This document shows, in pieces, positions 1 through 64,000 of a stretch of DNA of 64,000 nt (its first letter is position 1; every line of letters starts with the position of its first letter). The notes under the pieces are model-generated. The model searched no databases. It saw nothing but the letters and a program-made list of their open reading frames with translations, and was not told the origin of the DNA. The DNA is taken from the NCBI RefSeq assembly GCF_007828835.1, contig NZ_VIVL01000003.1:124001-188000 (forward strand), in the 5' to 3' direction. Position numbers and translations under genes: made by a program. This DNA comes from Variovorax beijingensis. Lineage in GTDB: Bacteria > Pseudomonadota > Gammaproteobacteria > Burkholderiales > Burkholderiaceae_C.

Positions 1-789
1 TCGGCCGAAATGCGTCAAGCCATCCGGAAAGCGGCTCTGCCACGAGGGCGTAAACCAATACGTCCGCGCTAGTTCCAGTGGGGCCTGCTCTCGCGCCACC
101 AGAAACAACCACCATATTTCCTCAAGTCGCAGCTCTCCCGCTGTTCGACCAAACTGCATGAACCACCCAAACAATCCTCTGTGCCCCGCCGGCGTCAAAC
201 CATGCGGCATCACGAGTCGCAATTCGTCGTTGTCGAGAAAGACTCGGCGAGCTCGAGCTCCGACGTCCGAACCTAGGAGCGCGGTGATCTGCTCCAAACC
301 GTCGGGTGTCAGCCCAAGTTCCGAAACCCCAACCCTCTTCAACCACACCAGGAACGGGCTGTCGGCGCCGTCGCTCAGGGCGGATGGGAATTGCTCATAT
401 ATGCTCCTGCGCGCGCGCAGCAAGTCAATGCAAAAACGAGCGGCGGTCCAGCGGTCGCCAATAGTTGCTGCAGTCTGACGAGGCCACAGGACATCTTCCA
501 ACGCGAGGCCCGCGGCAGCCGCGACGTCGACGTCATCGAACCAGTTGACCTCTTTAGCCGGCTCATTCGACAGGCCGGCCAAGCGCCGCTCCGCTGCGGC
601 TCGCTCTCGCTCCAAGAATCTCGCCAACGCAGTATTCCGCAATTCCCGGAGCGATCGCTCTCGCAGAAAGCGAAAACGCTTTGGAAGGCGCCAAGGCGTC
701 AGCATCCACCAGATGGCCTTCGCAGCCTTTCGAACGTAGGGGCTGATCGAACGAAACACTTCTCTTACTTGTGTCACTATTGGATTCAT
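1..789 (-). CDS. Polysaccharide-locus protein, 5' part only (runs off left edge)
   Basis: An uninterrupted reverse-strand frame of 263 codons starts at ATG 789 and is still open at base 1, so the C-terminal part lies outside the window. A TAG lies 7 codons upstream of the ATG, which supports a start here. The first 60 residues are strongly basic and Arg/Trp-rich (PWRLPKRFRFLRERSLREL), then come helical stretches ending in MPHGLTPAGHRGLFGWF and LRLEEIWWLFLVAREQ. From memory, such GLTP...G...W and EEIWW helical segments occur N-terminal to glycosyltransferase domains in large O-antigen proteins. No catalytic motif is visible in the retained part, so the glycosyltransferase assignment is inference from that resemblance and from the neighbours. 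It is divergent from the gene at 1060. GC content is lower than in the right half of the window. Confidence 0.7.
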   Translation of the reverse strand, partial: MNPIVTQVREVFRSISPYVRKAAKAIWWMLTPWRLPKRFRFLRERSLRELRNTALARFLERERAAAERRLAGLSNEPAKEVNWFDDVDVAAAAGLALEDVLWPRQTAATIGDRWTAARFCIDLLRARRSIYEQFPSALSDGADSPFLVWLKRVGVSELGLTPDGLEQITALLGSDVGARARRVFLDNDELRLVMPHGLTPAGHRGLFGWFMQFGRTAGELRLEEIWWLFLVAREQAPLELARTYWFTPSWQSRFPDGLTHFGR

Positions 790-1059
790 CAGTGGCAAAC
801 GGATAATCTAGTTTGGATGGGAGTGAACTCTGACATGTAGCACGCCCCGCACATCGAGAGTGAAAAGGCAACGATACCGAGTACCAGTCCCTGATCCTTC
901 CCGCCGTCGAGCCGCACCGCGTCGATCTGACCTGTTGAAATTCGTAGACAATCAAAGTAGAGAGTGCAGTCCATCGCCAAATTTTTCCACCTCTCCCCCT
1001 ATGCATGAACCAAGGATGGTTCCTCGGCGCGCAACCCATAACATTCAAAAATTGAGAAG
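790..1059. other. Divergent intergenic region of the polysaccharide locus
   Basis: These 270 bases separate two divergent genes and hold no convincing reading frame. On the forward strand a weak sigma70-like pair is present: TTGAAA at 935-940, 17 bases, then TAGAGA at 958-963. That would give a leader of about 90 bases for the gene at 1060. The -10 match is poor, so this is only a candidate. A short purine run (GAGAAG) directly precedes the ATG at 1060. Confidence 0.35.
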
Positions 1060-1899
1060 ATGAAGCAACTACTTAGACGCGCTGCACGTTGGTTAGCCTC
1101 GAAGCCTGGTATCGGTCGCTTTGTGCGAATCGGCATCGCAGTGGTGCGCCTTCCCGTCTCCAATGATCGACAGCAGGTCTTTTTGACGCAGCAATTGCCG
1201 CAACTGCTCGACACCTTGTCCGATATCAATCATCGTCAAGCCAACCTTGATCGCGATCAAGAAAATCTCACAAAAACTGCACCGATCACACTCCGACAAT
1301 TGACGCGTGACGTACTAGCACTCCGTCGAGAGATTGAGGCACTAAAGCCCGAGGCCGGTCAGTCTACGGTGCAGCCGGCTAACAGGCCATCTCCTGCAGA
1401 TAGAAATCGGCAAGTCAAGCTAGGAAGTGGCAGCGGGCCACAGAACGGGCAGTTCATCATGGATTATCCCTTACCGCACACCGCTAATGTTTCTCACCTC
1501 GACAACTTGTCCCTCGAGAATGCCCAGGTCCACGACATCTACGCGTCTCGCGTTCTGGAGCGCTTCTCCCCCGAGCAGTTGAGCGAGTCGCTCCTGCCAC
1601 GCCTGTACAAACTGCTCGCCCCCGAGGGACGGCTTCATGTAACCGCTTTGGACTCCGAGGCGATGATGCGCGGGTACTCACTTGGCACCATCTCGCACGA
1701 CGATCTGCGCAACTCGCTCTTCGGCCTGCACACCACGGAAGATGATGGACCTCGCCTCAATGTGTTTACGGCAGAGACGTTGACGCAGTTGCTTCTGGAG
1801 GCAGGCTTTGCCAACATCCAATTAGTTGGTGAAGCTCGTCGCAATGGCAACGACCTGGAATTCGAGGTCATTGCCCAGAAGGGGAAGGCTCTTCAATGA
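1060..1899 (+). CDS. Coiled-coil protein with class I SAM methyltransferase-like domain
   Basis: A 279-aa protein. Residues 1-35 are basic (MKQLLRRAARWLASKPGIGR). Residues about 45-100 form a likely coiled coil (LLDTLSDINHRQANLDRDQE). From about residue 118 the sequence follows the compact methyltransferase pattern of polysaccharide loci: a glycine motif VKLGSGSGP, then VHDIYASRVLERF, then LLPRLYKLLAPEGRLHV. This matches the family order motif I, YASHVLEH-like helix and post-motif strand. It presumably methylates a sugar or caps a glycan, but the substrate cannot be read from sequence. It is the first gene of a forward operon and overlaps the next gene by 4 bases (ATGA at 1896). The glycine loop is shorter than in canonical enzymes, so a non-catalytic role is possible. 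Confidence 0.7.
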   Translation: MKQLLRRAARWLASKPGIGRFVRIGIAVVRLPVSNDRQQVFLTQQLPQLLDTLSDINHRQANLDRDQENLTKTAPITLRQLTRDVLALRREIEALKPEAGQSTVQPANRPSPADRNRQVKLGSGSGPQNGQFIMDYPLPHTANVSHLDNLSLENAQVHDIYASRVLERFSPEQLSESLLPRLYKLLAPEGRLHVTALDSEAMMRGYSLGTISHDDLRNSLFGLHTTEDDGPRLNVFTAETLTQLLLEAGFANIQLVGEARRNGNDLEFEVIAQKGKALQ

Positions 1900-4142
1900 A
1901 GGTTCGACAAGAAAAGAAACCCGCGATCTCGATCGTCATCAACACCCTCAACCGGGGGCCAAGCCTTCACGCAACCATCGAGAGCTTTCAGTGGCTCCGT
2001 TATCAAGGGGATTTCGAGGTCATCGTCGTCAACGGTCCTTCGACAGACAACTCCGAAGAAGTCATTGCCCGCTGGAAAGGCCGTGTCCGGGCCGCACGGT
2101 GTCCGGCTGCCAATCTCTCCGTCTCAAGGAACATCGGCATATGTCTCGCGCGCGGTGAGATCGTCGCGTTCATCGACGACGACGCCATCCCCGAACCGGA
2201 ATGGCTGGAACAGCTGGCGGCCGCCTACGAAGATCCGCAAGTCGGTGCCGCCGGCGGCTTCGTGTTCGATCACACCGGATACGACTTTCAGGCTCAGTAT
2301 TGCGTAATTGATCGCTTCGGCCATGGGGACTCCTCAGTCCGGACGCCGATGCCGCACCTGTCCTATCCCAAGAGCCTGCGCTTCCCCCACCTTCTTGGCG
2401 CGAACTCGTCGTTCAAGACCTCCGCACTGCTCGAGATCGGGGGATTCGACGAAGAGTTCGAATATTTTCTCGACGAAACCGACGTTTGCGCGCGCATCGT
2501 TGATGCCGGGTATCTGATTGCACAGCTCCCCAATGCGTACGTTCATCACAAGTTCGCGCCGAGCAATATTCGCGGGGTCAATCGGGTACCACGCCATCGC
2601 TATCCGATCATCAAGAACAAAATCTACTTCATCCTGAAGCATGCGCGAGAGTTCTATCCACCCGAAGTCCTGTTGCGCGAGCAGTCGACATTCATCGAAT
2701 ACCAGCGCACGGAGATGGCATCGGCCTTCGAAGCAGGTCTGGTTTCCGCCGAAGACGTCGCAACGTTCAATCGGGATGTCGAGCGTGCGGTCGAAACCGG
2801 GCTGCGCCGCGGCCTAGAAGGTCCGAAGCCGGATGCAATGATCGATGGGGCCAAGCGAAGCGCATGGTCCGGGGAGTTCATGCCATTCCCCCCATTGCCT
2901 GATGCCGATCAGTGCACACTGGTACTGATTTCCAAAGGCTACCCACCGGACCACAGCCACGGCATCGCCACCTTCAGTCGCGACCTAGCGGAGGCCTATG
3001 CGGCGCGCGGCAACATCGTCCATGTCATTGCTCAGAGCCCTGACATCAATCGCGTCGATTTCGAAAATGGGGTATGGGTCCACCGCATCGTTCCCAAAAA
3101 ACACCTTCATTTACCGGAGTCCGCAGAAATTGGATTGCCCCAGGACATCTGGAACTGGTCGGCGAGTGCGCATGCCGAAACCGCACGGATCGCAACGCAT
3201 CGCACAGTCGACGTCGTTGAAGCTCCGATCTGGGATTGCGAGGGTGCGGCCTTCTTGTTCGACCGCCGGTGGCCGCTGATCACGAGTCTTCATACGACGC
3301 ACCATTTCTGGTTGGACTCGCATCCAGAACGGCGACAAGATCCCGAGTGGATGGCGTCCTACAGTACGCCGCTGCTGAAAGCCGAGCGATTGCTGATGGA
3401 GAACTCCGACGGGGTTCGAGCCAACAGCCGAGCGATCCGTACAGAAATCGAGAAGGCATACGGTTTCCGATTCGACGATACAAAAGTCCAAGTCATACCG
3501 CACGGATTGAAGCCAGCGAAGATCGTCGAGACGGCAACAGACGATGCCGCAACCGTCGTTCTCTTTGTAGGCCGCTTGGAAGCACGCAAAGGCATCGACG
3601 TGCTACTCGCCGCCATACCGCGCGTACTCGAAGAGGTCCCATCCCTGGTTTTCAGGATCATCGGGGACAAAAGCCAGCTCTCGCCTTCCGGGAAGACCTA
3701 CGCCGAGGACTTCCTTGCATCGGAGAGCGGTAGAAAATTCGCCGCGCAGGTCCGTTTCGAGGGTCACGTCGATGCGACGACGCTCAGTTCAGCCTATGCG
3801 AGTTGCGATGTTTTTGTGGCACCGAGCCGATTCGAGTCATTCGGTTTGGTTTTTCTCGAAGCAATGCGCGCGGCAAAACCGGTCATCGGATGCTCGGCGG
3901 GCGGCATGCCGGAGGTGGTCGAAGACGGCGTATGTGGCCTGCTTGTCCCCCCCGGAAACACCAAAGAACTCGCAGAGGCCATCCTGCGGCTGGTGCGATC
4001 CGAATCCCTCAGGCAGCAGTTCGGCCAAGCGGGTCATGAGCGATTCCGTGAACACTTCTCTGTAGCCCGAATGGCCGCACAGAGTGCCGCTCTCTACAAG
4101 ACTGCTCGAAACATCCGGCTCACCCAACAGAACGAACGATGA
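1896..4142 (+). CDS. Bifunctional glycosyltransferase, GT2-GT4 fusion
   Basis: A 748-aa protein made of two glycosyltransferase domains. Residues about 10-250 are a GT-A fold family 2 domain: SIVINTLNRGPSL at the nucleotide-binding strand and FIDDDAIPEPEW near residue 92, whose acidic triplet is the expected metal and sugar-nucleotide site. Residues about 345-740 are a GT-B fold family 4 domain: LISKGYPPDHSHGIATF, VLFVGRLEARKGIDVL, and APSRFESFGLVFLEAM with the E-x7-E donor-site motif near residue 647. It should add two successive sugars of a repeat unit at the cytoplasmic membrane face; donor identities are unknown. It overlaps both neighbours by 4 bases, so translational coupling is likely. 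Confidence 0.9.
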   Translation: MKVRQEKKPAISIVINTLNRGPSLHATIESFQWLRYQGDFEVIVVNGPSTDNSEEVIARWKGRVRAARCPAANLSVSRNIGICLARGEIVAFIDDDAIPEPEWLEQLAAAYEDPQVGAAGGFVFDHTGYDFQAQYCVIDRFGHGDSSVRTPMPHLSYPKSLRFPHLLGANSSFKTSALLEIGGFDEEFEYFLDETDVCARIVDAGYLIAQLPNAYVHHKFAPSNIRGVNRVPRHRYPIIKNKIYFILKHAREFYPPEVLLREQSTFIEYQRTEMASAFEAGLVSAEDVATFNRDVERAVETGLRRGLEGPKPDAMIDGAKRSAWSGEFMPFPPLPDADQCTLVLISKGYPPDHSHGIATFSRDLAEAYAARGNIVHVIAQSPDINRVDFENGVWVHRIVPKKHLHLPESAEIGLPQDIWNWSASAHAETARIATHRTVDVVEAPIWDCEGAAFLFDRRWPLITSLHTTHHFWLDSHPERRQDPEWMASYSTPLLKAERLLMENSDGVRANSRAIRTEIEKAYGFRFDDTKVQVIPHGLKPAKIVETATDDAATVVLFVGRLEARKGIDVLLAAIPRVLEEVPSLVFRIIGDKSQLSPSGKTYAEDFLASESGRKFAAQVRFEGHVDATTLSSAYASCDVFVAPSRFESFGLVFLEAMRAAKPVIGCSAGGMPEVVEDGVCGLLVPPGNTKELAEAILRLVRSESLRQQFGQAGHERFREHFSVARMAAQSAALYKTARNIRLTQQNER

Positions 4143-5263
4143 AAATATCGTACGTGAACAGCGTCTGCGTACGAAATGACGCGATTTCCAATGCAATTCA
4201 GGATGAGTTCGGCTTCCTAAAGCAAGCGGGGCACGAGGACATTCGGCTCTTCGCATTCCAATGCGATCACTCTGAACTGCCTTTCACACTCTGCCGAAGT
4301 GTTGCCGATATCGCAAGCCATCCGCATTTCTTAAAAAGCGATCTCGTCGTTTTCCATTTTGGCATCTACTATTCGCTTTTCAATCTTTTTCCGATCGTTC
4401 CTAAGCAGACGCAAAAAGTCGTTGTCTTCCACAATATCACTCCCCGCGCCCTGGTTCCCGAGAAAGATCGATGGCTCATTGATAAATCGATTGCTCAACT
4501 CGACAACATTCGGTGGGCCGATCATGTCATTTGCGATAGCAATACCAATCTCAACGTCTTGCGATCGCACGGATTGAGTACGCCGGCCTCGATAGTCCCG
4601 CTGGCGGTTCATTCAAAGATCAGCGTGCCGGAAAGAAAACCGAGTTTTTCCGATGGCACTGTGCGAATCGTCTTTATCGGCCGATTCACCCAGTCCAAGG
4701 GCCCCCACGAATTGCTCGCAGCGATCGACCACTTGGCCTCAAGCCATCAAATGAGTGCACCAGTGCAGTTGGACTTCGTCGGCAACCTCGCCTTCTCGAA
4801 TCCCGACATGATCGCGACCATGGAGAAGATGATTGCAGACATCCATCAGCGACATAGTGCGAATTTGTTGATTCGAATCCATGGGAGCGCCTCGGATGAA
4901 ATGAAACACAGGCTCCTCAGCGAAGCCGATGTCTTTGCCTTGCCGACTTATCACGAAGGCTTCTGCGTTCCGATCATCGAAGCCATCGCGAGCGGCTGTC
5001 GCGTGGTTGTCTATGACAACTCGAACACCCACGATGTCGCGGGCAAGTTCGGTACGATGGTTCGAACCGGTGATATTGGAGAATTCGCGCATGCGCTGCA
5101 GTCGGTGATGAGTCAGGTACAGTCGGCCGACTGGCGCGAAGGCCGAGGAGAGAAAAGCTATACCCGGTACGCCGACGCAGGCAGAGAGTATGCGCGTCGA
5201 TTTTCACCCGATCGCATCGGCCCGGCATTTCTACGCACGCTCCGTAACATCACGATCAGGTAG
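4139..5263 (+). CDS. Glycosyltransferase family 4
   Basis: A 374-aa GT-B glycosyltransferase. The N-terminal acceptor half contains VVFHFGIYYSLFNLFP and VVFHNITPRALVPEKDRW. The C-terminal donor half contains RIVFIGRFTQSKGPHELL and the family 4 motif ALPTYHEGFCVPIIEAIASG, with the two conserved Glu residues flanking FCVPII. A retaining transferase acting on a lipid-linked glycan is expected; donor and linkage are unknown. It overlaps the preceding GT2-GT4 gene by 4 bases. This gene is among the most AT-rich in the window, which fits recent exchange within the polysaccharide locus. Confidence 0.88.
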   Translation: MKISYVNSVCVRNDAISNAIQDEFGFLKQAGHEDIRLFAFQCDHSELPFTLCRSVADIASHPHFLKSDLVVFHFGIYYSLFNLFPIVPKQTQKVVVFHNITPRALVPEKDRWLIDKSIAQLDNIRWADHVICDSNTNLNVLRSHGLSTPASIVPLAVHSKISVPERKPSFSDGTVRIVFIGRFTQSKGPHELLAAIDHLASSHQMSAPVQLDFVGNLAFSNPDMIATMEKMIADIHQRHSANLLIRIHGSASDEMKHRLLSEADVFALPTYHEGFCVPIIEAIASGCRVVVYDNSNTHDVAGKFGTMVRTGDIGEFAHALQSVMSQVQSADWREGRGEKSYTRYADAGREYARRFSPDRIGPAFLRTLRNITIR

Positions 5264-5337
5264 GACATTCCGGCGGCTTCCATGCGGGATCGCCCGTGGC
5301 CGTGACTTCTTTCTCCGATGAGTTCGAACGCGCCCTC

Positions 5338-6705
5338 ATGACCACAACTTCCTACGCTCAGAATTTTGAGGACGTCATCCTTTGGCGTGCGCTCGGGCAC
5401 ATTCCTAAGGGTACGTACGTCGACGTCGGGGCCCAGCATCCTGTTGTGGACTCTGTCAGCAAGGCCTTCTACGAGCGCGGCTGGCGTGGCGTTCATGTGG
5501 AGCCGGTTCCCGCCTACGCGGCGTTACTGCGGCAGGATCGGCCAGACGAGACGGTGCTTCAGGTGGCGTTATCCGATCACGCGGGCGTGCTCGACCTCAA
5601 TGTCATAGCTGGAACTGGTTTGAGCACCGGGGTGAAGGCTTATGCCAACACCCATTCGTCGGAACATGGCTTCGCGACGGAAGTCGTTCAGGTTCCCATG
5701 CTTCCGATGTCGACCGCTCTGGCGTCGCTGAACGGGCAGCAGGTCCACTGGCTCAAGATCGATGTCGAAGGATTTGAAGAGCAAGTGCTCCGAGGCTGGG
5801 ACAGCAAGGCCCTTCGCCCTTGGATCATAGTGATCGAAGCGACCATCCCTCTTTCAGAAGAACTCAACTATGCCGGTGCCGACAGTCTGTTGATCGATGC
5901 CGGCTACCACTTTGTATATTTCGATGGCTTGAATCGTTTCTACACGGCATCCGAGCACGCGGACTTGGCCGACAAACTGAAGTTGCCTCCCAATGTCTTC
6001 GACAATGCCGAACTCAGCGGCACCGCTTCGAGCCTCTGGTGTAGAGGACTGATCTCACGGCACCAACAAGCCCAAGAGACTCTCATGGAAGGGCACCAAC
6101 AAGCCATAGCAGCTCTCATGGAAGGGCATCAAGAAGCACAGGCAACCCTCATGGAAGAAATGGCCGCCTTGCGCGAGCGGATTGCGGACGTCGAGATGCA
6201 GCTCCATTGTGCGGTGTCTCGTGAGGAGCAATCGCAAGCCCGAGCCGCCGCCTTCGCAGAACAGGCGGCGCAAGCAGAGGCGCGGACTGCGCTTGTCGAG
6301 ACACAACTCGAGGTTGTCCGACAGCAGGGCGAGGCCATCATGAGCAGTACATCATGGCGTATCACAGCCCCTTTGCGCCTCGCCGGAAAATTCGCTCCAC
6401 GGCTCGGATCAGCCATCCGCGACGGCCGACTCACGAGTGGCCTAAAGCGGCGCGTCAAGACACTCTTGCGCACGACGATAAAGGCACTTGCACACTACCC
6501 TGCTCTCAGGCGCATGGCCGCTGGCGGGGTGGCGCTGGTTCCGCCGCTGGCGCAGCGTTTGCGCGCCATCGCTACCACCCCTTCGACAGCGCCGCTTAAG
6601 AACGAAGTCCAGGGAGTGCACGCACTACCTGCGCGGCTATCACCGGACGCCAGCGTCCTCTTTCGCCAATTGATGCGGCAGCAAGAGCGCATGGAAGGCA
6701 CTTGA
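5338..6705 (+). CDS. FkbM-family methyltransferase with hendecad coiled coil
   Basis: A 455-aa protein from ATG 5338, which puts the family-typical opening MTTTSYAQNFEDVILWRAL at the N terminus; an in-frame GTG at 5296 would add 14 residues. Residues 1-215 are an FkbM-type SAM methyltransferase: GTYVDVGAQHP is the SAM-binding strand-loop, GVHVEPVP follows, and WLKIDVEGFEEQVLRGW is the FkbM signature. Three 11-residue units beginning HQQAQETLMEG then lead into a Glu/Ala-rich coiled coil (about residues 240-325). The segment SSTSWRITAPLR is a linker I know from many surface-polysaccharide proteins. FkbM enzymes in such loci O-methylate sugars. The stop overlaps the next start (TGATG). Confidence 0.85.
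   Translation: MTTTSYAQNFEDVILWRALGHIPKGTYVDVGAQHPVVDSVSKAFYERGWRGVHVEPVPAYAALLRQDRPDETVLQVALSDHAGVLDLNVIAGTGLSTGVKAYANTHSSEHGFATEVVQVPMLPMSTALASLNGQQVHWLKIDVEGFEEQVLRGWDSKALRPWIIVIEATIPLSEELNYAGADSLLIDAGYHFVYFDGLNRFYTASEHADLADKLKLPPNVFDNAELSGTASSLWCRGLISRHQQAQETLMEGHQQAIAALMEGHQEAQATLMEEMAALRERIADVEMQLHCAVSREEQSQARAAAFAEQAAQAEARTALVETQLEVVRQQGEAIMSSTSWRITAPLRLAGKFAPRLGSAIRDGRLTSGLKRRVKTLLRTTIKALAHYPALRRMAAGGVALVPPLAQRLRAIATTPSTAPLKNEVQGVHALPARLSPDASVLFRQLMRQQERMEGT
6061..6159 (+). repeat. Three tandem 33-bp coding repeats (11-residue units)
   Basis: Units at 6061-6093, 6094-6126 and 6127-6159 follow each other without spacer. They encode HQQAQETLMEG, HQQAIAALMEG and HQEAQATLMEE. The unit length of 33 bases keeps the frame, and the shared core is CTCATGGAAG. 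An 11-residue period is a hendecad, which favours a right-handed or straight coiled coil. The high nucleotide identity indicates recent duplication. Confidence 0.9.
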
Positions 6706-9700
6706 TGCGCATCGTCATCGATCTCCAGGGCGCCCTGTCCCTGGGCAACAGAAAACGCGGCATCGGACGCTATACGTCCTCATTAGCCCAGGCGATCGCC
6801 CGGCGGGCACGGAATCACGAAATTGTCTTGGCATTGAACGGACGCTTTCCGGATGCCATTGACGAGATCCAGTCCACATTCGACGGAATAATCGAGCCGC
6901 GCAATTTTCGCGTTTGGCACCCTCCTCTCTATTCGGATCGTGCGAGCCCCGGCAGCCGCAGGGCGAGAGAGAAACTCTATGAAGCTTTTCTAGCCTCGCT
7001 CCAGCCGGATGTGGTGCATGTCTCCAGCCTGTTCGAGGGGCTGGATGATGCTGCCGTCACCAGTATTGGCAGCTTCGTTCGTCAGCCCACCGCCGTCACG
7101 CTCTACGACCTGATTCCCCTGATCAATGCCCGCCCCTATCTGGAGCAGGACAGGATCCGCTCGTGGTATATGCGAAAAGTCGAATCGCTCCGCCGCGCCG
7201 ACATGTGGTTGGCAATCTCGGAGTCTTCTCGCCAGGAAGGCATCGATCATCTCGGCCTGGCGGGAGACCGCTGCATCAATATTTCGACTGCTGCCTACGA
7301 CCACTTCAAAATGGCAAGACCAACCGCGCAGCGTGAGCAGGAGCTTCGCGACCGCTACGGTTTAAACCAACCATTTGTGATGTACACGGGCGGCATCGAC
7401 GTGCGAAAGAACCTCGAAGGCCTCGTAAGGGCTTTCGGGCTTCTCCCGCCCGAAATCGTGGCGCGACATCAACTGGCGATCGTCTGCTCTGCCCGCCCTG
7501 AAGATCGCAAGGCACTGCTAGAACTGGCAGAAAAATCGGGGTTGGAAGGCGGCAAACTCGTTGTCACCGGCTTTGTGCCGGAGCAAGATCTCGTGGATCT
7601 CTACAACCTGTGCAGCCTGTTCGTCTTTCCTTCATGGCACGAGGGTTTCGGTCTCCCCGCACTGGAGGCCATGCATTGCGGTGCCGTTGTGATCGCAGCC
7701 AATACGTCAAGCCTTCCGGAAGTCATTGGCCGTCGAGATGCACTGTTCGAGCCGAGAAACGACTTGGCCATGGCTACAAAGATGGCCCAAGGTTTGACCG
7801 ATGAAGGATTCCGATCGGCCTTGAGAGAACATGGGCTGACGCAGGCCCGGAAGTTCTCTTGGGATGAATCGGCTCGGCGCGCGATCGAAGGATTCGAGGC
7901 GCTCCATCGGTCATCGAACCGCGCGCCATCCGGACCACCAGCGCTGCAGCATCCCCGTCCGCGATTGGCCTTTCTCTCGCCGCTGCCTCCCCAACCAAGC
8001 GGCATAGCCGACTACAGCGCCGAATTACTTCCAGCCTTGGCGCAACACTACGAGATAGATCTCGTGGCTGCCTTGGGCACTACGACCGATGCCTACCTGA
8101 CAACATCCTTTCCTGTTCGTTCGCTCGAGTGGTTCCGAAGGCATTCAGCCCTCTTCGATAGAGTGCTCTATCACTTCGGAAATTCGGAATTTCACGAGCA
8201 CATGTTTCTCCTCTTGGAGGAAATACCTGGTGTTGTTGTTTTGCACGATTTCTACCTGAGCGGGGCTCAGGCATTCAGAGAGTTCGGCGCTGGACAGCCG
8301 CATGCATGGGTCCGTGCACTCTACAGCTCGCACGGCTATCCGGCAGTCATCAAGCGGTTCCGGACTAATGATGTCAAGGACACGATCTACAAATATCCGT
8401 GCAGCCTCGACATCCTGCGATATGCACAGGGCGTGATCGTGCACTCGCCGCACGCGATCGACCTTGCTCGGAACTGGTATGGCTCCATTGCTGAGAATAT
8501 GGAGATGGTGCCGCTGCTGCGCGCACCGGCACCAAGGGATCCTGGCGAGCGGCAGCGGGCGCGCGAGGATCTGGGGTTAAAACCGGATGATTTTCTGGTT
8601 TGCAGCTTCGGGCTCCTTGGCCCCGCAAAACTGGCCCATCGAGTGCTTCAAGCATGGCAAGCATCCTCTCTTGCGAAAGACCCGCGTTGCAAGCTGCGCT
8701 TCGTGGGAGAGAACCCCTCAGATGAGTATGGCGCCGAGTTGCTGCGACAGATTGCGCAGGGTGGCCGGGACGAAGACGTGGAGATCACGGGTTGGGCTTC
8801 CTCCGAAACGTATCGCCGTTATCTTGCAGCAGCTGATCTAGCGGTCCAACTTCGGGCACAGTCGCGAGGAGAAACCTCTGCGGCCGTGCTCGATACGATG
8901 AGTCGGGGCATACCGACCATCGTCAACGCCCATGGCTCCATGGCCTTTCTGCCTCGCGATGCCGTCTTCATGCTCGAGGATGATTTCGATGACGCTCAAT
9001 TGATTGAAGCCCTCGAGAGCCAGTGGCACGATTTGGCCGGACGCCTCGCATTGGGCGCAAAAGGTCAGGCCATCGTGGAGACACTGCATGCGCCAACAAC
9101 CTGTGCAAAGCTCTATGCTGAGGTGATTGAGCGCTTCATGCAGCGCGCCAGTACTGGCCGCACAGCATTGATTCGAGCTATTGGGGAGGCTGATCCTCTG
9201 GTCCAATCCACGGACGGTCATCACGAAGCCCTCGAACTTGCCTCGGCAATCGCCGAGACCCTTCCGCTCCCAATGTCACGGCGGCAGTTGTTCATTGATG
9301 TCTCCGGCTTGGCCGAGAACGGCACACAAACACGGCAGACGCTGGATTGCTTGATACGAGGGTCGTTGGACGTCGATCTCGAGGGCTACAGGGTCGAACC
9401 TGTTTGCGCATCAGAGAGCGGCAAGCCGGACTATTGCTATGCCAGACGATATGCGCTCGCGCTTCGAAAGCTTCCCGCCGACGCACTCGCCGACGAACCG
9501 ATCGACTTTCGTGCGGGGGATTTCTTTGCCGTCCTCATTGCTTCGCCAGACTCGACCGTCGAACACGCGGAGTTCTACCGAAAATTGCGCCAATCAGGCG
9601 TGCGTGTTCGGTTTTTCCAGATCGCTACCAATCCCGGTGGCAGGGTTGGGCAGCATTCACTGGACGTCGAGGTTCACCCGCTCTACCTGAGTCCAACAAC

Positions 9701-9794
9701 CACACCTGACGACCGTCCCGATGAGCAGGCAGCCAAGGCCTTTCTCAAGTCTCTGATTGACGTAGATGCACTTTTCCGATCGAGCCGCAACTGA
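6705..9794 (+). CDS. Multidomain glycosyltransferase (two GT4 domains plus truncated third)
   Basis: A 1029-aa protein from ATG 6705, overlapping the upstream stop; a TTG one codon earlier is possible. Domain 1 (about 1-400) is GT4: GIGRYTSSLAQAIARR, FVMYTGGIDVRKNLEGL and FPSWHEGFGLPALEAM. Domain 2 (about 420-830) is a second GT4-like unit: FLSPLPPQPSGIADYSAELL, then LVCSFGLLGPAKLAHRVLQA, with a weaker donor-site motif. Residues about 865-1029 begin like a third such domain (RQLFIDVSGLAENGTQTRQT, then YRVEPVCAS) but stop after about 160 residues, before any donor half. It probably makes two linkages of the glycan repeat. The C-terminal part looks like a remnant or a small accessory domain. 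Confidence 0.85.
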   Translation: MRIVIDLQGALSLGNRKRGIGRYTSSLAQAIARRARNHEIVLALNGRFPDAIDEIQSTFDGIIEPRNFRVWHPPLYSDRASPGSRRAREKLYEAFLASLQPDVVHVSSLFEGLDDAAVTSIGSFVRQPTAVTLYDLIPLINARPYLEQDRIRSWYMRKVESLRRADMWLAISESSRQEGIDHLGLAGDRCINISTAAYDHFKMARPTAQREQELRDRYGLNQPFVMYTGGIDVRKNLEGLVRAFGLLPPEIVARHQLAIVCSARPEDRKALLELAEKSGLEGGKLVVTGFVPEQDLVDLYNLCSLFVFPSWHEGFGLPALEAMHCGAVVIAANTSSLPEVIGRRDALFEPRNDLAMATKMAQGLTDEGFRSALREHGLTQARKFSWDESARRAIEGFEALHRSSNRAPSGPPALQHPRPRLAFLSPLPPQPSGIADYSAELLPALAQHYEIDLVAALGTTTDAYLTTSFPVRSLEWFRRHSALFDRVLYHFGNSEFHEHMFLLLEEIPGVVVLHDFYLSGAQAFREFGAGQPHAWVRALYSSHGYPAVIKRFRTNDVKDTIYKYPCSLDILRYAQGVIVHSPHAIDLARNWYGSIAENMEMVPLLRAPAPRDPGERQRAREDLGLKPDDFLVCSFGLLGPAKLAHRVLQAWQASSLAKDPRCKLRFVGENPSDEYGAELLRQIAQGGRDEDVEITGWASSETYRRYLAAADLAVQLRAQSRGETSAAVLDTMSRGIPTIVNAHGSMAFLPRDAVFMLEDDFDDAQLIEALESQWHDLAGRLALGAKGQAIVETLHAPTTCAKLYAEVIERFMQRASTGRTALIRAIGEADPLVQSTDGHHEALELASAIAETLPLPMSRRQLFIDVSGLAENGTQTRQTLDCLIRGSLDVDLEGYRVEPVCASESGKPDYCYARRYALALRKLPADALADEPIDFRAGDFFAVLIASPDSTVEHAEFYRKLRQSGVRVRFFQIATNPGGRVGQHSLDVEVHPLYLSPTTTPDDRPDEQAAKAFLKSLIDVDALFRSSRN

Positions 9795-9839
9795 GGGGGG
9801 ACTTGCCCAGCCTCGCTGCGCATCTGGTGCGGGACGTAG

Positions 9840-11855
<2,016 letters not shown>

Positions 11856-11863
<8 letters not shown>

Positions 11864-12404
11864 AGACTTCAGCTTGGATGAAAGCGGCACCGGCCTGGTC
11901 TTTGGCCGATAGCTGCGGATGAGCGTCGACGCTTGGCCATGCAATTCCTAGCTTGGCGTCGTCCCATTTGATGCAGCGCTCATGCGCCGGCGCGTAGTAG
12001 TCGGTAGTCTTGTACAAAAATTCCGCCGTCTCGCTCAATACAAGGAATCCGTGAGCAAACCCTTCCGGCACCCACAACTGCCTGTGGTTGTCCTCACTGA
12101 GCTCCACCCCCACCCATTGGCCAAACGTCGGCGACGACCTGCGGATGTCCACCGCCACGTCGAACACCGCACCGCGCACCACGCGCACCAGCTTGCCCTG
12201 CGGCTGCTGGATCTGGTAGTGCAGGCCGCGCAGCACCCCCTTGGCCGAGCGCGAATGGTTGTCCTGCACGAACTCGACGTGGCGCCCCACGGCCTCGTCG
12301 AACGCCTTGCCGTTGAAGCTCTCGTAGAAGAAGCCGCGTGCATCGCCGAACACCTTCGGCTCGATGATCAGCACTTCGGGGATCGCGGTCGGCGTGGCCT
12401 TCAC
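11856..12404 (-). CDS. rfbC: dTDP-4-dehydrorhamnose 3,5-epimerase
   Basis: A 182-aa cupin enzyme (RmlC) that epimerises C3 and C5 of dTDP-4-dehydro-6-deoxyglucose. Motifs: [29 protein letters not shown] with the catalytic His, and [13 protein letters not shown]. The start is GTG 12404, overlapping the rfbA stop (GTGA) and preceded by a strong GGAGG, so translation is coupled to rfbA. It is the last gene of the rfbBDAC operon. Its 3' end overlaps rmd on the other strand by 8 bases, leaving no room for separate terminators. Confidence 0.95.
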
Positions 12405-13303
12405 GAGCGCACCTCCTCGGCCAGCAGGTGGTTCAGGTACTTGCCGTAGCCGTTCTTCTGCAGCGGCGCGGCAAGCCTGGCCAGCTGCTCGCTGTCGATG
12501 TAGCCGTTGCGCCACGCGATCTCTTCCGGACACGCAATCTTGAGGCCTTGCCGATGCTCCAGGGTCTGGATGAACTGCGCGGCCTCCAGCAGGCTCTCGT
12601 GCGTGCCGGTGTCCAGCCAGGCATAGCCGCGCTGCATGATCTGCACGTTGAGCTGGTCCCGGTCCAGGTAGGCCTGGTTGACGGCCGTGATCTCCAGCTC
12701 GCCGCGCGCGCTGGGCTTTACGGCCTTGGCAATGTCGACCACCTGGTTGTCGTAGAAGTACAGGCCAGTCACCGCATAGCTGCTCTTGGGCTTCAGCGGC
12801 TTCTCCTCGATGCTGCTGGCCTTGCCCTGCGCATCGAAGGCCACCACGCCGTAGCGCTCAGGGTCGTGCACGTGGTAGGCGAACACGGTGGCGCCGGAGG
12901 GCTTCGCATCGGCATCGGCCAGCAGGCTCGCGAAGTTGTGGCCGTAGAAGATGTTGTCGCCCAGCACCAGCGCGCTCGGCGCATTGCCCAGGAACTCGTC
13001 GCCGATGATGAAGGCCTGCGCCAAACCATCGGGACTGGGCTGCACCGCGTACTGCAGGTTGATGCCCCACTGGCTGCCATCGCCCAGCAGTTGCTGGAAG
13101 CGCGGCGTGTCCTGCGGCGTGCTGATGATCAGGATGTCACGCATGCCGCCGAGCATCAGCGTGCTGAGCGGGTAGTAGATCATCGGCTTGTCGTACACCG
13201 GCAGGAGTTGCTTGCTGAGCGCGAGCGTGGCGGGGTGCAGCCGGGTGCCGGAGCCGCCGGCCAGGATGATGCCCTTGCGTTGCGTGGTCTTTGTGGTGGT
13301 CAT
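12401..13303 (-). CDS. rfbA: Glucose-1-phosphate thymidylyltransferase
   Basis: A 300-aa nucleotidyltransferase (RmlA) that makes dTDP-glucose, the first step of dTDP-L-rhamnose synthesis. It opens with [17 protein letters not shown]; the signature [11 protein letters not shown] and the substrate segment [16 protein letters not shown] follow, with [10 protein letters not shown] further on. ATG 13303 is preceded by GGAGA. It lies between rfbD (44-base gap) and rfbC (GTGA overlap) on the reverse strand. Length is normal for the family, so it is probably functional and subject to the usual dTDP-rhamnose feedback. Confidence 0.96.
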
Positions 13304-13347
13304 TGTGTTGTGTTCTCCGCTTCTTGCGTGCTTCGCTAGCGCTGCTG

Positions 13348-14238
13348 TCAAAGGGTCTCGCGCAGCATGCGGGCCACGCCCTGCTGCCAGTGCGGCAGCA
13401 CCAGGCCAAAGGTGGACTGCAACTTGTGCGTGTCCAGGCGCGAGTTGGCCGGACGTGTTGCGGGTGTGGGGAAGGCGCTGGTGGGAACGGCATCGACCTC
13501 TGCGGGCCCGGCCTTGAGTTCGACGCCCGCCGCCTTGGCCTGTTCGAGCACGAAGCGTGCATAGCCGCACCAAGTGGTCTCGCCACCGGCGACGGCGTGG
13601 TACAGGCCGGCCTTCGCCGGGTCCTGCAAGGTGGCGCGGATGGCGTGCGCCGTGACGTCGGCCAGCAACTCGGCGCCGGTGGGCGCGCCGAACTGGTCGT
13701 CGATGACGGTCAGGCGATCGCGCTCCTTGGCGATGCGCAGCATGGTCTTGGCAAAGTTGCCGCCGCGCGCGGCATAGACCCAGCTGGTGCGAAAGATCAG
13801 GTGCTTCGCGCAGTGCTGGGCCACCAGTTGCTCGCCTTCAAGCTTGGTGCGGCCATACACGCTGAGCGGACCGGTGGCGTCGTCTTCCTGCCAGGGCGTG
13901 CTGCCGCTGCCGTCGAAGACGTAGTCGGTGGAGTAGTGCACCATGAGCGCGCCGATCTGCTGCGCGGCCTCGGCCACCACGCCGGGCGAGGTGGCGTTGA
14001 GCTTGCGCGCGAACTCGGGCTCGCTCTCGGCCTTGTCGACGGCGGTGTGGGCCGCGGCATTGACGATGACGTCGGGGCGCACCTTGCGCACCGTGTCGGC
14101 CAGCTGCTCGGGGCGGCTGAAGTCGGCGTGGAAGTCGGTGCTGTCGAAGTCGAGCGCGACCAGCTCGCCCAGCGGCGCGAGGCTGCGCTGCAGCTCCCAG
14201 CCGACCTGGCCGCCCTTGCCCAGCAGCAGCAGCTTCAT
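13348..14238 (-). CDS. rfbD: dTDP-4-dehydrorhamnose reductase
   Basis: A 296-aa SDR (RmlD) that catalyses the last step to dTDP-L-rhamnose. Motifs: [17 protein letters not shown] (cofactor loop), [25 protein letters not shown], and [12 protein letters not shown] with the catalytic Tyr and Lys. Its ATG overlaps the rfbB stop by 4 bases (ATGA), so the two genes are translationally coupled. Length is normal for the family and no residue is obviously missing. Confidence 0.96.
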
Positions 14239-15317
14239 GCCGCGGCCTGGGCCGCGGGGGCGGCGTCGTATTGCTTCTCGACCCATGCACGGTAGGCGCC
14301 GCTTTGCACGTTGCGCACCCATTCGCCGTTGGCGAGGTACCACTGGACGGTCTTGCGGATGCCGCTGTCGAAGGTTTCGGCGGGCTTCCAGCCGAGCTCG
14401 CGCTCGAGCTTGCGCGCGTCGATGGCGTAGCGCCGGTCGTGGCCGGGGCGGTCGGTGACGTAGCTGATCTGCGCCTTGTAGGGCTGGCCGTCGGCGCGCG
14501 GGCGCAGTTCGTCGAGCAGGGCGCAGACGGTGTTGACGATCTCGATGTTGGGCTTCTCGTTCCAGCCGCCGACGTTGTAGGTCTCGCCGAGCTTGCCGGC
14601 TTCGAGCACGCGGCGGATGGCGCTGCAGTGGTCCTTCACGTAGAGCCAGTCGCGCACCTGCATGCCGTCGCCGTACACGGGCAGGGGCTTGCCGGCCAGG
14701 GCGTTGACGATCATCAGCGGGATGAGCTTCTCGGGGAAGTGGAAGGGCCCGTAGTTGTTGGAGCAGTTGGTGGTGACGACCGGCAGGCCGTAGGTGTGGT
14801 GCCAGGCGCGCACGAGGTGGTCGCTGGCGGCCTTGCTGGCCGAGTAGGGGCTGTTGGGCTCGTACTTGTTGTCTTCGGTGAAGGCGGGGTCGGTCTTGGA
14901 GAGCGAGCCGTAGACCTCGTCGGTGGACACGTGCAGGAAGCGGAAGGCGGCCTTCTGCTCGGCCGGCAGCGCGCTCCAGTAGCCGCGCACGGACTCGAGC
15001 AGGCGGAAGGTGCCGAGCACGTTGGTCTGCACGAAGTCTTCGGGGCCGTGGATGGAGCGGTCGACGTGTGATTCCGCGGCAAAGTTCACAATGGCCCGCG
15101 GTTTGTGCTCGGCCAGCAGGCGATCGACCAGGGCGCTGTCGCCGATGTCGCCCTGCGCGAAGATGTGCCGCGGGTCGCCCTTGAGGGACGCGAGCGTCTC
15201 GAGATTGCCGGCGTAGGTCAGTTTGTCGAGATTCACGACAGGCTCGTCGCTCTGCGCCAGCCAGTCGAGTACGAAGTTGGCGCCGATGAAGCCCGCGCCG
15301 CCGGTTACCAGGATCAT
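14235..15317 (-). CDS. rfbB: dTDP-glucose 4,6-dehydratase
   Basis: A 360-aa extended SDR (RmlB) making dTDP-4-dehydro-6-deoxyglucose. Motifs: [42 protein letters not shown] (catalytic Thr-Asp-Glu), [17 protein letters not shown] (Y-x3-K) and [16 protein letters not shown]. It is the first gene of the reverse operon rfbB-rfbD-rfbA-rfbC, with an AGGGGA ribosome site just upstream. The operon start is divergent from the glycine riboswitch transcript. Confidence 0.97.
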
Positions 15318-15367
15318 GAGGTCCCCTGTTGTTGTCGAACGATCGCCCTGTGGCGAATGAACGGGCG

Positions 15368-15373
15368 ATTATC
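15368..15373 (-). promoter_or_regulatory. Candidate -10 of the rfbBDAC promoter
   Basis: Read on the reverse strand the hexamer is GATAAT, five of six matches to the sigma70 -10. It lies about 50 bases upstream of the rfbB start. A TTGAAA occurs upstream, but 21 bases away, which is too far for a standard -35, so only the -10 is proposed. Confidence 0.3.
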
Positions 15374-15403
15374 CCATCGGCCCCGCAGCGCCAGTTTCAA
15401 GGG

Positions 15404-15432
15404 TTGGCCTGTCCGCAGGCACCGCCTACAAT
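15404..15432 (+). promoter_or_regulatory. Sigma70-type promoter of the glycine riboswitch transcript
   Basis: TTGGCC at 15404-15409 and TACAAT at 15427-15432 are separated by exactly 17 bases. Transcription would begin around 15439-15440, immediately before the first aptamer. The position fits a dedicated promoter for the riboswitch-dadA unit. Confidence 0.7.
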
Positions 15433-15440
15433 TGCCCCCA

Positions 15441-15640
15441 CTGCAGGAGAGCGGGCAACCCCGGGTTGCCCTACCGAAGGCGCAAACTCCCATAAACGCT
15501 CAGGTCGGCCCGAACAAGGGGCCTGTACTGCACCACATCAAATGCCGTCTGGAGAGCCATCGCCCCGCGCGATGCACCGAAGGAGCAAACCCGTTGCAAG
15601 GTGCAACAGGTGAATCTCTCAGGTACCAAGGACAGGGGGA
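15441..15640 (+). promoter_or_regulatory. Tandem glycine riboswitch
   Basis: Two glycine aptamers follow one another. Aptamer 1 (about 15441-15520) has GCAGGAGAGC, a perfect P2-like hairpin GGGCAAC/GTTGCCC, the core ACCGAAGGCGCAAAC and the closing GCTCAGGT. Aptamer 2 (about 15546-15640) has CTGGAGAGCC, hairpin CATCG/CGATG, core CACCGAAGGAGCAAACC, hairpin GTTGCA/TGCAAC and the canonical TCTCTCAGGTACCAAGGACA. These conserved blocks are those of the known gcvT-type glycine element. In this family glycine binding usually turns on glycine-catabolism genes. Here the downstream gene is a D-amino-acid/glycine-type FAD dehydrogenase. Confidence 0.95.
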
Positions 15641-15643
15641 GCG

Positions 15644-15671
15644 GCAACTTGGACGGCGTTCGTCCGGTTGC
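15644..15671 (+). promoter_or_regulatory. Putative expression-platform hairpin of the riboswitch
   Basis: Directly after aptamer 2 the RNA can form a stem with GCAAC (15644-15648) paired to GTTGC (15667-15671) and an inner GGACG/CGTCC stem. No run of U follows, so an intrinsic terminator is doubtful. Control of translation or alternative pairing with the aptamer 2 closing stem is more plausible. About 65 bases remain before the dadA ATG. Confidence 0.45.
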
Positions 15672-15736
15672 TTGCTATTGAATCAGTAGCACACCAAGTC
15701 CGCCGTTCAGGTGCCCATCTTCAAAAGGTACTTGAA

Positions 15737-17038
15737 ATGCGCGTGTTCGTTCTTGGCGCCGGCCTGCTCGGCGTGACTTCTGCTTACTACCTCCAGCAAC
15801 TCGGCCACGAAGTGACCGTGATCGACCGGCAGGCCACGCCGGCCGCCGAAACCAGCTTTGCCAATGGCGGGCAGATCTCGGTCAGCCATGCCGAGCCCTG
15901 GGCCAACCCGAGCGCTCCGCTCAAGGTGCTGCAATGGCTGGGCAGGGAAGACGCACCGCTGCTCTTTCGCATCCGCGCCGACATGCGCCAGTGGCTCTGG
16001 GGCCTGCAGTTCCTGCGCGAATGCACGCCGGCGCGCACCCGGCACAACATCGAGCAGATCGTGCGGCTGGGCACCTACAGCCGCGACGTGCTGCAGCAGC
16101 TGCGCCGCGACACCGGCCTGGACTACGACCAGCGCACGCAGGGCATCCTGCACTTCTATACGACGCAAAAGGAGTTCGACGGCGCCCTGGAGCCGGCCGA
16201 GCAGATGCGCGCGCTCGGCTGCGAGCGGCGGGTGATCTCGGCCGATGAGGCTGTGAAGATCGAGCCCGCCCTCGCCCACATCCGCCCGAAGCTGGCCGGC
16301 GCCACTTACACGGCGGAGGACGAGTCCGGCGACGCGAACCTTTTTGCGCGCGAGCTGGCGAAGCGCGCGGCCGCAGCGGGCGTGAAGTTCCTCATGAGCC
16401 ACACGGTCACGGCGCTGCGCGAGGCCGGCGGCAGCATCGACCATGTCGAAGCCACCGACAGTGAAGGCCGCTTCCAGCGCATCCGGGGCGACGCCTTCGT
16501 GCTCGCGATGGGTTCGCTGAGCCCGCTTTACGCGGCGCCGCTGGGCATTCGGCTGCCGATCTATCCGGCCAAGGGCTATTCGGTGACGCTGCCGGTGAAG
16601 GATACCTCCAAGGCGCACCAGGTCTCGCTGACCGACGACGAGTTCAAGCTCGTGTTCTCGCGCTACACCTCGGCCTCGGGCGACCGCCTGCGCATTGCCG
16701 GAACGGCCGAGCTCAACGGCTACGACCGCGACCTGAACCGCGTGCGCTGCGAGGCGATCGTGCGGCGCGTCGAAGAACTTTTTCCGGGCGCCGGCGACAC
16801 CGCGCAGGCCCAGTTCTGGACCGGCCTGCGCCCCGCGACGCCGAGCAACGTGCCGCTGATCGGCAAGACGAAACTGCCGAACCTGTACCTGAACACCGGC
16901 CATGGCACGCTCGGCTGGACGCACGCCTGCGGCTCGGGCAAGTCGATCGCGCGCATCGTGAGCGGGCTCGCGCCCGAGGTGGACTTTGCGTTCACCGGCC
17001 TGCCAGCGCCGGCAGCGGCCATGCTGCAACCGGCCTGA
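15737..17038 (+). CDS. dadA: D-amino acid dehydrogenase, FAD-dependent
   Basis: A 433-aa flavoprotein that oxidises D-amino acids (classically D-alanine) to 2-oxo acids, passing electrons to the respiratory chain. MRVFVLGAGLLGVTSAYYL holds the FAD glycine motif at residues 7-12, followed by VIDRQ for the ribose. The family segment ETSFANGGQISVSHAEPWAN comes next, and GLRPATPSNVPLIG near the C terminus closes the FAD domain. ATG 15737 has an AAAGG ribosome site and gives full length. Control by a tandem glycine riboswitch suggests glycine or a glycine-linked D-amino acid is a physiological substrate or signal; that is inference. Confidence 0.92.
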   Translation: MRVFVLGAGLLGVTSAYYLQQLGHEVTVIDRQATPAAETSFANGGQISVSHAEPWANPSAPLKVLQWLGREDAPLLFRIRADMRQWLWGLQFLRECTPARTRHNIEQIVRLGTYSRDVLQQLRRDTGLDYDQRTQGILHFYTTQKEFDGALEPAEQMRALGCERRVISADEAVKIEPALAHIRPKLAGATYTAEDESGDANLFARELAKRAAAAGVKFLMSHTVTALREAGGSIDHVEATDSEGRFQRIRGDAFVLAMGSLSPLYAAPLGIRLPIYPAKGYSVTLPVKDTSKAHQVSLTDDEFKLVFSRYTSASGDRLRIAGTAELNGYDRDLNRVRCEAIVRRVEELFPGAGDTAQAQFWTGLRPATPSNVPLIGKTKLPNLYLNTGHGTLGWTHACGSGKSIARIVSGLAPEVDFAFTGLPAPAAAMLQPA

Positions 17039-17056
17039 ATACAGGCAGGGCTTGGT

Positions 17057-18337
17057 TCAGTCCTTGCTGGTGAACACCGTCAGCACGCCTGTGTAGCCGT
17101 ACAGGTGATGGCGGGCGATTTCGCCCGCGGCGAAGAAGCCGACCAGCGGCACGTCGCCCAGCGCGTGCCGCACGATCTGCAGCTCGGCACCCGGCGCGCC
17201 GAAATGCGGCCCGCCGCGCCCCGAGCAGCTCACGTACACGGCGCCCGCGATGCGGCGCGCCGGATGCGGCGCGGCTTCAGCCTCCCCGGCCGCGACAGCG
17301 CGTGCGGTGGCCAGCGTCTGCTCCTCGGGCTCGAGTTCCTCGCGGATTTCCGCGCAGATGCGCATCAGGTCGGCGCGCGCGGCCTGCGCATTGCGGCGGC
17401 AGAAGGTCAGGCGCATGCCGGCCTCCGCCACGTCGGCAATCGCGATGCCGCGGCGCGTGGGATCCAGTCCGATGATGTGGCGCACCAGCACGTCGGCCCC
17501 CAGGTCACCGGTGCGGCGGATGCCGTCACTGCCGGCGTCGGCGAGGCCCACCAGGGTGGCGCGCACGGCGTCGATGGCTTCCTGCGGCCGCTCGAGCGAC
17601 ACCTGCAGGTCGGCCAGCAGCACGTCGAGCGCGGGCTCGCCGTCGAGCTTGAGCAGCAGGTTGCCGTCGGCTTCGGTGATCTCGCGCTCGCGCCCCGCGC
17701 CCGAGCGCAGCGGCTGGCAGCCCTGGGTGACGCGCGACACCAGCCGCACGCCTTCGCCGAACACCACGCCCGATAAGCCGCCCGAGAAGACGCCGCCCGC
17801 GGCGCCGTGCCCGCGGATGTTGCCGTTGCCGCCGACCGCGAACTGCAGCGCGCCCGCACGGCCCGACGAGAGCCCGCCGAACAGATAGCCGGTGTTGGTG
17901 CGGCCCGCCATCTCGCCGATGAGTTCGGTCAGGTCGGGGGTGGCGGGGTCCGCGTGCACCAGCGCCGTATGGGCCTCGAAGCCGCTCATCTCGGAATTGC
18001 CCAGCGGCGCCACGCCGGAGAACACGCGGTACTGGTCGCTCGGCAATGCGCAGAGCATCAGGCTCAGGCCGGGCTCGTCGAAATATTCGGCATTGTTGGC
18101 CGAGACGCCGATGCCGACCGTGCCGGACCAGTCGGTGACCTCGGGCAGTTCGGCGCTCAGGTGGTCGAGGATGTCCTGCGCATCCGACGCGTAGTGGTCG
18201 GTGATATAGAGCAGCCCGAGCGTGGGCGACGCCGCGTAGTCGGGCAGCGCCATCTGCGCGCGCAACTGGGCCAGCACGAGGCCGGCTGCCATGCGCCATT
18301 GCGGGTGGGTGGCATGGCCGGAAGGAAACAGCTTCAT
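17057..18337 (-). CDS. FIST-domain ligand-sensing protein
   Basis: A 426-aa soluble protein with FIST_N (about 30-230) followed by FIST_C (about 240-400). Recognisable segments are LGLLYITDHYASDAQDIL, GVSANNAEYFDEPG, GYLFGGLSSGRAGA, GVFSGGLSGVVFGEG and YVSCSGRGGPHFGAPGAE. FIST modules are regarded as small-ligand sensors linked to signal transduction, with amino acids proposed as ligands. This copy lacks any attached output domain. ATG 18337 is preferred over an in-frame TTG at 18349. It is convergent with dadA (18-base gap), and the amino-acid genes nearby would suit an amino-acid ligand, but no partner is adjacent. Confidence 0.85.
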   Translation of the reverse strand: MKLFPSGHATHPQWRMAAGLVLAQLRAQMALPDYAASPTLGLLYITDHYASDAQDILDHLSAELPEVTDWSGTVGIGVSANNAEYFDEPGLSLMLCALPSDQYRVFSGVAPLGNSEMSGFEAHTALVHADPATPDLTELIGEMAGRTNTGYLFGGLSSGRAGALQFAVGGNGNIRGHGAAGGVFSGGLSGVVFGEGVRLVSRVTQGCQPLRSGAGREREITEADGNLLLKLDGEPALDVLLADLQVSLERPQEAIDAVRATLVGLADAGSDGIRRTGDLGADVLVRHIIGLDPTRRGIAIADVAEAGMRLTFCRRNAQAARADLMRICAEIREELEPEEQTLATARAVAAGEAEAAPHPARRIAGAVYVSCSGRGGPHFGAPGAELQIVRHALGDVPLVGFFAAGEIARHHLYGYTGVLTVFTSKD

Positions 18338-18382
18338 GATGCGTGCCAACCCGTTCTCTTCAAGAAATGTGTGTGTATGACG

Positions 18383-19129
18383 TCAGCGCCGGCCGGCCGT
18401 TCGCTTGCGCGCGGCGGCCGATGCCTTCTTTGCGGCGGCGGGCGCTGCCGCCTTCCTGGCCGCGGGCTTCGAGGCCGTGGGAGCCGCCGCCGGCTTGCCC
18501 ATGGCCTTGCCCACCGCATCGGCCATCGGCTGGGCCATGGCCGGCACCTTGAGCTGGGCCGCATCCTGCAGCGCCGAACTCGCGATCTGCTGGAACTGCT
18601 CGGTCAGCGAGCCCCACCATTGCATCGGATCGATCACGCCGGCGCCGCCATTGCCGCCACCACCGCCTGAAGCCGGCTTGCTGCGCGCTTTCTTCGCAGG
18701 CGCCGGAGCCTCTTCCTCGGGCTCGGCTTCCGGTTCGGCCGGCGCGGCAGCCGCATGTGCGGGTGCCGGCGCAGCAGCAGCGGGCGCCACGGCGGCCGCC
18801 TGCTTGGTGAACGCGCTGGCGATATCTTCCATCCGCACGTTCATGCCGCGCAAGGTCGAAAGTGTCATCTTTTGCACTTCGAGCGCCTGGATGGTGGCCT
18901 TGAGCGCGTGGCCGTTCTGCTCGAGCCAGTACTGCACCGTCTTGAGTTCCTGGATGCGCTTGTCGACCTCTTCCACGCTCAGCGTGGGGGCCACCCAGCT
19001 CGCGAGGCTTGGCAACCCGGGCACCGCGCCGCCCGCCGAACCGCCGGCGCCACCGCCGGCAAGGTTCTTCAGAAAATCGAATCCGGGGACGAATTGGCTG
19101 AAGTCGAAGGGTTGGCTGGCATTGCTCAT
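18383..19129 (-). CDS. phaM: PhaM-type polyhydroxyalkanoate granule-associated protein
   Basis: A 248-aa protein. The N terminus (FDFSQFVPGFDFLKNLAGG) and the central helical block (SVEEVDKRIQELKTVQYWLE, ATIQALEVQKMTLSTLRGMN) match PhaM, which binds PHA synthase and anchors granules to the nucleoid. The middle is Ala/Pro/Glu-rich, and the last 40 residues are a Lys/Ala-rich tail (KPAARKAAAPAAAKKASAAA) like the DNA-binding tails of this family. Start ATG 19129 has a GGAG site. No phaC or phasin gene is in the window. The assignment rests on the N-terminal block, which is clear. Confidence 0.85.
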   Translation of the reverse strand: MSNASQPFDFSQFVPGFDFLKNLAGGGAGGSAGGAVPGLPSLASWVAPTLSVEEVDKRIQELKTVQYWLEQNGHALKATIQALEVQKMTLSTLRGMNVRMEDIASAFTKQAAAVAPAAAAPAPAHAAAAPAEPEAEPEEEAPAPAKKARSKPASGGGGGNGGAGVIDPMQWWGSLTEQFQQIASSALQDAAQLKVPAMAQPMADAVGKAMGKPAAAPTASKPAARKAAAPAAAKKASAAARKRTAGRR

Positions 19130-19219
19130 GCGGAGGTCTCCGGGTTGGGTTTTCTTGTGATGCCAGCTTACTCCAAGGCACCGCCGTTTTGGGCCTGCCA
19201 GCCCCGCCCGTTCGAGCCG

Positions 19220-20635
19220 TCAGAGTTCCGCGCGCACCTTGCTGAACACCTTCCAGAACGCCGCGTCCTGCGAGGTCGCGAAATTGATCCGCATCATCGT
19301 GCTCGGCGGCCGCCGCGCATGGAACAGCGAGCCCGGCGCGAGCAGGTAGCCCTGGTCGAGCATGCGCTGGGTGAGCGCGTCGGTGTCCACGCCGGTGTCG
19401 ACCCAGCCGAACAGGCCCGCCGGCTCCGACGCGAAGCTGCAACCGTGCGCCATCGCGAGCTTCACCGCGCGGCCGCGCGCGCCGTCGAGCCGGATGCGGA
19501 TGCGCTCGGCATGCCGCCGCAGCTGCCCCTGGTCGATGCACCACGAAAGCGCCCGCTCGAACAGCGTGGGCGTGGTGAGCGTGGCCAGCAGCTTGGTCTC
19601 GAGCAGCCGCTCCTTCAGTTCTGGCGAGGCGGCCAGGAAGCCGATGCGCCAATTGGGCGCCAGGATCTTGGCGAAGCCGCTGACGTAGATGGTGCGCTGC
19701 AGCCCGTCGAGGGCGCTGAGCCGCGTGGCGTGCTCGGGCGCGAGATGGCTGTAGGTGTCGTCCTCGACGATGTGGAAGTCGTGCTCGTTGGCGAGCTTGA
19801 GCACGCGGTGCGCGCTGCCGGGCGTGAGGCTGTAGCCGGTCGGGTTGTGCAGCACGCTCACGCTGACGAAGAGCTTGGGGTTGTGCAGCTGGCAGTACTG
19901 CGCCATTACCTCCAGGTCGGGCCCGTCGGCGCGGCGCGGCACCGGCAGGATGCGCATGCCCAGCGCCTCGAGCCGCGCGAACTCCAGCGCCCAGCCGGGC
20001 TCCTCGACCATCACCGGATCGCCGGCGCGCAGCAGCGTGCGGCTCACGATGTCGAGCGCATGCGTGGCGCCCACCGTGGTCACGATCTGGTCGGGCGCGG
20101 CGGGCACGTTGATGCCCACGAGCTTGTTCGAGAGGCTGCGGCGCAGCGCGGCGTCGCCCGAGGGTTCCCCGTACTGGAGCGACAGCTCCTGCAGCGCCGC
20201 TGTACTGGTCATGCGGCGCACGGCCGTCGGCATGAAGGTGGAGGACATCCATTCGGGCGGGAACACGCCCATGCCCGGCTGCGGCTTGTCGCTGGGCCGG
20301 TGGAACATGCTGCGGATGAGCGAGCTTGCATCGGCCGGCACGCGCGAGGCCATCATCTGGGCGACCATGGGCGCCGCATTGGGCGGGCGGCCCTCCTGCG
20401 CCGGCGCCGAATCGCGCACGTAGAAGCCGCGCTGGCGGCGCGCCTCGACCAGGCCCTGCGCCAGCAGCTGGTCGTAGGCGGCCACCACCGTGTAGGGGCT
20501 CACGCCCTGCTGGCGCGCGCATTCGCGCACCGAGGGCAGGCGTGCGCCGGGCGGCAGCAGCCGGGTGCGGATGCGTTCGGCCAGCCGGTCGGCCAATTGC
20601 CCCGTGAGCGACTGGGTGGAGGTTCGTGTCAGCAT
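19220..20635 (-). CDS. MocR-type regulator (GntR HTH fused to PLP aminotransferase fold)
   Basis: A 471-aa protein from ATG 20635. Residues about 8-80 are a GntR-type winged helix (LADRLAERIRTRLLPPGARL, then QQGVSPYTVVAAYDQL). The rest is a fold type I aminotransferase-like domain: IVTTVGATHALDIVSRTL, VEDDTYSHLAPEHATR and YVSGFAKILAPNWRIGFL, where the Lys should bind PLP. MocR proteins sense PLP or amino-acid adducts and control a divergent target. The divergent neighbour is a LysE exporter, and the gap contains an inverted repeat, so it probably controls that exporter and itself. A purely enzymatic role is unlikely given the HTH. Confidence 0.92.
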   Translation of the reverse strand: MLTRTSTQSLTGQLADRLAERIRTRLLPPGARLPSVRECARQQGVSPYTVVAAYDQLLAQGLVEARRQRGFYVRDSAPAQEGRPPNAAPMVAQMMASRVPADASSLIRSMFHRPSDKPQPGMGVFPPEWMSSTFMPTAVRRMTSTAALQELSLQYGEPSGDAALRRSLSNKLVGINVPAAPDQIVTTVGATHALDIVSRTLLRAGDPVMVEEPGWALEFARLEALGMRILPVPRRADGPDLEVMAQYCQLHNPKLFVSVSVLHNPTGYSLTPGSAHRVLKLANEHDFHIVEDDTYSHLAPEHATRLSALDGLQRTIYVSGFAKILAPNWRIGFLAASPELKERLLETKLLATLTTPTLFERALSWCIDQGQLRRHAERIRIRLDGARGRAVKLAMAHGCSFASEPAGLFGWVDTGVDTDALTQRMLDQGYLLAPGSLFHARRPPSTMMRINFATSQDAAFWKVFSKVRAEL

Positions 20636-20668
20636 CTGGGCCCGGCTTCTGTGTCGAAAGAAAGACCA

Positions 20669-20713
20669 ATACAGTTTTGGTATATGTTCGACCAACTGTA
20701 TCGGAACTGTAAT
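20669..20713. promoter_or_regulatory. Candidate MocR operator in the divergent mocR-lysE gap
   Basis: ATACAGTT at 20669-20676 and its exact complement AACTGTAT at 20694-20701 form an inverted repeat. A third half site, AACTGTAA at 20705-20712, is a direct repeat of the second, offset by 11 bases (one helical turn). Such mixed direct and inverted half sites in a short divergent gap fit MocR-family operators. Promoter elements probably overlap it. Confidence 0.6.
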
Positions 20714-20738
20714 GGTGTGAAAGTTTAGAGTGTATGCA

Positions 20739-21338
20739 ATGAACTGGCAAGAATTCACCGCGCTGCTGGTGTTGGCCACGGCGATGAGTTTCTCGCCCGG
20801 TCCCAACACCACGCTTTCCACCGCCCTGGCGGCCAATGGCGGCCTGCCGCGCGCGATGCGCTTCGTGGTGGCCGTGCCGGTCGGCTGGACGCTGCTGCTG
20901 GTGCTGTGCGCCGCCGGCATCGGCGCGCTGGTGGTGGCGGTGCCTTCGCTGCGCCTGGCCATCAAGGCGCTGGGCGTGGGCTACCTGCTGTGGCTGGCCT
21001 ACAAGCTGAGCGGCAGCGGCACGCTCGGCCGCGCGGACGGCGCCGGCCTGAACGTCGGCTTCGGCCAGGGCGTGATGCTGCAGTTCGTCAACATCAAGGC
21101 CTGGTTGCTCGCGCTCACGCTGGTGGCCGGCTGGATCGCGGGGCAGCCCGATGCGATCGGGCGCTTTGCGATCGTCGCGCCGGTGATGCTGGTCTACGCC
21201 TTCATCAGCAACTTCACCTATGCGCTGGCCGGCGCGCTGCTGCGCGAATGGCTCTCCAAGGGCAAGCGCCTGCTGTGGTTCAACCGTGCGATGGGGCTCG
21301 TGCTGGTGCTCACGGCCTGGTGGATGCTGAGCGTATGA
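20739..21338 (+). CDS. LysE-family amino acid exporter (1 of 3)
   Basis: A 199-aa inner-membrane protein with about six hydrophobic segments. The family motif is in the first helix: AMSFSPGPNTTLSTALAANG. LRLAIKALGVGYLLWLAYKL and FGQGVMLQFVNIKAWLLALT correspond to the central conserved parts. ATG 20739 is taken as the start; GTG 20730 is possible. LysE/RhtB proteins export amino acids or derivatives by proton exchange. It is divergent from the MocR regulator and is the first gene of the forward amino-acid run. The NIKAWL segment, in place of the more usual NPK, resembles the EamB/cysteine-export branch, so a sulfur amino acid is one possibility. Confidence 0.88.
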   Translation: MNWQEFTALLVLATAMSFSPGPNTTLSTALAANGGLPRAMRFVVAVPVGWTLLLVLCAAGIGALVVAVPSLRLAIKALGVGYLLWLAYKLSGSGTLGRADGAGLNVGFGQGVMLQFVNIKAWLLALTLVAGWIAGQPDAIGRFAIVAPVMLVYAFISNFTYALAGALLREWLSKGKRLLWFNRAMGLVLVLTAWWMLSV

Positions 21339-21399
21339 GCGCCGCGCCGGGCCGCCCCAAGCAAGCTCGCACCGCAGTGCGAAGCACGGAGGTCATCCA

Positions 21400-22356
21400 A
21401 TGAGCAGCCGCCTCCCCCTCAAGGACGAGACGCTGGGCATGTGGCTGGGCGTGATCGGCGTGGCGCTGTTCGCTGTCACCTTGCCGATGACGCGGCTGGC
21501 CACCGGCACGCAGGACGCGCCGCAGTTGTCGCCCTGGTTCGTCACGCTCGGACGCGCCGCGCTGGCGGGCATTCTCTCCGCGGTCTTCCTGCTCGCCACG
21601 CGCTCGCCGCGGCCCGCGCCACACCAGTGGAAGCCGCTTGGCATGGCGGTGCTCGGCAACGTGATCGGCTATCCGCTGCTGCTGGGCTACGCCTTGCGCG
21701 TCGTCACGGCCAGCCACGCGGCAGTGGTGACGGCGCTGCTGCCGCTCGTGACCGCGGCGGTCGCGGCCTGGGTGCTGCACCAGCGCGCGCGGCTCGGCTT
21801 CTGGCTCTGCGCCATCGCGGGCAGCCTGCTGGTGGTGGTGTTCTCGGTGCTGCGCGCGAGCCAGGGCGGCCATGGCTTCGGCTTCGAATGGGCCGACCTG
21901 CTGCTGGTCGGCGCAGTGGTCGCGGCGTCGTTCGGCTACATCTACGGCGCGCAGGTCACGCCGTCGCTCGGCGCGGAGCGCGTGATCTGCTGGGTCTGCG
22001 TGATGGCGCTGCCCGTGACGCTGCCCGCCACGCTGGCCATGTGGCCCACGGAGCCCATCGCCACGTCGGCCTGGCTGGGCTTCGTCTACGTGGGCGTGTT
22101 CTCGATGTGGATCGGCTTCTTCGCCTGGTACCGCGGCCTGGCCCTGGGCGGCGCGCTGCGCGTGAGCCAGACCCAGCTGCTGCAGCCTTTTCTCTCTATC
22201 CTTGCATCCATTCCGCTGCTGGGCGAACCGCTCGACGTGGTCACGCTGGGCTTTGCCATGGCCGTGGTCTGCACGGTGGTGCTCGGCAAGCGCCTTTCGC
22301 AGCCGCAGCCCGTTCCTGCCGTTTCACCGCGTGCAGCGCATGCCGAACAATCCTGA
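21400..22356 (+). CDS. EamA/DMT-family transporter
   Basis: A 318-aa protein with about ten hydrophobic segments arranged as two EamA repeats (residues about 15-150 and 165-295). Recognisable parts are AALAGILSAVFLLATRSPRP, PLLLGYALRVVTASHAAVV and FFAWYRGLALGGALRVSQ, with QLLQPFLSILASIPLLGEPL as the closing DMT signature. ATG 21400 has a strong GGAGG. DMT exporters of this type move amino acids or metabolites out of the cell. Substrate is unknown; the amino-acid neighbourhood suggests an amino acid or metabolite. Confidence 0.88.
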   Translation: MSSRLPLKDETLGMWLGVIGVALFAVTLPMTRLATGTQDAPQLSPWFVTLGRAALAGILSAVFLLATRSPRPAPHQWKPLGMAVLGNVIGYPLLLGYALRVVTASHAAVVTALLPLVTAAVAAWVLHQRARLGFWLCAIAGSLLVVVFSVLRASQGGHGFGFEWADLLLVGAVVAASFGYIYGAQVTPSLGAERVICWVCVMALPVTLPATLAMWPTEPIATSAWLGFVYVGVFSMWIGFFAWYRGLALGGALRVSQTQLLQPFLSILASIPLLGEPLDVVTLGFAMAVVCTVVLGKRLSQPQPVPAVSPRAAHAEQS

Positions 22357-22386
22357 TCTCACCTCACCCGCCTGAAAGAAAACCCC

Positions 22387-23589
22387 ATGAACTGGAAACT
22401 CGCCGCCCGCGCCGCCAAGATGAATCCGTCGGTGCTGCGTGAAATCCTCAAGGTCACCGAGCGCCCCGGCATCATCAGCCTGGCCGGCGGCCTGCCCTCG
22501 CCCAAGACCTTCCCGATCCAGGCCTTTGCCGACGCCTGCGCCGAGGTGCTGCACAACGACGGCCAGGCGGCGCTGCAATACGCCGCGAGCGAAGGCTATG
22601 CGCCGCTGCGCCAGGCCGTGGCCGACATGCTGCCGTGGAACGTCGATCCCGCGCAGGTGCTCATCACCACCGGCTCGCAGCAGGGCCTGGACCTGGTGGC
22701 CAAGGTGCTCATCGATCCGGGCAGCAAGGTGCTGGTCGAAACGCCCACCTACCTGGGCGCGCTGCAGGCCTTCGGCCCGATGGAGCCGAACCCGGTGAGC
22801 GTGGCGAGCGACGACGAGGGCGTGATCGTCGAAGACCTGGTGGCCAAGGCGAAGGATGGGCGCTTCATCTACCTGCTGCCCAATTTCCAGAACCCCACCG
22901 GCCGCACCATGACCGAGGCGCGCCGCGCCGCCGTGTCGGCCGCCGCGGCCGCCGCCGGCCTGCCGATCGTCGAGGACAACCCCTACGGCGAACTGTGGTT
23001 CGACGAAGCCCCGCCGCTACCGCTGACCGCGCGCAACCCCGAAGGCTGCATCTACCTGGGCTCGTTCTCGAAGGTGCTCGCACCGGGCCTGCGCCTGGGC
23101 TTCCTGGTGGCGCCGAAGGCCATCTTCCCGAAGCTGCTGCAGGCCAAGCAGGCGGTCGACCTGCACACGCCGATCTTCACGCAGCGCATGGTCTCGGCCG
23201 TGATGAAGGACAACTTCCTCGAGCGCCACGTGCCGACCATCCGCGCGCTCTACAAGCGCCAGCGCGACGCGATGATGGCCGCGCTCACGCGCGAGATGGC
23301 CGGGCTGGACGTGAAGTTCAACGCGCCCAAGGGCGGCATGTTCCTGTGGGCGCGCCTGCCCGAGGGCATCGACACGGTGGCGCTCCTGCCCAAGGCGGTG
23401 GAGCGCAACGTGGCCTTCGTGCCGGGTGCGCCCTTCTATGCGGACCAGGGCGATCCGCGCACGCTGCGGCTGTCGTTCGTGACGGCCAGCGTCGAGGAAA
23501 TCGATACCGCCATCGCCGCGCTGGCCTTGACGCTGCGCGAAGAACTGGCGCTGCTGGGCGAACGCAGGCTCGCGCCCGAGCCCGTCTGA
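22387..23589 (+). CDS. PLP-dependent aminotransferase (class I/II, 2-aminoadipate-like)
   Basis: A 400-aa fold type I enzyme. RPGIISLAGGLPSPKTFPI is the N-terminal substrate segment typical of the LysN/2-aminoadipate and multisubstrate branch. TTGSQQGLDLVAKVLIDPG binds phosphate, VEDNPYGELWFDE follows, and YLGSFSKVLAPGLRLGF carries the PLP lysine. It lacks the HTH found in MocR, so it is an enzyme. It should transfer an amino group between an amino acid and a 2-oxo acid in the cytoplasm; exact specificity is not readable. It is 30 bases after the EamA gene and 23 bases before the DJ-1/PfpI gene. Confidence 0.88.
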   Translation: MNWKLAARAAKMNPSVLREILKVTERPGIISLAGGLPSPKTFPIQAFADACAEVLHNDGQAALQYAASEGYAPLRQAVADMLPWNVDPAQVLITTGSQQGLDLVAKVLIDPGSKVLVETPTYLGALQAFGPMEPNPVSVASDDEGVIVEDLVAKAKDGRFIYLLPNFQNPTGRTMTEARRAAVSAAAAAAGLPIVEDNPYGELWFDEAPPLPLTARNPEGCIYLGSFSKVLAPGLRLGFLVAPKAIFPKLLQAKQAVDLHTPIFTQRMVSAVMKDNFLERHVPTIRALYKRQRDAMMAALTREMAGLDVKFNAPKGGMFLWARLPEGIDTVALLPKAVERNVAFVPGAPFYADQGDPRTLRLSFVTASVEEIDTAIAALALTLREELALLGERRLAPEPV

Positions 23590-23612
23590 GGCGCAGCACA
23601 AGGCAGACCACC

Positions 23613-24245
23613 ATGCACATCGCCATCCTGACTTTCGACGGCTTCAACGAACTCGACTCGCTGATCGCGCTCGGCGTGCTCAACCGCATCAAGAGGCCGG
23701 GCTGGCGCGTGACGCTGGCTGCGCCCAGCGCCACGGTCACCTCGATGAACGGCGTCACCGTGCATGCGAGCTCCACGCTCGAAGCGGCCGCCGAAGCCGG
23801 CGCGGTGCTCGTCGGCAGCGGCATCCGCACGCGCGAGATCGCGGCCGATCCGGCCATCATGGGCGCGCTGCGCCGCCTCGATGCGAAGCGGCAGCTGATC
23901 GGCGCGCAGTGCTCCGGCACGCTGCTGCTGGCCAAGCTGGGCCTGCTGGGCGCGGTGCCGGCCTGCACCGACCTCACGACCAAGCCCTGGGTGCAGGAAG
24001 CCGGCGTCGAGGTGCTCAACCAGCCCTTCTTCGCGCGCGGCAACGTGGCAACGGCGGGCGGCTGCCTGTCGGCGCCCTACCTTGCGGCCTGGCTCATCGC
24101 ACGCAGCGAAGGCATCGAGGCCGCAAGGAGCGCGCTGCACTATGTTGCGCCGGTGGGCGAGAAGGAAGACTACGTGGCGCGCGCCCTGCGCAACATCGCG
24201 CCCTATCTCCCCACGGTTGCGGCGGCCACGGCCGACGCGGCCTGA
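23613..24245 (+). CDS. DJ-1/PfpI-family protein
   Basis: A 210-aa single-domain protein of the DJ-1/PfpI (class I glutamine-amidotransferase-like) fold. MHIAILTFDGFNELDSLIAL carries the conserved acidic residue E13, and IGAQCSGTLLLAKLGLL carries the nucleophile-elbow Cys at residue 100. AGGCLSAPYLAAWLIARSEG is the later helix. Members include isonitrile hydratases, deglycase-like enzymes and ThiJ proteins, so the reaction cannot be fixed. ATG 23613 opens the family-typical first strand. It is embedded between an aminotransferase and a LysE exporter. Confidence 0.85.
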   Translation: MHIAILTFDGFNELDSLIALGVLNRIKRPGWRVTLAAPSATVTSMNGVTVHASSTLEAAAEAGAVLVGSGIRTREIAADPAIMGALRRLDAKRQLIGAQCSGTLLLAKLGLLGAVPACTDLTTKPWVQEAGVEVLNQPFFARGNVATAGGCLSAPYLAAWLIARSEGIEAARSALHYVAPVGEKEDYVARALRNIAPYLPTVAAATADAA

Positions 24246-24269
24246 AGGAAGCGCTGCACGACACTCATC

Positions 24270-24941
24270 ATGATCAGCCTCGCCACGCTCGCGCTCTTCC
24301 TGCTGGCCGTTCTCGCGCTGTTCCTGTCGCCGGGACCGAACATGGCCTTCGTGCTCTCGCACGGCGTGGCCCATGGCCCGCGCGGCGGCTTCGCGGCGGC
24401 GCTCGGCATTTCGTCGGCCGACCTGGTGCACACGCTGTTCGCCGCCACCGGCGTGACCGCGCTGGTGGCGGCCTGGCCGCCCTCGTTCGACCTGCTGCGC
24501 TACGCGGGCGCGCTGTACCTGCTGTGGCTTGCGGTGCAGGCCGTTCGCAGCGGCGGCGGCCTCCCCACGGGTACGCGTGCGCAGCCGTCCGCCTTCGCAC
24601 GCATCGTGCGCATGGCGTTCCTGAACAACCTCGTCAATCCGAAGGCGCTGCTGTTCTTCATGGTGTTTCTGCCGCAGTTCGTCGACCCGGCGCGCGGCAG
24701 CGTGCCCTTGCAACTGGTGCAGCTCGGCGTCATGCTGTCGGCAGCCGCGCTCGCGTTCAACACGCTGCTCGGCGCCTGCAGCGGGCAGGTCGGCCGATGG
24801 CTGCAGCGGCGCCCGGGGACTGAAAAGTTCCAGCGCGGCCTGCTGGCCCTGGTGATGGTCGGCCTGGCGATCCGCCTGCTGCTGCTCGACCGTCCCGCCG
24901 TGCCATCCGCCCTGTCCGCCACACCTGTCCAAGGAAGCTGA
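24270..24941 (+). CDS. LysE-family amino acid exporter (2 of 3)
   Basis: A 223-aa membrane protein. The first helix ends in FLSPGPNMAFVLSHGVAHGP, the LysE/RhtB motif. FDLLRYAGALYLLWLAVQAV and FLNNLVNPKALLFFMVFLPQ (with the canonical NPK) are the other conserved parts. About six membrane segments are expected. It is 24 bases after the DJ-1 gene and 7 bases before the GST gene, so they are one operon. It is clearly diverged from the other two LysE copies here, which argues for different substrates and not a recent duplication. Confidence 0.9.
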   Translation: MISLATLALFLLAVLALFLSPGPNMAFVLSHGVAHGPRGGFAAALGISSADLVHTLFAATGVTALVAAWPPSFDLLRYAGALYLLWLAVQAVRSGGGLPTGTRAQPSAFARIVRMAFLNNLVNPKALLFFMVFLPQFVDPARGSVPLQLVQLGVMLSAAALAFNTLLGACSGQVGRWLQRRPGTEKFQRGLLALVMVGLAIRLLLLDRPAVPSALSATPVQGS

Positions 24942-24948
24942 AAACACC

Positions 24949-25590
24949 ATGCTCAACATCTGGGGCCGCATCAGTTCGATCAACGTGCGCAAGGTCGTCT
25001 GGTGCGCGCAGGAACTCGGGCTCGACTTCCAACGCACCGAGGCCGGCGGCCGCTTCGGCGTGGTGCAGACGCCTGAATACCTGGCGCTCAACCCGAACGC
25101 GATGGTGCCCACCATCGACGACGGCGAAGGCAGCGATCGCGTCACGCTCTGGGAATCGAACGTGATCGTGCGCTATCTCTGCGCCAGGCATTCGCATGGC
25201 AAGTTCTACCCGAGCGAGCTGCCCGCGCGCTTCGATGCCGAGCGCTGGATGGACTGGCAGCAGACCACGCTCAACCGCGCGAGCCGCGACGCCTTCGTGC
25301 AATGGGTGCGCACGCTGCCGGCCGAGCGCAACCCGGCGCTGATCGCTGCCTCGGTCCATGCGAGCGAGGCGCTGTTCGCCATGCTCGATGCGCATCTTGC
25401 ACGCCAGCCCTTCATGGCCGGCGACCGCTTCACCATGGCCGACATTCCCATCGGCTGCGAGGCGCACCGCTGGTTCGGCCTGCCGCCGGCCGAGTACCAG
25501 CGGCCCAGCTGGCCGAACCTGGAACGCTGGTATGGCGAACTGATCTCCCGGCCGGGCACGCGCGGCGTGCTCGATCTCCCGCTCGAATGA
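24949..25590 (+). CDS. Glutathione S-transferase family protein
   Basis: A 213-aa protein with a thioredoxin-like N-terminal domain (about 1-85: LNIWGRISSINVRKVVWCAQ, then NPNAMVPTIDDGEG with the cis-Pro, and LWESNVIVRYLCARH) and an all-helical C-terminal domain (RWMDWQQTTLNR, PFMAGDRFTMADIPIGCEAH). The ESN segment is the glutathione gamma-glutamyl site. It likely conjugates or isomerises an electrophilic intermediate. Its stop overlaps the next start by 4 bases. Confidence 0.92.
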   Translation: MLNIWGRISSINVRKVVWCAQELGLDFQRTEAGGRFGVVQTPEYLALNPNAMVPTIDDGEGSDRVTLWESNVIVRYLCARHSHGKFYPSELPARFDAERWMDWQQTTLNRASRDAFVQWVRTLPAERNPALIAASVHASEALFAMLDAHLARQPFMAGDRFTMADIPIGCEAHRWFGLPPAEYQRPSWPNLERWYGELISRPGTRGVLDLPLE

Positions 25591-26522
25591 AAAACATGAA
25601 ACCCCGCCCGTTCAAACAAGTCGACGTCTTCACCGCCACGCCCTACCTCGGCAATCCGCTCGCCGTGGTGCTCGACGGCGGTGGCCTCGACGACGCCGAG
25701 ATGCAGCGCTTTGCGCAGTGGACCAACCTGTCGGAAACCACCTTCCTGCTGCCGCCGACGCAGCCCACGGCCGACTACCGCGTGCGCATCTTCACGCCCG
25801 GCGGCGAGCTGCCCTTTGCCGGCCATCCCACCATCGGCAGCTGTCACGCCTGGCTGCAGGCCGGCGGCAAGCCCAAGGCGGCGGGCCGGATCGTGCAGCA
25901 GTGCGCGGCCGGCCTGGTGCCGCTGCGCCATGAAGGCGAACGCCTGGCCTTCTCGGCCCCGCCGCTCAAGCGCAGCGCGCCCAGCCCCACGCTGCTGGCC
26001 AAGGTGGCGGGCGCGCTGGGCCTGAAGGCGCAGCAGGTGGTCGCGGCCCAGGTGCTCGACAACGGCCCGGTGTGGTTCGGCCTGCTGCTGAGCGATGCGG
26101 ACACGGTCCTGCGGCTCGTGCCCGACCACCGCATGCTCAAGGAGCTGGGCGTGAAGGCCGGCGTGGCGGGCATGCCCGCCGAGCAGGGCTCGTCGATGCT
26201 GATCGGCCGCTCGAACCGCGAGGCACGCGCCTTCGGCGGCAAGGCCGTTGCCACCGGAGACGAAGACGGCCCGAAGATCGACCTCGAAGTGCGCGCCTTT
26301 GCCGCGCCCATCGGCGTGGAGGAAGACCCGGTCACCGGCAGCCTCAACGCCAGCCTCGCCGAATGGCTGATTGCCGACGGCCACATGCCCGCGCGCTACA
26401 CGGCCGCGCAGGGCCAGTGCCTCGGCCGTTCCGGGCGCGTGTACATCGAGCGCGACGCCGACGGCAAGGTGTGGGTCGGCGGCGATGCCGTGACCTGCAT
26501 CGACGGCCAGGTCACGCTGTAA
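25587..26522 (+). CDS. PhzF-family isomerase/epimerase
   Basis: A 311-aa protein of the diaminopimelate-epimerase-like PhzF family. Motifs: FKQVDVFTATPYLGNPLAVV, WTNLSETTFLLPP with the catalytic Glu, FTPGGELPFAGHPTIGSCHA, and EEDPVTGSLNASLAEWL. PhzF enzymes isomerise small hydroxy or amino acids; the name comes from phenazine synthesis, but no other phz gene is here, so a phenazine role is not supported. ATG 25587 overlaps the GST stop (ATGA); an in-frame ATG at 25596 is an alternative. Confidence 0.9.
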   Translation: MKNMKPRPFKQVDVFTATPYLGNPLAVVLDGGGLDDAEMQRFAQWTNLSETTFLLPPTQPTADYRVRIFTPGGELPFAGHPTIGSCHAWLQAGGKPKAAGRIVQQCAAGLVPLRHEGERLAFSAPPLKRSAPSPTLLAKVAGALGLKAQQVVAAQVLDNGPVWFGLLLSDADTVLRLVPDHRMLKELGVKAGVAGMPAEQGSSMLIGRSNREARAFGGKAVATGDEDGPKIDLEVRAFAAPIGVEEDPVTGSLNASLAEWLIADGHMPARYTAAQGQCLGRSGRVYIERDADGKVWVGGDAVTCIDGQVTL

Positions 26523-26533
26523 GGCAAAGCACC

Positions 26534-27226
26534 ATGCGCGCGCAACTCGACCATCTGGTGATCGCCGCCGCCTCGCTGGCTGAGGGCGTGGCGTGGTGCG
26601 AGGCCACGCTGGGCGTCACGCCCGGCCCTGGTGGCTCACATCCGCTGATGGGCACGCACAACCGGCTGCTGAACATCGCGGCCGAGGCGTTCCCGCAGGC
26701 CTACCTCGAAATCATCGCGATCGAGCCCGGCAAGCGGCCCTCGCGCCCCGGCACGCGCCGCTGGTTCGACCTCGACGACCCCGTGCTGCAGGCCGGGCTT
26801 GTGCGGCGCGGACCGCGGCTGGTGCACTTCGTCGCGCGCGTGCCCGACGCCCACGCCGCGCTGCAGGCGCTGGCGCGCGAGGAGCACGCGCACATCGACC
26901 GCGGCCAATTGCTCGAAGCCTCGCGTGACACGCCCGCCGGCCGGCTCGAATGGCAGATCACGGTGCGCGACGATGGCCAGCGCCTCTTCTACGGCGCGCT
27001 GCCCACGCTGATCCAGTGGGGCCCGGTGCACCCCACCGACGCCATGCCGGCCTCGGGGCTGGCGATGCGCTCGCTGCAGGCCACGCATCCGCGCGCGGCC
27101 GACCTTTCTGCGGCGCTGTCGGCCATCGGCATGGCCGGCCTGGCGGTGCAGGCCGGCGCGCCCAACCTGGCGGCCGTGCTCGACACGCCCCGCGGCCCCG
27201 TCACGCTTCAATCCGAAGGACTCTGA
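26534..27226 (+). CDS. VOC-family protein (glyoxalase-like domain)
   Basis: A 230-aa protein starting MRAQLDHLVIAAASLAEGV, the first strand and helix of the vicinal-oxygen-chelate fold, with LGVTPGPGGSHPLMGTHN and FPQAYLEIIAIEP following. LDHLVIA supplies a probable metal-ligand His. A second, weaker half covers about residues 150-230. It looks like the Glyoxalase_3 type domain, whose reactions are mostly unknown. It is 11 bases after the phzF-like gene and 1 base before the third LysE gene. Confidence 0.82.
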   Translation: MRAQLDHLVIAAASLAEGVAWCEATLGVTPGPGGSHPLMGTHNRLLNIAAEAFPQAYLEIIAIEPGKRPSRPGTRRWFDLDDPVLQAGLVRRGPRLVHFVARVPDAHAALQALAREEHAHIDRGQLLEASRDTPAGRLEWQITVRDDGQRLFYGALPTLIQWGPVHPTDAMPASGLAMRSLQATHPRAADLSAALSAIGMAGLAVQAGAPNLAAVLDTPRGPVTLQSEGL

Positions 27227-27227
27227 C

Positions 27228-27860
27228 ATGCTGAGCTTGACCGAAATCGCCTGGTTCGCACTCGCCTCGCTGCTGCTGGCGCTCACGCCGGGGCCGAACA
27301 TGATCTATTGCGTGTCGCGCACGCTGATCCAGGGCCGGCGCGCCGGACTGGTCTCGCTCGGCGGCGTGATGATGGCTTTTCTTGCGCACCTGTTCGCAGC
27401 CGCGCTCGGCCTCACCGCGCTGCTGCTGGCCGTGCCGCTCGCGTTCGACGCCATTCGGCTGGCCGGCGCAGCCTACCTGCTGTGGCTCGCATGGCAGGCG
27501 GTCAGGCCCGGCGGCAATGCGCCCTTCGAGGCGCGCGCGCTGCCGGCCGATCCGCCGGGCAAGCTGTTTCGCATGGGCTTTCTCACCAACCTGCTGAACC
27601 CGAAGGTCGCGATGTTCTACCTCTCGTTCTTTCCGCAGTTCATCCACCCCGAGCGCGGTTCGGTGCTGCTGCAGAGCATGCAGCTGGGCGTCGCGCAGAT
27701 GGCCAGCAGCGCCGCGGTCAACACCGTGATGATCCTCGGCGCCGCGAGCATCACGGCCGTGCTCTCGCAAAGCGCCGGCTGGCTGCGCGCGCAGCGCTAC
27801 GTCATGGGCAGCGTGCTGGCCGCACTGGCGGTGCGCGTGGCGCTGACGGAACGCAAGTGA
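27228..27860 (+). CDS. LysE-family amino acid exporter (3 of 3)
   Basis: A 210-aa membrane protein of the RhtB/LysE family. LLLALTPGPNMIYCVSRTLI is the first-helix motif. FDAIRLAGAAYLLWLAWQAV and FLTNLLNPKVAMFYLSFFPQ (NPK) follow, with about six membrane segments in all. It begins one base after the VOC stop and is followed after 13 bases by the dehydratase gene. Pairing of an exporter with a threonine/serine dehydratase-like gene suggests two ways to lower one amino-acid pool, by export and by deamination; that is inference. Confidence 0.9.
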   Translation: MLSLTEIAWFALASLLLALTPGPNMIYCVSRTLIQGRRAGLVSLGGVMMAFLAHLFAAALGLTALLLAVPLAFDAIRLAGAAYLLWLAWQAVRPGGNAPFEARALPADPPGKLFRMGFLTNLLNPKVAMFYLSFFPQFIHPERGSVLLQSMQLGVAQMASSAAVNTVMILGAASITAVLSQSAGWLRAQRYVMGSVLAALAVRVALTERK

Positions 27861-27873
27861 AAAAGGAAAGCGC

Positions 27874-28851
27874 GTGAGATTCAGCCGCGAAGAAATCGAA
27901 GACGCGCAGCGCACCGTCGGCGCCGCCATGCCACCGACGCCGCAATATGCATGGCCGCTGCTCGCGCGGCGCCTCGGCTGCACGGTGTGGGCCAAGCACG
28001 AGAACCACACGCCGGCGGGCGCCTTCAAGATCCGCGGCGGGCTGACCTATTTCGAGACGCTGGCGCGCGAGCAACCCGGCGTGCGCCATGCCATCAGCGC
28101 CACGCGCGGCAACCACGGGCAGTCGGTCGGCTTTGCGGCGCGGCGCCACGGGCTCGCGGCCACCATCGTGGTGCCGCACGGCAACTCGGTCGAGAAGAAC
28201 GCCGCGATGCGCGCGCTGGGCGTGCAGCTGGTCGAGCATGGCGACGACTTCCAGGCGGCCGCGGAGCATGCGGCCCTGCTCGCCGAACGCGACGGCATGC
28301 ACCGCGTGCCCTCGTTCCACCGCGAGCTGGTGCGCGGCGTGTCGACGGCGTATGTCGAATTCTTCAGCGCACTGAAAGATGCACCGCCCGACGTGCTGTT
28401 CATCCCGATCGGGCTGGGCTCCGGCTTCGCAGCCGCGGCCGCCGCGCGGGCGCACTGCGGCGTGTCGACCCGGCTCGTCGGCGTGGTGTCGGCGCATGCC
28501 ACGGCGTACCGCGATTCGTTCCGCGCAGGCCGGCCCGTCGAGTCGCCGGCCGGCACGCGGCTGGCCGACGGCATGGCCTGCCGCACACCGGTGCCTGAAT
28601 CGCTGGAGGTGATCCTGCGCGAGGCCGATGACGTGATCGCCGTCACCGACGACGAAGTGGCCGAGGCCATGCGCATTCTCTTCAGCGACACGCACAACGT
28701 GGCCGAAGGCGCAGGCGCCGCGGCACTGGCGGGCGCGCTCCAGCAGCAGGAGCGCTGGCGCGGGAAGACGGTGGGCATCTGCCTGAGCGGCGGCAATGTC
28801 GATTCCGGCATGTTTGCCGAGGTGCTGGGGGGCGTTGACGCGGCGGCCTGA
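27874..28851 (+). CDS. Threonine/serine dehydratase-like PLP enzyme (fold type II)
   Basis: A 325-aa enzyme. AKHENHTPAGAFKIRGGL holds the PLP lysine at residue 52; ISATRGNHGQSVGFAARRHG is the Asn-loop for the cofactor; IPIGLGSGFAAAA replaces the usual glycine-rich phosphate loop; CLSGGNVD is the C-terminal signature. There is no C-terminal ACT domain, so it matches catabolic, not feedback-inhibited, dehydratases. It should eliminate water and ammonia from threonine, serine or a hydroxy amino acid. The start is GTG 27874. It ends the forward run; its stop is 3 bases from the convergent creatininase stop. Confidence 0.88.
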   Translation: MRFSREEIEDAQRTVGAAMPPTPQYAWPLLARRLGCTVWAKHENHTPAGAFKIRGGLTYFETLAREQPGVRHAISATRGNHGQSVGFAARRHGLAATIVVPHGNSVEKNAAMRALGVQLVEHGDDFQAAAEHAALLAERDGMHRVPSFHRELVRGVSTAYVEFFSALKDAPPDVLFIPIGLGSGFAAAAAARAHCGVSTRLVGVVSAHATAYRDSFRAGRPVESPAGTRLADGMACRTPVPESLEVILREADDVIAVTDDEVAEAMRILFSDTHNVAEGAGAAALAGALQQQERWRGKTVGICLSGGNVDSGMFAEVLGGVDAAA

Positions 28852-28854
28852 ACG

Positions 28855-29682
28855 CTACGGCAGCGGCCCCGTACGGGCCGTATCCAGCGGCAGCCGAGAC
28901 ACCTCCGCCAGCAACAGTGCGAGCTGCTCCGCAGCCGCATCGACAACAGCCTGCCCGCGCGGCGCCGTCGCGGCGGCGGCGTTGCCCGCTGCGCCCTGCG
29001 CGTTGTAATCCTCCATGGCCCAGCCGAGCTTGGCGCTCTTGCCGTTGCCGAGAATCGCGTAGCCGGCCGCGCGCTGCTCGGAGGTCGAGCGGAAATTCTT
29101 CGCCTCGCCCATGCGCACCTGCTGCGGCGCCAGGGCCAGCATCATCGAGGTCTCGATCTCGCCCGCATGCACGCCGAAGCGGTGTTCGTGGGCGCCGAAC
29201 TGCGCGCCCGCATCGCCCAGCGGCAGGTTGAACCAGCTCACGCTGTAGACGATGAGGCCGTGCGCCGCGCGCAGCTCGCGCGCCACGATGTCCATCGCGC
29301 CCACGTGGCCGCCGTGCGCATTGAACAGCACCAGCTTCTTCACGCCGGCATGCGCCACGCCGGCGCCGATCTCCTTCCACATGCGGATCAAGGTCTCGGC
29401 CGACAGCGTGAGCGTGCCCGCGAAGCGCGCGTGCTCGGGGCTCAGGCCGATCTGCTGCGTCGGCAGGAACAGCACCGGCAGCGCGGCCGGCAGCAGCGGC
29501 AGCGCCGCGGCGACGATGCCGTCGGCCAGCACCGTGTCCACGCCCAGCGGCAGATGGGGCCCGTGCTGCTCGGTGGCGCCGAGGGGCAGCACCGCGACCG
29601 TGGCAGCCGCGTCGAGCGCCGCGAAATCGCGCGTGGTGAGCTGGGACCAGAAGCGGGGCAGGGAGGCCGGTTGTGCGTGCAT
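28855..29682 (-). CDS. Creatininase-family amidohydrolase
   Basis: A 275-aa metal-dependent hydrolase. VLPLGATEQHGPHLPLGVDT holds the first metal ligands (Glu, His, Asp), LVLFNAHGGHVGAMD the central His pair, and HAGEIETSMMLAL the catalytic Glu. Family members cleave C-N bonds in creatinine or formamide-type substrates, and the MftE branch trims a peptide. No mycofactocin precursor is nearby, so a small amide substrate is more likely. It is convergent with the amino-acid operon and transcribed from the pga side. Confidence 0.88.
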   Translation of the reverse strand: MHAQPASLPRFWSQLTTRDFAALDAAATVAVLPLGATEQHGPHLPLGVDTVLADGIVAAALPLLPAALPVLFLPTQQIGLSPEHARFAGTLTLSAETLIRMWKEIGAGVAHAGVKKLVLFNAHGGHVGAMDIVARELRAAHGLIVYSVSWFNLPLGDAGAQFGAHEHRFGVHAGEIETSMMLALAPQQVRMGEAKNFRSTSEQRAAGYAILGNGKSAKLGWAMEDYNAQGAAGNAAAATAPRGQAVVDAAAEQLALLLAEVSRLPLDTARTGPLP

Positions 29683-29965
29683 CTCGCGATCTTAGGCTGA
29701 GGCGCTGCCGGCGCCCAGATGGCCCGTGCGAAGCGCACGTGGAAGCCTCGATGCCCCTTGATCTGCGAATCAGTTCACGCTCTGGTCACATCTTTCATCG
29801 CTTGTGAGTAGTTTGTTAACAAACTCCCATAGAGTCACTTTCTAGGAACTTTTCAATACAGCTTTCGTGGCTTCGAGAAGTTCTGCCCTGAACGGCGATT
29901 CGCCGTGCAGGAGTGCTATCAAAGGGAGCAGAGTGTCAATCCACAAGAACGATGGAGGCACGGTC
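29683..29965. other. Divergent leader between creatininase gene and pgaABCD
   Basis: This 283-base gap is AT-richer than its flanks and holds the control region for the pga operon. It includes the palindrome at 29810-29825. The last 100 bases contain alternative in-frame GTG codons (29867, 29933) before the chosen pgaA start. I found no sigma70 pair with good spacing and no terminator. Confidence 0.5.
29810..29825. promoter_or_regulatory. Perfect 16-bp palindrome upstream of pgaA
   Basis: AGTTTGTTAACAAACT is its own complement over all 16 bases. It lies about 140 bases upstream of the pgaA start, in an AT-rich patch, and looks like the binding site of a dimeric regulator. An 11-base match to it (GTTTGTTAACA) occurs at 52218-52228 upstream of another gene. 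Confidence 0.55.
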
Positions 29966-32347
29966 GTGGCTGGACGCAATGCGGCGCCGGCCGACCCATG
30001 GCCTCGATACCTCACACAGGCTTTGCGGAAGCTGCCTCCGGTCGTCTGCCTGCTGGCGTTCGGCGCCTCCGCCGCACCGGCGGCCCCGGTTGCCATCGCC
30101 TCGCCCGCGGCGGCCGATCACGCTGCGGCCTCCTATACGCCGCAGCAACACGATGCATTGATTGACGCCTATCGCGCGAATCGCATCGCGCCGCTGCAGG
30201 CGCTGCAGCAGTTGAGAACATGGCTGGCGGCAGCACCGGGCCATGCCGAGCGGCAACGCATCATTTCCGACGCCGTGGCGATCGCTGCTGCAGACGGCCG
30301 GTTCGCCGATGCCGCGGCCCTGGGCCGGCAGGGGCCGCCTGCCAGCTTGCACGACTACGCGCTCGGCCCGCTGGCCCTGGCAGCGCGCCGTACGCAGGAC
30401 CTCGCGCTGCAGGGCGAGGCCATCGCCGTCTGGCGCGCCCGCCTGCCGGCTTCGCGCGATGCGCAGCGCGAAGCCGAACTGCTGCTGGCGTCGAGCGGCG
30501 CCGCATCTGCGGCCTTCGAGGAGGCCGAAGCAGCGGAGCGCGCGAATCCCGGCACCTTCATGGCGCTGGTCTTGTCCACGCTGCAACAGCAGGCGCTCGC
30601 ACAGCAACTGCGCTGGGCCGTGCTGGAGCGCGACGAGCGCATCGGCACGGCGCGCGTGGCCGCGCTCGACAAGGTGCTGGCGCAGCAGCAGATCGCGCTG
30701 GCCCGGCTCGATGCATCGGCACTGCACGCCGACCCTGCCGATGCCGATGCGTGGCGCTCCGTTCGCCTGCAGCTGCAGTCCGATCGGCTGCTGGCGCTGG
30801 TCGAGCGCGGCCGCCCGGCCGACGCCATTGCGCTGTTCGAGGCACTGCGCGCCGACGGATCGACCCTGCCGCCCTATGCGCTCGGCGCCGCGGCCCGCGC
30901 CTTCGCGCAGGAACGCCGCTCGGTCGATGCGGTGCCGCTGTTCGAGGCGGCTGTGGCCGGCAGCGGCCCGGCACTGCCGGCGGCTGATCCGATCTACCAG
31001 GGACTGGCCTACGCCTACCTCGATACCGGCCGCTTCGAGGACGCCGATGCATTGCTCGCGCGCATCGAAGGCGCCACGCCCGCCACGCTGCGCCTCGCGC
31101 CGGAAGCGGGCCTGCCGAATGGCGAGTACACCGAAGCGAACAGCATGCGCGCCATGCTGCTGCTCTACGGCGACCGGCATGCGCTCGCGCAGCGGCGCTT
31201 CGCGCTGCTGACCGGCGAAGCGCCTCTCAACGCCGAGTTCGCGGCCGGCGCAGGCCTGGCCGAACGGCTGCGCGACCACCCCGAAGCGTCGCTCGCGCGC
31301 TATGAAGCACTGGCCGCCGACCACCCGCACGACATCGGCGCACGCGCCGGCCATGTCGAGGCGCTGCTCGATGCCGGCGAATTCCGCGAGGCCCGCCGCC
31401 GCGCCGAATCGCTCGAGGCCGACGCACCCGACACCGCCCAGGTGCGCGACCTGGCCCGCAAGCGGCGCGCAGCCACCGGCCCGCGGCTCGACCTCGATGC
31501 CGAGGCAGCCTCCGGCGCCGCCGCCATCGCGAACCGCGAATGGCGCGTTGCGAGCCGGCTCAGCTCGGGGCTGATCGACGACGAATGGCGCATCTTCTAC
31601 GACCAGGTGCTGGGCCGCGCAGACACTTCGGACGGCAACGGAAACTGGGCACGCGGCGGCATCGGACTCGCCTGGCAGCGCGGCCGCTGGCTGGCCGAGG
31701 GCGCCGTGCAGCATTCGAACACCGGGCCCTATCGCACCAGCGCAGCCGCACGCGTCGACTACCGCGCCGGGGACGCATGGCGGCTCTCGGCCACCTTCGA
31801 CGGCGACAGCAAGGAACTGCCCTGGAAGGCACGCATTGCACGCATCGGCGCGCGCGACACCGGCCTGGGCGTGAACTACGTGGTCGACGAGTCGCGCCGC
31901 TTCGAGCTGCAATGGCAGCGGCTCGACTTCAGCGATGGCAACCGGCGCAACGGCCTCGACTTCACCTGGCGCGAACGCTGGGTCAGCACGCCGCGCTTCC
32001 AGCTCGAGACCCGGCTCGGCGCCGGCGCCAGCCGCGGCCGGCAGCAGGAGGCCGCGTACTTCAACCCGCCCCGCGATGCCAGCGCCCTGCTCACCGTGCG
32101 CGCGCAATGGCTCCACTGGAAAAGCGACGACAGGCAGTTCTTCCAGGCCGTGGAGATCGGCGGCGGCAGCTATCGCCAGGCCGGCTTCGGCACTGGCCCG
32201 CTGTGGAGCGTGCGCTACGAGCACAAGTGGAACCTGGGGCCGAAGCTGACCCTGCGCTACGGGCTGGGTATCTCCAGCCATCCCTATGACGGCGTGCGCG
32301 AACGGCAGCGCAGCGTCTTCCTGAATCTTTCGATGCCCCTGCCCTGA
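29966..32347 (+). CDS. pgaA: PGA export porin PgaA
   Basis: A 793-aa outer-membrane protein that exports partially de-N-acetylated poly-beta-1,6-N-acetylglucosamine. GTG 29966 is chosen because GGAGG lies 7 bases upstream and it leads into a signal peptide (LRKLPPVVCLLAFGASAAPA). Residues about 50-500 are Ala-rich helical TPR-like repeats (QGLAYAYLDTGRFEDADALL). From about 520 to the end is a predicted beta-barrel with alternating aromatic strands, ending RQRSVFLNLSMPLP, a typical final strand. It heads pgaABCD and its stop overlaps the pgaB start (TGATG). Confidence 0.92.
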   Translation: MAGRNAAPADPWPRYLTQALRKLPPVVCLLAFGASAAPAAPVAIASPAAADHAAASYTPQQHDALIDAYRANRIAPLQALQQLRTWLAAAPGHAERQRIISDAVAIAAADGRFADAAALGRQGPPASLHDYALGPLALAARRTQDLALQGEAIAVWRARLPASRDAQREAELLLASSGAASAAFEEAEAAERANPGTFMALVLSTLQQQALAQQLRWAVLERDERIGTARVAALDKVLAQQQIALARLDASALHADPADADAWRSVRLQLQSDRLLALVERGRPADAIALFEALRADGSTLPPYALGAAARAFAQERRSVDAVPLFEAAVAGSGPALPAADPIYQGLAYAYLDTGRFEDADALLARIEGATPATLRLAPEAGLPNGEYTEANSMRAMLLLYGDRHALAQRRFALLTGEAPLNAEFAAGAGLAERLRDHPEASLARYEALAADHPHDIGARAGHVEALLDAGEFREARRRAESLEADAPDTAQVRDLARKRRAATGPRLDLDAEAASGAAAIANREWRVASRLSSGLIDDEWRIFYDQVLGRADTSDGNGNWARGGIGLAWQRGRWLAEGAVQHSNTGPYRTSAAARVDYRAGDAWRLSATFDGDSKELPWKARIARIGARDTGLGVNYVVDESRRFELQWQRLDFSDGNRRNGLDFTWRERWVSTPRFQLETRLGAGASRGRQQEAAYFNPPRDASALLTVRAQWLHWKSDDRQFFQAVEIGGGSYRQAGFGTGPLWSVRYEHKWNLGPKLTLRYGLGISSHPYDGVRERQRSVFLNLSMPLP

Positions 32348-34386
32348 TGCGAACCAACCTGACCACCCTGCTGCGCGCGGCCATGGCCTGGCTGCTGCTG
32401 GCGCTCGCGCTGCCCGGCGCGGCCCAGCCGCTGCCGCCCGCCGATACCGACGACGGCCTGAGCTTTCGCGTGCTCTCCTTCCACGACGTGCGCAGCAACG
32501 TGCGCGCGAGCTTCGAGAGTTCGCCCGACGGCACCGCCATCGACGAGCGCAAGCTGGCCGAGGTGTTCGCCTGGCTGCGGCACAACGGCTACCACCCCAT
32601 CAGCCTGCAGCAGGCGATCGATGCGCGCGCCGGCGGCCGGCCGCTGCCCCCCAAGCCCGTGCTGCTGACCTTCGACGATGGCTACCGCAGCGCCTACACC
32701 AAGGTCTTCCCGCTGCTCAAGCGCTTCGGCTATCCCGCGCTGCTGGCGCTGGTGACCAGCTGGCTCGACGTGCCGGAGGGCGCAAGCGTTCCCTACGGCG
32801 ACAAGCCCGCGCCGCGCGGCGACTTCCTGCGCTGGAGCGAGGCCGCCGAAATGGCGCGCTCCGGCCTGGTCGAGCTGGCCAGCCACAGCCATGCCATGCA
32901 CAACGGCGTGCAGGCCAATCCACAAGGCAACATGCTGCCGGCCGCCGCCACGCACCGCTACGACCCGGCCACGGGCCGCTACGAGGACGACGACGCCTAC
33001 GTGCAGCGCATCGAATCCGACCTGCGCCGCAGCCGCGGCATCATCGAGGCCCGCACCGGCGCCAGGGTGCGCGCGATGGTGTGGCCCTACGGCGCCTACA
33101 ACAGCGCGGCATTGAAGGCCGCCGAGCGCGCGGGGATGCCCGTCACCTTCACCCTCGACGACGGGCCGAACACGGCCTCGGTGCCGCTGTCGCGGATCCG
33201 CCGCGCGCTGGTGGCCTACGACAACGAGGCGCCCGAATACGCCCGTCTGCTGAGCAGCCCCGTGGGCGGCGAGCTGCGGCCGGTCAACCGCGTGATGCAC
33301 GTCGACCTGGACTACGTCTACGACCCCGATCCGGCACAGCAGGAGCGCAACCTCTCGGCCCTGCTCGACCGCGTCGCGGCCATACGTCCGCGCGCCGTGT
33401 TCCTGCAGGCCTATGCCGATCCCGATGGCGACGGCGTGGCCGATGCGCTCTATTTTCCGAACCGCCAGCTGCCGATGCGCGCCGACCTCTTCGGCCGCGC
33501 GGCCTGGCAACTGCGTAGCCGCACCGGCGTGAAGGTCTATGCCTGGATGCCGGTGATGGCGTTTCGCCTGCCGGCGTCGAACCCGCTCGCGGCGCATACG
33601 GTACGCACCGCGGACGGCGGCACACCCGCGGACCGCTACCACCGGCTCTCGCCCTTCGACCCCGAAGTGCGTGCGCTGATCGGCGGCATCTACGAAGACC
33701 TCGCGCGCCATGCCTTCTTCGAGGGCCTGCTGTTCCACGACGACGCGATGCTGTCGGACGACGAAGACGCAAGCCCGCCCGCGCTCGCCGAATACGGTCG
33801 CTGGGGCTTGCCGGCCGATGTCGCGGCCATCCGTGCCGATCCGGCCCTGATGGCGCGCTGGACCCGTGCCAAGACGCGGTACCTGACGGCATTCACCCAG
33901 GAGCTCGCCGCGCGCGCGGGCGCATGGCGGCCCGGCCTGGAAACCGCGCGCAATCTCTATGCTCGGCCGATGCTCGAACCCGCGGCGGAACAATGGTTCG
34001 CGCAGGACTACGAAGCCGCGCTCGCGGCCTACGACTACGTGGCGCTGATGGCCATGCCGCGCATGGAGCGCGAGGCCGATGCGCAGGCCTGGCTCGCACG
34101 CCTTGCGCGCCGCGCGGCCGGCACGCCGCGCGGCCTGGACGGCACCGTCTTCGAACTGCAGGCACGCGACTGGCGCACCGGCCGGCCTGTGCCCGACGAG
34201 GAGCTCGCGCGCCAGTGGGCGCTGCTGCACCGCATGGGCGTGCGGCACCTGGGCTACTACCCCGACGACTTCCTCGCCAACCAGCCCTCGCTCGAGGTGG
34301 TGCGCCGCGCGATCTCGGTGCGCGCGCTGCTGCCGCGCGCGCTGCCCGCACTGGCGCCGCCGCCCGAAGAAGGCCGCTCGCCATGA
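32347..34386 (+). CDS. pgaB: Poly-beta-1,6-N-acetylglucosamine N-deacetylase PgaB
   Basis: A 679-aa periplasmic enzyme that removes part of the acetyl groups from PGA so it can be exported. A signal peptide (AMAWLLLALALPGAAQ) is followed by a polysaccharide deacetylase domain (about 45-290): VLLTFDDGYRSAYTKVF with the catalytic and metal Asp, and ELASHSHAMHNG with the H-x3-H metal ligands. The C-terminal half (about 310-650) is the PgaB-specific glycoside-hydrolase-like domain (VMHVDLDYVYDPDP, VKVYAWMPVMAF). Length and order match the E. coli type. It overlaps pgaA by one base and pgaC by four. Confidence 0.96.
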   Translation: MRTNLTTLLRAAMAWLLLALALPGAAQPLPPADTDDGLSFRVLSFHDVRSNVRASFESSPDGTAIDERKLAEVFAWLRHNGYHPISLQQAIDARAGGRPLPPKPVLLTFDDGYRSAYTKVFPLLKRFGYPALLALVTSWLDVPEGASVPYGDKPAPRGDFLRWSEAAEMARSGLVELASHSHAMHNGVQANPQGNMLPAAATHRYDPATGRYEDDDAYVQRIESDLRRSRGIIEARTGARVRAMVWPYGAYNSAALKAAERAGMPVTFTLDDGPNTASVPLSRIRRALVAYDNEAPEYARLLSSPVGGELRPVNRVMHVDLDYVYDPDPAQQERNLSALLDRVAAIRPRAVFLQAYADPDGDGVADALYFPNRQLPMRADLFGRAAWQLRSRTGVKVYAWMPVMAFRLPASNPLAAHTVRTADGGTPADRYHRLSPFDPEVRALIGGIYEDLARHAFFEGLLFHDDAMLSDDEDASPPALAEYGRWGLPADVAAIRADPALMARWTRAKTRYLTAFTQELAARAGAWRPGLETARNLYARPMLEPAAEQWFAQDYEAALAAYDYVALMAMPRMEREADAQAWLARLARRAAGTPRGLDGTVFELQARDWRTGRPVPDEELARQWALLHRMGVRHLGYYPDDFLANQPSLEVVRRAISVRALLPRALPALAPPPEEGRSP

Positions 34387-35666
34387 ACACCCTCCACGCC
34401 CTGTCCGAGGCGCTGCCACCGCTGCTGTTCGGCTTTGTCTTCTACTACCCCTTCTTCATGGCCTATGTCTGGATGGCGGGCGGGCTGTCGCATGCCTGGG
34501 TGTTCGAACGCCGGCGCGACGTCGAAATCGATCCGCTGGACCTGCTTGCGTCGCGCCCCCTGGTGACGGTGGTGGTGCCCTGCTTCAACGAGGCGCCCCA
34601 CCTGCGCGAAGTGATCGAGCAGCTGATGCGCACGCGCTATCCGAACTTCGAGGTGATCGCGGTCAACGACGGCAGCACCGACGGCACGGGCGAGCTGCTC
34701 GATGCGATGACGCAGGAATACAGCTGCCTGCGCGTGATCCACAACGCCAGCAACCAGGGCAAGGCCGTGGGCCTGAACACCGCCTGCCAGCTCGCGCGCG
34801 GCGAGTACATCCTGGGCATCGACGGCGATGCGCTGGTGGACGCCAACGCCATTGCCTGGATGCTGAACCCGATGCTGGAGTCCGAGCGCATCGGCGCCGT
34901 GACCGGCAATCCGCGCATCCGCACCCGCACCACGCTGCTCGGGCGCATGCAGGTGGGCGAGTTCTCCTCGATCATCGGGCTCATCAAGCGCTCGCAGCAG
35001 CTGGTGGGCACGCTGTTCACGGTGTCGGGCGTGATCGCGATGTTCCGCCGCCGCGCCGTGATCGACGTGGGCTTCTGGAGCCCCGACGTGCTCACCGAGG
35101 ACATCGACATGAGCTGGAAGCTCCAGCTCGGCGGCTGGCAGCTGCGCTTCGAGCCGCGCGCGCTGTGCTGGATCCTCATGCCCGAGACCTTGCGCGGCCT
35201 CTGGAAGCAGCGCCTGCGCTGGGCCGTCGGCGGCATCCAGACCATGCTGCGCTACACCACGCGCATCCTGCGGCCGCGGCAATGGCGCATGTGGCTGATC
35301 TATGCGGAGTACATGGTCAGCGTGGTGTGGGCTTATGCGATGGCGCTGGTGCTTGTCATCGGCTTCCTGCGGCCGTGGCTGCCCGCGGCGTCAGCTTGGC
35401 ATTCGGCGCTGCTGCCGCACTGGCAGGGCACGCTGCTGGCCATGACCTGCATCCTGCAGATGCTGCTGAGCCTGTGGATCGATCGCCGCTACGACCGCGA
35501 CCTGTTGCGCTATTTCGCCGGAACGATCTGGTACCCGATCGCTTTCTGGACCATCACGATGGCGGCCACCGTCATCGCCCTTCCCAAAGCCCTGATGCGC
35601 CGCCGCGGCAAGCGTGCGGTGTGGACGAGCCCTGACCGAGGAGTTTCCGATGCACCACCACCCTGA
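34383..35666 (+). CDS. pgaC: Poly-beta-1,6-N-acetylglucosamine synthase PgaC
   Basis: A 427-aa processive GT2 membrane enzyme polymerising GlcNAc from UDP-GlcNAc. An N-terminal membrane segment (LLFGFVFYYPFFMAYVW) is followed by the cytosolic catalytic domain. VVVPCFNEAPHLREV, AVNDGST, YILGIDGDALVD (DxD), VLTEDIDMSWKLQ (catalytic Asp) and KQRLRWAVGG (QxxRW) form the complete set of processive-synthase motifs. Two or more C-terminal membrane helices follow. ATG 34383 overlaps the pgaB stop. With PgaD it should be activated by c-di-GMP, as known for E. coli. Confidence 0.96.
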   Translation: MNTLHALSEALPPLLFGFVFYYPFFMAYVWMAGGLSHAWVFERRRDVEIDPLDLLASRPLVTVVVPCFNEAPHLREVIEQLMRTRYPNFEVIAVNDGSTDGTGELLDAMTQEYSCLRVIHNASNQGKAVGLNTACQLARGEYILGIDGDALVDANAIAWMLNPMLESERIGAVTGNPRIRTRTTLLGRMQVGEFSSIIGLIKRSQQLVGTLFTVSGVIAMFRRRAVIDVGFWSPDVLTEDIDMSWKLQLGGWQLRFEPRALCWILMPETLRGLWKQRLRWAVGGIQTMLRYTTRILRPRQWRMWLIYAEYMVSVVWAYAMALVLVIGFLRPWLPAASAWHSALLPHWQGTLLAMTCILQMLLSLWIDRRYDRDLLRYFAGTIWYPIAFWTITMAATVIALPKALMRRRGKRAVWTSPDRGVSDAPPP

Positions 35667-36201
35667 ATCCCACACCCCGCCGCCGGTACGGCGCCGCTCC
35701 TGGGGCCAGCCCAAAGGAGAAGAGCCGATCATCGATGCCGCGCGCATTTCGCTGCGCGCCTTCGGCAGCGGCCGCTCGCCGCGGCGCACGCTGGCCATGT
35801 ACCTGTGGCTGCGCGTGCTGCGCCCGGCCGTCACGGTGGCGATCTGGTTCTGCGCAGTCTGGTACGCATGGCCCTACGTGCTCGGCGCTCGCTCGCAGCC
35901 CGAGGTGCTGCACCTGCTGGGCCTCTATGCCACCGTGATCGGCGTGATCCTGGTCTCGATGCTGCTGATGGCGCCGTTCCGCCGGCTGCAGCAGTTGCGC
36001 GAGACGCCGCCGGACCAGGAGCAGTCGTCGCTGTTCGCGCTGGCCTCCTACATCGCGGTGCCGCCGGCGCGCCTGTCCACCTGGCAGCGCGCCCGCCAAT
36101 TGCTGGTGCACCACGACCGCGACGGTCAGCTGCGCCATGCCGAGGACGCGGCCCGCGGCCTGCCGGAGTCCGCGCTGCAAACGGCCGCCGCCGCGCGCTG
36201 A
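35650..36201 (+). CDS. pgaD: PgaD, c-di-GMP-responsive PGA synthase subunit
   Basis: A 183-aa inner-membrane protein. Two membrane segments are visible (VTVAIWFCAVWYAWPYVLG and LGLYATVIGVILVSMLLMAP), preceded by an EPIIDAARI segment and followed by a polar tail. PgaD partners PgaC and together they bind c-di-GMP. The start ATG 35650 has GAGGAG upstream and lies 17 bases inside pgaC. The C-terminal tail (about 65 residues) is longer than in the enteric protein. Confidence 0.88.
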   Translation: MHHHPESHTPPPVRRRSWGQPKGEEPIIDAARISLRAFGSGRSPRRTLAMYLWLRVLRPAVTVAIWFCAVWYAWPYVLGARSQPEVLHLLGLYATVIGVILVSMLLMAPFRRLQQLRETPPDQEQSSLFALASYIAVPPARLSTWQRARQLLVHHDRDGQLRHAEDAARGLPESALQTAAAAR

Positions 36202-36283
36202 CCGGTACGGCCGCATCGCTGCAGGGGTTTCGCGTCGGTGATTCAATCGCCCGGGTTCGCAGCAACCCTTCAAGGATTTTTCA

Positions 36284-37081
36284 ATGGATCTCCAGCTCCA
36301 GGACCAGCACGTTCTCATCACCGGCGGCAGCAAGGGCATCGGCCTGGCCTGCGCGCTGGGTTTCCTGCAGGAGGGCGCGCGCGTGAGCCTCGTGTCGCGC
36401 GACCTGCAGAACCTGGAGCGGGGCCGCAAGACGCTGGCCGAAGCGTTCGCGCAGGCCGGGGGCCGGGTCTCGGTGCATGCGGCCGACCTCAAGGATCCGG
36501 CCAGCGCCGTGGCCGCGCTCGATGCGGCCGAGCAGGCCTTCGGCCCGGTCGACGTGCTGGTCAATTCGGCCGGCGCCGCGCGCCGCACGCCGCCCGACGA
36601 GCTGGATGCCGCCGCCTGGCACGACGCGATGGATGCCAAGTACTTCACCTACATCCACATGATCGATCCGGTGGTCAAGCGCATGGGCCGGCGCGGCCGC
36701 GGCGCGATCGTCAACGTGATCGGCCAGGGCGGCAAGGTGGCGAGCCCGGTGCACATGGCCGGCGGCGCGGCCAATGCGGCGCTGATGCTGGTGAGCGCCG
36801 GCATGGCCGCGGCCTATGCGGCCAAGGGCGTGCGCGTGAACGCGGTGAACCCCGGCCTCACGCTGACCGAGCGGCTGCAGGAAGGCCTGAAGGCGGACGC
36901 GAAGCTGCAGGGCATCGGCAGCGACGAGGCACTGCAGCGCGCCACGGCGCGCCTGCCGCTCGGGCGCATCGCCACGCCGCAGGAAATTGCCAACACGGTC
37001 GTGTTCCTGGCCTCGCCGAGGGCAAGCTATGTGACGGGCGCGATCGTCGCGATGGACGGCGCGGTCACGCCGATGATCTGA
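36284..37081 (+). CDS. SDR-family protein lacking the catalytic Y-x3-K
   Basis: A 265-aa Rossmann protein. LITGGSKGIGLACALGFLQE (residues 12-31) is the cofactor loop, VLVNSAGAAR (91-100) the NxAG motif, and VNAVNPGLTLTERLQ the segment after the active site. Where Tyr-x3-Lys is expected, the sequence is PVHMAGGAANAAL: His157 replaces Tyr and Gly161 replaces Lys. It may still bind NAD(P), but classical SDR catalysis is unlikely unless other residues substitute. Some BKR-like SDR subfamilies show such changes. It is convergent with the LysR gene, overlapping it by 17 bases. Confidence 0.85.
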   Translation: MDLQLQDQHVLITGGSKGIGLACALGFLQEGARVSLVSRDLQNLERGRKTLAEAFAQAGGRVSVHAADLKDPASAVAALDAAEQAFGPVDVLVNSAGAARRTPPDELDAAAWHDAMDAKYFTYIHMIDPVVKRMGRRGRGAIVNVIGQGGKVASPVHMAGGAANAALMLVSAGMAAAYAAKGVRVNAVNPGLTLTERLQEGLKADAKLQGIGSDEALQRATARLPLGRIATPQEIANTVVFLASPRASYVTGAIVAMDGAVTPMI

Positions 37082-37982
37082 CGGCCGTCAGCGCCTCGAA
37101 CTTCAGCGCCAGGAAATCCACCAGCGCCCGCACGCGCGCGGGCACGAAGCGCCCGCTCGGCAGCAGGGCGTGCAGCGGATAGGGCTCGGTGTCCCATTCG
37201 GGCAGCAGGTGCACCAGCCGGCCGGTGCTGATGTCGTTGCGCACGTCGAGCGCGGACTTCAACGTGATGCCGCGGCCGGCCACCGCCCACTCGCGCGCAA
37301 GCGAGGCGTCGTCCACGCTGCGGTCGCCCTTCACGCGCACTTCGGTCCACTGCCCGTTCTGCGCGAAGCGCCAGGTGCGATGGCGGCGCCCGCCGCGATC
37401 GAAGGTGAGGCAGTTGTGATGCACCAGGTCCTGCGGCGTCTTTGGCGCGGGGTGGCGGCGCAGGTAGTCTGGCGATGCGGTGAGCAGCGGATGGGTCAGC
37501 GCGAACGGCCGCGCCACCAGCCGCGAATCGGCCAGCGCGCCGTAGCGCAGCGCCACGTCGACCTCGTCGCGCGTCACGTCGAGCAGCCGGTCGCCGACGG
37601 ACAGCGACAGCTGCACGCCCGGATGCAGCGCCAGGAATTCGTCGAACCAGGGCAGCAGCGTGCTGCGCGTGAGGTCCGAGGGGGCGGCCACGCGCAAGGT
37701 GCCGACCAGCTCGCCGCGCTCGGCCGTGACCAGCGACTCGCCTTCGGCGAGCAGCTCGAAGGCGCGTACGGCGTAGTCGAGCAGCGTCTGGCCCTGCGAG
37801 GTCAGGCGCATGGCGCGGGTCGAGCGCTCGAAGAGCCGGGCGCCGAGCTGCGTTTCCAGCCGCTTGAGCGTGGCGCTGGCCGCCGCCGGCGTCATGCCCA
37901 ACGCATGGGCCGCGGCCGTGAGCGTGCCGCCGCGCGCGGTCTGCACCAGCACCTGGAGGTCCGAGAGATTTTCAATCTTCAT
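37065..37982 (-). CDS. LysR-family transcriptional regulator
   Basis: A 305-aa regulator. The N-terminal HTH (MKIENLSDLQVLVQTARGGT, AAAHALGMTPAAASATLKRL, GARLFERSTRAMRLT) and the C-terminal effector domain (GTLRVAAPSDLTRS, VDVALRYGALADSRLVARPF) match the CrgA/DmlR-like branch. It is divergent from the MDR reductase gene at 38081 with 98 bases between, the usual LysR arrangement, so that gene is the probable target. No clear T-N11-A site could be singled out in the gap. Confidence 0.92.
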   Translation of the reverse strand: MKIENLSDLQVLVQTARGGTLTAAAHALGMTPAAASATLKRLETQLGARLFERSTRAMRLTSQGQTLLDYAVRAFELLAEGESLVTAERGELVGTLRVAAPSDLTRSTLLPWFDEFLALHPGVQLSLSVGDRLLDVTRDEVDVALRYGALADSRLVARPFALTHPLLTASPDYLRRHPAPKTPQDLVHHNCLTFDRGGRRHRTWRFAQNGQWTEVRVKGDRSVDDASLAREWAVAGRGITLKSALDVRNDISTGRLVHLLPEWDTEPYPLHALLPSGRFVPARVRALVDFLALKFEALTAVRSSA

Positions 37983-38080
37983 TTGAAAGTGTTGCTCATC
38001 GAGTCGGTCTTATCAATTCTTGGTTGCCATCCTACAGTCGAGCCATCGTCCGGGAAACACACAAAGGAAAGGTCCTCCCC

Positions 38081-39091
38081 ATGAAAGCCATCGGCTACTA
38101 CCAGCCCCTGCCCATCGACAACCCCGAGTCGCTGCAGGACATCGAATTGCCCGCCCCCGTGGCCGGCCCGCGCGACCTGCTGGTGCGCGTGAAGGCCATC
38201 TCGGTCAACCCGGTCGACACCAAGGTGCGCAGGAACATGGCGCCCGAAGCCGGCCAGGCCAAGGTGCTGGGCTGGGATGCCGCGGGCACGGTCGAGGCCG
38301 TCGGCGCCGGCGTGAAGAACTTCAAGGTGGGTGACCGCGTGTACTACGCCGGCTCGATCGTGCGGCCCGGTGCCAATGCGGAACTGCATGCGGTGGACGA
38401 GCGCATCGCGGCGCTCGCGCCCACGAGCCTCGACGATGCGCAGGCCGCGGCGCTGCCGCTGACCACCATCACCGCCTACGAGTTGCTGTTCGACCGCCTC
38501 CAGGTGCCGAAGAACGGCGGCGCGGGCCAGACGCTGCTGGTCACCGGCGGGGCCGGCGGCGTGGGCTCGATCCTGATCCAGCTCGCGCGCCAGCTCACGC
38601 AATTGCGCGTGGTGGCCACGGCCTCGCGCGCCGAGACGCGGGCCTGGTGCCTCGCGCTCGGCGCCCACGCGGTCATCGACCACTCGAAGCCGCTCGCGGC
38701 CGAACTCCAGGCCGCGGGCATCGGCGAGGTCGACATGGTCGCGAGCCTCACGCAGACCGGCCAGCACTATGCGCAGATCATCGAAAGCCTGAAGCCCCAG
38801 GGCCAGCTCGCGGTGATCGACGACCTGCCGGCGCTCGACGCCATGCCGCTCAAGACCAAGTGCATCTCGCTGCACTGGGAAATGATGTTCGCGCGCTCGC
38901 GCTTCGAAACGCCGGACATCGCCGAGCAGGGCGCGCTGCTGGCCGAGGTGGCGGCGCTGGTCGATGCGGGGCGCATCCGCACCACCGCGAACGCCAGCTT
39001 CGGAACCATCAACGCCGCCAACCTCAGGAAGGCGCATGCGCTGATCGAGAGCGGCAAGGCGCAGGGCAAGGTGGTGCTCGCGGGGTTCTGA
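38081..39091 (+). CDS. MDR-family alcohol dehydrogenase/quinone reductase-like enzyme
   Basis: A 336-aa medium-chain reductase. The catalytic N-terminal domain contains VRVKAISVNPVDTKVRRNMA and VLGWDAAGTVEAVGAGVKNF; the Rossmann half has LLVTGGAGGVGSILIQLARQ. The cysteine cluster of structural zinc is absent, so it resembles the zinc-independent quinone oxidoreductase type, even though databases name the subfamily zinc-binding. NADPH-dependent reduction of a quinone or enone is expected. It is divergent from the LysR gene and probably under its control. Confidence 0.88.
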   Translation: MKAIGYYQPLPIDNPESLQDIELPAPVAGPRDLLVRVKAISVNPVDTKVRRNMAPEAGQAKVLGWDAAGTVEAVGAGVKNFKVGDRVYYAGSIVRPGANAELHAVDERIAALAPTSLDDAQAAALPLTTITAYELLFDRLQVPKNGGAGQTLLVTGGAGGVGSILIQLARQLTQLRVVATASRAETRAWCLALGAHAVIDHSKPLAAELQAAGIGEVDMVASLTQTGQHYAQIIESLKPQGQLAVIDDLPALDAMPLKTKCISLHWEMMFARSRFETPDIAEQGALLAEVAALVDAGRIRTTANASFGTINAANLRKAHALIESGKAQGKVVLAGF

Positions 39092-39105
39092 GCACAATCG
39101 GCCGC

Positions 39106-39672
39106 ATGGCCGACAGCATCCAGCCCCCGATCGAATTCGAAACCCCGCGCCTTCGGCTGCGGCAATGGCGCGAGAGCGATCTCGCGCCATTTGCCGCGCT
39201 CGCGGCCGATCCGCAGGTGATGGAATTCCTGCTGCCGGTGCCCACGCGGGCCGACAGCGATGCGCTGGCCGCGCGCATCAGCGCCCGCATCGCCGAGCAG
39301 GGCTGGGGCCTCTGGGCCGTGGAGCACAAGGCATCGGGCGAGTTCGCGGGCTTCACGGGCCTCAACGTGCCGCTGGCCGCGCTGCCCTTTTCGCCCTGCG
39401 TCGAGGTCGGTTGGCGCTTCGCCCGCCAATGGTGGGGCCAGGGGCTGGCGACCGAGGCCGCGCGCGCCGCCTTGCAGATGGGTTTCGAGCGGCTGGGATT
39501 CGAAGAGATCGTGGCGTTCACGGCGCTCGGCAACCACCGCTCGGCGGCGGTGATGGAGCGCCTGGGCATGCGCGAGGACCTGGAGGGCGCCTTCGATCAC
39601 CCGGCCGTGCCCGAGGGGCATGCGTTGCGGCGGCACCGGCTCTATCGCATCGCGCGGCCGCAACAACGATGA
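39106..39672 (+). CDS. GNAT-family N-acetyltransferase (RimJ/RimL-like)
   Basis: A 188-aa acetyltransferase. ETPRLRLRQWRESDLAPFAA is the typical N terminus; VGWRFARQWWGQGLATEAAR is the acetyl-CoA pyrophosphate loop (here QGLATEA); FTALGNHRSAAVMERLGM is the motif B region. It likely acetylates a small molecule or a protein N terminus. The ATG at 39106 has no ribosome site but follows CACAAT by 7 bases, suggesting a leaderless start (see findings). It is convergent with the sugar dehydrogenase gene, 10 bases apart. Confidence 0.9.
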   Translation: MADSIQPPIEFETPRLRLRQWRESDLAPFAALAADPQVMEFLLPVPTRADSDALAARISARIAEQGWGLWAVEHKASGEFAGFTGLNVPLAALPFSPCVEVGWRFARQWWGQGLATEAARAALQMGFERLGFEEIVAFTALGNHRSAAVMERLGMREDLEGAFDHPAVPEGHALRRHRLYRIARPQQR

Positions 39673-39682
39673 AGGCCGCGCG

Positions 39683-41038
39683 CTACTTCGCCTGCGCCGA
39701 CACGCGCCAGACCACGTTGCCCACGTCGTCGGCCACCAGCAGCGCGCCGCTCTTGTCGAGCGCCACGCCCACCGGGCGGCCGTGCGCCTTTTCGTCGGCC
39801 GAGAGGAAGCCGGTCAGCACGTCGACCGGCGGCCCGCTTGGCTTGCCGCCGGCGAACGGCACGAACACCACCTTGTAGCCCGACTTCGGCTTGCGGTTCC
39901 AGGAGCCATGCTCGCCGATGAAGGCGCCGCTCGCGAACTGGGGCGGCATGCCGCGGCCGTCCGAAAACACCAGGCCCAGCGCCGCGACGTGGGCGCCGAG
40001 CGCATAGTCCGGCGCGATGGCCTTGGCCACCATTTCGGGGTTCTGCGGCGTGACGCGCGCATCCACCTTGCTGCCGTAGTAGCTCCAGGGCCAGCCATAG
40101 AAGGCGCCGTCCTTCACCGAGGTCAGGTAGTCGGGCACCAGGTCGCTGCCGATCTCGTCGCGCTCATTGACCACGGTCCACAGCGCCTTGGCCTCCGGGT
40201 GCCAGGCCATGCCGTTGGGGTTGCGCAGGCCGCCCGCGAACAGGCGTTTCTGGCCGCTCTTCACGTCCACTTCCCAGATGGCGGCGCGGCCTTCTTCGGC
40301 GGCCATCCCGTTTTCGCCGATGTTGCTGTTGGAGCCGACCGTGACGTAGAGCTTGGTGCCCTCGGGATTGGCGATCACGTTCTTGGTCCAGTGGTGGTTG
40401 ATGCCCGCGGGCAGCGGCGTGACGACGGTGGGCGTTGCGCCGATCGTGGTCTGGCCCTCGGTGTAGGGCACCTTGACGAGCGCGTCCGCGTTGGCGATGA
40501 ACAGTTCGTTGCCCACCAGCGCCATGCCGAACGGCGAGCTCAGGTTCGACAGGAACACCTGCCGCACCTCGGCCGCGCCGTCTCCGTCGGCATCGCGCAG
40601 CAGCGTGATCCGGTTGGCGCTGGGCACGTTGGCCCCGGCGCGGCCCATGACCTTGCCCATGACCCAGTTGCGGATCTTGCCCATCAGGCCGCCGGCGCCG
40701 TCGCTGCCTTCGGGCTTGGGCGGCTTGTTGCTTTCGGCCACCAGCACGTCGCCGTTGGGCAGCGTGTAGACCCAGCGCGGATGGTCCAGCCCGCGTGCCA
40801 GCGCGTTCACGCGCAGGCCCGGGGCGGGCTTGGGGGCGGCCGTGTCGGTCCAGCCGACCGCCGCAGCCACGTTGACGGTGGGAATCAGCGTCTTGTGGGG
40901 TTCGGCCAGTTGCGGGCGCGGCCCGATGGTGGCCTCGGGCGCCAGCTTGGCGGTTTCGCCGCAGCCGGCCAGCGCCAGCGCTGCAGCCACGGCGGCCATC
41001 GCCGCCAGCGGGGAAATGGCGATGCTCGGTATCTTCAT
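39683..41038 (-). CDS. PQQ-dependent sugar dehydrogenase, lipoprotein
   Basis: A 451-aa exported protein. The N terminus is a lipoprotein signal with lipobox LALAGC (Cys26). The mature part is a six-bladed beta-propeller of the soluble glucose/sorbosone dehydrogenase type: [71 protein letters not shown] and [12 protein letters not shown]. The cofactor would be PQQ. ATG 41038 is selected because it begins the signal peptide. Substrate is uncertain (aldose or sorbosone-like). No pqq synthesis genes are nearby. Confidence 0.9.
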
Positions 41039-41200
41039 TCGCGCTCCTTGGTTGCTGCGGCGCAGGGGCCGCCTTTCTTTCGGCGTTTCATCGCCGTTTC
41101 TTCGGCAAATCATGAGGACGGTGCCCGCATGGGCTGTCGGCCATGGGCGCTTTTGGGCGTGGGCGCGCCCCATTCACGCATCGCCGCTACCATCGGCCGC

Positions 41201-41950
41201 ATGACCGACGACCTGTTCCGCGCCGACGCCTACCTGCGCACCTGCGAAGCCCGCATCCTGCGCATCGACGATACCGGCATCGTGCTGGACCGCACGGTGT
41301 TCTATCCGCTGGGGGGCGGGCAGGCCGGCGACACCGGCGTGCTGGCACTGGCCGACGGCCGCGAAATCGTCATTGCCGACACCCGCAAGGCGAAGAACGA
41401 GGAAGGCCAGCCCACGCAGGAAGTCGTCCATGTGCCCGCGCCGGGCCAGGCCGAACTGCTGGCCGCGCTCGAACCCGGCGCCGCAGTGACCGCGCGCCTC
41501 GACTGGGAGCGCCGCCACCGGCTGATGCGCTTCCACACCGCGAGCCACCTGCTGTGCCACCTGGTGCCGGTGCCGGTGAACGGCTGCTCGATCACGCCCG
41601 ACTACGCGCGCATCGACTTCCACATGACCGATCCGCTCGACAAGGAAGCGCTGACGGCCGGCCTCGCGCGGCTGGTGGAAGCCGCGCATCCGCTGATCGT
41701 GGGCGCCATCACCGACGAGGAGCTCGACGCGAATCCCGCGCTGGTCAAGAGCATGAGCGTGCAGCCGCCGCGCGGTACGGGCACGGTGCGCACCATCCGC
41801 ATCGGCGGCGAAGGCGAGGCGCAGATCGACTTCCAGCCCTGCGGCGGCACGCATGTTGCGAACACCGCCGAGATCGGCGCGGTGATGGTCACCAAGATCG
41901 AGAAAAAGAGCGCCAACAGCCGCCGCGTGGTGCTGGGCTGGGCCGCCTGA
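41201..41950 (+). CDS. Alanyl-tRNA editing protein (AlaX family)
   Basis: A 249-aa trans-editing hydrolase that deacylates Ser- or Gly-charged tRNA-Ala. TVFYPLGGGQAGDTGVL is the N-terminal beta-barrel motif shared with AlaRS. RLMRFHTASHLLCHLVPVP has the zinc-binding HxxxH, and FQPCGGTHVANTAEIG supplies the C...H pair. All four zinc ligands are present, so activity is likely. The ATG has no ribosome site; TACCAT ends 7 bases upstream, as for the GNAT gene, suggesting a leaderless mRNA. Confidence 0.93.
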   Translation: MTDDLFRADAYLRTCEARILRIDDTGIVLDRTVFYPLGGGQAGDTGVLALADGREIVIADTRKAKNEEGQPTQEVVHVPAPGQAELLAALEPGAAVTARLDWERRHRLMRFHTASHLLCHLVPVPVNGCSITPDYARIDFHMTDPLDKEALTAGLARLVEAAHPLIVGAITDEELDANPALVKSMSVQPPRGTGTVRTIRIGGEGEAQIDFQPCGGTHVANTAEIGAVMVTKIEKKSANSRRVVLGWAA

Positions 41951-42002
41951 GCCCGCGCAATCGACCGGAACTTCGCACCGCTCCCCTGCTCCGACTGACG
42001 GC

Positions 42003-44216
42003 ATGATCTTTTCCCGTTTTCACATCGCTACGTTTCTGGTAGCAGCCGCCGCAGCCTGCATGCCGGCTGCGGCCCAATTGGCATCAAAACCGGGCGCGGT
42101 GGTCACCACCCCCCACGTGCGCGCCGAACTGGTGGCGCATGCGCCCGAGGGCGTTGCGCCGGGCGCACCGGTCTGGGTCGGGCTGCAGATCACCCACCAG
42201 CCCGAGTGGCACACCTACTGGAAGAATGCCGGCGATTCCGGCCTGCCCACCGAGCTGAACTGGACGCTGCCGAGCGGCGTGGCGGCCGGCGAGATCGCCT
42301 GGCCGGTGCCGCGCAAGATCCCGGTCGGCAACCTCGCCAACTACGGCTACGAAGGCACGGTGCTGCTGCCGGTGCCGCTCGAGGTGTCGAGCAACTTCAA
42401 GCCGCCGCTGGCGCTGGGCGCCGGCGCATCGGCGCTCGACGTCCGGCTCAAGGCCAGTTGGCTGGTGTGCCGCAAGGAATGCATTCCCGAGGAAGGCGAA
42501 TTCACCCTGGCGCTGCCGCTGCAGGGCTCGACCGCGCTGCACAAGGCCGAGTTCGACGCGGCGCAGGCCGCGCAGCCGCAGCCGCTGGGCAAGCCGGGCG
42601 CCGTCGAGGTCAGCGGCAACACGCTGCAGGTGCGGCTGGAAGGCCTGCCCGCCTCGATCCACGGCAAGACCCTGGGCTTCTTCCCCGAAACGCCCGAGCT
42701 GATCCGTACTGCCGCCGAATCCGGCAAGGACTGGACGCAAAGCTGGCAAGGCGGCACCTGGACCGCCACGCTGCCGCTGGCCGACCAGCGCAGCGCCAGC
42801 CCGACGACCCTGCCGCTGGTGGTGGCGCTGGCCGAATCCGACCGGCAGCCGGGCCAGCCCATGGCCTGGCGCGTCGAGGCACCCGTCAGCGGCAGCTGGC
42901 CGGCCGCTGCTGCGCCGCGCGCGGAGGTGTCGCCCGCGCTGCAGGCGGCCCTTGCCGCCAATGCGGCCGCCGCTCCTTCATCGACCTCTGCGGAACTGCC
43001 GCCGCAACCCACGGTCACGCTGATGGCCGCGCTGCTCGGTGCGCTGCTCGGAGGGCTGCTGCTGAACCTCATGCCCTGCGTCTTCCCGATCCTCGCGATC
43101 AAGGTGCTGGGCTTCGCGCGGCAGGCCGGCAACCACCGCGCGCACCGCACCGCGGGCCTGGCCTACACCGCCGGCGTGATGCTCTCGGTGCTCGCGCTGG
43201 GCGGCGCGATGCTGGCGCTGCGCGCGGCCGGCGCCCAGCTCGGCTGGGGCTTCCAGCTGCAATCGCCGGCCGTGGTGGCAGCGCTGGCGGCGCTGTTCAC
43301 GCTGATCGGGCTCAACCTGGCGGGCATGTTCGAGTTCGGCCGCGCGGCGCCCCTGTCGCTGTGCTCGGCCCAGGCCCGGCATCCGATTGCCAACGACTTT
43401 CTCTCGGGCGTGCTGGCGGTGGTGATCGCCTCGCCCTGCACCGCGCCGTTCATGGGCGTTTCGCTCGGCTTTGCCATCGGGCTTCCGGCCACCCAGGCGC
43501 TGCTGCTGTTCGCCGCGCTGGGCCTGGGCCTGGCGCTGCCGTACCTGATCGCGGGCTTCATCCCGGCCGTGGCGCTGCTGCTGCCCAGGCCCGGCCCCTG
43601 GATGAACACGCTGCGCCGGCTGCTGGCGTTCCCGATGTTCGCCACCGTGGCCTGGCTGGTCTGGGTGCTGGGCCAGCAAAGCGGCATCGACGGCGCGGGC
43701 ACGCTGCTCGCGCTGCTGGTGTGCATGGCCGCCATCGTCTGGGCACTGACGCTGCGCGGCCGCACGCGGCTGGTCATTGCCACGCTGATGGTCGCCTTCA
43801 CCGCGGTGCTGGCCGCGGCCATCGGACGCAACGTGCTGCAGACGGTGGAGCCGGCCAAGATGGCGGCCACCGCGGGGCAGCGCTGGCAGCCCTGGTCGGC
43901 CGAGCGCGTGGCCGAGCTCACGGGCGCCGGGCAGCCGGTGTTCATCGACTTCACGGCCGCCTGGTGCGTGACCTGCCAGTACAACAAGAAGGCCACCCTG
44001 GCGGATGCCGAGGTGCTGGCCGATTTCGACCGCAGGAAGGTCGCGATGCTGCGCGCCGACTGGACGCGCCGTGACCCCGCCATCACCGCCGCCTTGACCG
44101 CGCTCGGACGCAGCGGCGTGCCGCTGTATGTGCTGCAGGCGCCCGGCAAGGCGCCGGTCGTGCTGACCGAGATCCTGGGCAAGGACGAGGTGCGCGCCGC
44201 GCTCGCCGCGCTTTGA
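42003..44216 (+). CDS. DsbD-family thiol:disulfide reductase
   Basis: A 737-aa inner-membrane protein that carries reducing power from cytosolic thioredoxin to the periplasm. A signal peptide (FLVAAAAACMPAAAQ) precedes an N-terminal DsbD-like domain (about 30-310; SWLVCRKECIPEEGEF holds a Cys pair). Residues about 335-600 hold about eight membrane segments, including LLLNLMPCVFPILAIKVLGF and VVIASPCTAPFMGVSLGFAI, with the conserved transmembrane cysteines. The C-terminal thioredoxin domain has FTAAWCVTCQYNKKATL with Cys655 and Cys658. It is followed by a redoxin gene that may be a partner. Confidence 0.9.
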   Translation: MIFSRFHIATFLVAAAAACMPAAAQLASKPGAVVTTPHVRAELVAHAPEGVAPGAPVWVGLQITHQPEWHTYWKNAGDSGLPTELNWTLPSGVAAGEIAWPVPRKIPVGNLANYGYEGTVLLPVPLEVSSNFKPPLALGAGASALDVRLKASWLVCRKECIPEEGEFTLALPLQGSTALHKAEFDAAQAAQPQPLGKPGAVEVSGNTLQVRLEGLPASIHGKTLGFFPETPELIRTAAESGKDWTQSWQGGTWTATLPLADQRSASPTTLPLVVALAESDRQPGQPMAWRVEAPVSGSWPAAAAPRAEVSPALQAALAANAAAAPSSTSAELPPQPTVTLMAALLGALLGGLLLNLMPCVFPILAIKVLGFARQAGNHRAHRTAGLAYTAGVMLSVLALGGAMLALRAAGAQLGWGFQLQSPAVVAALAALFTLIGLNLAGMFEFGRAAPLSLCSAQARHPIANDFLSGVLAVVIASPCTAPFMGVSLGFAIGLPATQALLLFAALGLGLALPYLIAGFIPAVALLLPRPGPWMNTLRRLLAFPMFATVAWLVWVLGQQSGIDGAGTLLALLVCMAAIVWALTLRGRTRLVIATLMVAFTAVLAAAIGRNVLQTVEPAKMAATAGQRWQPWSAERVAELTGAGQPVFIDFTAAWCVTCQYNKKATLADAEVLADFDRRKVAMLRADWTRRDPAITAALTALGRSGVPLYVLQAPGKAPVVLTEILGKDEVRAALAAL

Positions 44217-44224
44217 CCCCCGGC

Positions 44225-44241
44225 GTGACATGGGTTGTCAC
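44225..44241. promoter_or_regulatory. Inverted repeat between the dsbD-like and redoxin genes
   Basis: GTGACA-TGGGT-TGTCAC is a perfect 6-bp inverted repeat with a 5-base centre, 9 bases after the dsbD-family stop and about 70 bases before the redoxin ATG. It suits a dimeric regulator or a weak RNA hairpin. No T-run follows, so termination is unlikely. Confidence 0.45.
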
Positions 44242-44309
44242 ATCCACATGAGCAAAGCGGCCTAAGCTGTCGCCGTTGTTCGTTTTTTCTTTTGGAGTTC
44301 CAGCTGGCC

Positions 44310-45002
44310 ATGACACTTTCGCCATCGTCCGACTCGCGTTCCATTCGTGCCGCGCGCCACGCCCGCGCGGCCCTCAGCCGCGCCTCGCGCCGCGCCGTGG
44401 TGGCGGCCGCCGTGGCGCTGGGCGCCACCTTCCTGATGGGCAACCATGCCTTCGCCGCGCCCGCCGTGGGCCAGCAGGCGCCCGACTTCGTTGCGGTGGA
44501 CACCAGCGGCGCCAAGCACAAGCTGTCCGACTTTGCCGGCAAGTTCGTGGTGCTCGAGTGGACCAACCCGGGCTGCCCCTTCGTGCGCAAGCACTACAAC
44601 AGCGGCAACATGCCCGCCACGCAGAAGGCCGCCACCGCCCAGGGCGTGGTCTGGCTGTCGGTCAATTCCACCGAGCGCGCGGCCAGCGACTACCTGCAGC
44701 CCGCCGCGCTCGACGCCTGGATGAAGTCGCAGAAGGCCGCGCCCACCGCGGTGCTGATGGACGAGGACGGCGTGATCGGCCAGGCCTACGGCGCGCGCAC
44801 CACGCCGCACATCTTCATCATCGATCCCAAGGGCATGCTGGTGTATGCCGGCGGCATCGACAGCATCGCCTCGGCGCGGCCGGACGACATCAAGAGCGCG
44901 ACCAACTACGTGAACCAGGCGCTCGGCGAGGCCTTCGGCGGCAAGCCGATCTCGACGGCCTCGACGCGGCCCTACGGCTGCTCGGTGAAGTACAAGAGCT
45001 GA
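44310..45002 (+). CDS. Exported thioredoxin-like/redoxin protein
   Basis: A 230-aa protein from ATG 44310, with GGAG about 10 bases upstream. A basic, Arg/Ala-rich lead and a hydrophobic stretch ending NHAFAAPA indicate export. The mature part is an AhpC/TSA-type fold: QQAPDFVAVDTSGAKHKLSD, WTNPGCPFVRKHYNSG with a single redox Cys, and TTPHIFIIDPKGMLVYAGG. A second Cys near the end (YGCSVKY) is typical of this WTNPGCPF subfamily and could form the disulfide. Its position after a DsbD-family gene suggests it receives electrons in the periplasm. Confidence 0.85.
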   Translation: MTLSPSSDSRSIRAARHARAALSRASRRAVVAAAVALGATFLMGNHAFAAPAVGQQAPDFVAVDTSGAKHKLSDFAGKFVVLEWTNPGCPFVRKHYNSGNMPATQKAATAQGVVWLSVNSTERAASDYLQPAALDAWMKSQKAAPTAVLMDEDGVIGQAYGARTTPHIFIIDPKGMLVYAGGIDSIASARPDDIKSATNYVNQALGEAFGGKPISTASTRPYGCSVKYKS

Positions 45003-45107
45003 CGACGCCCCACGGGCAGTGACAGGTACCTGACTCGCGCGGTCAGGCGGTGGTCGGGAACCCCGGCCTACCCTCGGGTGAACGACACCGCCCAAGGGGA
45101 CAACGAG

Positions 45108-46478
45108 ATGAATCCTGCGCAATCCGCCGCGCAACCATCGGCCGCGGCCGCCGACCGCGCCGCTTCAGGCACCGCTTCTTCCAGCGCCTCTTCTTCCTCC
45201 TCCTCGAAATTCGCCACCGTGCTGCGCGTGACGGGCGGCAATTTCATGGAGATGTTCGACTTCTTCCTGTTCGGCTTCTACGCCACGCAGATCTCGAAGG
45301 CCTTCTTCCCGGCGGGCAACGAATTCGCCTCGCTGATGCTGACCTTCATGACCTTCGGCGCGGGCTTCCTGATGCGGCCGCTGGGCGCGATCTTCCTCGG
45401 CGCGTACGTCGACCGCGTGGGCCGCCGCAAGGGCCTGATCGCCACGCTCGCGCTGATGGCAGTGGGCACGCTGCTCATCGCCTGCGTGCCGGCCTACGCC
45501 ACCATCGGCTTCGCGGCGCCGCTGCTGGTGCTGGTCGGGCGGCTGCTGCAGGGTTTCTCGGCCGGCGTGGAGCTGGGCGGCGTTTCGGTCTATCTGTCGG
45601 AGATGGCCACGCCGGGGCGCAAGGGCTTCTACGTGAGCTGGCAGTCGGCCAGCCAGCAGGTGGCGATCATCGTGGCGGCCGCGCTCGGCTACTGGCTCAA
45701 CGTGACCTTCACCTCGCAGGAGATCGGCGACTTCTACTGGCGCATTCCGTTCTTCGTCGGCTGCCTGATCGTGCCGGTGCTGTTCATCATCCGCCGATCG
45801 CTGCAGGAGACCGAGGAGTTCATGGCGCGCAAGCACCGGCCCGATGCGCGCGAGATCTTCCAGTCGATGGTGGCCAACTGGGGCCTCGTCGTGGCCGGGA
45901 TGATGCTGGTGTCGATGACCACCGTGTCGTTCTACCTGATCACGGTCTACACGCCCACCTTCGGCAAGTCGGTGCTGCACCTGAGCACGACCGATGCGCT
46001 GGTCGTCACGCTGTGCGTGGCCATCTCCAACTTCATCTGGCTGCCGGTCATGGGCGCACTGTCCGACCGCGTGGGCCGCAGGCCGCTGCTGATCCTGTTC
46101 ACGGTGCTGACCATCCTCACCGCGTACCCATCGCTCAAGTGGCTGGTCGGCGCGCCGAGCTTCGCTCGCATGCTGGAGGTGGAGCTCTGGCTGTCGTTCC
46201 TCTACGCGAGCTACAACGGCGCGATGGTGGTGGCGCTCACCGAGGTGATGCCGGTCAATGTGCGCACTGCAGGCTTCTCGCTCGCGTACAGCCTCGCGAC
46301 GGCGCTGTTCGGCGGTTTCACGCCGGCCATCGCCACCGGGCTGATCGAGATGACCGGCGACAAGGGCGCGCCGGGCCTGTGGATGACGGCCGCCGCCGCC
46401 TGCGGGCTGGTGGCGACGTTGATGCTTTACCGGCGCAACGTGAACCCGGAGGATGCGCAGCGCGTACCGTTGGTCTGA
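45108..46478 (+). CDS. MFS transporter, citrate/tricarballylate:proton symporter type
   Basis: A 456-aa protein with twelve predicted membrane segments. After a Ser/Ala-rich lead, [18 protein letters not shown] is the metabolite:H+ symporter start, and [17 protein letters not shown] and [16 protein letters not shown] are the two loop 2-3/8-9 MFS signatures. [20 protein letters not shown] follows the first. Overall it resembles CitA/TcuC transporters of tricarboxylates; citrate or tricarballylate is the likely substrate. ATG 45108 has an AAGGGG site; an in-frame GTG at 45078 is possible. It is convergent with the SDR gene (7 bases apart). Confidence 0.85.
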
Positions 46479-46485
46479 GTTCTTT

Positions 46486-47205
46486 TCAGACCAGCCGCAG
46501 GCCGCCATCGCACTCGATGACCGTGCCCGTGGTGTAGCCGTTTCCGATCAGGAACTCGATCGCATGCGCAACGTCCTGCGGCTGGCCGACGCGGCCGACG
46601 GGCAGCAGCTCGACCTGCTGGCGGAACAGCTCGTCCTTGGCTGCAGCAGGCATGCGGTTCCACCAGGGCGTATCGACCAGCCCCGGCGACACCGCATTCA
46701 CGCGGCTCGGCCCGAGCTCGCGCGCGAGGCTGCCGACCATGGCCTCCAGCGCCCCGTTGATGGCGGCGAGCCCCGACGTGCCGGGCAATGCGTTGCGCGC
46801 CGAGATCGCCGTCACGAAAGTGATGCTGCCGCCCTTTCGCAGCACCTTGAGGCCGGCCTGCGCGGCTTCGAGCTGCGGCCAGAATTTGGCCTCGAAGCCG
46901 CGCCGCAGCGATGACAGGTCGAGCTGCGCGAACTCGCCCGCGCCCTCGCCGCCGCTGAGCGTGAGCACCAGATGGTCGATGGGCCCCGTGGTCTCGAAGA
47001 ACGCATCGAGTGCCCCCCGATCGCAGGCATCGAACGCATGCGCGCTCACGCTGCCGCCCAGGCTGCTGGTGGCTTGCCGCAGCTTGTCCCTGTCGCGCCC
47101 CGCCGCGAAGACGCGCGCGCCGGCCGCCGCGAGCCGCCGCACGGTTTCCAGCCCCACGCCCGAGGAGCCGCCGATCACCGCCACTGTCTGGTGTTCCAAA
47201 GCCAT
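46486..47205 (-). CDS. SDR-family oxidoreductase
   Basis: A 239-aa classical-like SDR. VAVIGGSSGVGLETVRRLAA is the cofactor loop and LVLTLSGGEGAG lies at the NxAG position. GSITFVTAISARNALPGTSG leads to an active site where the usual Y-x3-K is poorly defined (GLAAINGALEAM), as in the atypical SDR group that keeps only part of the catalytic set. VNAVSPGLVDTPWWNRMP follows. It is divergent from the LysR gene at 47283 with 77 bases between, so that regulator probably controls it. Confidence 0.85.
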   Translation of the reverse strand: MALEHQTVAVIGGSSGVGLETVRRLAAAGARVFAAGRDRDKLRQATSSLGGSVSAHAFDACDRGALDAFFETTGPIDHLVLTLSGGEGAGEFAQLDLSSLRRGFEAKFWPQLEAAQAGLKVLRKGGSITFVTAISARNALPGTSGLAAINGALEAMVGSLARELGPSRVNAVSPGLVDTPWWNRMPAAAKDELFRQQVELLPVGRVGQPQDVAHAIEFLIGNGYTTGTVIECDGGLRLV

Positions 47206-47263
47206 GTCAGATCCTTCACAAGATGTTTTGCAAGGACTTCAGCGTAGGGATCGCAGGCTTATC

Positions 47264-47281
47264 ATTCCAATCGTTTGGAAT
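47264..47281. promoter_or_regulatory. Palindromic LysR-type operator before the regulator start
   Basis: ATTCCAA (47264-47270) and TTGGAAT (47275-47281) form a perfect inverted repeat around a 4-base centre, ending one base before the LysR ATG and 60 bases from the divergent SDR start. An 18-base palindrome in a LysR divergent gap fits an autoregulatory and activation site. Confidence 0.65.
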
Positions 47282-47282
47282 C

Positions 47283-48218
47283 ATGAACAACATCAATCAA
47301 AGTGATTTCAGGCGGCTCGACCTGAACCTGCTGCTGGTGTTCCATGCACTGCTTCAGGAGCGCAGCGTCACCCGCGCAGCCAACCGCCTGTTCCTCGGGC
47401 AGCCGGCCCTGAGCGGTGCACTCAAGCGCCTTCGTGCGGCCTTTGGCGATGAACTGTTCGTGCGCACCTCGCACGGCATGACGCCCACGCCGCGCGCGAT
47501 CGAACTGTCGCGTGCGATCGAGCCGCTGCTGCTGTCGCTGCAGCAGGCGCTGCATTCGAAACCCGCCTTCGATCCCGCAACGGCCGAGCGGGTGTTCCGC
47601 ATCGGCCTGAGCGATGCGCTCGAGATCGCGCTGATGCCACCGCTCATGCAACGGCTGTCGGCCGAGGCGCCGGGCATCCGGCTGATCGCACGGGCGGCGG
47701 ACCGCACCACGGCGCGCGACCTGCTCGATGCGGCCGAGATCGAACTTGCGCTGGGCGTGTTCACCGAATGCGCGGCCTGGCACCGGCAGCGCGCGCTGTT
47801 CGACTGGAATTTCGTGTGCGTGTACAACCCCGCGCTCGTCAAGGCGCGCGGCAAGCACCTGACGCTGAAGGAATACCTCAGCCACCCGCATCTGCTCACG
47901 TCCTTCGGCGCCGACCTGAGCGGACTGGTCGACGAACTGTTGCAGCGGAAGGGGCTCACGCGCAGGGTCGTGTTCTCGAGCCGCAATTTCGCGACCAGCC
48001 CCTTCATCGTGCGGCAGATGGCCGCGATCACCACAGTGCCGACCTTCGCAGCCGGCAGCTGGCGCGACGCGCTCGGGCTCGCGGTGAGTCCGCTGCCTTT
48101 CGACAGCCCCGGCTACGCGGTGTCGGCGATGTGGCCTTCGGTGCACGACGCCGATCCCGGCCTGCAATGGCTGATCGGCCTGCTGACCGGGACCTTCGGC
48201 GGCAAGGCTTTTGCCTGA
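47283..48218 (+). CDS. LysR-family transcriptional regulator
   Basis: A 311-aa regulator. The HTH (LDLNLLLVFHALLQERSVTR, then ANRLFLGQPALSGALKRLR) and FVRTSHGMTPTPRA belong to the NodD/NahR-like branch. The effector domain follows (VFRIGLSDALEIALMPPLMQ, then AEIELALGVF). ATG 47283 lies just downstream of an 18-bp palindrome. It is divergent from the SDR gene, its probable target. The effector is unknown. Confidence 0.93.
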   Translation: MNNINQSDFRRLDLNLLLVFHALLQERSVTRAANRLFLGQPALSGALKRLRAAFGDELFVRTSHGMTPTPRAIELSRAIEPLLLSLQQALHSKPAFDPATAERVFRIGLSDALEIALMPPLMQRLSAEAPGIRLIARAADRTTARDLLDAAEIELALGVFTECAAWHRQRALFDWNFVCVYNPALVKARGKHLTLKEYLSHPHLLTSFGADLSGLVDELLQRKGLTRRVVFSSRNFATSPFIVRQMAAITTVPTFAAGSWRDALGLAVSPLPFDSPGYAVSAMWPSVHDADPGLQWLIGLLTGTFGGKAFA

Positions 48219-48239
48219 GGCGCGGGCGCGGGCGCCTGC

Positions 48240-48245
48240 GACAAT
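48240..48245 (+). promoter_or_regulatory. Candidate -10 giving a leaderless hemE mRNA
   Basis: GACAAT ends 6 bases before the hemE ATG, so initiation 6-7 bases downstream would place the 5' end at the start codon. No -35 with standard spacing is evident. The same arrangement precedes the genes at 39106 and 41201. Confidence 0.4.
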
Positions 48246-48251
48246 CGGGGG

Positions 48252-49364
48252 ATGCCTTTCGCCCCCTTGCAAAACGACACTTTCCTGCGGGCCTGCTGGC
48301 GCCAGGCCACCGACCACACGCCCGTCTGGCTCATGCGCCAGGCCGGACGCTACCTGCCCGAGTACGTGGCCACGCGCGCCAGGGCCGGCAGCTTCATGGG
48401 GCTGGCGACCAACGTCGACTACGCCACCGAAGTCACGCTGCAGCCGCTCGCGCGCTATCCGCTCGACGCGGCCATCTTGTTCTCCGACATCCTCACCGTG
48501 CCCGACGCGATGGGGCTGGGCCTGTCGTTCGAGGCCGGCGAAGGCCCGCGTTTCGCGCGCCCGGTGCAGGATGAAGCGGCCGTTGCGGCGCTCGAGGTGC
48601 CCGACATGGCCAGGCTGCGCTACGTGTTCGACGCCGTGGCGTCGATCCGCAAGGCGCTGGCCGGCCGCGTGCCGCTGATCGGCTTTTCGGGCAGCCCCTG
48701 GACGCTGGCCTGCTACATGGTCGAAGGCGCGGGCTCGAGCGACTACCGGCTCGTGAAGAGCATGCTCTACGCGCGTCCCGACCTGCTGCACCGCCTGCTC
48801 GCGGTCAATGCCGATTCGGTGGCCGCCTACCTCAATGCGCAGATCGACGCCGGCGCGCAGGCCGTGATGGTGTTCGACAGCTGGGGCGGCGTGCTGGCCG
48901 ACGGCGCGTTCCAGGAATTCAGCCTCGCCTACACGGCGCGCGTGCTGGCCGGCCTCAAGCGCAACGGCGCCGACGGCCAGCCGGTGCCGCGCATCGTCTT
49001 CACCAAGGGCGGCGGCCTCTGGCTCGAGGCCATGCGCGAACTCGATTGCGAAGTGCTCGGCGTCGACTGGACCGTGAACCTCTCGGCCGCGCGCCGGCTG
49101 GTCGGCGAAGGCTCGGATGCCAGGGCCAAGGCCCTGCAGGGCAACATCGACCCCAACGTGCTGTTCGCACCGCCCGCGCAGGTCGAGGCCGAGGTGGCAA
49201 AGGTGCTGCGGGCCTTCGGCAAGCCGCATGCCGATGCCGCTTCCAAGGGCCCGACCCACATCTTCAACCTGGGCCACGGCATCAGCCAGTTCACGCCGCC
49301 GGACCATGTGGCGGCGCTGGTGCAGGCGGTGCATGCACAATCGCGCGCCCTGCGCAAAGGTTAA
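48252..49364 (+). CDS. hemE: Uroporphyrinogen decarboxylase
   Basis: A 370-aa cytoplasmic enzyme of haem synthesis that decarboxylates uroporphyrinogen III to coproporphyrinogen [18 protein letters not shown] is signature 1 with the substrate-binding Arg residues. [20 protein letters not shown] carries the catalytic Asp, [19 protein letters not shown] is signature 2, and [16 protein letters not shown] is the C-terminal motif. Length and all signatures are normal. It is followed by a long AT-rich spacer and priA, an order familiar in related betaproteobacteria. Confidence 0.98.
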
Positions 49365-49737
49365 AAACGGTAAACGAGCCGCCCGCCGCGCAGGGACGCG
49401 GCCGCGGCCCCAAAAATCGATTTCCTGGCGTTTGTCAAGCATAAAAACGGTGTAGGAACACCGACTTATGCACAAAACACGTGTTGCACTGCGCAAGATT
49501 ATCTGTAGGTCTCCCCTCTTTGCTCCTAAACCAGTAGCGACGCTAAGTTGTTGATTTATATAGGAATTGAACTTTGCTTTTTTTGAGGGCAATCCAGCCA
49601 GAGGCTTGATTTTCAAGGCTCGCCGGCGTGTCGAGCCCGGTTGTCAACAAAGTTATCCACAGAAACTCTGGATGGCTCCCAAAGCGCTGGAAAATCAACG
49701 ACTTAAGCGATCTTGCTCAAAGTCGCATTAACAAACC
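49365..49737. other. AT-rich hemE-priA spacer with two DnaA-box matches
   Basis: This 373-base gap is much AT-richer than the genome background and has no credible reading frame. TTATCCACA at 49653-49661 is a perfect DnaA box. TTATGCACA at 49466-49474 fits the relaxed consensus TTWTNCACA. A perfect hairpin CGGTGT-AGGA-ACACCG lies at 49448-49463, and the 10-bp palindrome AACACGTGTT at 49476-49485. CTTGA-TTT-TCAAG is a further small inverted repeat near 49604. There are too few boxes for oriC, so DnaA control of priA or a DnaA-binding side site is more plausible. Confidence 0.6.
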
Positions 49738-51954
49738 TTGCCAACAAGGACGTCCATTCCCATCGTCGACCCTGCCTCCGAAACAGCCGCAGCGCCAGCG
49801 GCCGGCTCCGCGCCGGCGGCGGCAAGCGGGCCGGCCGCAATGGCCTGGCGGCTCGACATCGCGGTGCAGACGCCCGCCCATGCGGCGCTCGGCGACCTGC
49901 TGAGCTATGCCAGCCCGATCCCCCTCGTGCCCGGCACGCTGGTGCGGGTGCCGCTGGGCCGGCGCGAGGTGCTGGGCGTGGTCTGGAATCCGCCGGTCCC
50001 GCTCGACAATGCCGAGCCCGACATGGCGCTGAAGCCCGTGGGCGCCGCGCTGGACGCGCTGGCCCCGCTCGGCGAGGCCTGGCGCGACCTCGCGGCCTTT
50101 GCCGCGCGCTACTACCAGCGTTCGATCGGCGAGATCGCCCTGGCCGCGCTGCCGCCGCAGCTGCGCGACCTGAGCGGAACGCAGCTGGCGCGCCGGCTCA
50201 AGCGCAAGACGGCGGCCGGCCCCGTGGCCGAGACGGCCGAGGCCGCGCACCCGGTCGCGCTGAGCGCGGAGCAGACCGCCGCGCTGGCCCGCATCGAGGC
50301 GGGCGAGGCCGGCACCTTCCTGCTGGTCGGCAGCACCGGCAGCGGCAAGACCGAGGTCTACCTGCGCTGCGTGGCCGACCTGCTCGCGGCCGACCCCGGC
50401 GCGCAGGCGCTGGTGATGGTGCCCGAGATCAACCTGACGCCGCAGCTCGAAGCGCGCTTCAAGGCGCGCTTCGGCGACGACGCGGTGGTGTCGCTGCACA
50501 GCGGCATGACCAACCCGCAGCGGCTCGCGAGCTGGCTCGCGGCGCACAGCGGCGCCGCGCGCATCGTGCTGGGCACGCGCATGGCGGTGTTCGCGTCGAT
50601 GCCGGGCCTGAAGCTCGTGGTGGTCGACGAAGAACACGACCCGAGCTACAAGCAGCAGGAAGGCGCGCGGTATTCGGCGCGCGACCTCGCCGTCTGGCGC
50701 GGCCAGCGCGAGGGCGCGAAAGTCATCCTCGGCTCGGCCACGCCCTCGCTCGAAAGCTGGCACCAAAGCCGCCCCGCCGAGGGCGAGGACCCGGGCGGGC
50801 GCTATGTGCGGCTGGCCATGCCGTCGCGCATCGGCGCCGGGGAGCTGCCCACGGTGCGGCTGGTCGACATGAACCTGCAGCCGCCCAAGACCGTGATCTC
50901 GGGCGCGCTGCTCGACGCCATCGGCCAGCGCATCGGGCGCGGCGAGCAGAGCATGGTGTTCCTGAACCGCCGCGGCTATGCGCCGGTGCTGGCCTGCGCC
51001 GACTGCGGCTGGAAAAGCGAATGCCCGCACTGCAGCGCCTACCGCGTGTTCCACAAGATCGACCGCACGCTGCGCTGCCACCACTGCGGCTTCACCGAGC
51101 GCGTGCCGCGCGCCTGCCCGTCCTGCGGCAACCCCGACATCGCGCCCGTGGGCCGCGGCACCGAGCGGCTCGAAGAACACCTCGCGGAACTGTTCGCCGC
51201 GGTGAGGCGGCCCGACGGCAGCGCGGTGCCCGGGCCCGTCAGGATTGCGCGCATCGATGCCGACAGCACCAGGAAGCAGGGCGCGCTCGAGTCGCAGCTC
51301 GCGGCCGTGCATTCGGGCGAGGTCGACGTGCTGGTGGGCACGCAGATGATCGCCAAGGGGCACGACTTCCGGCGCATCACGCTGGTGGCGGCGGTGAACC
51401 CCGACGGCGCGCTGTTCTCCAGCGACTTCCGTGCGCCCGAGCGCCTGTTCAGCCTGCTGATGCAGTCGGCCGGCCGCGCGGGCCGCGACGCCGCCTACCT
51501 GGCGGCGCAGGGCGCCACGGCCGAGATGTGGATCCAGACCCACCACGCGCAGCACCCGCTTTTTTCCGCGCTCCGCAAGCACGACTACACGGCCTTCGCG
51601 CGGCAGCAGCTCGAGGAGCGCGCCGCCGCCGGCATGCCGCCCTTTGCCTTCCAGGCGCTGCTGCGGGCCGATGCGCGCACCCAGGAAGCCGCGCAGGCGT
51701 TCCTGAACGCAGCCAGCGCCGCCGCCGAGGCGCTGGAAGGCGCCGACCGGGTGGTGCGCTACCCCGCGGTGCCGCTGGCGATCCAGCGCGTGGCCAACGT
51801 GGAAAGGGCGCAGATGCTGATCGAAAGCCCCTCGCGTGCCGCCTTGCAGCGCCTGCTGGCGCAGTGGCAGCCGCTGCTGCACGCCCTCAGGCGCACGCCC
51901 GAAGGCAAGGGCGTGATCCGCTGGCTGGTCGATGTCGACCCGCACAGCATCTAG
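49738..51954 (+). CDS. priA: Primosomal replication protein N' (PriA helicase)
   Basis: A 738-aa replication-restart helicase that recognises stalled forks and loads the primosome. The N-terminal DNA-binding domain (about 38-160) is followed by the helicase core: LVGSTGSGKTEVYLR (Walker A at 198-205), VVVDEEHDPSYKQQ (DEEH box) and ILGSATPSLES. Eight cysteines in CADCGWKSECPHCSAY, LRCHHCGF and CPSCGNPD bind two zinc ions; VGTQMIAKGHDF and LMQSAGRAGRD complete the core. A TAA lies two codons before TTG 49738, so the start is either this TTG or ATG 49840, which would drop an Ala-rich 34-residue lead. Confidence 0.95.
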   Translation: MPTRTSIPIVDPASETAAAPAAGSAPAAASGPAAMAWRLDIAVQTPAHAALGDLLSYASPIPLVPGTLVRVPLGRREVLGVVWNPPVPLDNAEPDMALKPVGAALDALAPLGEAWRDLAAFAARYYQRSIGEIALAALPPQLRDLSGTQLARRLKRKTAAGPVAETAEAAHPVALSAEQTAALARIEAGEAGTFLLVGSTGSGKTEVYLRCVADLLAADPGAQALVMVPEINLTPQLEARFKARFGDDAVVSLHSGMTNPQRLASWLAAHSGAARIVLGTRMAVFASMPGLKLVVVDEEHDPSYKQQEGARYSARDLAVWRGQREGAKVILGSATPSLESWHQSRPAEGEDPGGRYVRLAMPSRIGAGELPTVRLVDMNLQPPKTVISGALLDAIGQRIGRGEQSMVFLNRRGYAPVLACADCGWKSECPHCSAYRVFHKIDRTLRCHHCGFTERVPRACPSCGNPDIAPVGRGTERLEEHLAELFAAVRRPDGSAVPGPVRIARIDADSTRKQGALESQLAAVHSGEVDVLVGTQMIAKGHDFRRITLVAAVNPDGALFSSDFRAPERLFSLLMQSAGRAGRDAAYLAAQGATAEMWIQTHHAQHPLFSALRKHDYTAFARQQLEERAAAGMPPFAFQALLRADARTQEAAQAFLNAASAAAEALEGADRVVRYPAVPLAIQRVANVERAQMLIESPSRAALQRLLAQWQPLLHALRRTPEGKGVIRWLVDVDPHSI

Positions 51955-51984
51955 GGCCTGCCTCGCAGACCCCGGCCGCGACAC

Positions 51985-52194
51985 TCAGTACAGGCCTGCA
52001 GGCTCCTTGCCGACGTCGACGTAGCGCAATTCGGTGCTGCGGCGCCGCGCGCTGCTGGCGGGCCATGCGAACACCACCAGGCTCAGGGCACCCAGCGCAA
52101 GCGAAGTGCCGGCGCCGAGCATGTCGGCATGCCAGGACCAGCTCACGCCGGCAACCCAGGCCAGCCACAGCAGGATACGAATAAGTATTGCCAT
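51985..52194 (-). CDS. Small membrane protein, hypothetical
   Basis: A 69-aa protein with two hydrophobic segments: ILIRILLWLAWVAGVSWSW and LGAGTSLALGALSLVVFAWP. A basic end follows (ARRRSTELRYVDVGKEPAGL). ATG 52194 is preceded by GGGG; an in-frame ATG at 52215 would add 7 residues. I do not recognise a family. It is convergent with priA, whose stop is 30 bases away. An 11-base motif shared with the pga leader (GTTTGTTAACA) lies just upstream at 52218-52228, which supports a real regulated gene. Confidence 0.55.
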   Translation of the reverse strand: MAILIRILLWLAWVAGVSWSWHADMLGAGTSLALGALSLVVFAWPASSARRRSTELRYVDVGKEPAGLY

Positions 52195-52428
52195 CGTGCT
52201 GCCCCATTCAAACATTGGTTTGTTAACACTCTAGCAGGCATTATGCAAACTCAAGTATTCATCTGAAGTAGTAGCAGTAGCTATGCCTTACGGCCGTTAC
52301 TCGGCAGCGGAAATATTCTGAAAAAACCGTTGACTGCGCCCCCGCGCGCTGCACAAGCTGTCGCTGTGCGACGCCCGTTCCGGCGGCGCACCTCAAGCAA
52401 AGCGCGCTGGTCCTCGGGGTCGTCTGTC

Positions 52429-53106
52429 GTGAAACTGCCTTCATCTGCTGTGGTTGCGGTTTTCCTGTTTGCATGCCTTGCATGTGCATGCCCGGCGGCC
52501 GAACTCGACCTGCAGGGCAGCCGTCTCGTGGTGTCGGGCATGCTCGACGGCAGCGCCATCAAGACCTTCACCGAGCACCTGGGCAGGGGCACCGTGCGCA
52601 CCGTGGTGTTCGAGGATTCGTTCGGCGGCACCGCCGAGGCGGCCGGCGCCTTTGCCGACGCCATCCGCGCGAGCGGCGTGGATACCGAGATCCGCGGCCA
52701 GTGCATGGCCGCCTGCGCCTATGCCTTCCTGGCCGGCAAGGCGCATCGCTTCGGCTACGGCCTGCAGGTGAACGGCGTGCTGCTGCCGGTGGCGGCAAGG
52801 CCCACGGCCGCCGAGCTGGCGGTGCGCTGGCGCGGCGAGGAAGCCCACAAGACGCTGGCGGAATTCACGCCCATTGCGGCGGCCGCGCCCGTCCAGCCCA
52901 CGGAAACCCGCGCCGCCGGGACACCCAGGGAGAACTCCAGGGACAACTGGCAGCCCGAGCACGGCGTGCTCTTCACAGCCAGCCCGACGCTGTTCGGCCG
53001 CATCTACAACGCGTTCTATTGCGACGGCACCCAGGGCCGCGACTTCTCCAAGTGCGAGCGCCTGTCCGATGCCGATCCTTTCAAGCTGGGCGTGCTGACG
53101 CCCTGA
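52429..53106 (+). CDS. Exported hypothetical protein, ClpP/crotonase-like periplasmic type
   Basis: A 225-aa protein. GTG 52429 is chosen because it begins a signal peptide (LPSSAVVAVFLFACLACACP) cleaved near AAELD. The mature N-terminal half (LDGSAIKTFTEHLGRGTV, VVFEDSFGGTAEAAGAFADA, GQCMAACAYAFLAGKAHRFG) resembles the fold of ClpP-like exported proteins, in which a GG loop and a C(M)AAC/S segment form the site. The usual catalytic Ser is not evident; a Cys pair is there instead. The C-terminal half is unique. It has an upstream spacer of about 210 bases. Function unknown. Confidence 0.7.
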   Translation: MKLPSSAVVAVFLFACLACACPAAELDLQGSRLVVSGMLDGSAIKTFTEHLGRGTVRTVVFEDSFGGTAEAAGAFADAIRASGVDTEIRGQCMAACAYAFLAGKAHRFGYGLQVNGVLLPVAARPTAAELAVRWRGEEAHKTLAEFTPIAAAAPVQPTETRAAGTPRENSRDNWQPEHGVLFTASPTLFGRIYNAFYCDGTQGRDFSKCERLSDADPFKLGVLTP

Positions 53107-53112
53107 GGCCGC

Positions 53113-54126
53113 TCAGCGCAGCACGCCGACCGCGAACGGAAAGCTGAAGAAGGTCGCCACCGTCGTCCACAGGATGATGCGCGCGATGCGGCCGTTGTCG
53201 GCCCCGAAGCGCTCGGCCAGCATCGAGACGTTGCTCGCGCTCGGCAGCGCCGCCACCAGCACGATCACCATCAGCGCCGAAGAAGACAGCGGCAGGCCCA
53301 GGGCCATGGCCCCCTGCCCCAGCACCCAGACCAGCACCGGATGCACGAGCAGCTTGACCGCCACCACCGGCAGCACGTCGGCCAGCGGCGCCCTGGAAGG
53401 CACCGCCGACTTCGTGCCCATGGCGGCTGCCACCGCCGCGCTGGCGCCATGCTCGCGCGCGAGCAGCGCCGAGCGCGCCAGCACCGCGCCGATGGTGAAC
53501 AGCGCCACCGGCGAAGCCGCGTCGGCCAGCATGGCGATGGTGCGCTCCACCGGCCCCGGCAGGCGCCAGTGCGCCGCCGAGAGCAGCACGCCCAGCAGGA
53601 TCGACCACGGCATCGGATTGACCAGCACGCCGCGCAGCGCCTGGCGCGCGGCCAGCCGCGGCCCATGCGGCCCGCCGGCGCCGTCCAGGCGCGACAGCGC
53701 AATGCACAGCGAAGAAGTCACGACCAGGTCGAACGCGATGGTGATGATCATCGGCCCCGCAGCCTGCGCGCCCAGCAGTGCCACCAGCAGCGGCACGCCC
53801 ATGAAGCCGGTGTTCGGAAAGGCCGCGACCAGTGCGCCGAAGGCGCCGTCGTTCCAGCCGATGCGTGCGTTGCGGGTGAAAACGACCACGCCCGCCACCA
53901 CGGCCAGCGCGCTCAGGCCCCAGACCAGCGCCACGCTGCCATCGAGCAGCTGCCCGATCGGCGTGCCCGCGCCAAAGCGCAGCAGCATGCACGGCAGCGC
54001 GAAGTACAGCACGAAGGTGTTGAGGCCCGGAATCGCGTCCAGCGGCAGGATCCGGGCGCGCGCGGCGCCGTAGCCGGCCGCGATCAGCGCGAAGAAAGGA
54101 AAAGTTACGAGAAATACAGGCAGCAC
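53113..54126 (-). CDS. AEC-family transporter (auxin efflux carrier type)
   Basis: A 337-aa membrane protein with about ten hydrophobic segments in two inverted halves. VTFPFFALIAAGYGAARARI, LNTFVLYFALPCMLLRFGAG and FPNTGFMGVPLLVALLG (NTGFMG) belong to the first half; VVAVKLLVHPVLVWVLG and VLVAALPSASNVSMLAERFG to the second. Bacterial members export or import malate, malonate and related acids. The start is GTG 54126. It is convergent with the exported hypothetical gene and divergent from rep. Confidence 0.9.
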   Translation of the reverse strand: MLPVFLVTFPFFALIAAGYGAARARILPLDAIPGLNTFVLYFALPCMLLRFGAGTPIGQLLDGSVALVWGLSALAVVAGVVVFTRNARIGWNDGAFGALVAAFPNTGFMGVPLLVALLGAQAAGPMIITIAFDLVVTSSLCIALSRLDGAGGPHGPRLAARQALRGVLVNPMPWSILLGVLLSAAHWRLPGPVERTIAMLADAASPVALFTIGAVLARSALLAREHGASAAVAAAMGTKSAVPSRAPLADVLPVVAVKLLVHPVLVWVLGQGAMALGLPLSSSALMVIVLVAALPSASNVSMLAERFGADNGRIARIILWTTVATFFSFPFAVGVLR

Positions 54127-54246
54127 GCGCTGATTGTCGCCGCGTCCCGCATCGTGAACTCTGGCGGCCTTCCCGGAAACATGCGCCCCGTATCATTGCG
54201 CGCTTTGCGCCAGCCGTTCCTTCGCGGCCTTCCGTCCCCACTCCCC

Positions 54247-56352
54247 ATGTCCTCCGGTCTCAATCTCGCGCAACAAGAAGCTGTCAACTACCTGCACGGC
54301 CCCTGCCTGGTGCTGGCGGGCGCGGGCTCGGGCAAGACGCGCGTCATCACGCACAAGATCGGCCGGCTGATCCAGGCCGGGCTCGAGCCCAAGCGCATTG
54401 CGGCCATCACCTTCACCAACAAGGCCGCGAGCGAAATGCGCGAGCGCGCCAAGGGACTGATCGGGCGCGAGGCGAAGCATGTGGTGATCTGCACCTTCCA
54501 CGCGCTGGGCGTGCGCATGATGCGCGAGGACGGCGCCGTGCTCGGCCTGAAGCCGGCCTTCAGCATCCTGGACAGCGACGACGTCACCAAGATCCTCAAG
54601 GACGCGGGCGGCACCACCGACACCGCCACCGCGCGCATCTGGCAGTGGACCATCAGCAAGTGGAAGAACATGGGCCTGAACGCCGCGCAGGCCGAGGCGG
54701 CCGCGGTGGACGACAACGAGCGCATCACCGCGCGCATCATGGCGCGCTACGAAGAGCGGCTCACGGCCTACCAGAGCGTCGACTTCGATGACCTGATCGG
54801 CATGCCGCTCAAGCTGCTGCGCGACTTCGACGAAGTGCGCGCCAAGTGGCAGGCCGCGCTGGGCCACATCCTGGTGGACGAATACCAGGACACCAACGCC
54901 ACGCAATACGAGGTGCTGAAGGCGCTGGCCGGCGAGCGCGGGCGCTTCACCGCGGTGGGCGACGACGACCAGTCGATCTACGGCTGGCGCGGCGCCACGC
55001 TGGACAACCTGCGCAAGCTGCCGGTCGACTATCCCAACCTGAAGGTCATCAAGCTCGAACAGAACTACCGCTCGACCAGCGCGATCCTGCGCGCGGCCAA
55101 CAACGTGATCGGCCCCAACCCCAAGCTGTTTCCGAAGACGCTGTTCTCCGAGCTCGGCGAAGGCGAGCCGGTGCGCGTGGTCGATGCCGACTCCGAGGCG
55201 CACGAGGCCGAGCGCGCGGTGGCGCGCATCATCAGCCTGCGCGCGGGCGACACCGCCGTGCAGGGCAAGCAGTACAAGGAGTTCCGCGACTTCGCCATCC
55301 TCTACCGCGCCAACCACCAGGCACGCGTGTTCGAGCAGGCGCTGCGCAAGGCGCAGATTCCCTACAAGGTGTCGGGCGGCCAGAGCTTCTTCGACCGCGC
55401 CGAGATCAAGGACCTGTGCGGCTGGTTCCGCCTCTGGGTCAACAACGACGACGACCCGGCGTTCCTGCGCGCCATCACCACGCCCAAGCGCGGCATCGGC
55501 CACACCACGCTCGCGAGCCTGGGCACCTTTGCCAGCCAGTACAAGCTGAGCCTGTTCGAGGCGCTGTTCAGCCCGTCGCTGCCGAGCGTGATGCCCAAGC
55601 GCACGCTCGAGGGCATCCACGAGTTCGGCCGCTACATCAACGACCTCGAATACCGCGCGCGCCGCACCATGGGCGCGGAAGACTCGCGCACCTTCATGCT
55701 CGACTGGCTCAAGGAGATCGACTACGAGAAGCATCTCTACGACGGCGAGGACAGCGAACAGGCCGCGGCCGCGCGCTGGACCAACGTGATGGAGTTCGTC
55801 GACTGGATGTCGCAGCGCGCCGGCGGCACCCTCGACGATGCCTCGGGCGCCGACAGCAACATCGAGACTGAGCGCAAGAGCCTGCTCGAGGTGGCGCAGA
55901 CCATCTCGCTGCTGTCGACCATCAGCGAGCGCGAGCAGGACCAGAACGTGGTCACGCTGTCCACGCTGCATGCCTCCAAGGGCCTCGAATGGCCGCACGT
56001 GATGCTGATCGGCGTGACCGAGGGCCTGCTGCCCTTCAAGCTCGAGGACGACAACGGCCGCCAGCTCCAGGTGAGCGACGACACGCTGCAGCGGCTGCAG
56101 GAAGAGCGCCGCCTGATGTACGTAGGCATCACGCGCGCGCAGCGCAGCCTGGCCGTGAGCTGGACCAAGAAGCGCAAGCAGGGCCGCGAGATGGTGCCCT
56201 GCGTCCCGAGCCGCTTCATCGCCGAGATGGGCCTGGACAAGACCACCACCCGCGAAGACCCGCGCGAGAAGCTCAAGGCGCTGCGCGCCGAGTTCGCGCG
56301 CAAGGCACAGGACAGCGCGGCCGCCAAGGCCGCGGCCGCGGCGGCACCATGA
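54247..56352 (+). CDS. rep: ATP-dependent DNA helicase Rep
   Basis: A 701-aa superfamily 1A 3'-5' helicase that clears proteins ahead of forks and assists restart, functionally linked to PriA. LNLAQQEAVNYLHGPCLVLA is the Q motif, GAGSGKTRV Walker A, ITFTNKAASEMRER motif Ia, LVDEYQDTNATQ motif II, VGDDDQSIYGWRGA motif III, KLEQNYRSTSAIL motif IV and MYVGITRAQRSL motif VI. The opening and internal sequence are closer to Rep than to UvrD, and length fits. The C-terminal tail is Lys/Ala-rich. The stop overlaps a lipoprotein gene by 4 bases. Confidence 0.93.
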   Translation: MSSGLNLAQQEAVNYLHGPCLVLAGAGSGKTRVITHKIGRLIQAGLEPKRIAAITFTNKAASEMRERAKGLIGREAKHVVICTFHALGVRMMREDGAVLGLKPAFSILDSDDVTKILKDAGGTTDTATARIWQWTISKWKNMGLNAAQAEAAAVDDNERITARIMARYEERLTAYQSVDFDDLIGMPLKLLRDFDEVRAKWQAALGHILVDEYQDTNATQYEVLKALAGERGRFTAVGDDDQSIYGWRGATLDNLRKLPVDYPNLKVIKLEQNYRSTSAILRAANNVIGPNPKLFPKTLFSELGEGEPVRVVDADSEAHEAERAVARIISLRAGDTAVQGKQYKEFRDFAILYRANHQARVFEQALRKAQIPYKVSGGQSFFDRAEIKDLCGWFRLWVNNDDDPAFLRAITTPKRGIGHTTLASLGTFASQYKLSLFEALFSPSLPSVMPKRTLEGIHEFGRYINDLEYRARRTMGAEDSRTFMLDWLKEIDYEKHLYDGEDSEQAAAARWTNVMEFVDWMSQRAGGTLDDASGADSNIETERKSLLEVAQTISLLSTISEREQDQNVVTLSTLHASKGLEWPHVMLIGVTEGLLPFKLEDDNGRQLQVSDDTLQRLQEERRLMYVGITRAQRSLAVSWTKKRKQGREMVPCVPSRFIAEMGLDKTTTREDPREKLKALRAEFARKAQDSAAAKAAAAAAP

Positions 56353-56813
56353 AGAGGCTGCTGCCCGCCTTCCTCGCCGTTCTTCTTGCCGCCACGGGCT
56401 GTGCCACGGCAACGCAGGGCGGCGGCGCCGGCTGCCCCGCCGATGCGCGCGAGCTGCCGCTGCAGTCGCTCTACGGCCGCTGGGAGGCGCGCTTCGACGG
56501 CGCTCCCGCCGCGGCCACGGTGCAGCTCGGCAAACACCCCGATTACGCCGGCGTGCGCGGCACCATCACACGCGACGCCGCGGGCGGCAGCGCCCGGCCC
56601 GAGGTGGCGCAGCTCGCGGGCGACGTCGACGACGACGGCGCCCTCTCCATCGACGAATCGCTGGATGGCCGCGCCATCAGCGGCGTCTGGGCCGGCACCC
56701 TGCAGCCCGGCTCCTGCGGCCGGGAATTCAGGGGCACGTGGCGCAACGCCGCGGACGAAAGCACGCATCCGTTCGTGCTGAACAAAACAGGGGGGACGCA
56801 AGGAAACCAATGA
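56349..56813 (+). CDS. Small lipoprotein, hypothetical
   Basis: A 154-aa protein with a lipoprotein signal: MKRLLPAFLAVLLAATGC, where Cys18 would be lipidated. The mature part is a compact beta-rich domain (LYGRWEARFDGAPAAATVQL, VRGTITRDAAGG, ISGVWAGTLQPG) with two further Cys residues, and resembles lipocalin-like or copper-resistance-like small sensors only in a general way. I do not assign a family. It is translationally coupled to rep on one side and to the phospholipase gene on the other (both ATGA). Confidence 0.8.
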   Translation: MKRLLPAFLAVLLAATGCATATQGGGAGCPADARELPLQSLYGRWEARFDGAPAAATVQLGKHPDYAGVRGTITRDAAGGSARPEVAQLAGDVDDDGALSIDESLDGRAISGVWAGTLQPGSCGREFRGTWRNAADESTHPFVLNKTGGTQGNQ

Positions 56814-57979
56814 CCCAACGAACACACGCCATCTTCTCCGGGCTGGCGACCCTCGCGGCCTGCCTGGGCACCGCCACCGCGCATGCGCAGGCCGTCGACC
56901 AGCCACGCAGCCCGCTGGCCGACGCGCAGCTGACCTGGCAGCAGTGCGCCGCGCTCGGCAACAGCAACGAAGCGCGCCTGGCCTGCTTCGACCGCTGGGC
57001 GCAGCAGCAGACGCTGCCGTCGGTTTCGGTGCCCGTGGCGCCGCCGGTGCTGGCCAACACGCAGCCGGCACCGCCGGTGGACGCCTCGATACCGGCCACG
57101 CGCGTGATTTCGGTCGACACCAACGAAGGCTGCCGCGACCGCCAGTACTCGGCGCTGTCGCGCTTCTGGGAACTGGAGAACGGCACCGATTGCGGCACCT
57201 TCGGCTTCCGCGGCTACCGGCCGCTGAACGTGTCGGCCTCGGCCGCCAGCAGCAAGCCCGGCACGCCCACCTCGCCCTCGGAAGGCCACACCGGCACGCC
57301 CGTGGCCTACCAGGCCAACGAGATGCGCATCGGGTTGTCGGTGCGTACCAAGATCGCCCAGGGCCTGCTCACGCAGAACGAGCCCGCCAGGAAGGACTCG
57401 CTGTGGTTCGCCTACTCGCAGCAGTCGACCTGGCAGCTGTTCAACGGCTCGATCTCGCGGCCGTTCCGCACCACCGACCACGAGCCCGAGCTGATGTATG
57501 TCTATCCGCTGGACTTCAACCTGCCCGGCGGCTGGCGCTGGCGCTATGCGGGCGTGGGCGTGGTGCACCAGTCGAACGGCCAGAGCCTGCCGCTGTCGCG
57601 CAGCTGGAACCGCGTCTACCTGATGGGCGGCGCCGAACTGGGCGACCGCTTCACCGTCACCGGACGCATCTGGCAGCGCATGTCGGAGGAGGCCGCGAAG
57701 GACGACAACCCCGACATCTCCAACTACATCGGCCGCGCCGAAGTCACGGGCCGCTGGAACTTCAACCGCGACAACACCCTGGGCATCACGGTGCGCAACA
57801 ACCTGCGTGAGAGCGGCCGCGGTTCGGTGCGGCTCGAATGGCTCAAGGCCATCGGCGATTCGACCAAGAGCAACCTGCGCTTCCATACGCAGCTGTTCCA
57901 CGGCTACGGCGACACGCTGGTGGACTACAACCGCAAGCGCACCGTGCTCAGCATCGGCCTGAGCCTGGTGGATTTCTAG
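56810..57979 (+). CDS. pldA: Outer membrane phospholipase A
   Basis: A 389-aa outer-membrane beta-barrel enzyme that hydrolyses phospholipids mislocalised to the outer leaflet. A signal peptide (ATLAACLGTATAHAQA) is followed by a Pro/Ala-rich periplasmic stretch with Cys residues and the barrel (about 155-389). VVHQSNGQSLPLSRSWNRVY carries the catalytic His253, Ser255 and downstream Asn, matching the OMPLA H-x-S...N triad. The last strand ends VLSIGLSLVDF, with the terminal Phe required by the BAM machinery. The N-terminal extension before the barrel is longer than in E. coli PldA. Confidence 0.93.
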   Translation: MTQRTHAIFSGLATLAACLGTATAHAQAVDQPRSPLADAQLTWQQCAALGNSNEARLACFDRWAQQQTLPSVSVPVAPPVLANTQPAPPVDASIPATRVISVDTNEGCRDRQYSALSRFWELENGTDCGTFGFRGYRPLNVSASAASSKPGTPTSPSEGHTGTPVAYQANEMRIGLSVRTKIAQGLLTQNEPARKDSLWFAYSQQSTWQLFNGSISRPFRTTDHEPELMYVYPLDFNLPGGWRWRYAGVGVVHQSNGQSLPLSRSWNRVYLMGGAELGDRFTVTGRIWQRMSEEAAKDDNPDISNYIGRAEVTGRWNFNRDNTLGITVRNNLRESGRGSVRLEWLKAIGDSTKSNLRFHTQLFHGYGDTLVDYNRKRTVLSIGLSLVDF

Positions 57980-57997
57980 GCAAGCAAGGATCGCTTC

Positions 57998-58846
57998 ATG
58001 GATCAGCACCTGACTCCCGTCGACGCCACACAGCGCGAGATCATCGCGGCGCTGCATGTTGCGCCCGTCTTCGATGCCGCGGCGGAAATCGAGCGGCGCA
58101 CCGCCTTTCTTGCGGACTACCTGCGAGGCACCGGCCTCAAGGCGCTGGTGCTCGGCATCAGCGGCGGCGTCGATTCGCTGACCGCCGGCTGCCTCGCGCA
58201 GCGCGCCGTCGAAAGGCTGCGCGCGCAGGGCTACGGCGCCACCTTCATCGCGATGCGGCTGCCCTACGGCGTGCAGAAGGACGAGGACGAGGCGCAGGCC
58301 TCGCTCGCAGTGATCAGGCCCGACCGCATCCTCACCGTCGACATCCGCCCCGCGGCCGACGGCATGCTCGCGGCGCTCAAGAAGGGGGACCTGGCCTTCC
58401 GCGACGCGGCGCACGAAGATTTCGTGCTCGGCAACATCAAGGCGCGCCAGCGCATGATCGCGCAGTTCGCGGTGGCCGGCGCGCACGACGGCATCGTCAT
58501 CGGCACCGACCATGCGGCCGAGGCGCTGATGGGTTTCTTCACCAAGTTCGGCGACGGCGCGGCCGACGTGACGCCGCTCACCGGCCTCGACAAGCGCCGC
58601 GTGCGGGCCCTCGCGCAGCGGCTCGGCGCGCCCGACGAGCTGGTGTTCAAGGTGCCCACGGCGGACCTCGAGTCGCTGGTGCCGGGCAAGCCCGACGAAG
58701 ACGCCTTCGGCGTGAGCTACGAGCAGATCGACGATTTCCTCGAAGGCAAGCCGGTGGCTGCGGCGGCGCGCGAGATCATTCTTGCGACGCACCGCAAGAG
58801 CGCCCACAAGCGCGCGCTGCCGGTGGAGCCGCCGCACCCGGCCTAG
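57998..58846 (+). CDS. nadE: NH3-dependent NAD+ synthetase
   Basis: A 282-aa enzyme that amidates deamido-NAD to [23 protein letters not shown] holds the P-loop SGGVDS at residues 55-60, [18 protein letters not shown] the ATP/NaAD-binding helix, [20 protein letters not shown] the second signature, and [17 protein letters not shown] the C-terminal loop. No glutaminase domain is attached, so ammonia is the nitrogen donor. It has an AAGGA site and lies 18 bases after pldA. It is convergent with the histidine kinase gene. Confidence 0.96.
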
Positions 58847-58881
58847 CTTTCCAGCCCGGCTCTGCGCGGCTCTACGCGCCT

Positions 58882-60807
58882 CTATGCGGCCTTGAAGCGA
58901 GGCGGCTCCAGCAGGTGCTCGAGCAGCGCCGAGAGCTTGTCGACATCGACCGGCTTCGTCAGATGGGCCCGGAAGCCGGCCTCCAGGCTGGTGTCCCTGT
59001 CGCTGGCCTGCCCGTAGCCGGTGACGGCGATCAGCGGCGGGGGGTTGACCATCTCCGCGCGCACGCGCCGCGCGACTTCATGGCCGCTCAGGTCGGGCAG
59101 GCCGATGTCCAGCAGCACCACATCCGGGTCCTGCGCCTTCACCGCCTCGATGGCGGCCAGCCCGCCATGCACGACGCTGGGTTTGTAGCCCAGCGCCTCC
59201 AGCAGCATCGCCATGGTCTCGGCCGCATCCACGTTGTCGTCCACCACCAGCACGCGCTGCTCGCCCACCGGCCGCGGCTGCGCCTCGAGCATGGCGACCG
59301 GCGCCTGAGTGGTCGGGAACTGCACCACGAACTCGCTGCCCTCGCCTGGCCTGCCGGTGCTGAACGCGCTGACGCGCCCGCCATGCAGCGTCGTCAGCTG
59401 CTGCACCAGGCTGAGCCCCAGGCCCAGTCCGCCCTGCGTCCTGGCCAGGTTCTGCTCGCCCTGCACGAACAGGTCGAAGATCCGCTGCAGGTCCTGCGGC
59501 GGTATGCCGGGCCCGTCGTCGCGCACGCTGATGTCCGCATCCGCTGCGCTTCGCGAGAGCGACACGTGGATGTTGCCGCCGTTCCCGGCGAATTTTGCGG
59601 CGTTGTGGACCAGGTTGCTGACGATCTGGATGACGCGCGCGCTGTCTCCCGCGATCCAGGGGTCCGCATCCTGCATCTGAAGGTGCAGGGTCTGCGACTT
59701 GCCGTCGATCAGCGGGCGCACCGCCTCGATGGCCTCGGCGATGGCATCGCGCAGCCGGACCGGCTTGTTCTCGAGCTGGATCTTGCCGCTCGTGATGCGG
59801 CCGACGTCGAGCAGGTCGTCCACCAGCCGGGTCATCTGGCGCAGCTGCCGGCCGATGATGTCGCGGGTGTGCACGACCGCGGCCGACTCCGTCTTCTCCC
59901 GCTTGAGGAGCTCGAGCGCGTTGGAGATCGGCGCCAGCGGATTGCGCAGTTCGTGCCCGAGCATCGCAAGGAAGTTCGTCACGCGGCGCCCTTCGTCCTC
60001 CAGCGCGGTCACGCGGCGGCGCTCCGTGAGGTCGCGCGTGACCTTGGCAAAGCCGCGGTGCCTGCCGGTGGCATCGTGCAGCGCGGTGATCACCACGCTG
60101 GCCCAGAACCGGCTGCCGTCCTTGCGGATGCGCCAGCCCTCGTCCTCGAAGCGCCCGTCCCGCAGCGCATTGCGCAGTTCCTGTTCGGGCCAGCCGCTGG
60201 CAGCGACCTCTGGCGGATAGAACCTGGAGAAATGCTGTCCGATGATTTCCGAGGCCTCATAGCCCTTGTTCTTCTGCGCGCCGAGATTCCAGCTCACGAT
60301 GTGGCCGCCCGGGTCGAGCATGAAGATCGCATAGTCCTTCACGCCCTCGACCAGCAGCCGGAAGCGCTCCTCGCTCATGCGCAGCATCTCGTCCTGGCGG
60401 CGGTTCTCGCTGCGGTCCCTGGTGATCAGCGAAAAGCCGCGGGTTTCTCCGCCCGAGCCGGTGATCCGCGTGATGACCACGCTGGCCCAGAAGCGCGTGC
60501 CGTCGCTGCGCAGGCGCCAGCCTTCTTCCTCCATGCGGCCATCGCGGCGTGCCGTTTCGAGTGCGTGTTCCGGCCGGTTCTGCTCGAGCAGCTCGGTCGG
60601 ATAGAAAAGCGAGAAGTGCCGCCCCAGGATTTCGGGAGCGTCGTATCCCTTGAGCTTGCGGGCGCCCTCGTTCCAGCTGATGACGATGCCGCCAGGATCG
60701 AGGACGATGATGGCGTAGTCGGTGACCGAATCGACCATCAGCCTGAAATCGGCGTCGGTCAGAGTGCGTTGGTTCAGGGGTGCACTCCCAGCGCCGTGAT
60801 CTGCCAT
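58882..60807 (-). CDS. Hybrid PAS-PAS histidine kinase with receiver domain
   Basis: A 641-aa cytoplasmic sensor kinase from ATG 60807. There are two PAS domains (about 20-140 and 150-265), each with an ISWN/VSWN core, an FYP turn and a GTRFWASVV or GSRFWASVV end. HisKA follows with FLAMLGHELRNPLAPISNAL and phospho-His285. HATPase_c comes next (HNAAKFAGNGG, VRDDGPGIPP, GGLGLGLSLVQQL). A C-terminal receiver (VLVVDDNVDAAETMAMLLEA, VVLLDIGLPD with the phospho-Asp) ends the protein. No membrane segment is visible. The two PAS domains are clear duplicates. Neighbouring c-di-GMP genes suggest a link but no separate response regulator is adjacent. Confidence 0.93.
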   Translation of the reverse strand: MADHGAGSAPLNQRTLTDADFRLMVDSVTDYAIIVLDPGGIVISWNEGARKLKGYDAPEILGRHFSLFYPTELLEQNRPEHALETARRDGRMEEEGWRLRSDGTRFWASVVITRITGSGGETRGFSLITRDRSENRRQDEMLRMSEERFRLLVEGVKDYAIFMLDPGGHIVSWNLGAQKNKGYEASEIIGQHFSRFYPPEVAASGWPEQELRNALRDGRFEDEGWRIRKDGSRFWASVVITALHDATGRHRGFAKVTRDLTERRRVTALEDEGRRVTNFLAMLGHELRNPLAPISNALELLKREKTESAAVVHTRDIIGRQLRQMTRLVDDLLDVGRITSGKIQLENKPVRLRDAIAEAIEAVRPLIDGKSQTLHLQMQDADPWIAGDSARVIQIVSNLVHNAAKFAGNGGNIHVSLSRSAADADISVRDDGPGIPPQDLQRIFDLFVQGEQNLARTQGGLGLGLSLVQQLTTLHGGRVSAFSTGRPGEGSEFVVQFPTTQAPVAMLEAQPRPVGEQRVLVVDDNVDAAETMAMLLEALGYKPSVVHGGLAAIEAVKAQDPDVVLLDIGLPDLSGHEVARRVRAEMVNPPPLIAVTGYGQASDRDTSLEAGFRAHLTKPVDVDKLSALLEHLLEPPRFKAA

Positions 60808-60954
60808 TGCTCTTTTCCCTTCAGTGGCCGCGCGATCGATGCCACGGCGTGCGGTGCCCGTCGTGAAACGGTGGTGCCAATTTAGGCCAGCCATGGTTAC
60901 TTTTCGCGTAGGACAAGGTCCAGATTGCGCACCGCATGCGCGGTGCTGCCGGCC

Positions 60955-63360
60955 TCAGGCGCTGGAAGGCTCTTCGCGCGGCCACGGCGCACCGCCCGGG
61001 TTTCCAGGCCTGGGCGCCGCCATCATGAAGCGGTTCTTTCCCTCTTTCTTGGCCGCATAGAGCGCGGTGTCCGCGCGCACGAACAGGGACGGAAAATCCT
61101 CGTCCTCCTCCGAAATCGCGACGCCGATGCTGGTGGTGGCCTGCAGCGTGCGGCCGGGCAGGTGGAAAGGCGGCCGCATGGCGGCCAGCACCTTGCCGGC
61201 CACCACCTGCGCCTCGGCGGCGCCGCTGGCGCCTTCGAGAAGGATCACGAACTCGTCGCCCGCGTAGCGCGCCGCCATGTCGGTTTCGCGCACGCTCTCC
61301 CTCAGCCGGCGGCCAAATTCCCGCAGCACCGCATCGCCCGCCGCATGGCCCAGCGAATCGTTGATGGACTTGAAGTAGTCGATGTCCAGGAACAGCAGGC
61401 AGACCGGCAGGCCGGCGCGCCGGGACCTGGCCATGGCGTCGCGCGCATGCTCCTCGAACGAGCGGCGGTTGGGCAGCCCGGTGAGCGCATCCTCGCGCGC
61501 GAGGGCATCCAGCTTCATCTGCTTTTGCTTGAGCTCGGTGACGTCGTTCGACAGGATGTACAGCCCGGTAACCGCACCTTGCGCATTGCGCTGGGGCAGA
61601 TAGGTGGTCTGCAAGGTCCGCTCGCCGATCAGCAGGCTGGCGGTCTGCTCGAAGGACACCACCTCGCCCGCGAATGCCCGCGCCAGCAGCGGTTTGCGGA
61701 TTTCGTAGTGCGCCTCGCCGATGGCCTCGTGGATGGGGCGGTTCGTCATCGCCTCCGGCGAGACGCCGAGCCAGGCCTGGTATTTGCCGTTGCAGAAGAC
61801 CACGCGTTCCTCGAGGTCCAGCTCGGCAAGAAGCGCCGGCACGTTGTCGGTCAGCCCGCGCAGGCGCCGCTCGCTTCCGGCGCTGTGCATTTCGGCCTGC
61901 TTGCGCTTGCTCACGTCGAAGGTCATTACGTAGTAGCCGGCCAATACGCCGTCGTCGCGGATGTCGGGCGCCAGATGGCATTCGAAGAAGCCCAGCTTGC
62001 CGTTGCGCTCGTAGGTGCCTTCGGTGCGCGTCGGCGTTCCCGCGAGCACCTTGGCGATGCCGGGCACGAGTTGCTGGTAGACGTGGTCGGGCAGCGACTC
62101 CTGCATGGTCATGCGCCCGATGTCGGCCATGGTCCTGCCGCGCATCCCGAGCCCGGCCTTGTTCGCGAAAAGGCAGCGCTGGCTGCTGTCGAAGTAGGCC
62201 ACCACCGCCGGCAGGTTGTCGGTCACGTCGCGCAGGAATCTCTCGCTGGCGGCCAGCTTCTCGTTGGCGGCCTGCCGCTCCGACATCAGCAGGTCGAAGG
62301 TCCGCGAGAGATCGCCGACCTCGTCGTCCGGCGGCGCCTCCTGCATGGGCGCATAGGCGGTGGCGGCGCGCGAGACCTGCATGTGCTCGCGCAGGCGCGA
62401 CAGGGGTGCGAGCTGCGCCCGCGCGGTCATGAAGGCCAGCCCCCCGGCCAGCAGCGTCAGCAGCAGTGCGCCGGCCCAGGCATAGCGCTCGATCCGGTCG
62501 ATCCGGGCAAAGGCCTCGTTCCGCGGATACATCGCGCCCAGCACCCAGTTGGTCTGGCCGATGCGCTTGAAGGCGTAGAGGCCATGGACGCCCGCGGGAT
62601 CGACGGCCTCCATCGTGCCCTCGAAGCCGGCGATGGCGCGCTCGGTGGCAGGGTTGCGGGCCCCGCCGGCGTCCGCGCGCTGAAGCAGCCGGGACCTGTC
62701 GGGGTGGTCGATGACGATGCCGTCCGTGTCCGTGATGAACATGTACCCGCTCTTGCCGAACTTCACGTTGGCAAGTTCGCCCAGGAAGTTCTTTTCCTTG
62801 AGGTTGACGAAGGCGGTAATGACATACACGACGTTGCCGCCGCGATCGAGCACGGGTTCGGTCAGGGCGATCTGCGCCAGGCCGCTCACGCGGTTGCGAA
62901 AGGGCTTGGATATGACGCCCGCGCGGGCGGCAACCGTGCGCTGGAAGTACTCGCGGTCCTTGATGTTGACCTTGCCGATCGGCTGCGTGCCGTTGAGGTT
63001 GGCCACCAGTTCGCCGTCCATGCCGGTGAAGGCCACGTTGTCGAACGCCTCCCTCAGCGAGCCGTGCTGCATGACCAGGTCCTGCAGTTCCCCGGGGCCG
63101 GCCAGGCTGCGGCTCTCGATGCCGTCGCCGAAGGCCTTGAGTAGGGTGCGCCGGCTCAGGAACTTCTGGTCCACGGCTCCGGCAATGGCCGATATCCGTT
63201 CGAACTCCTCACCGGCGATGGCCGCCTCCATGTTGCGCTTGAGGAAATGGAGCGCGGCGGCGGTGACCCCCATGGTCGTCAGGAAGACGATCGCCAGCAC
63301 GCCGGCGGACAGGCGCGCGCGCAGGCTCAGGCGGGGGACGGCGGGGAATGGAAGGCGCAT
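60955..63360 (-). CDS. Membrane diguanylate cyclase (Cache-HAMP-PAS-PAS-GGDEF)
   Basis: An 801-aa protein from ATG 63360. The first membrane helix is LSAGVLAIVFLTTMGVTAAA; a periplasmic dCache-type sensor (about 45-290; KDREYFQRTVAARAGVIS, YMFITDTDGIVIDHPDRS) and a second helix (WAGALLLTLLAGGLAF) follow. Next come HAMP, two PAS domains (about 385-640) and the cyclase. The active site reads AGDEF (700-704) instead of GGDEF; an inhibitory RETD site at 691-694 sits five residues before it. LTGLPNRRSFEEH and FLDIDYFKSINDSLGH are intact. It should make c-di-GMP with product inhibition. The stop lies 29 bases after the EAL gene's stop region, so both are one operon. Confidence 0.93.
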   Translation of the reverse strand: MRLPFPAVPRLSLRARLSAGVLAIVFLTTMGVTAAALHFLKRNMEAAIAGEEFERISAIAGAVDQKFLSRRTLLKAFGDGIESRSLAGPGELQDLVMQHGSLREAFDNVAFTGMDGELVANLNGTQPIGKVNIKDREYFQRTVAARAGVISKPFRNRVSGLAQIALTEPVLDRGGNVVYVITAFVNLKEKNFLGELANVKFGKSGYMFITDTDGIVIDHPDRSRLLQRADAGGARNPATERAIAGFEGTMEAVDPAGVHGLYAFKRIGQTNWVLGAMYPRNEAFARIDRIERYAWAGALLLTLLAGGLAFMTARAQLAPLSRLREHMQVSRAATAYAPMQEAPPDDEVGDLSRTFDLLMSERQAANEKLAASERFLRDVTDNLPAVVAYFDSSQRCLFANKAGLGMRGRTMADIGRMTMQESLPDHVYQQLVPGIAKVLAGTPTRTEGTYERNGKLGFFECHLAPDIRDDGVLAGYYVMTFDVSKRKQAEMHSAGSERRLRGLTDNVPALLAELDLEERVVFCNGKYQAWLGVSPEAMTNRPIHEAIGEAHYEIRKPLLARAFAGEVVSFEQTASLLIGERTLQTTYLPQRNAQGAVTGLYILSNDVTELKQKQMKLDALAREDALTGLPNRRSFEEHARDAMARSRRAGLPVCLLFLDIDYFKSINDSLGHAAGDAVLREFGRRLRESVRETDMAARYAGDEFVILLEGASGAAEAQVVAGKVLAAMRPPFHLPGRTLQATTSIGVAISEEDEDFPSLFVRADTALYAAKKEGKNRFMMAAPRPGNPGGAPWPREEPSSA

Positions 63361-63389
63361 CGCAGTGGCCTGGAGAGCGCGGCGTGCGT

Positions 63390-64000
63390 TCAGCTCGCCA
63401 TCTCGACATCCAGCTGGGCATCGAACTGATCGAGCGGCACCGGCCTGCTGAACAGGTAGCCCTGGCACAGCATGGCACCGTGCGCCTGGAGGAATTCGAA
63501 CTGCTGCTGCGTTTCGACCCCCTCCGCCACGATCTCGAGATCGAGATTGCGGGCCATGCCGATGATGGCCTGGATGATCAGTTCGACCTTCGGATCGATG
63601 CCGATGCTCTGCACGAAGAACTTGTCGACCTTGATCTGGTTCAGCGGCAGCTGGGTCATGTAGGAGAGCGACGAGAAGCCGGTGCCGAAGTCGTCCATGG
63701 AAAAGCGCACGCCCAACGCCGCGAGCGACTGCATCTTGCAGATTGTTTCGCTGACCTTGTCCTGCAGCAGGCTTTCGGTGAGCTCGAGTTCCAGCCGCGT
63801 CGGGTCGGCGCCGGTGCGCCGGAGCACGTCGCGCACGCGGTCCACGAAGTCGTCGGTGCGGAACTGGCGCGCGCTGACGTTCACCGCCAGCCGCAGGTGC
63901 CGGCGCCTCGCATCGTGGCTCCAGCGCTCGAGCTGGATGCAGGCCGTCTCCAGCACCCACATGCCGATCGGCACGATCAGCCCGGTTTCCTCCGCCAGCT
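63390..64000 (-). CDS. EAL-domain c-di-GMP phosphodiesterase, 3' part only (runs off right edge)
   Basis: The frame is open at base 64000, so the start lies outside. The retained 203 residues (LAEETGLIVPIGMWVLETAC onward) are the last three quarters of an EAL domain. VNVSARQF, LELELTESLL (Glu), FSMDDFGTGFSSLSYM (DDFGTG), LPLNQIKVDKFFVQ (Lys) and DLEIVAEGVETQQQ (Glu) are the metal and catalytic motifs, and all are intact, so hydrolysis of c-di-GMP is expected. The EAL tripeptide itself is outside the window. It ends 29 bases before the cyclase gene in the same operon, and may be preceded by GGDEF or sensor domains. Confidence 0.92.
   Translation of the reverse strand, partial: LAEETGLIVPIGMWVLETACIQLERWSHDARRRHLRLAVNVSARQFRTDDFVDRVRDVLRRTGADPTRLELELTESLLQDKVSETICKMQSLAALGVRFSMDDFGTGFSSLSYMTQLPLNQIKVDKFFVQSIGIDPKVELIIQAIIGMARNLDLEIVAEGVETQQQFEFLQAHGAMLCQGYLFSRPVPLDQFDAQLDVEMAS

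Follow-up and report, generated by a model that had tools for sequence, protein, structure and literature searches.

A tandem glycine riboswitch precedes a gene for a DadA-like FAD-dependent dehydrogenase in Variovorax beijingensis and related bacteria

The window, a 64,000-nucleotide stretch of the Variovorax beijingensis genome, encodes on its forward strand a DadA-like FAD-dependent amino-acid dehydrogenase of 433 amino acids (P0001, positions 15,737–17,038). The next open reading frame past it, FIST-like by its translation, lies on the opposite strand (17,057–18,349). A scan of the whole window with Rfam at gathering thresholds returned two matches only, both to the Glycine family (RF00504), both on the forward strand and both in the leader of the dehydrogenase gene: aptamer 1, with a short P3b, at 15,434–15,535 (37.2 bits, E = 0.00069), and aptamer 2 at 15,539–15,645 (56.9 bits, E = 4.3 × 10−9). 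Each match is full length (model positions 1–94) and above the gathering cut-off of 32 bits, as a preliminary description of this DNA had led us to expect when it named two complete glycine aptamers, and a genuine tandem glycine riboswitch in front of the dadA-like gene is confirmed. The promoter with 17-bp spacing that the same description had placed here is also present, as a sigma-70-type TTGGCC-17-TACAAT (15,404–15,432, + strand) with 9 of 12 consensus letters; it was the one promoter found between 15,300 and 15,780, against a mean of 0.1 in shuffled sequences. Of 26 leaders inspected, 18 have TACAAT or TAGAAT 10–14 nt 5′ of the point where GGAGA first occurs in aptamer 1, and because the place of the −10 box is conserved, the transcript probably starts inside the first helix of aptamer 1. 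Such a promoter would leave little room for a kink-turn or P0 helix formed from the 5′ leader. Between the aptamers and the gene we found no terminator-like site (the sole one found lies upstream, at 15,311), which points to translational control; the Shine-Dalgarno sequence, AAAAGG, is at 15,723–15,728 (+ strand). The stability of the leader as a whole is unremarkable (z = −1.40, with 9 of 100 shuffles folding equally well).

Downstream of the aptamers lies a platform region with two hairpins. The first (15,644–15,671, + strand; GCAAC...GUUGC), a possible platform hairpin in the preliminary description, proved to have a helix with compensatory changes: among 40 aligned long leaders, 92.8% of the cells of its outer helix are paired, with 11–15 sequences gapped there, and at one pair A-U is replaced by G-C in nine of the leaders. 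Taking the named platform structure as a whole, none of 500 shuffles reached its pairing or its covariation score, and versions of the structure slid along the alignment scored lower than the named one on both measures; the version slid by −3 has equally many doubly changed pairs (12) and more such cells (52 vs. 42). RNAalifold returned no structure for the platform alignment, and the named structure was counted instead. The second hairpin (15,674–15,690, + strand) is the palindrome GCTATTGAATCAGTAGC, similar to palindromes elsewhere in the genome. It fits the pattern GCTATTNNNTNAATAGC, which occurs at 13 distinct genome sites (19 rows in a search of both strands with at most one mismatch; the reversed pattern gave one per strand), and may be a dispersed repeat that the leader has taken up.

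Across the whole assembly, six RF00504 matches form three tandem pairs, including that of the window. One of the other pairs precedes gcvT, gcvH, and gcvP, named from their translations. Another precedes a peptide-type ABC operon (L007, 1519–8001; C2:500518–507000 of the same genome), an unusual target, whose content includes an SBP_bac_5 binding protein (Pfam), an M81-family peptidase, and frames whose translations suggest two permeases plus an ABC ATPase.

The association of switch and gene extends well beyond this genome. Among 120 sampled genomes of the family, its own included, 36 contain a homologue at E ≤ 1e-150 and 84 do not, so the function of the gene is dispensable; in 35 of these 36 genomes the aptamers are found immediately upstream of the gene. 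Loci from 29 of the 36 genomes were scanned with Rfam, and 28 have an aptamer directly upstream, the exception being L041; in the remaining seven (the V. beijingensis genome itself, G007, G028, G036, G077, G096, and G100) the aptamer is directly upstream by coordinates. On named GTDB contigs, searched with a model (R1, E ≤ 0.05) made from 34 aptamers, 30 of them of this class and none from these loci, the switch precedes the gene in 74 of 80 loci, and all but two of the 74 (72) have both aptamers. These 80 loci are not fully independent of the family genomes, as identical proteins occur (L019/L074, L020/L078, and L029/L099). Six named loci are without a switch (L095, L105, L107, L114, L120, and L125); the contig of L125 starts within the gene, and different upstream contexts are seen in the remaining five. 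Matches at E ≤ 1e-125 were found in 92 of 200 genomes sampled across the order, and 28 new loci from among them were examined (L129–L156, of which L134 belongs to the same family and L131 cannot be judged, its contig starting at the gene); the switch is present in 13 of the 27 judgeable loci, in seven family groups. In a sample of the class, 4 of 274 genomes match at the same threshold, V. beijingensis included, and the loci of the other three are without a switch. Conservation of the link across seven family groups of the order argues that it is functional. In one family genome the riboswitch-linked dehydrogenase gene is present twice, each copy on its own contig (G011:C14:55360–56879).

Aptamer 1 of the window is just 5 bits above the cut-off, and among the 28 family loci with an Rfam match both aptamers pass it in only 12, with one passing in the others. 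Such figures could be expected if the aptamers were a chance occurrence or a decayed leftover that does not regulate the gene, a reading that we consider highly improbable given how consistently the link is kept in the family genomes and named loci and given the retention of both the pocket cores and a pseudoknot between the aptamers.

That retention was assessed in the leaders. From 150 leaders tried, 126 had the aptamer motif, 22 were without it, and two (L125 and L130) were without a start codon in place. Ten of the 126, in which CCGAAGG occurs less than twice, were set aside (L117, the chance motif matches L142 and L143, and seven duplicated upstream copies), leaving 116. The core of aptamer 1, CCGAAGGCG, is kept in 115 of the 116, and that of aptamer 2 in 112, its TCTCAGG part being present in all. 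The pseudoknot, P5, joins CUCCC, within P3b of aptamer 1 (15,487–15,491, + strand), to GGGAG, which follows aptamer 2 (15,637–15,641, + strand). These same tracts occur in 103 of the 116 leaders, and nine more have other fully complementary tracts, among them CUCUCA:UGAGAG, CUUCCA:UGGAAG, CCCUC:GAGGG, and CCGCCCG:CGGGCGG. The four exceptions are L103, L137, and L138, with four pairs only, and L064_up, with a misread motif. Grouped into 19 distinct types, 15 have at least five Watson-Crick pairs; 5000 shuffles averaged 8.5 such types and never exceeded 14, a statistic that ignores kinship among the leaders. The two halves of P5 covary. In excerpts of PMC13104608 (citing Torgerson 2020), this pairing of a P3b C tract with a G tract after aptamer 2 is described as frequent in ON switches and absent in OFF switches. 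The present leaders have this ON-type trait, so that the OFF-type absence of P5 does not apply to them, and they have a second one in the three G-C pairs within a conserved pocket of aptamer 1 (CCGAAGGCG and CGCTCAGG, each in 115 of 116 leaders).

A possible means of control lies in aptamer 2, where CAGGUACC (15,620–15,627, + strand) is complementary to the ribosome-binding region at 15,727–15,734 (eight pairs, one of them G-U). It can pair with GGUACUUG over the Shine-Dalgarno sequence with z = −2.84, a value equaled by none of 100 shuffles. Over 126 leaders, which are related and whose z-scores are not independent, z averages −1.30 and is positive in 27 cases; for 21 switchless leaders the mean is about −0.08, as summed from individual values. 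The largest block of strong scores comes from closely related Variovorax, and strong cases outside it are L135 (−4.46) and L029/L099 (−3.63). When the aptamer 2 fold was forced in 122 of the 126 leaders (L085, L117, L142, and L143 being left out), exposure of the Shine-Dalgarno sequence changed by a mean of −0.008, rising by more than 0.2 in 12 leaders and falling by as much in 13; in the window leader it went from 0.59 to 0.58. In the full window leader, the aptamer–Shine-Dalgarno duplex has a probability of about 0.15; if folding is restricted to the RNA from aptamer 2 on, this becomes about 0.63. As the minimum-energy fold of the window leader this duplex was ruled out, aptamer 2 pairing there with 15,710–15,715. 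Thermodynamic folding gave no net or consistent direction across leaders and was dropped as a guide to the direction of switching.

Turning to the protein, P0001 scores above the cut-off of the NCBIfam model PRK00711, D-amino acid dehydrogenase (493 vs. 383 bits), and far below that of the ThiO glycine-oxidase model TIGR02352 (114.8 vs. 250.8). It shares PRK00711 membership, the Pfam DAO domain, and 40% identity with E. coli DadA (b1189), whereas two other genes of its own genome are 61% and 57% identical to DadA. E. coli dadA is followed by dadX, unlike the window gene, which is followed by the convergent FIST-like frame. With ThiO, P0001 shares the DAO domain, although it falls well under the cut-off. 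None of six paralogues scanned in the same genome, a set including the two nearest E. coli DadA and leaving out L017 and L018, has a glycine aptamer. In a tree of 91 proteins, a starred branch sets E. coli DadA and its two relatives in this genome apart from P0001; the tree was built by a quick method, and the long-branch warning of the program falls on the DadA/P0001 join itself. Mapped onto this tree, presence of the switch takes 15 changes, against 24.2 in shuffles, so that the switch is clustered and yet must have been acquired or lost repeatedly. All 29 of the 29 switch-linked proteins compared share 30 fixed positions at which the three DadA proteins differ from them. Among these are V49, S50, H51, and H396, residues that, by analogy with glycine oxidase, may line the pocket. 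By sequence, the closest proteins of solved structure are glycine oxidases (4ysh and 7cyx) and sarcosine oxidases. A structure prediction for the protein from a 20-row alignment had a mean pLDDT of 60 and was not used. These comparisons place the window gene in a subfamily separate from that of E. coli DadA, to which it is not orthologous. The naming of the gene as dadA in the preliminary description is accordingly supported as far as membership in PRK00711 goes, and its orthology to the E. coli gene is not; by the same token, the role in D-amino-acid balance that was suggested there is compatible with PRK00711 and made less natural, as regards D-alanine, by the separate subfamily. At the locus of the V. 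beijingensis gene nearest E. coli DadA (L012, on C7 of the same genome), two matches to the xanthine (NMT1) riboswitch lie on opposite strands about 100 nt apart (3940–3987, − strand, and 4083–4150, + strand).

An M20 amidohydrolase lies within 5 kb of the dehydrogenase gene in 18 of the 80 named loci, at 73–100% identity to the copy in L066 (that of L097 is in two pieces). Enzymes of this kind free amino acids from N-acyl conjugates. The two that were scanned, from L066 and L078, exceed the cut-off of TIGR01891. In L066 (6276–9445), a LysR regulator, a TctC-type binding protein, and the amidohydrolase stand beside the riboswitch–dehydrogenase gene, and in L078 (1544–4750) a LysR regulator and the amidohydrolase do so, the TctC-type protein being HMM-checked in L066 only. 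Such neighborhoods look like N-acyl-amino-acid utilization clusters; gene-neighbor clustering was crowded by antisense frames of the GC-rich DNA, and the HMM checks cover L066 and L078. This setting bears on the substrate. The switch might be an ON switch in which glycine is only a signal of diet, for example of the breakdown of murein or peptides, while the enzyme acts on a D-amino acid or on an amino acid released from an N-acyl conjugate or peptide. The adjoining amidohydrolase, LysR regulator, and TctC-type protein in part of the clade would suit this reading, as would PRK00711 membership and the tandem glycine switch on the peptide-type ABC operon with its M81 peptidase. We find it doubtful nonetheless, since it requires glycine as a proxy, the subfamily is unlike DadA at the 30 fixed positions, and three of the 18 amidohydrolase loci (L095, L107, and L120) are without the switch.

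In 10 of the 80 named loci, a second glycine switch lies about 0.8–1.6 kb upstream of the first, with both aptamers in eight and aptamer 2 alone in L069 and L071. The riboswitch–dehydrogenase unit is duplicated in L058, L062–L066, L069, L071, and L082 (at about 3100–4700) and in L081 (3890–4650). Nine of the second switches lead a second dehydrogenase gene, at 39–46% identity; the tenth, that of L081, is kept in front of a gene that lacks a full-length frame and shows just a 75-residue match. Eight upstream copies from Variovorax have an aptamer 1 that is without GGAGAG and in which the GAA of CCGAAGG is changed; the same eight retain the CUCCC loop and the GGGAG tract. The seven upstream proteins in the tree form a long branch within the P0001 clade.

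Among 70 non-redundant leaders, aptamer 2 has 32 invariant columns and aptamer 1 has 23, at nearly equal mean pairwise identity (0.63 vs. 0.61). The ON-type pattern of glycine-cleavage contexts, with aptamer 1 better conserved than aptamer 2, was not found. According to excerpts of PMC6944388, conservation of aptamer 2 goes with transporter contexts, and these are called OFF in excerpts of PMC13104608. The transporter class of PMC6944388, tandem or singlet, as excerpted, resembles the present leaders in that aptamer 2 has more conserved columns, and differs from them in that here P5 is present and covaries and the target is an enzyme, not a symporter. An OFF switch would mean that high glycine shuts down a D-amino-acid dehydrogenase and thereby spares D-alanine for the cell wall against competing glycine. 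Apart from the excess of invariant columns in aptamer 2, an OFF-type trait in those excerpts, the name given to the protein by PRK00711 and the duplicated upstream copies, where aptamer 1 decays and aptamer 2 stays intact, would fit such a role. We consider it unlikely, because P5 tracts that covary are complementary in 112 of 116 leaders and the excerpted literature describes this feature as absent in OFF switches, because the core of aptamer 1 with its GCG/CGC pairs is kept in 115 of 116, and because the V. beijingensis genes nearest E. coli DadA have no switch.

The closest precedent is the tandem switch of Neisseria gonorrhoeae gcvT, which, in the excerpted text of PMC13104608, raises expression with glycine and, without glycine, masks the ribosome-binding site with aptamer 2. 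The excerpts and the present leaders have in common two RF00504 aptamers, P5-type tracts, a beta-proteobacterial host, an aptamer 2 complementary to the ribosome-binding region, and the lack of a terminator among the sites found. Unlike the Neisseria switch as excerpted, the one described here controls a gene for an FAD dehydrogenase instead of glycine-cleavage genes, the higher score and the larger number of conserved columns belong to its aptamer 2, not aptamer 1, and its leader has platform hairpins of its own. Mainly on account of P5 and this precedent, we infer that the direction is probably ON.

Our preferred reading, to which we give a probability of about 0.5, is a translational ON switch by which glycine turns on an FAD dehydrogenase for glycine catabolism. 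At high glycine, both aptamers would fold and be tied together by P5, between CUCCC of aptamer 1 and GGGAG after aptamer 2. The tied fold would keep aptamer 2 off the ribosome-binding region, as the proposed mechanism of release, and the gene would be translated. The dehydrogenase would then pass electrons from an amino acid to the respiratory chain; glycine itself is the most likely such substrate, at roughly even odds. The enzyme might take up the overflow alongside the glycine-cleavage system, the gcvTHP genes of the same genome being likewise under a tandem glycine switch. The amidohydrolase near 18 of the 80 named loci counts in favor of this reading; the PRK00711 name of the protein, its low ThiO score, and the occurrence of the gene in only 36 of 120 family genomes count against it. 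A respiratory route for glycine removal had been proposed in the preliminary description, and the ON direction that it requires is favored by the covarying P5, whereas folding gives no direction.

Extending this ON reading, we tentatively suggest, as a combination that we think somewhat less likely than its absence, that the switch-linked clade is an unrecognized respiratory glycine dehydrogenase, that its leaders form a mixed ON/OFF class, and that a transition from tandem to singlet is under way. The mixed class would couple ON wiring (P5 and masking by aptamer 2) to the OFF-type conservation in which aptamer 2 is foremost, and in the transition aptamer 1 of the upstream Variovorax copies would be becoming a ghost aptamer with its P5 loop kept.

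Among the targets of glycine riboswitches, the excerpted text of PMC3766115 counts twelve in glycine metabolism, three transporters, and three in serine metabolism, with Burkholderia and Ralstonia as its beta-proteobacterial groups, and that of PMC2211319 adds malate synthase and serC. The view that such tandem switches classically control gcvTHP or symporters, from which the preliminary description set out, is correct for those targets and incomplete, as malate synthase, serC, and sdaA are in print in the excerpted literature. The word “dadA” is absent from the main text of PMC3766115 as excerpted, no “D-amino” was found in the excerpts of PMC2258182 and PMC12452182, and in those of PMC5760752 “riboswitch” and “D-amino acid dehydrogenase” occur unrelated to each other. 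Among the article texts covered by our search, in part as excerpts and apart from the supplementary target lists of PMC3766115 and PMC2211319, we found no paper joining a glycine riboswitch to DadA; the pair may possibly have been cataloged earlier in such supplementary lists or in RegPrecise.

The identity of a riboswitch reveals which ligand is relevant to the gene that follows. In this case the switch flags a subfamily that is automatically called D-amino acid dehydrogenase as one that is probably tied to glycine, in many soil and water bacteria. The mixture of ON and OFF hallmarks in its leaders offers a test of the published rule by which retention of one aptamer or the other depends on the regulated gene. 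If the enzyme oxidizes glycine, it would provide a folate-independent, respiration-linked outlet for this amino acid, and the link between switch and gene suggests an overlooked route by which these bacteria may burn off excess glycine.
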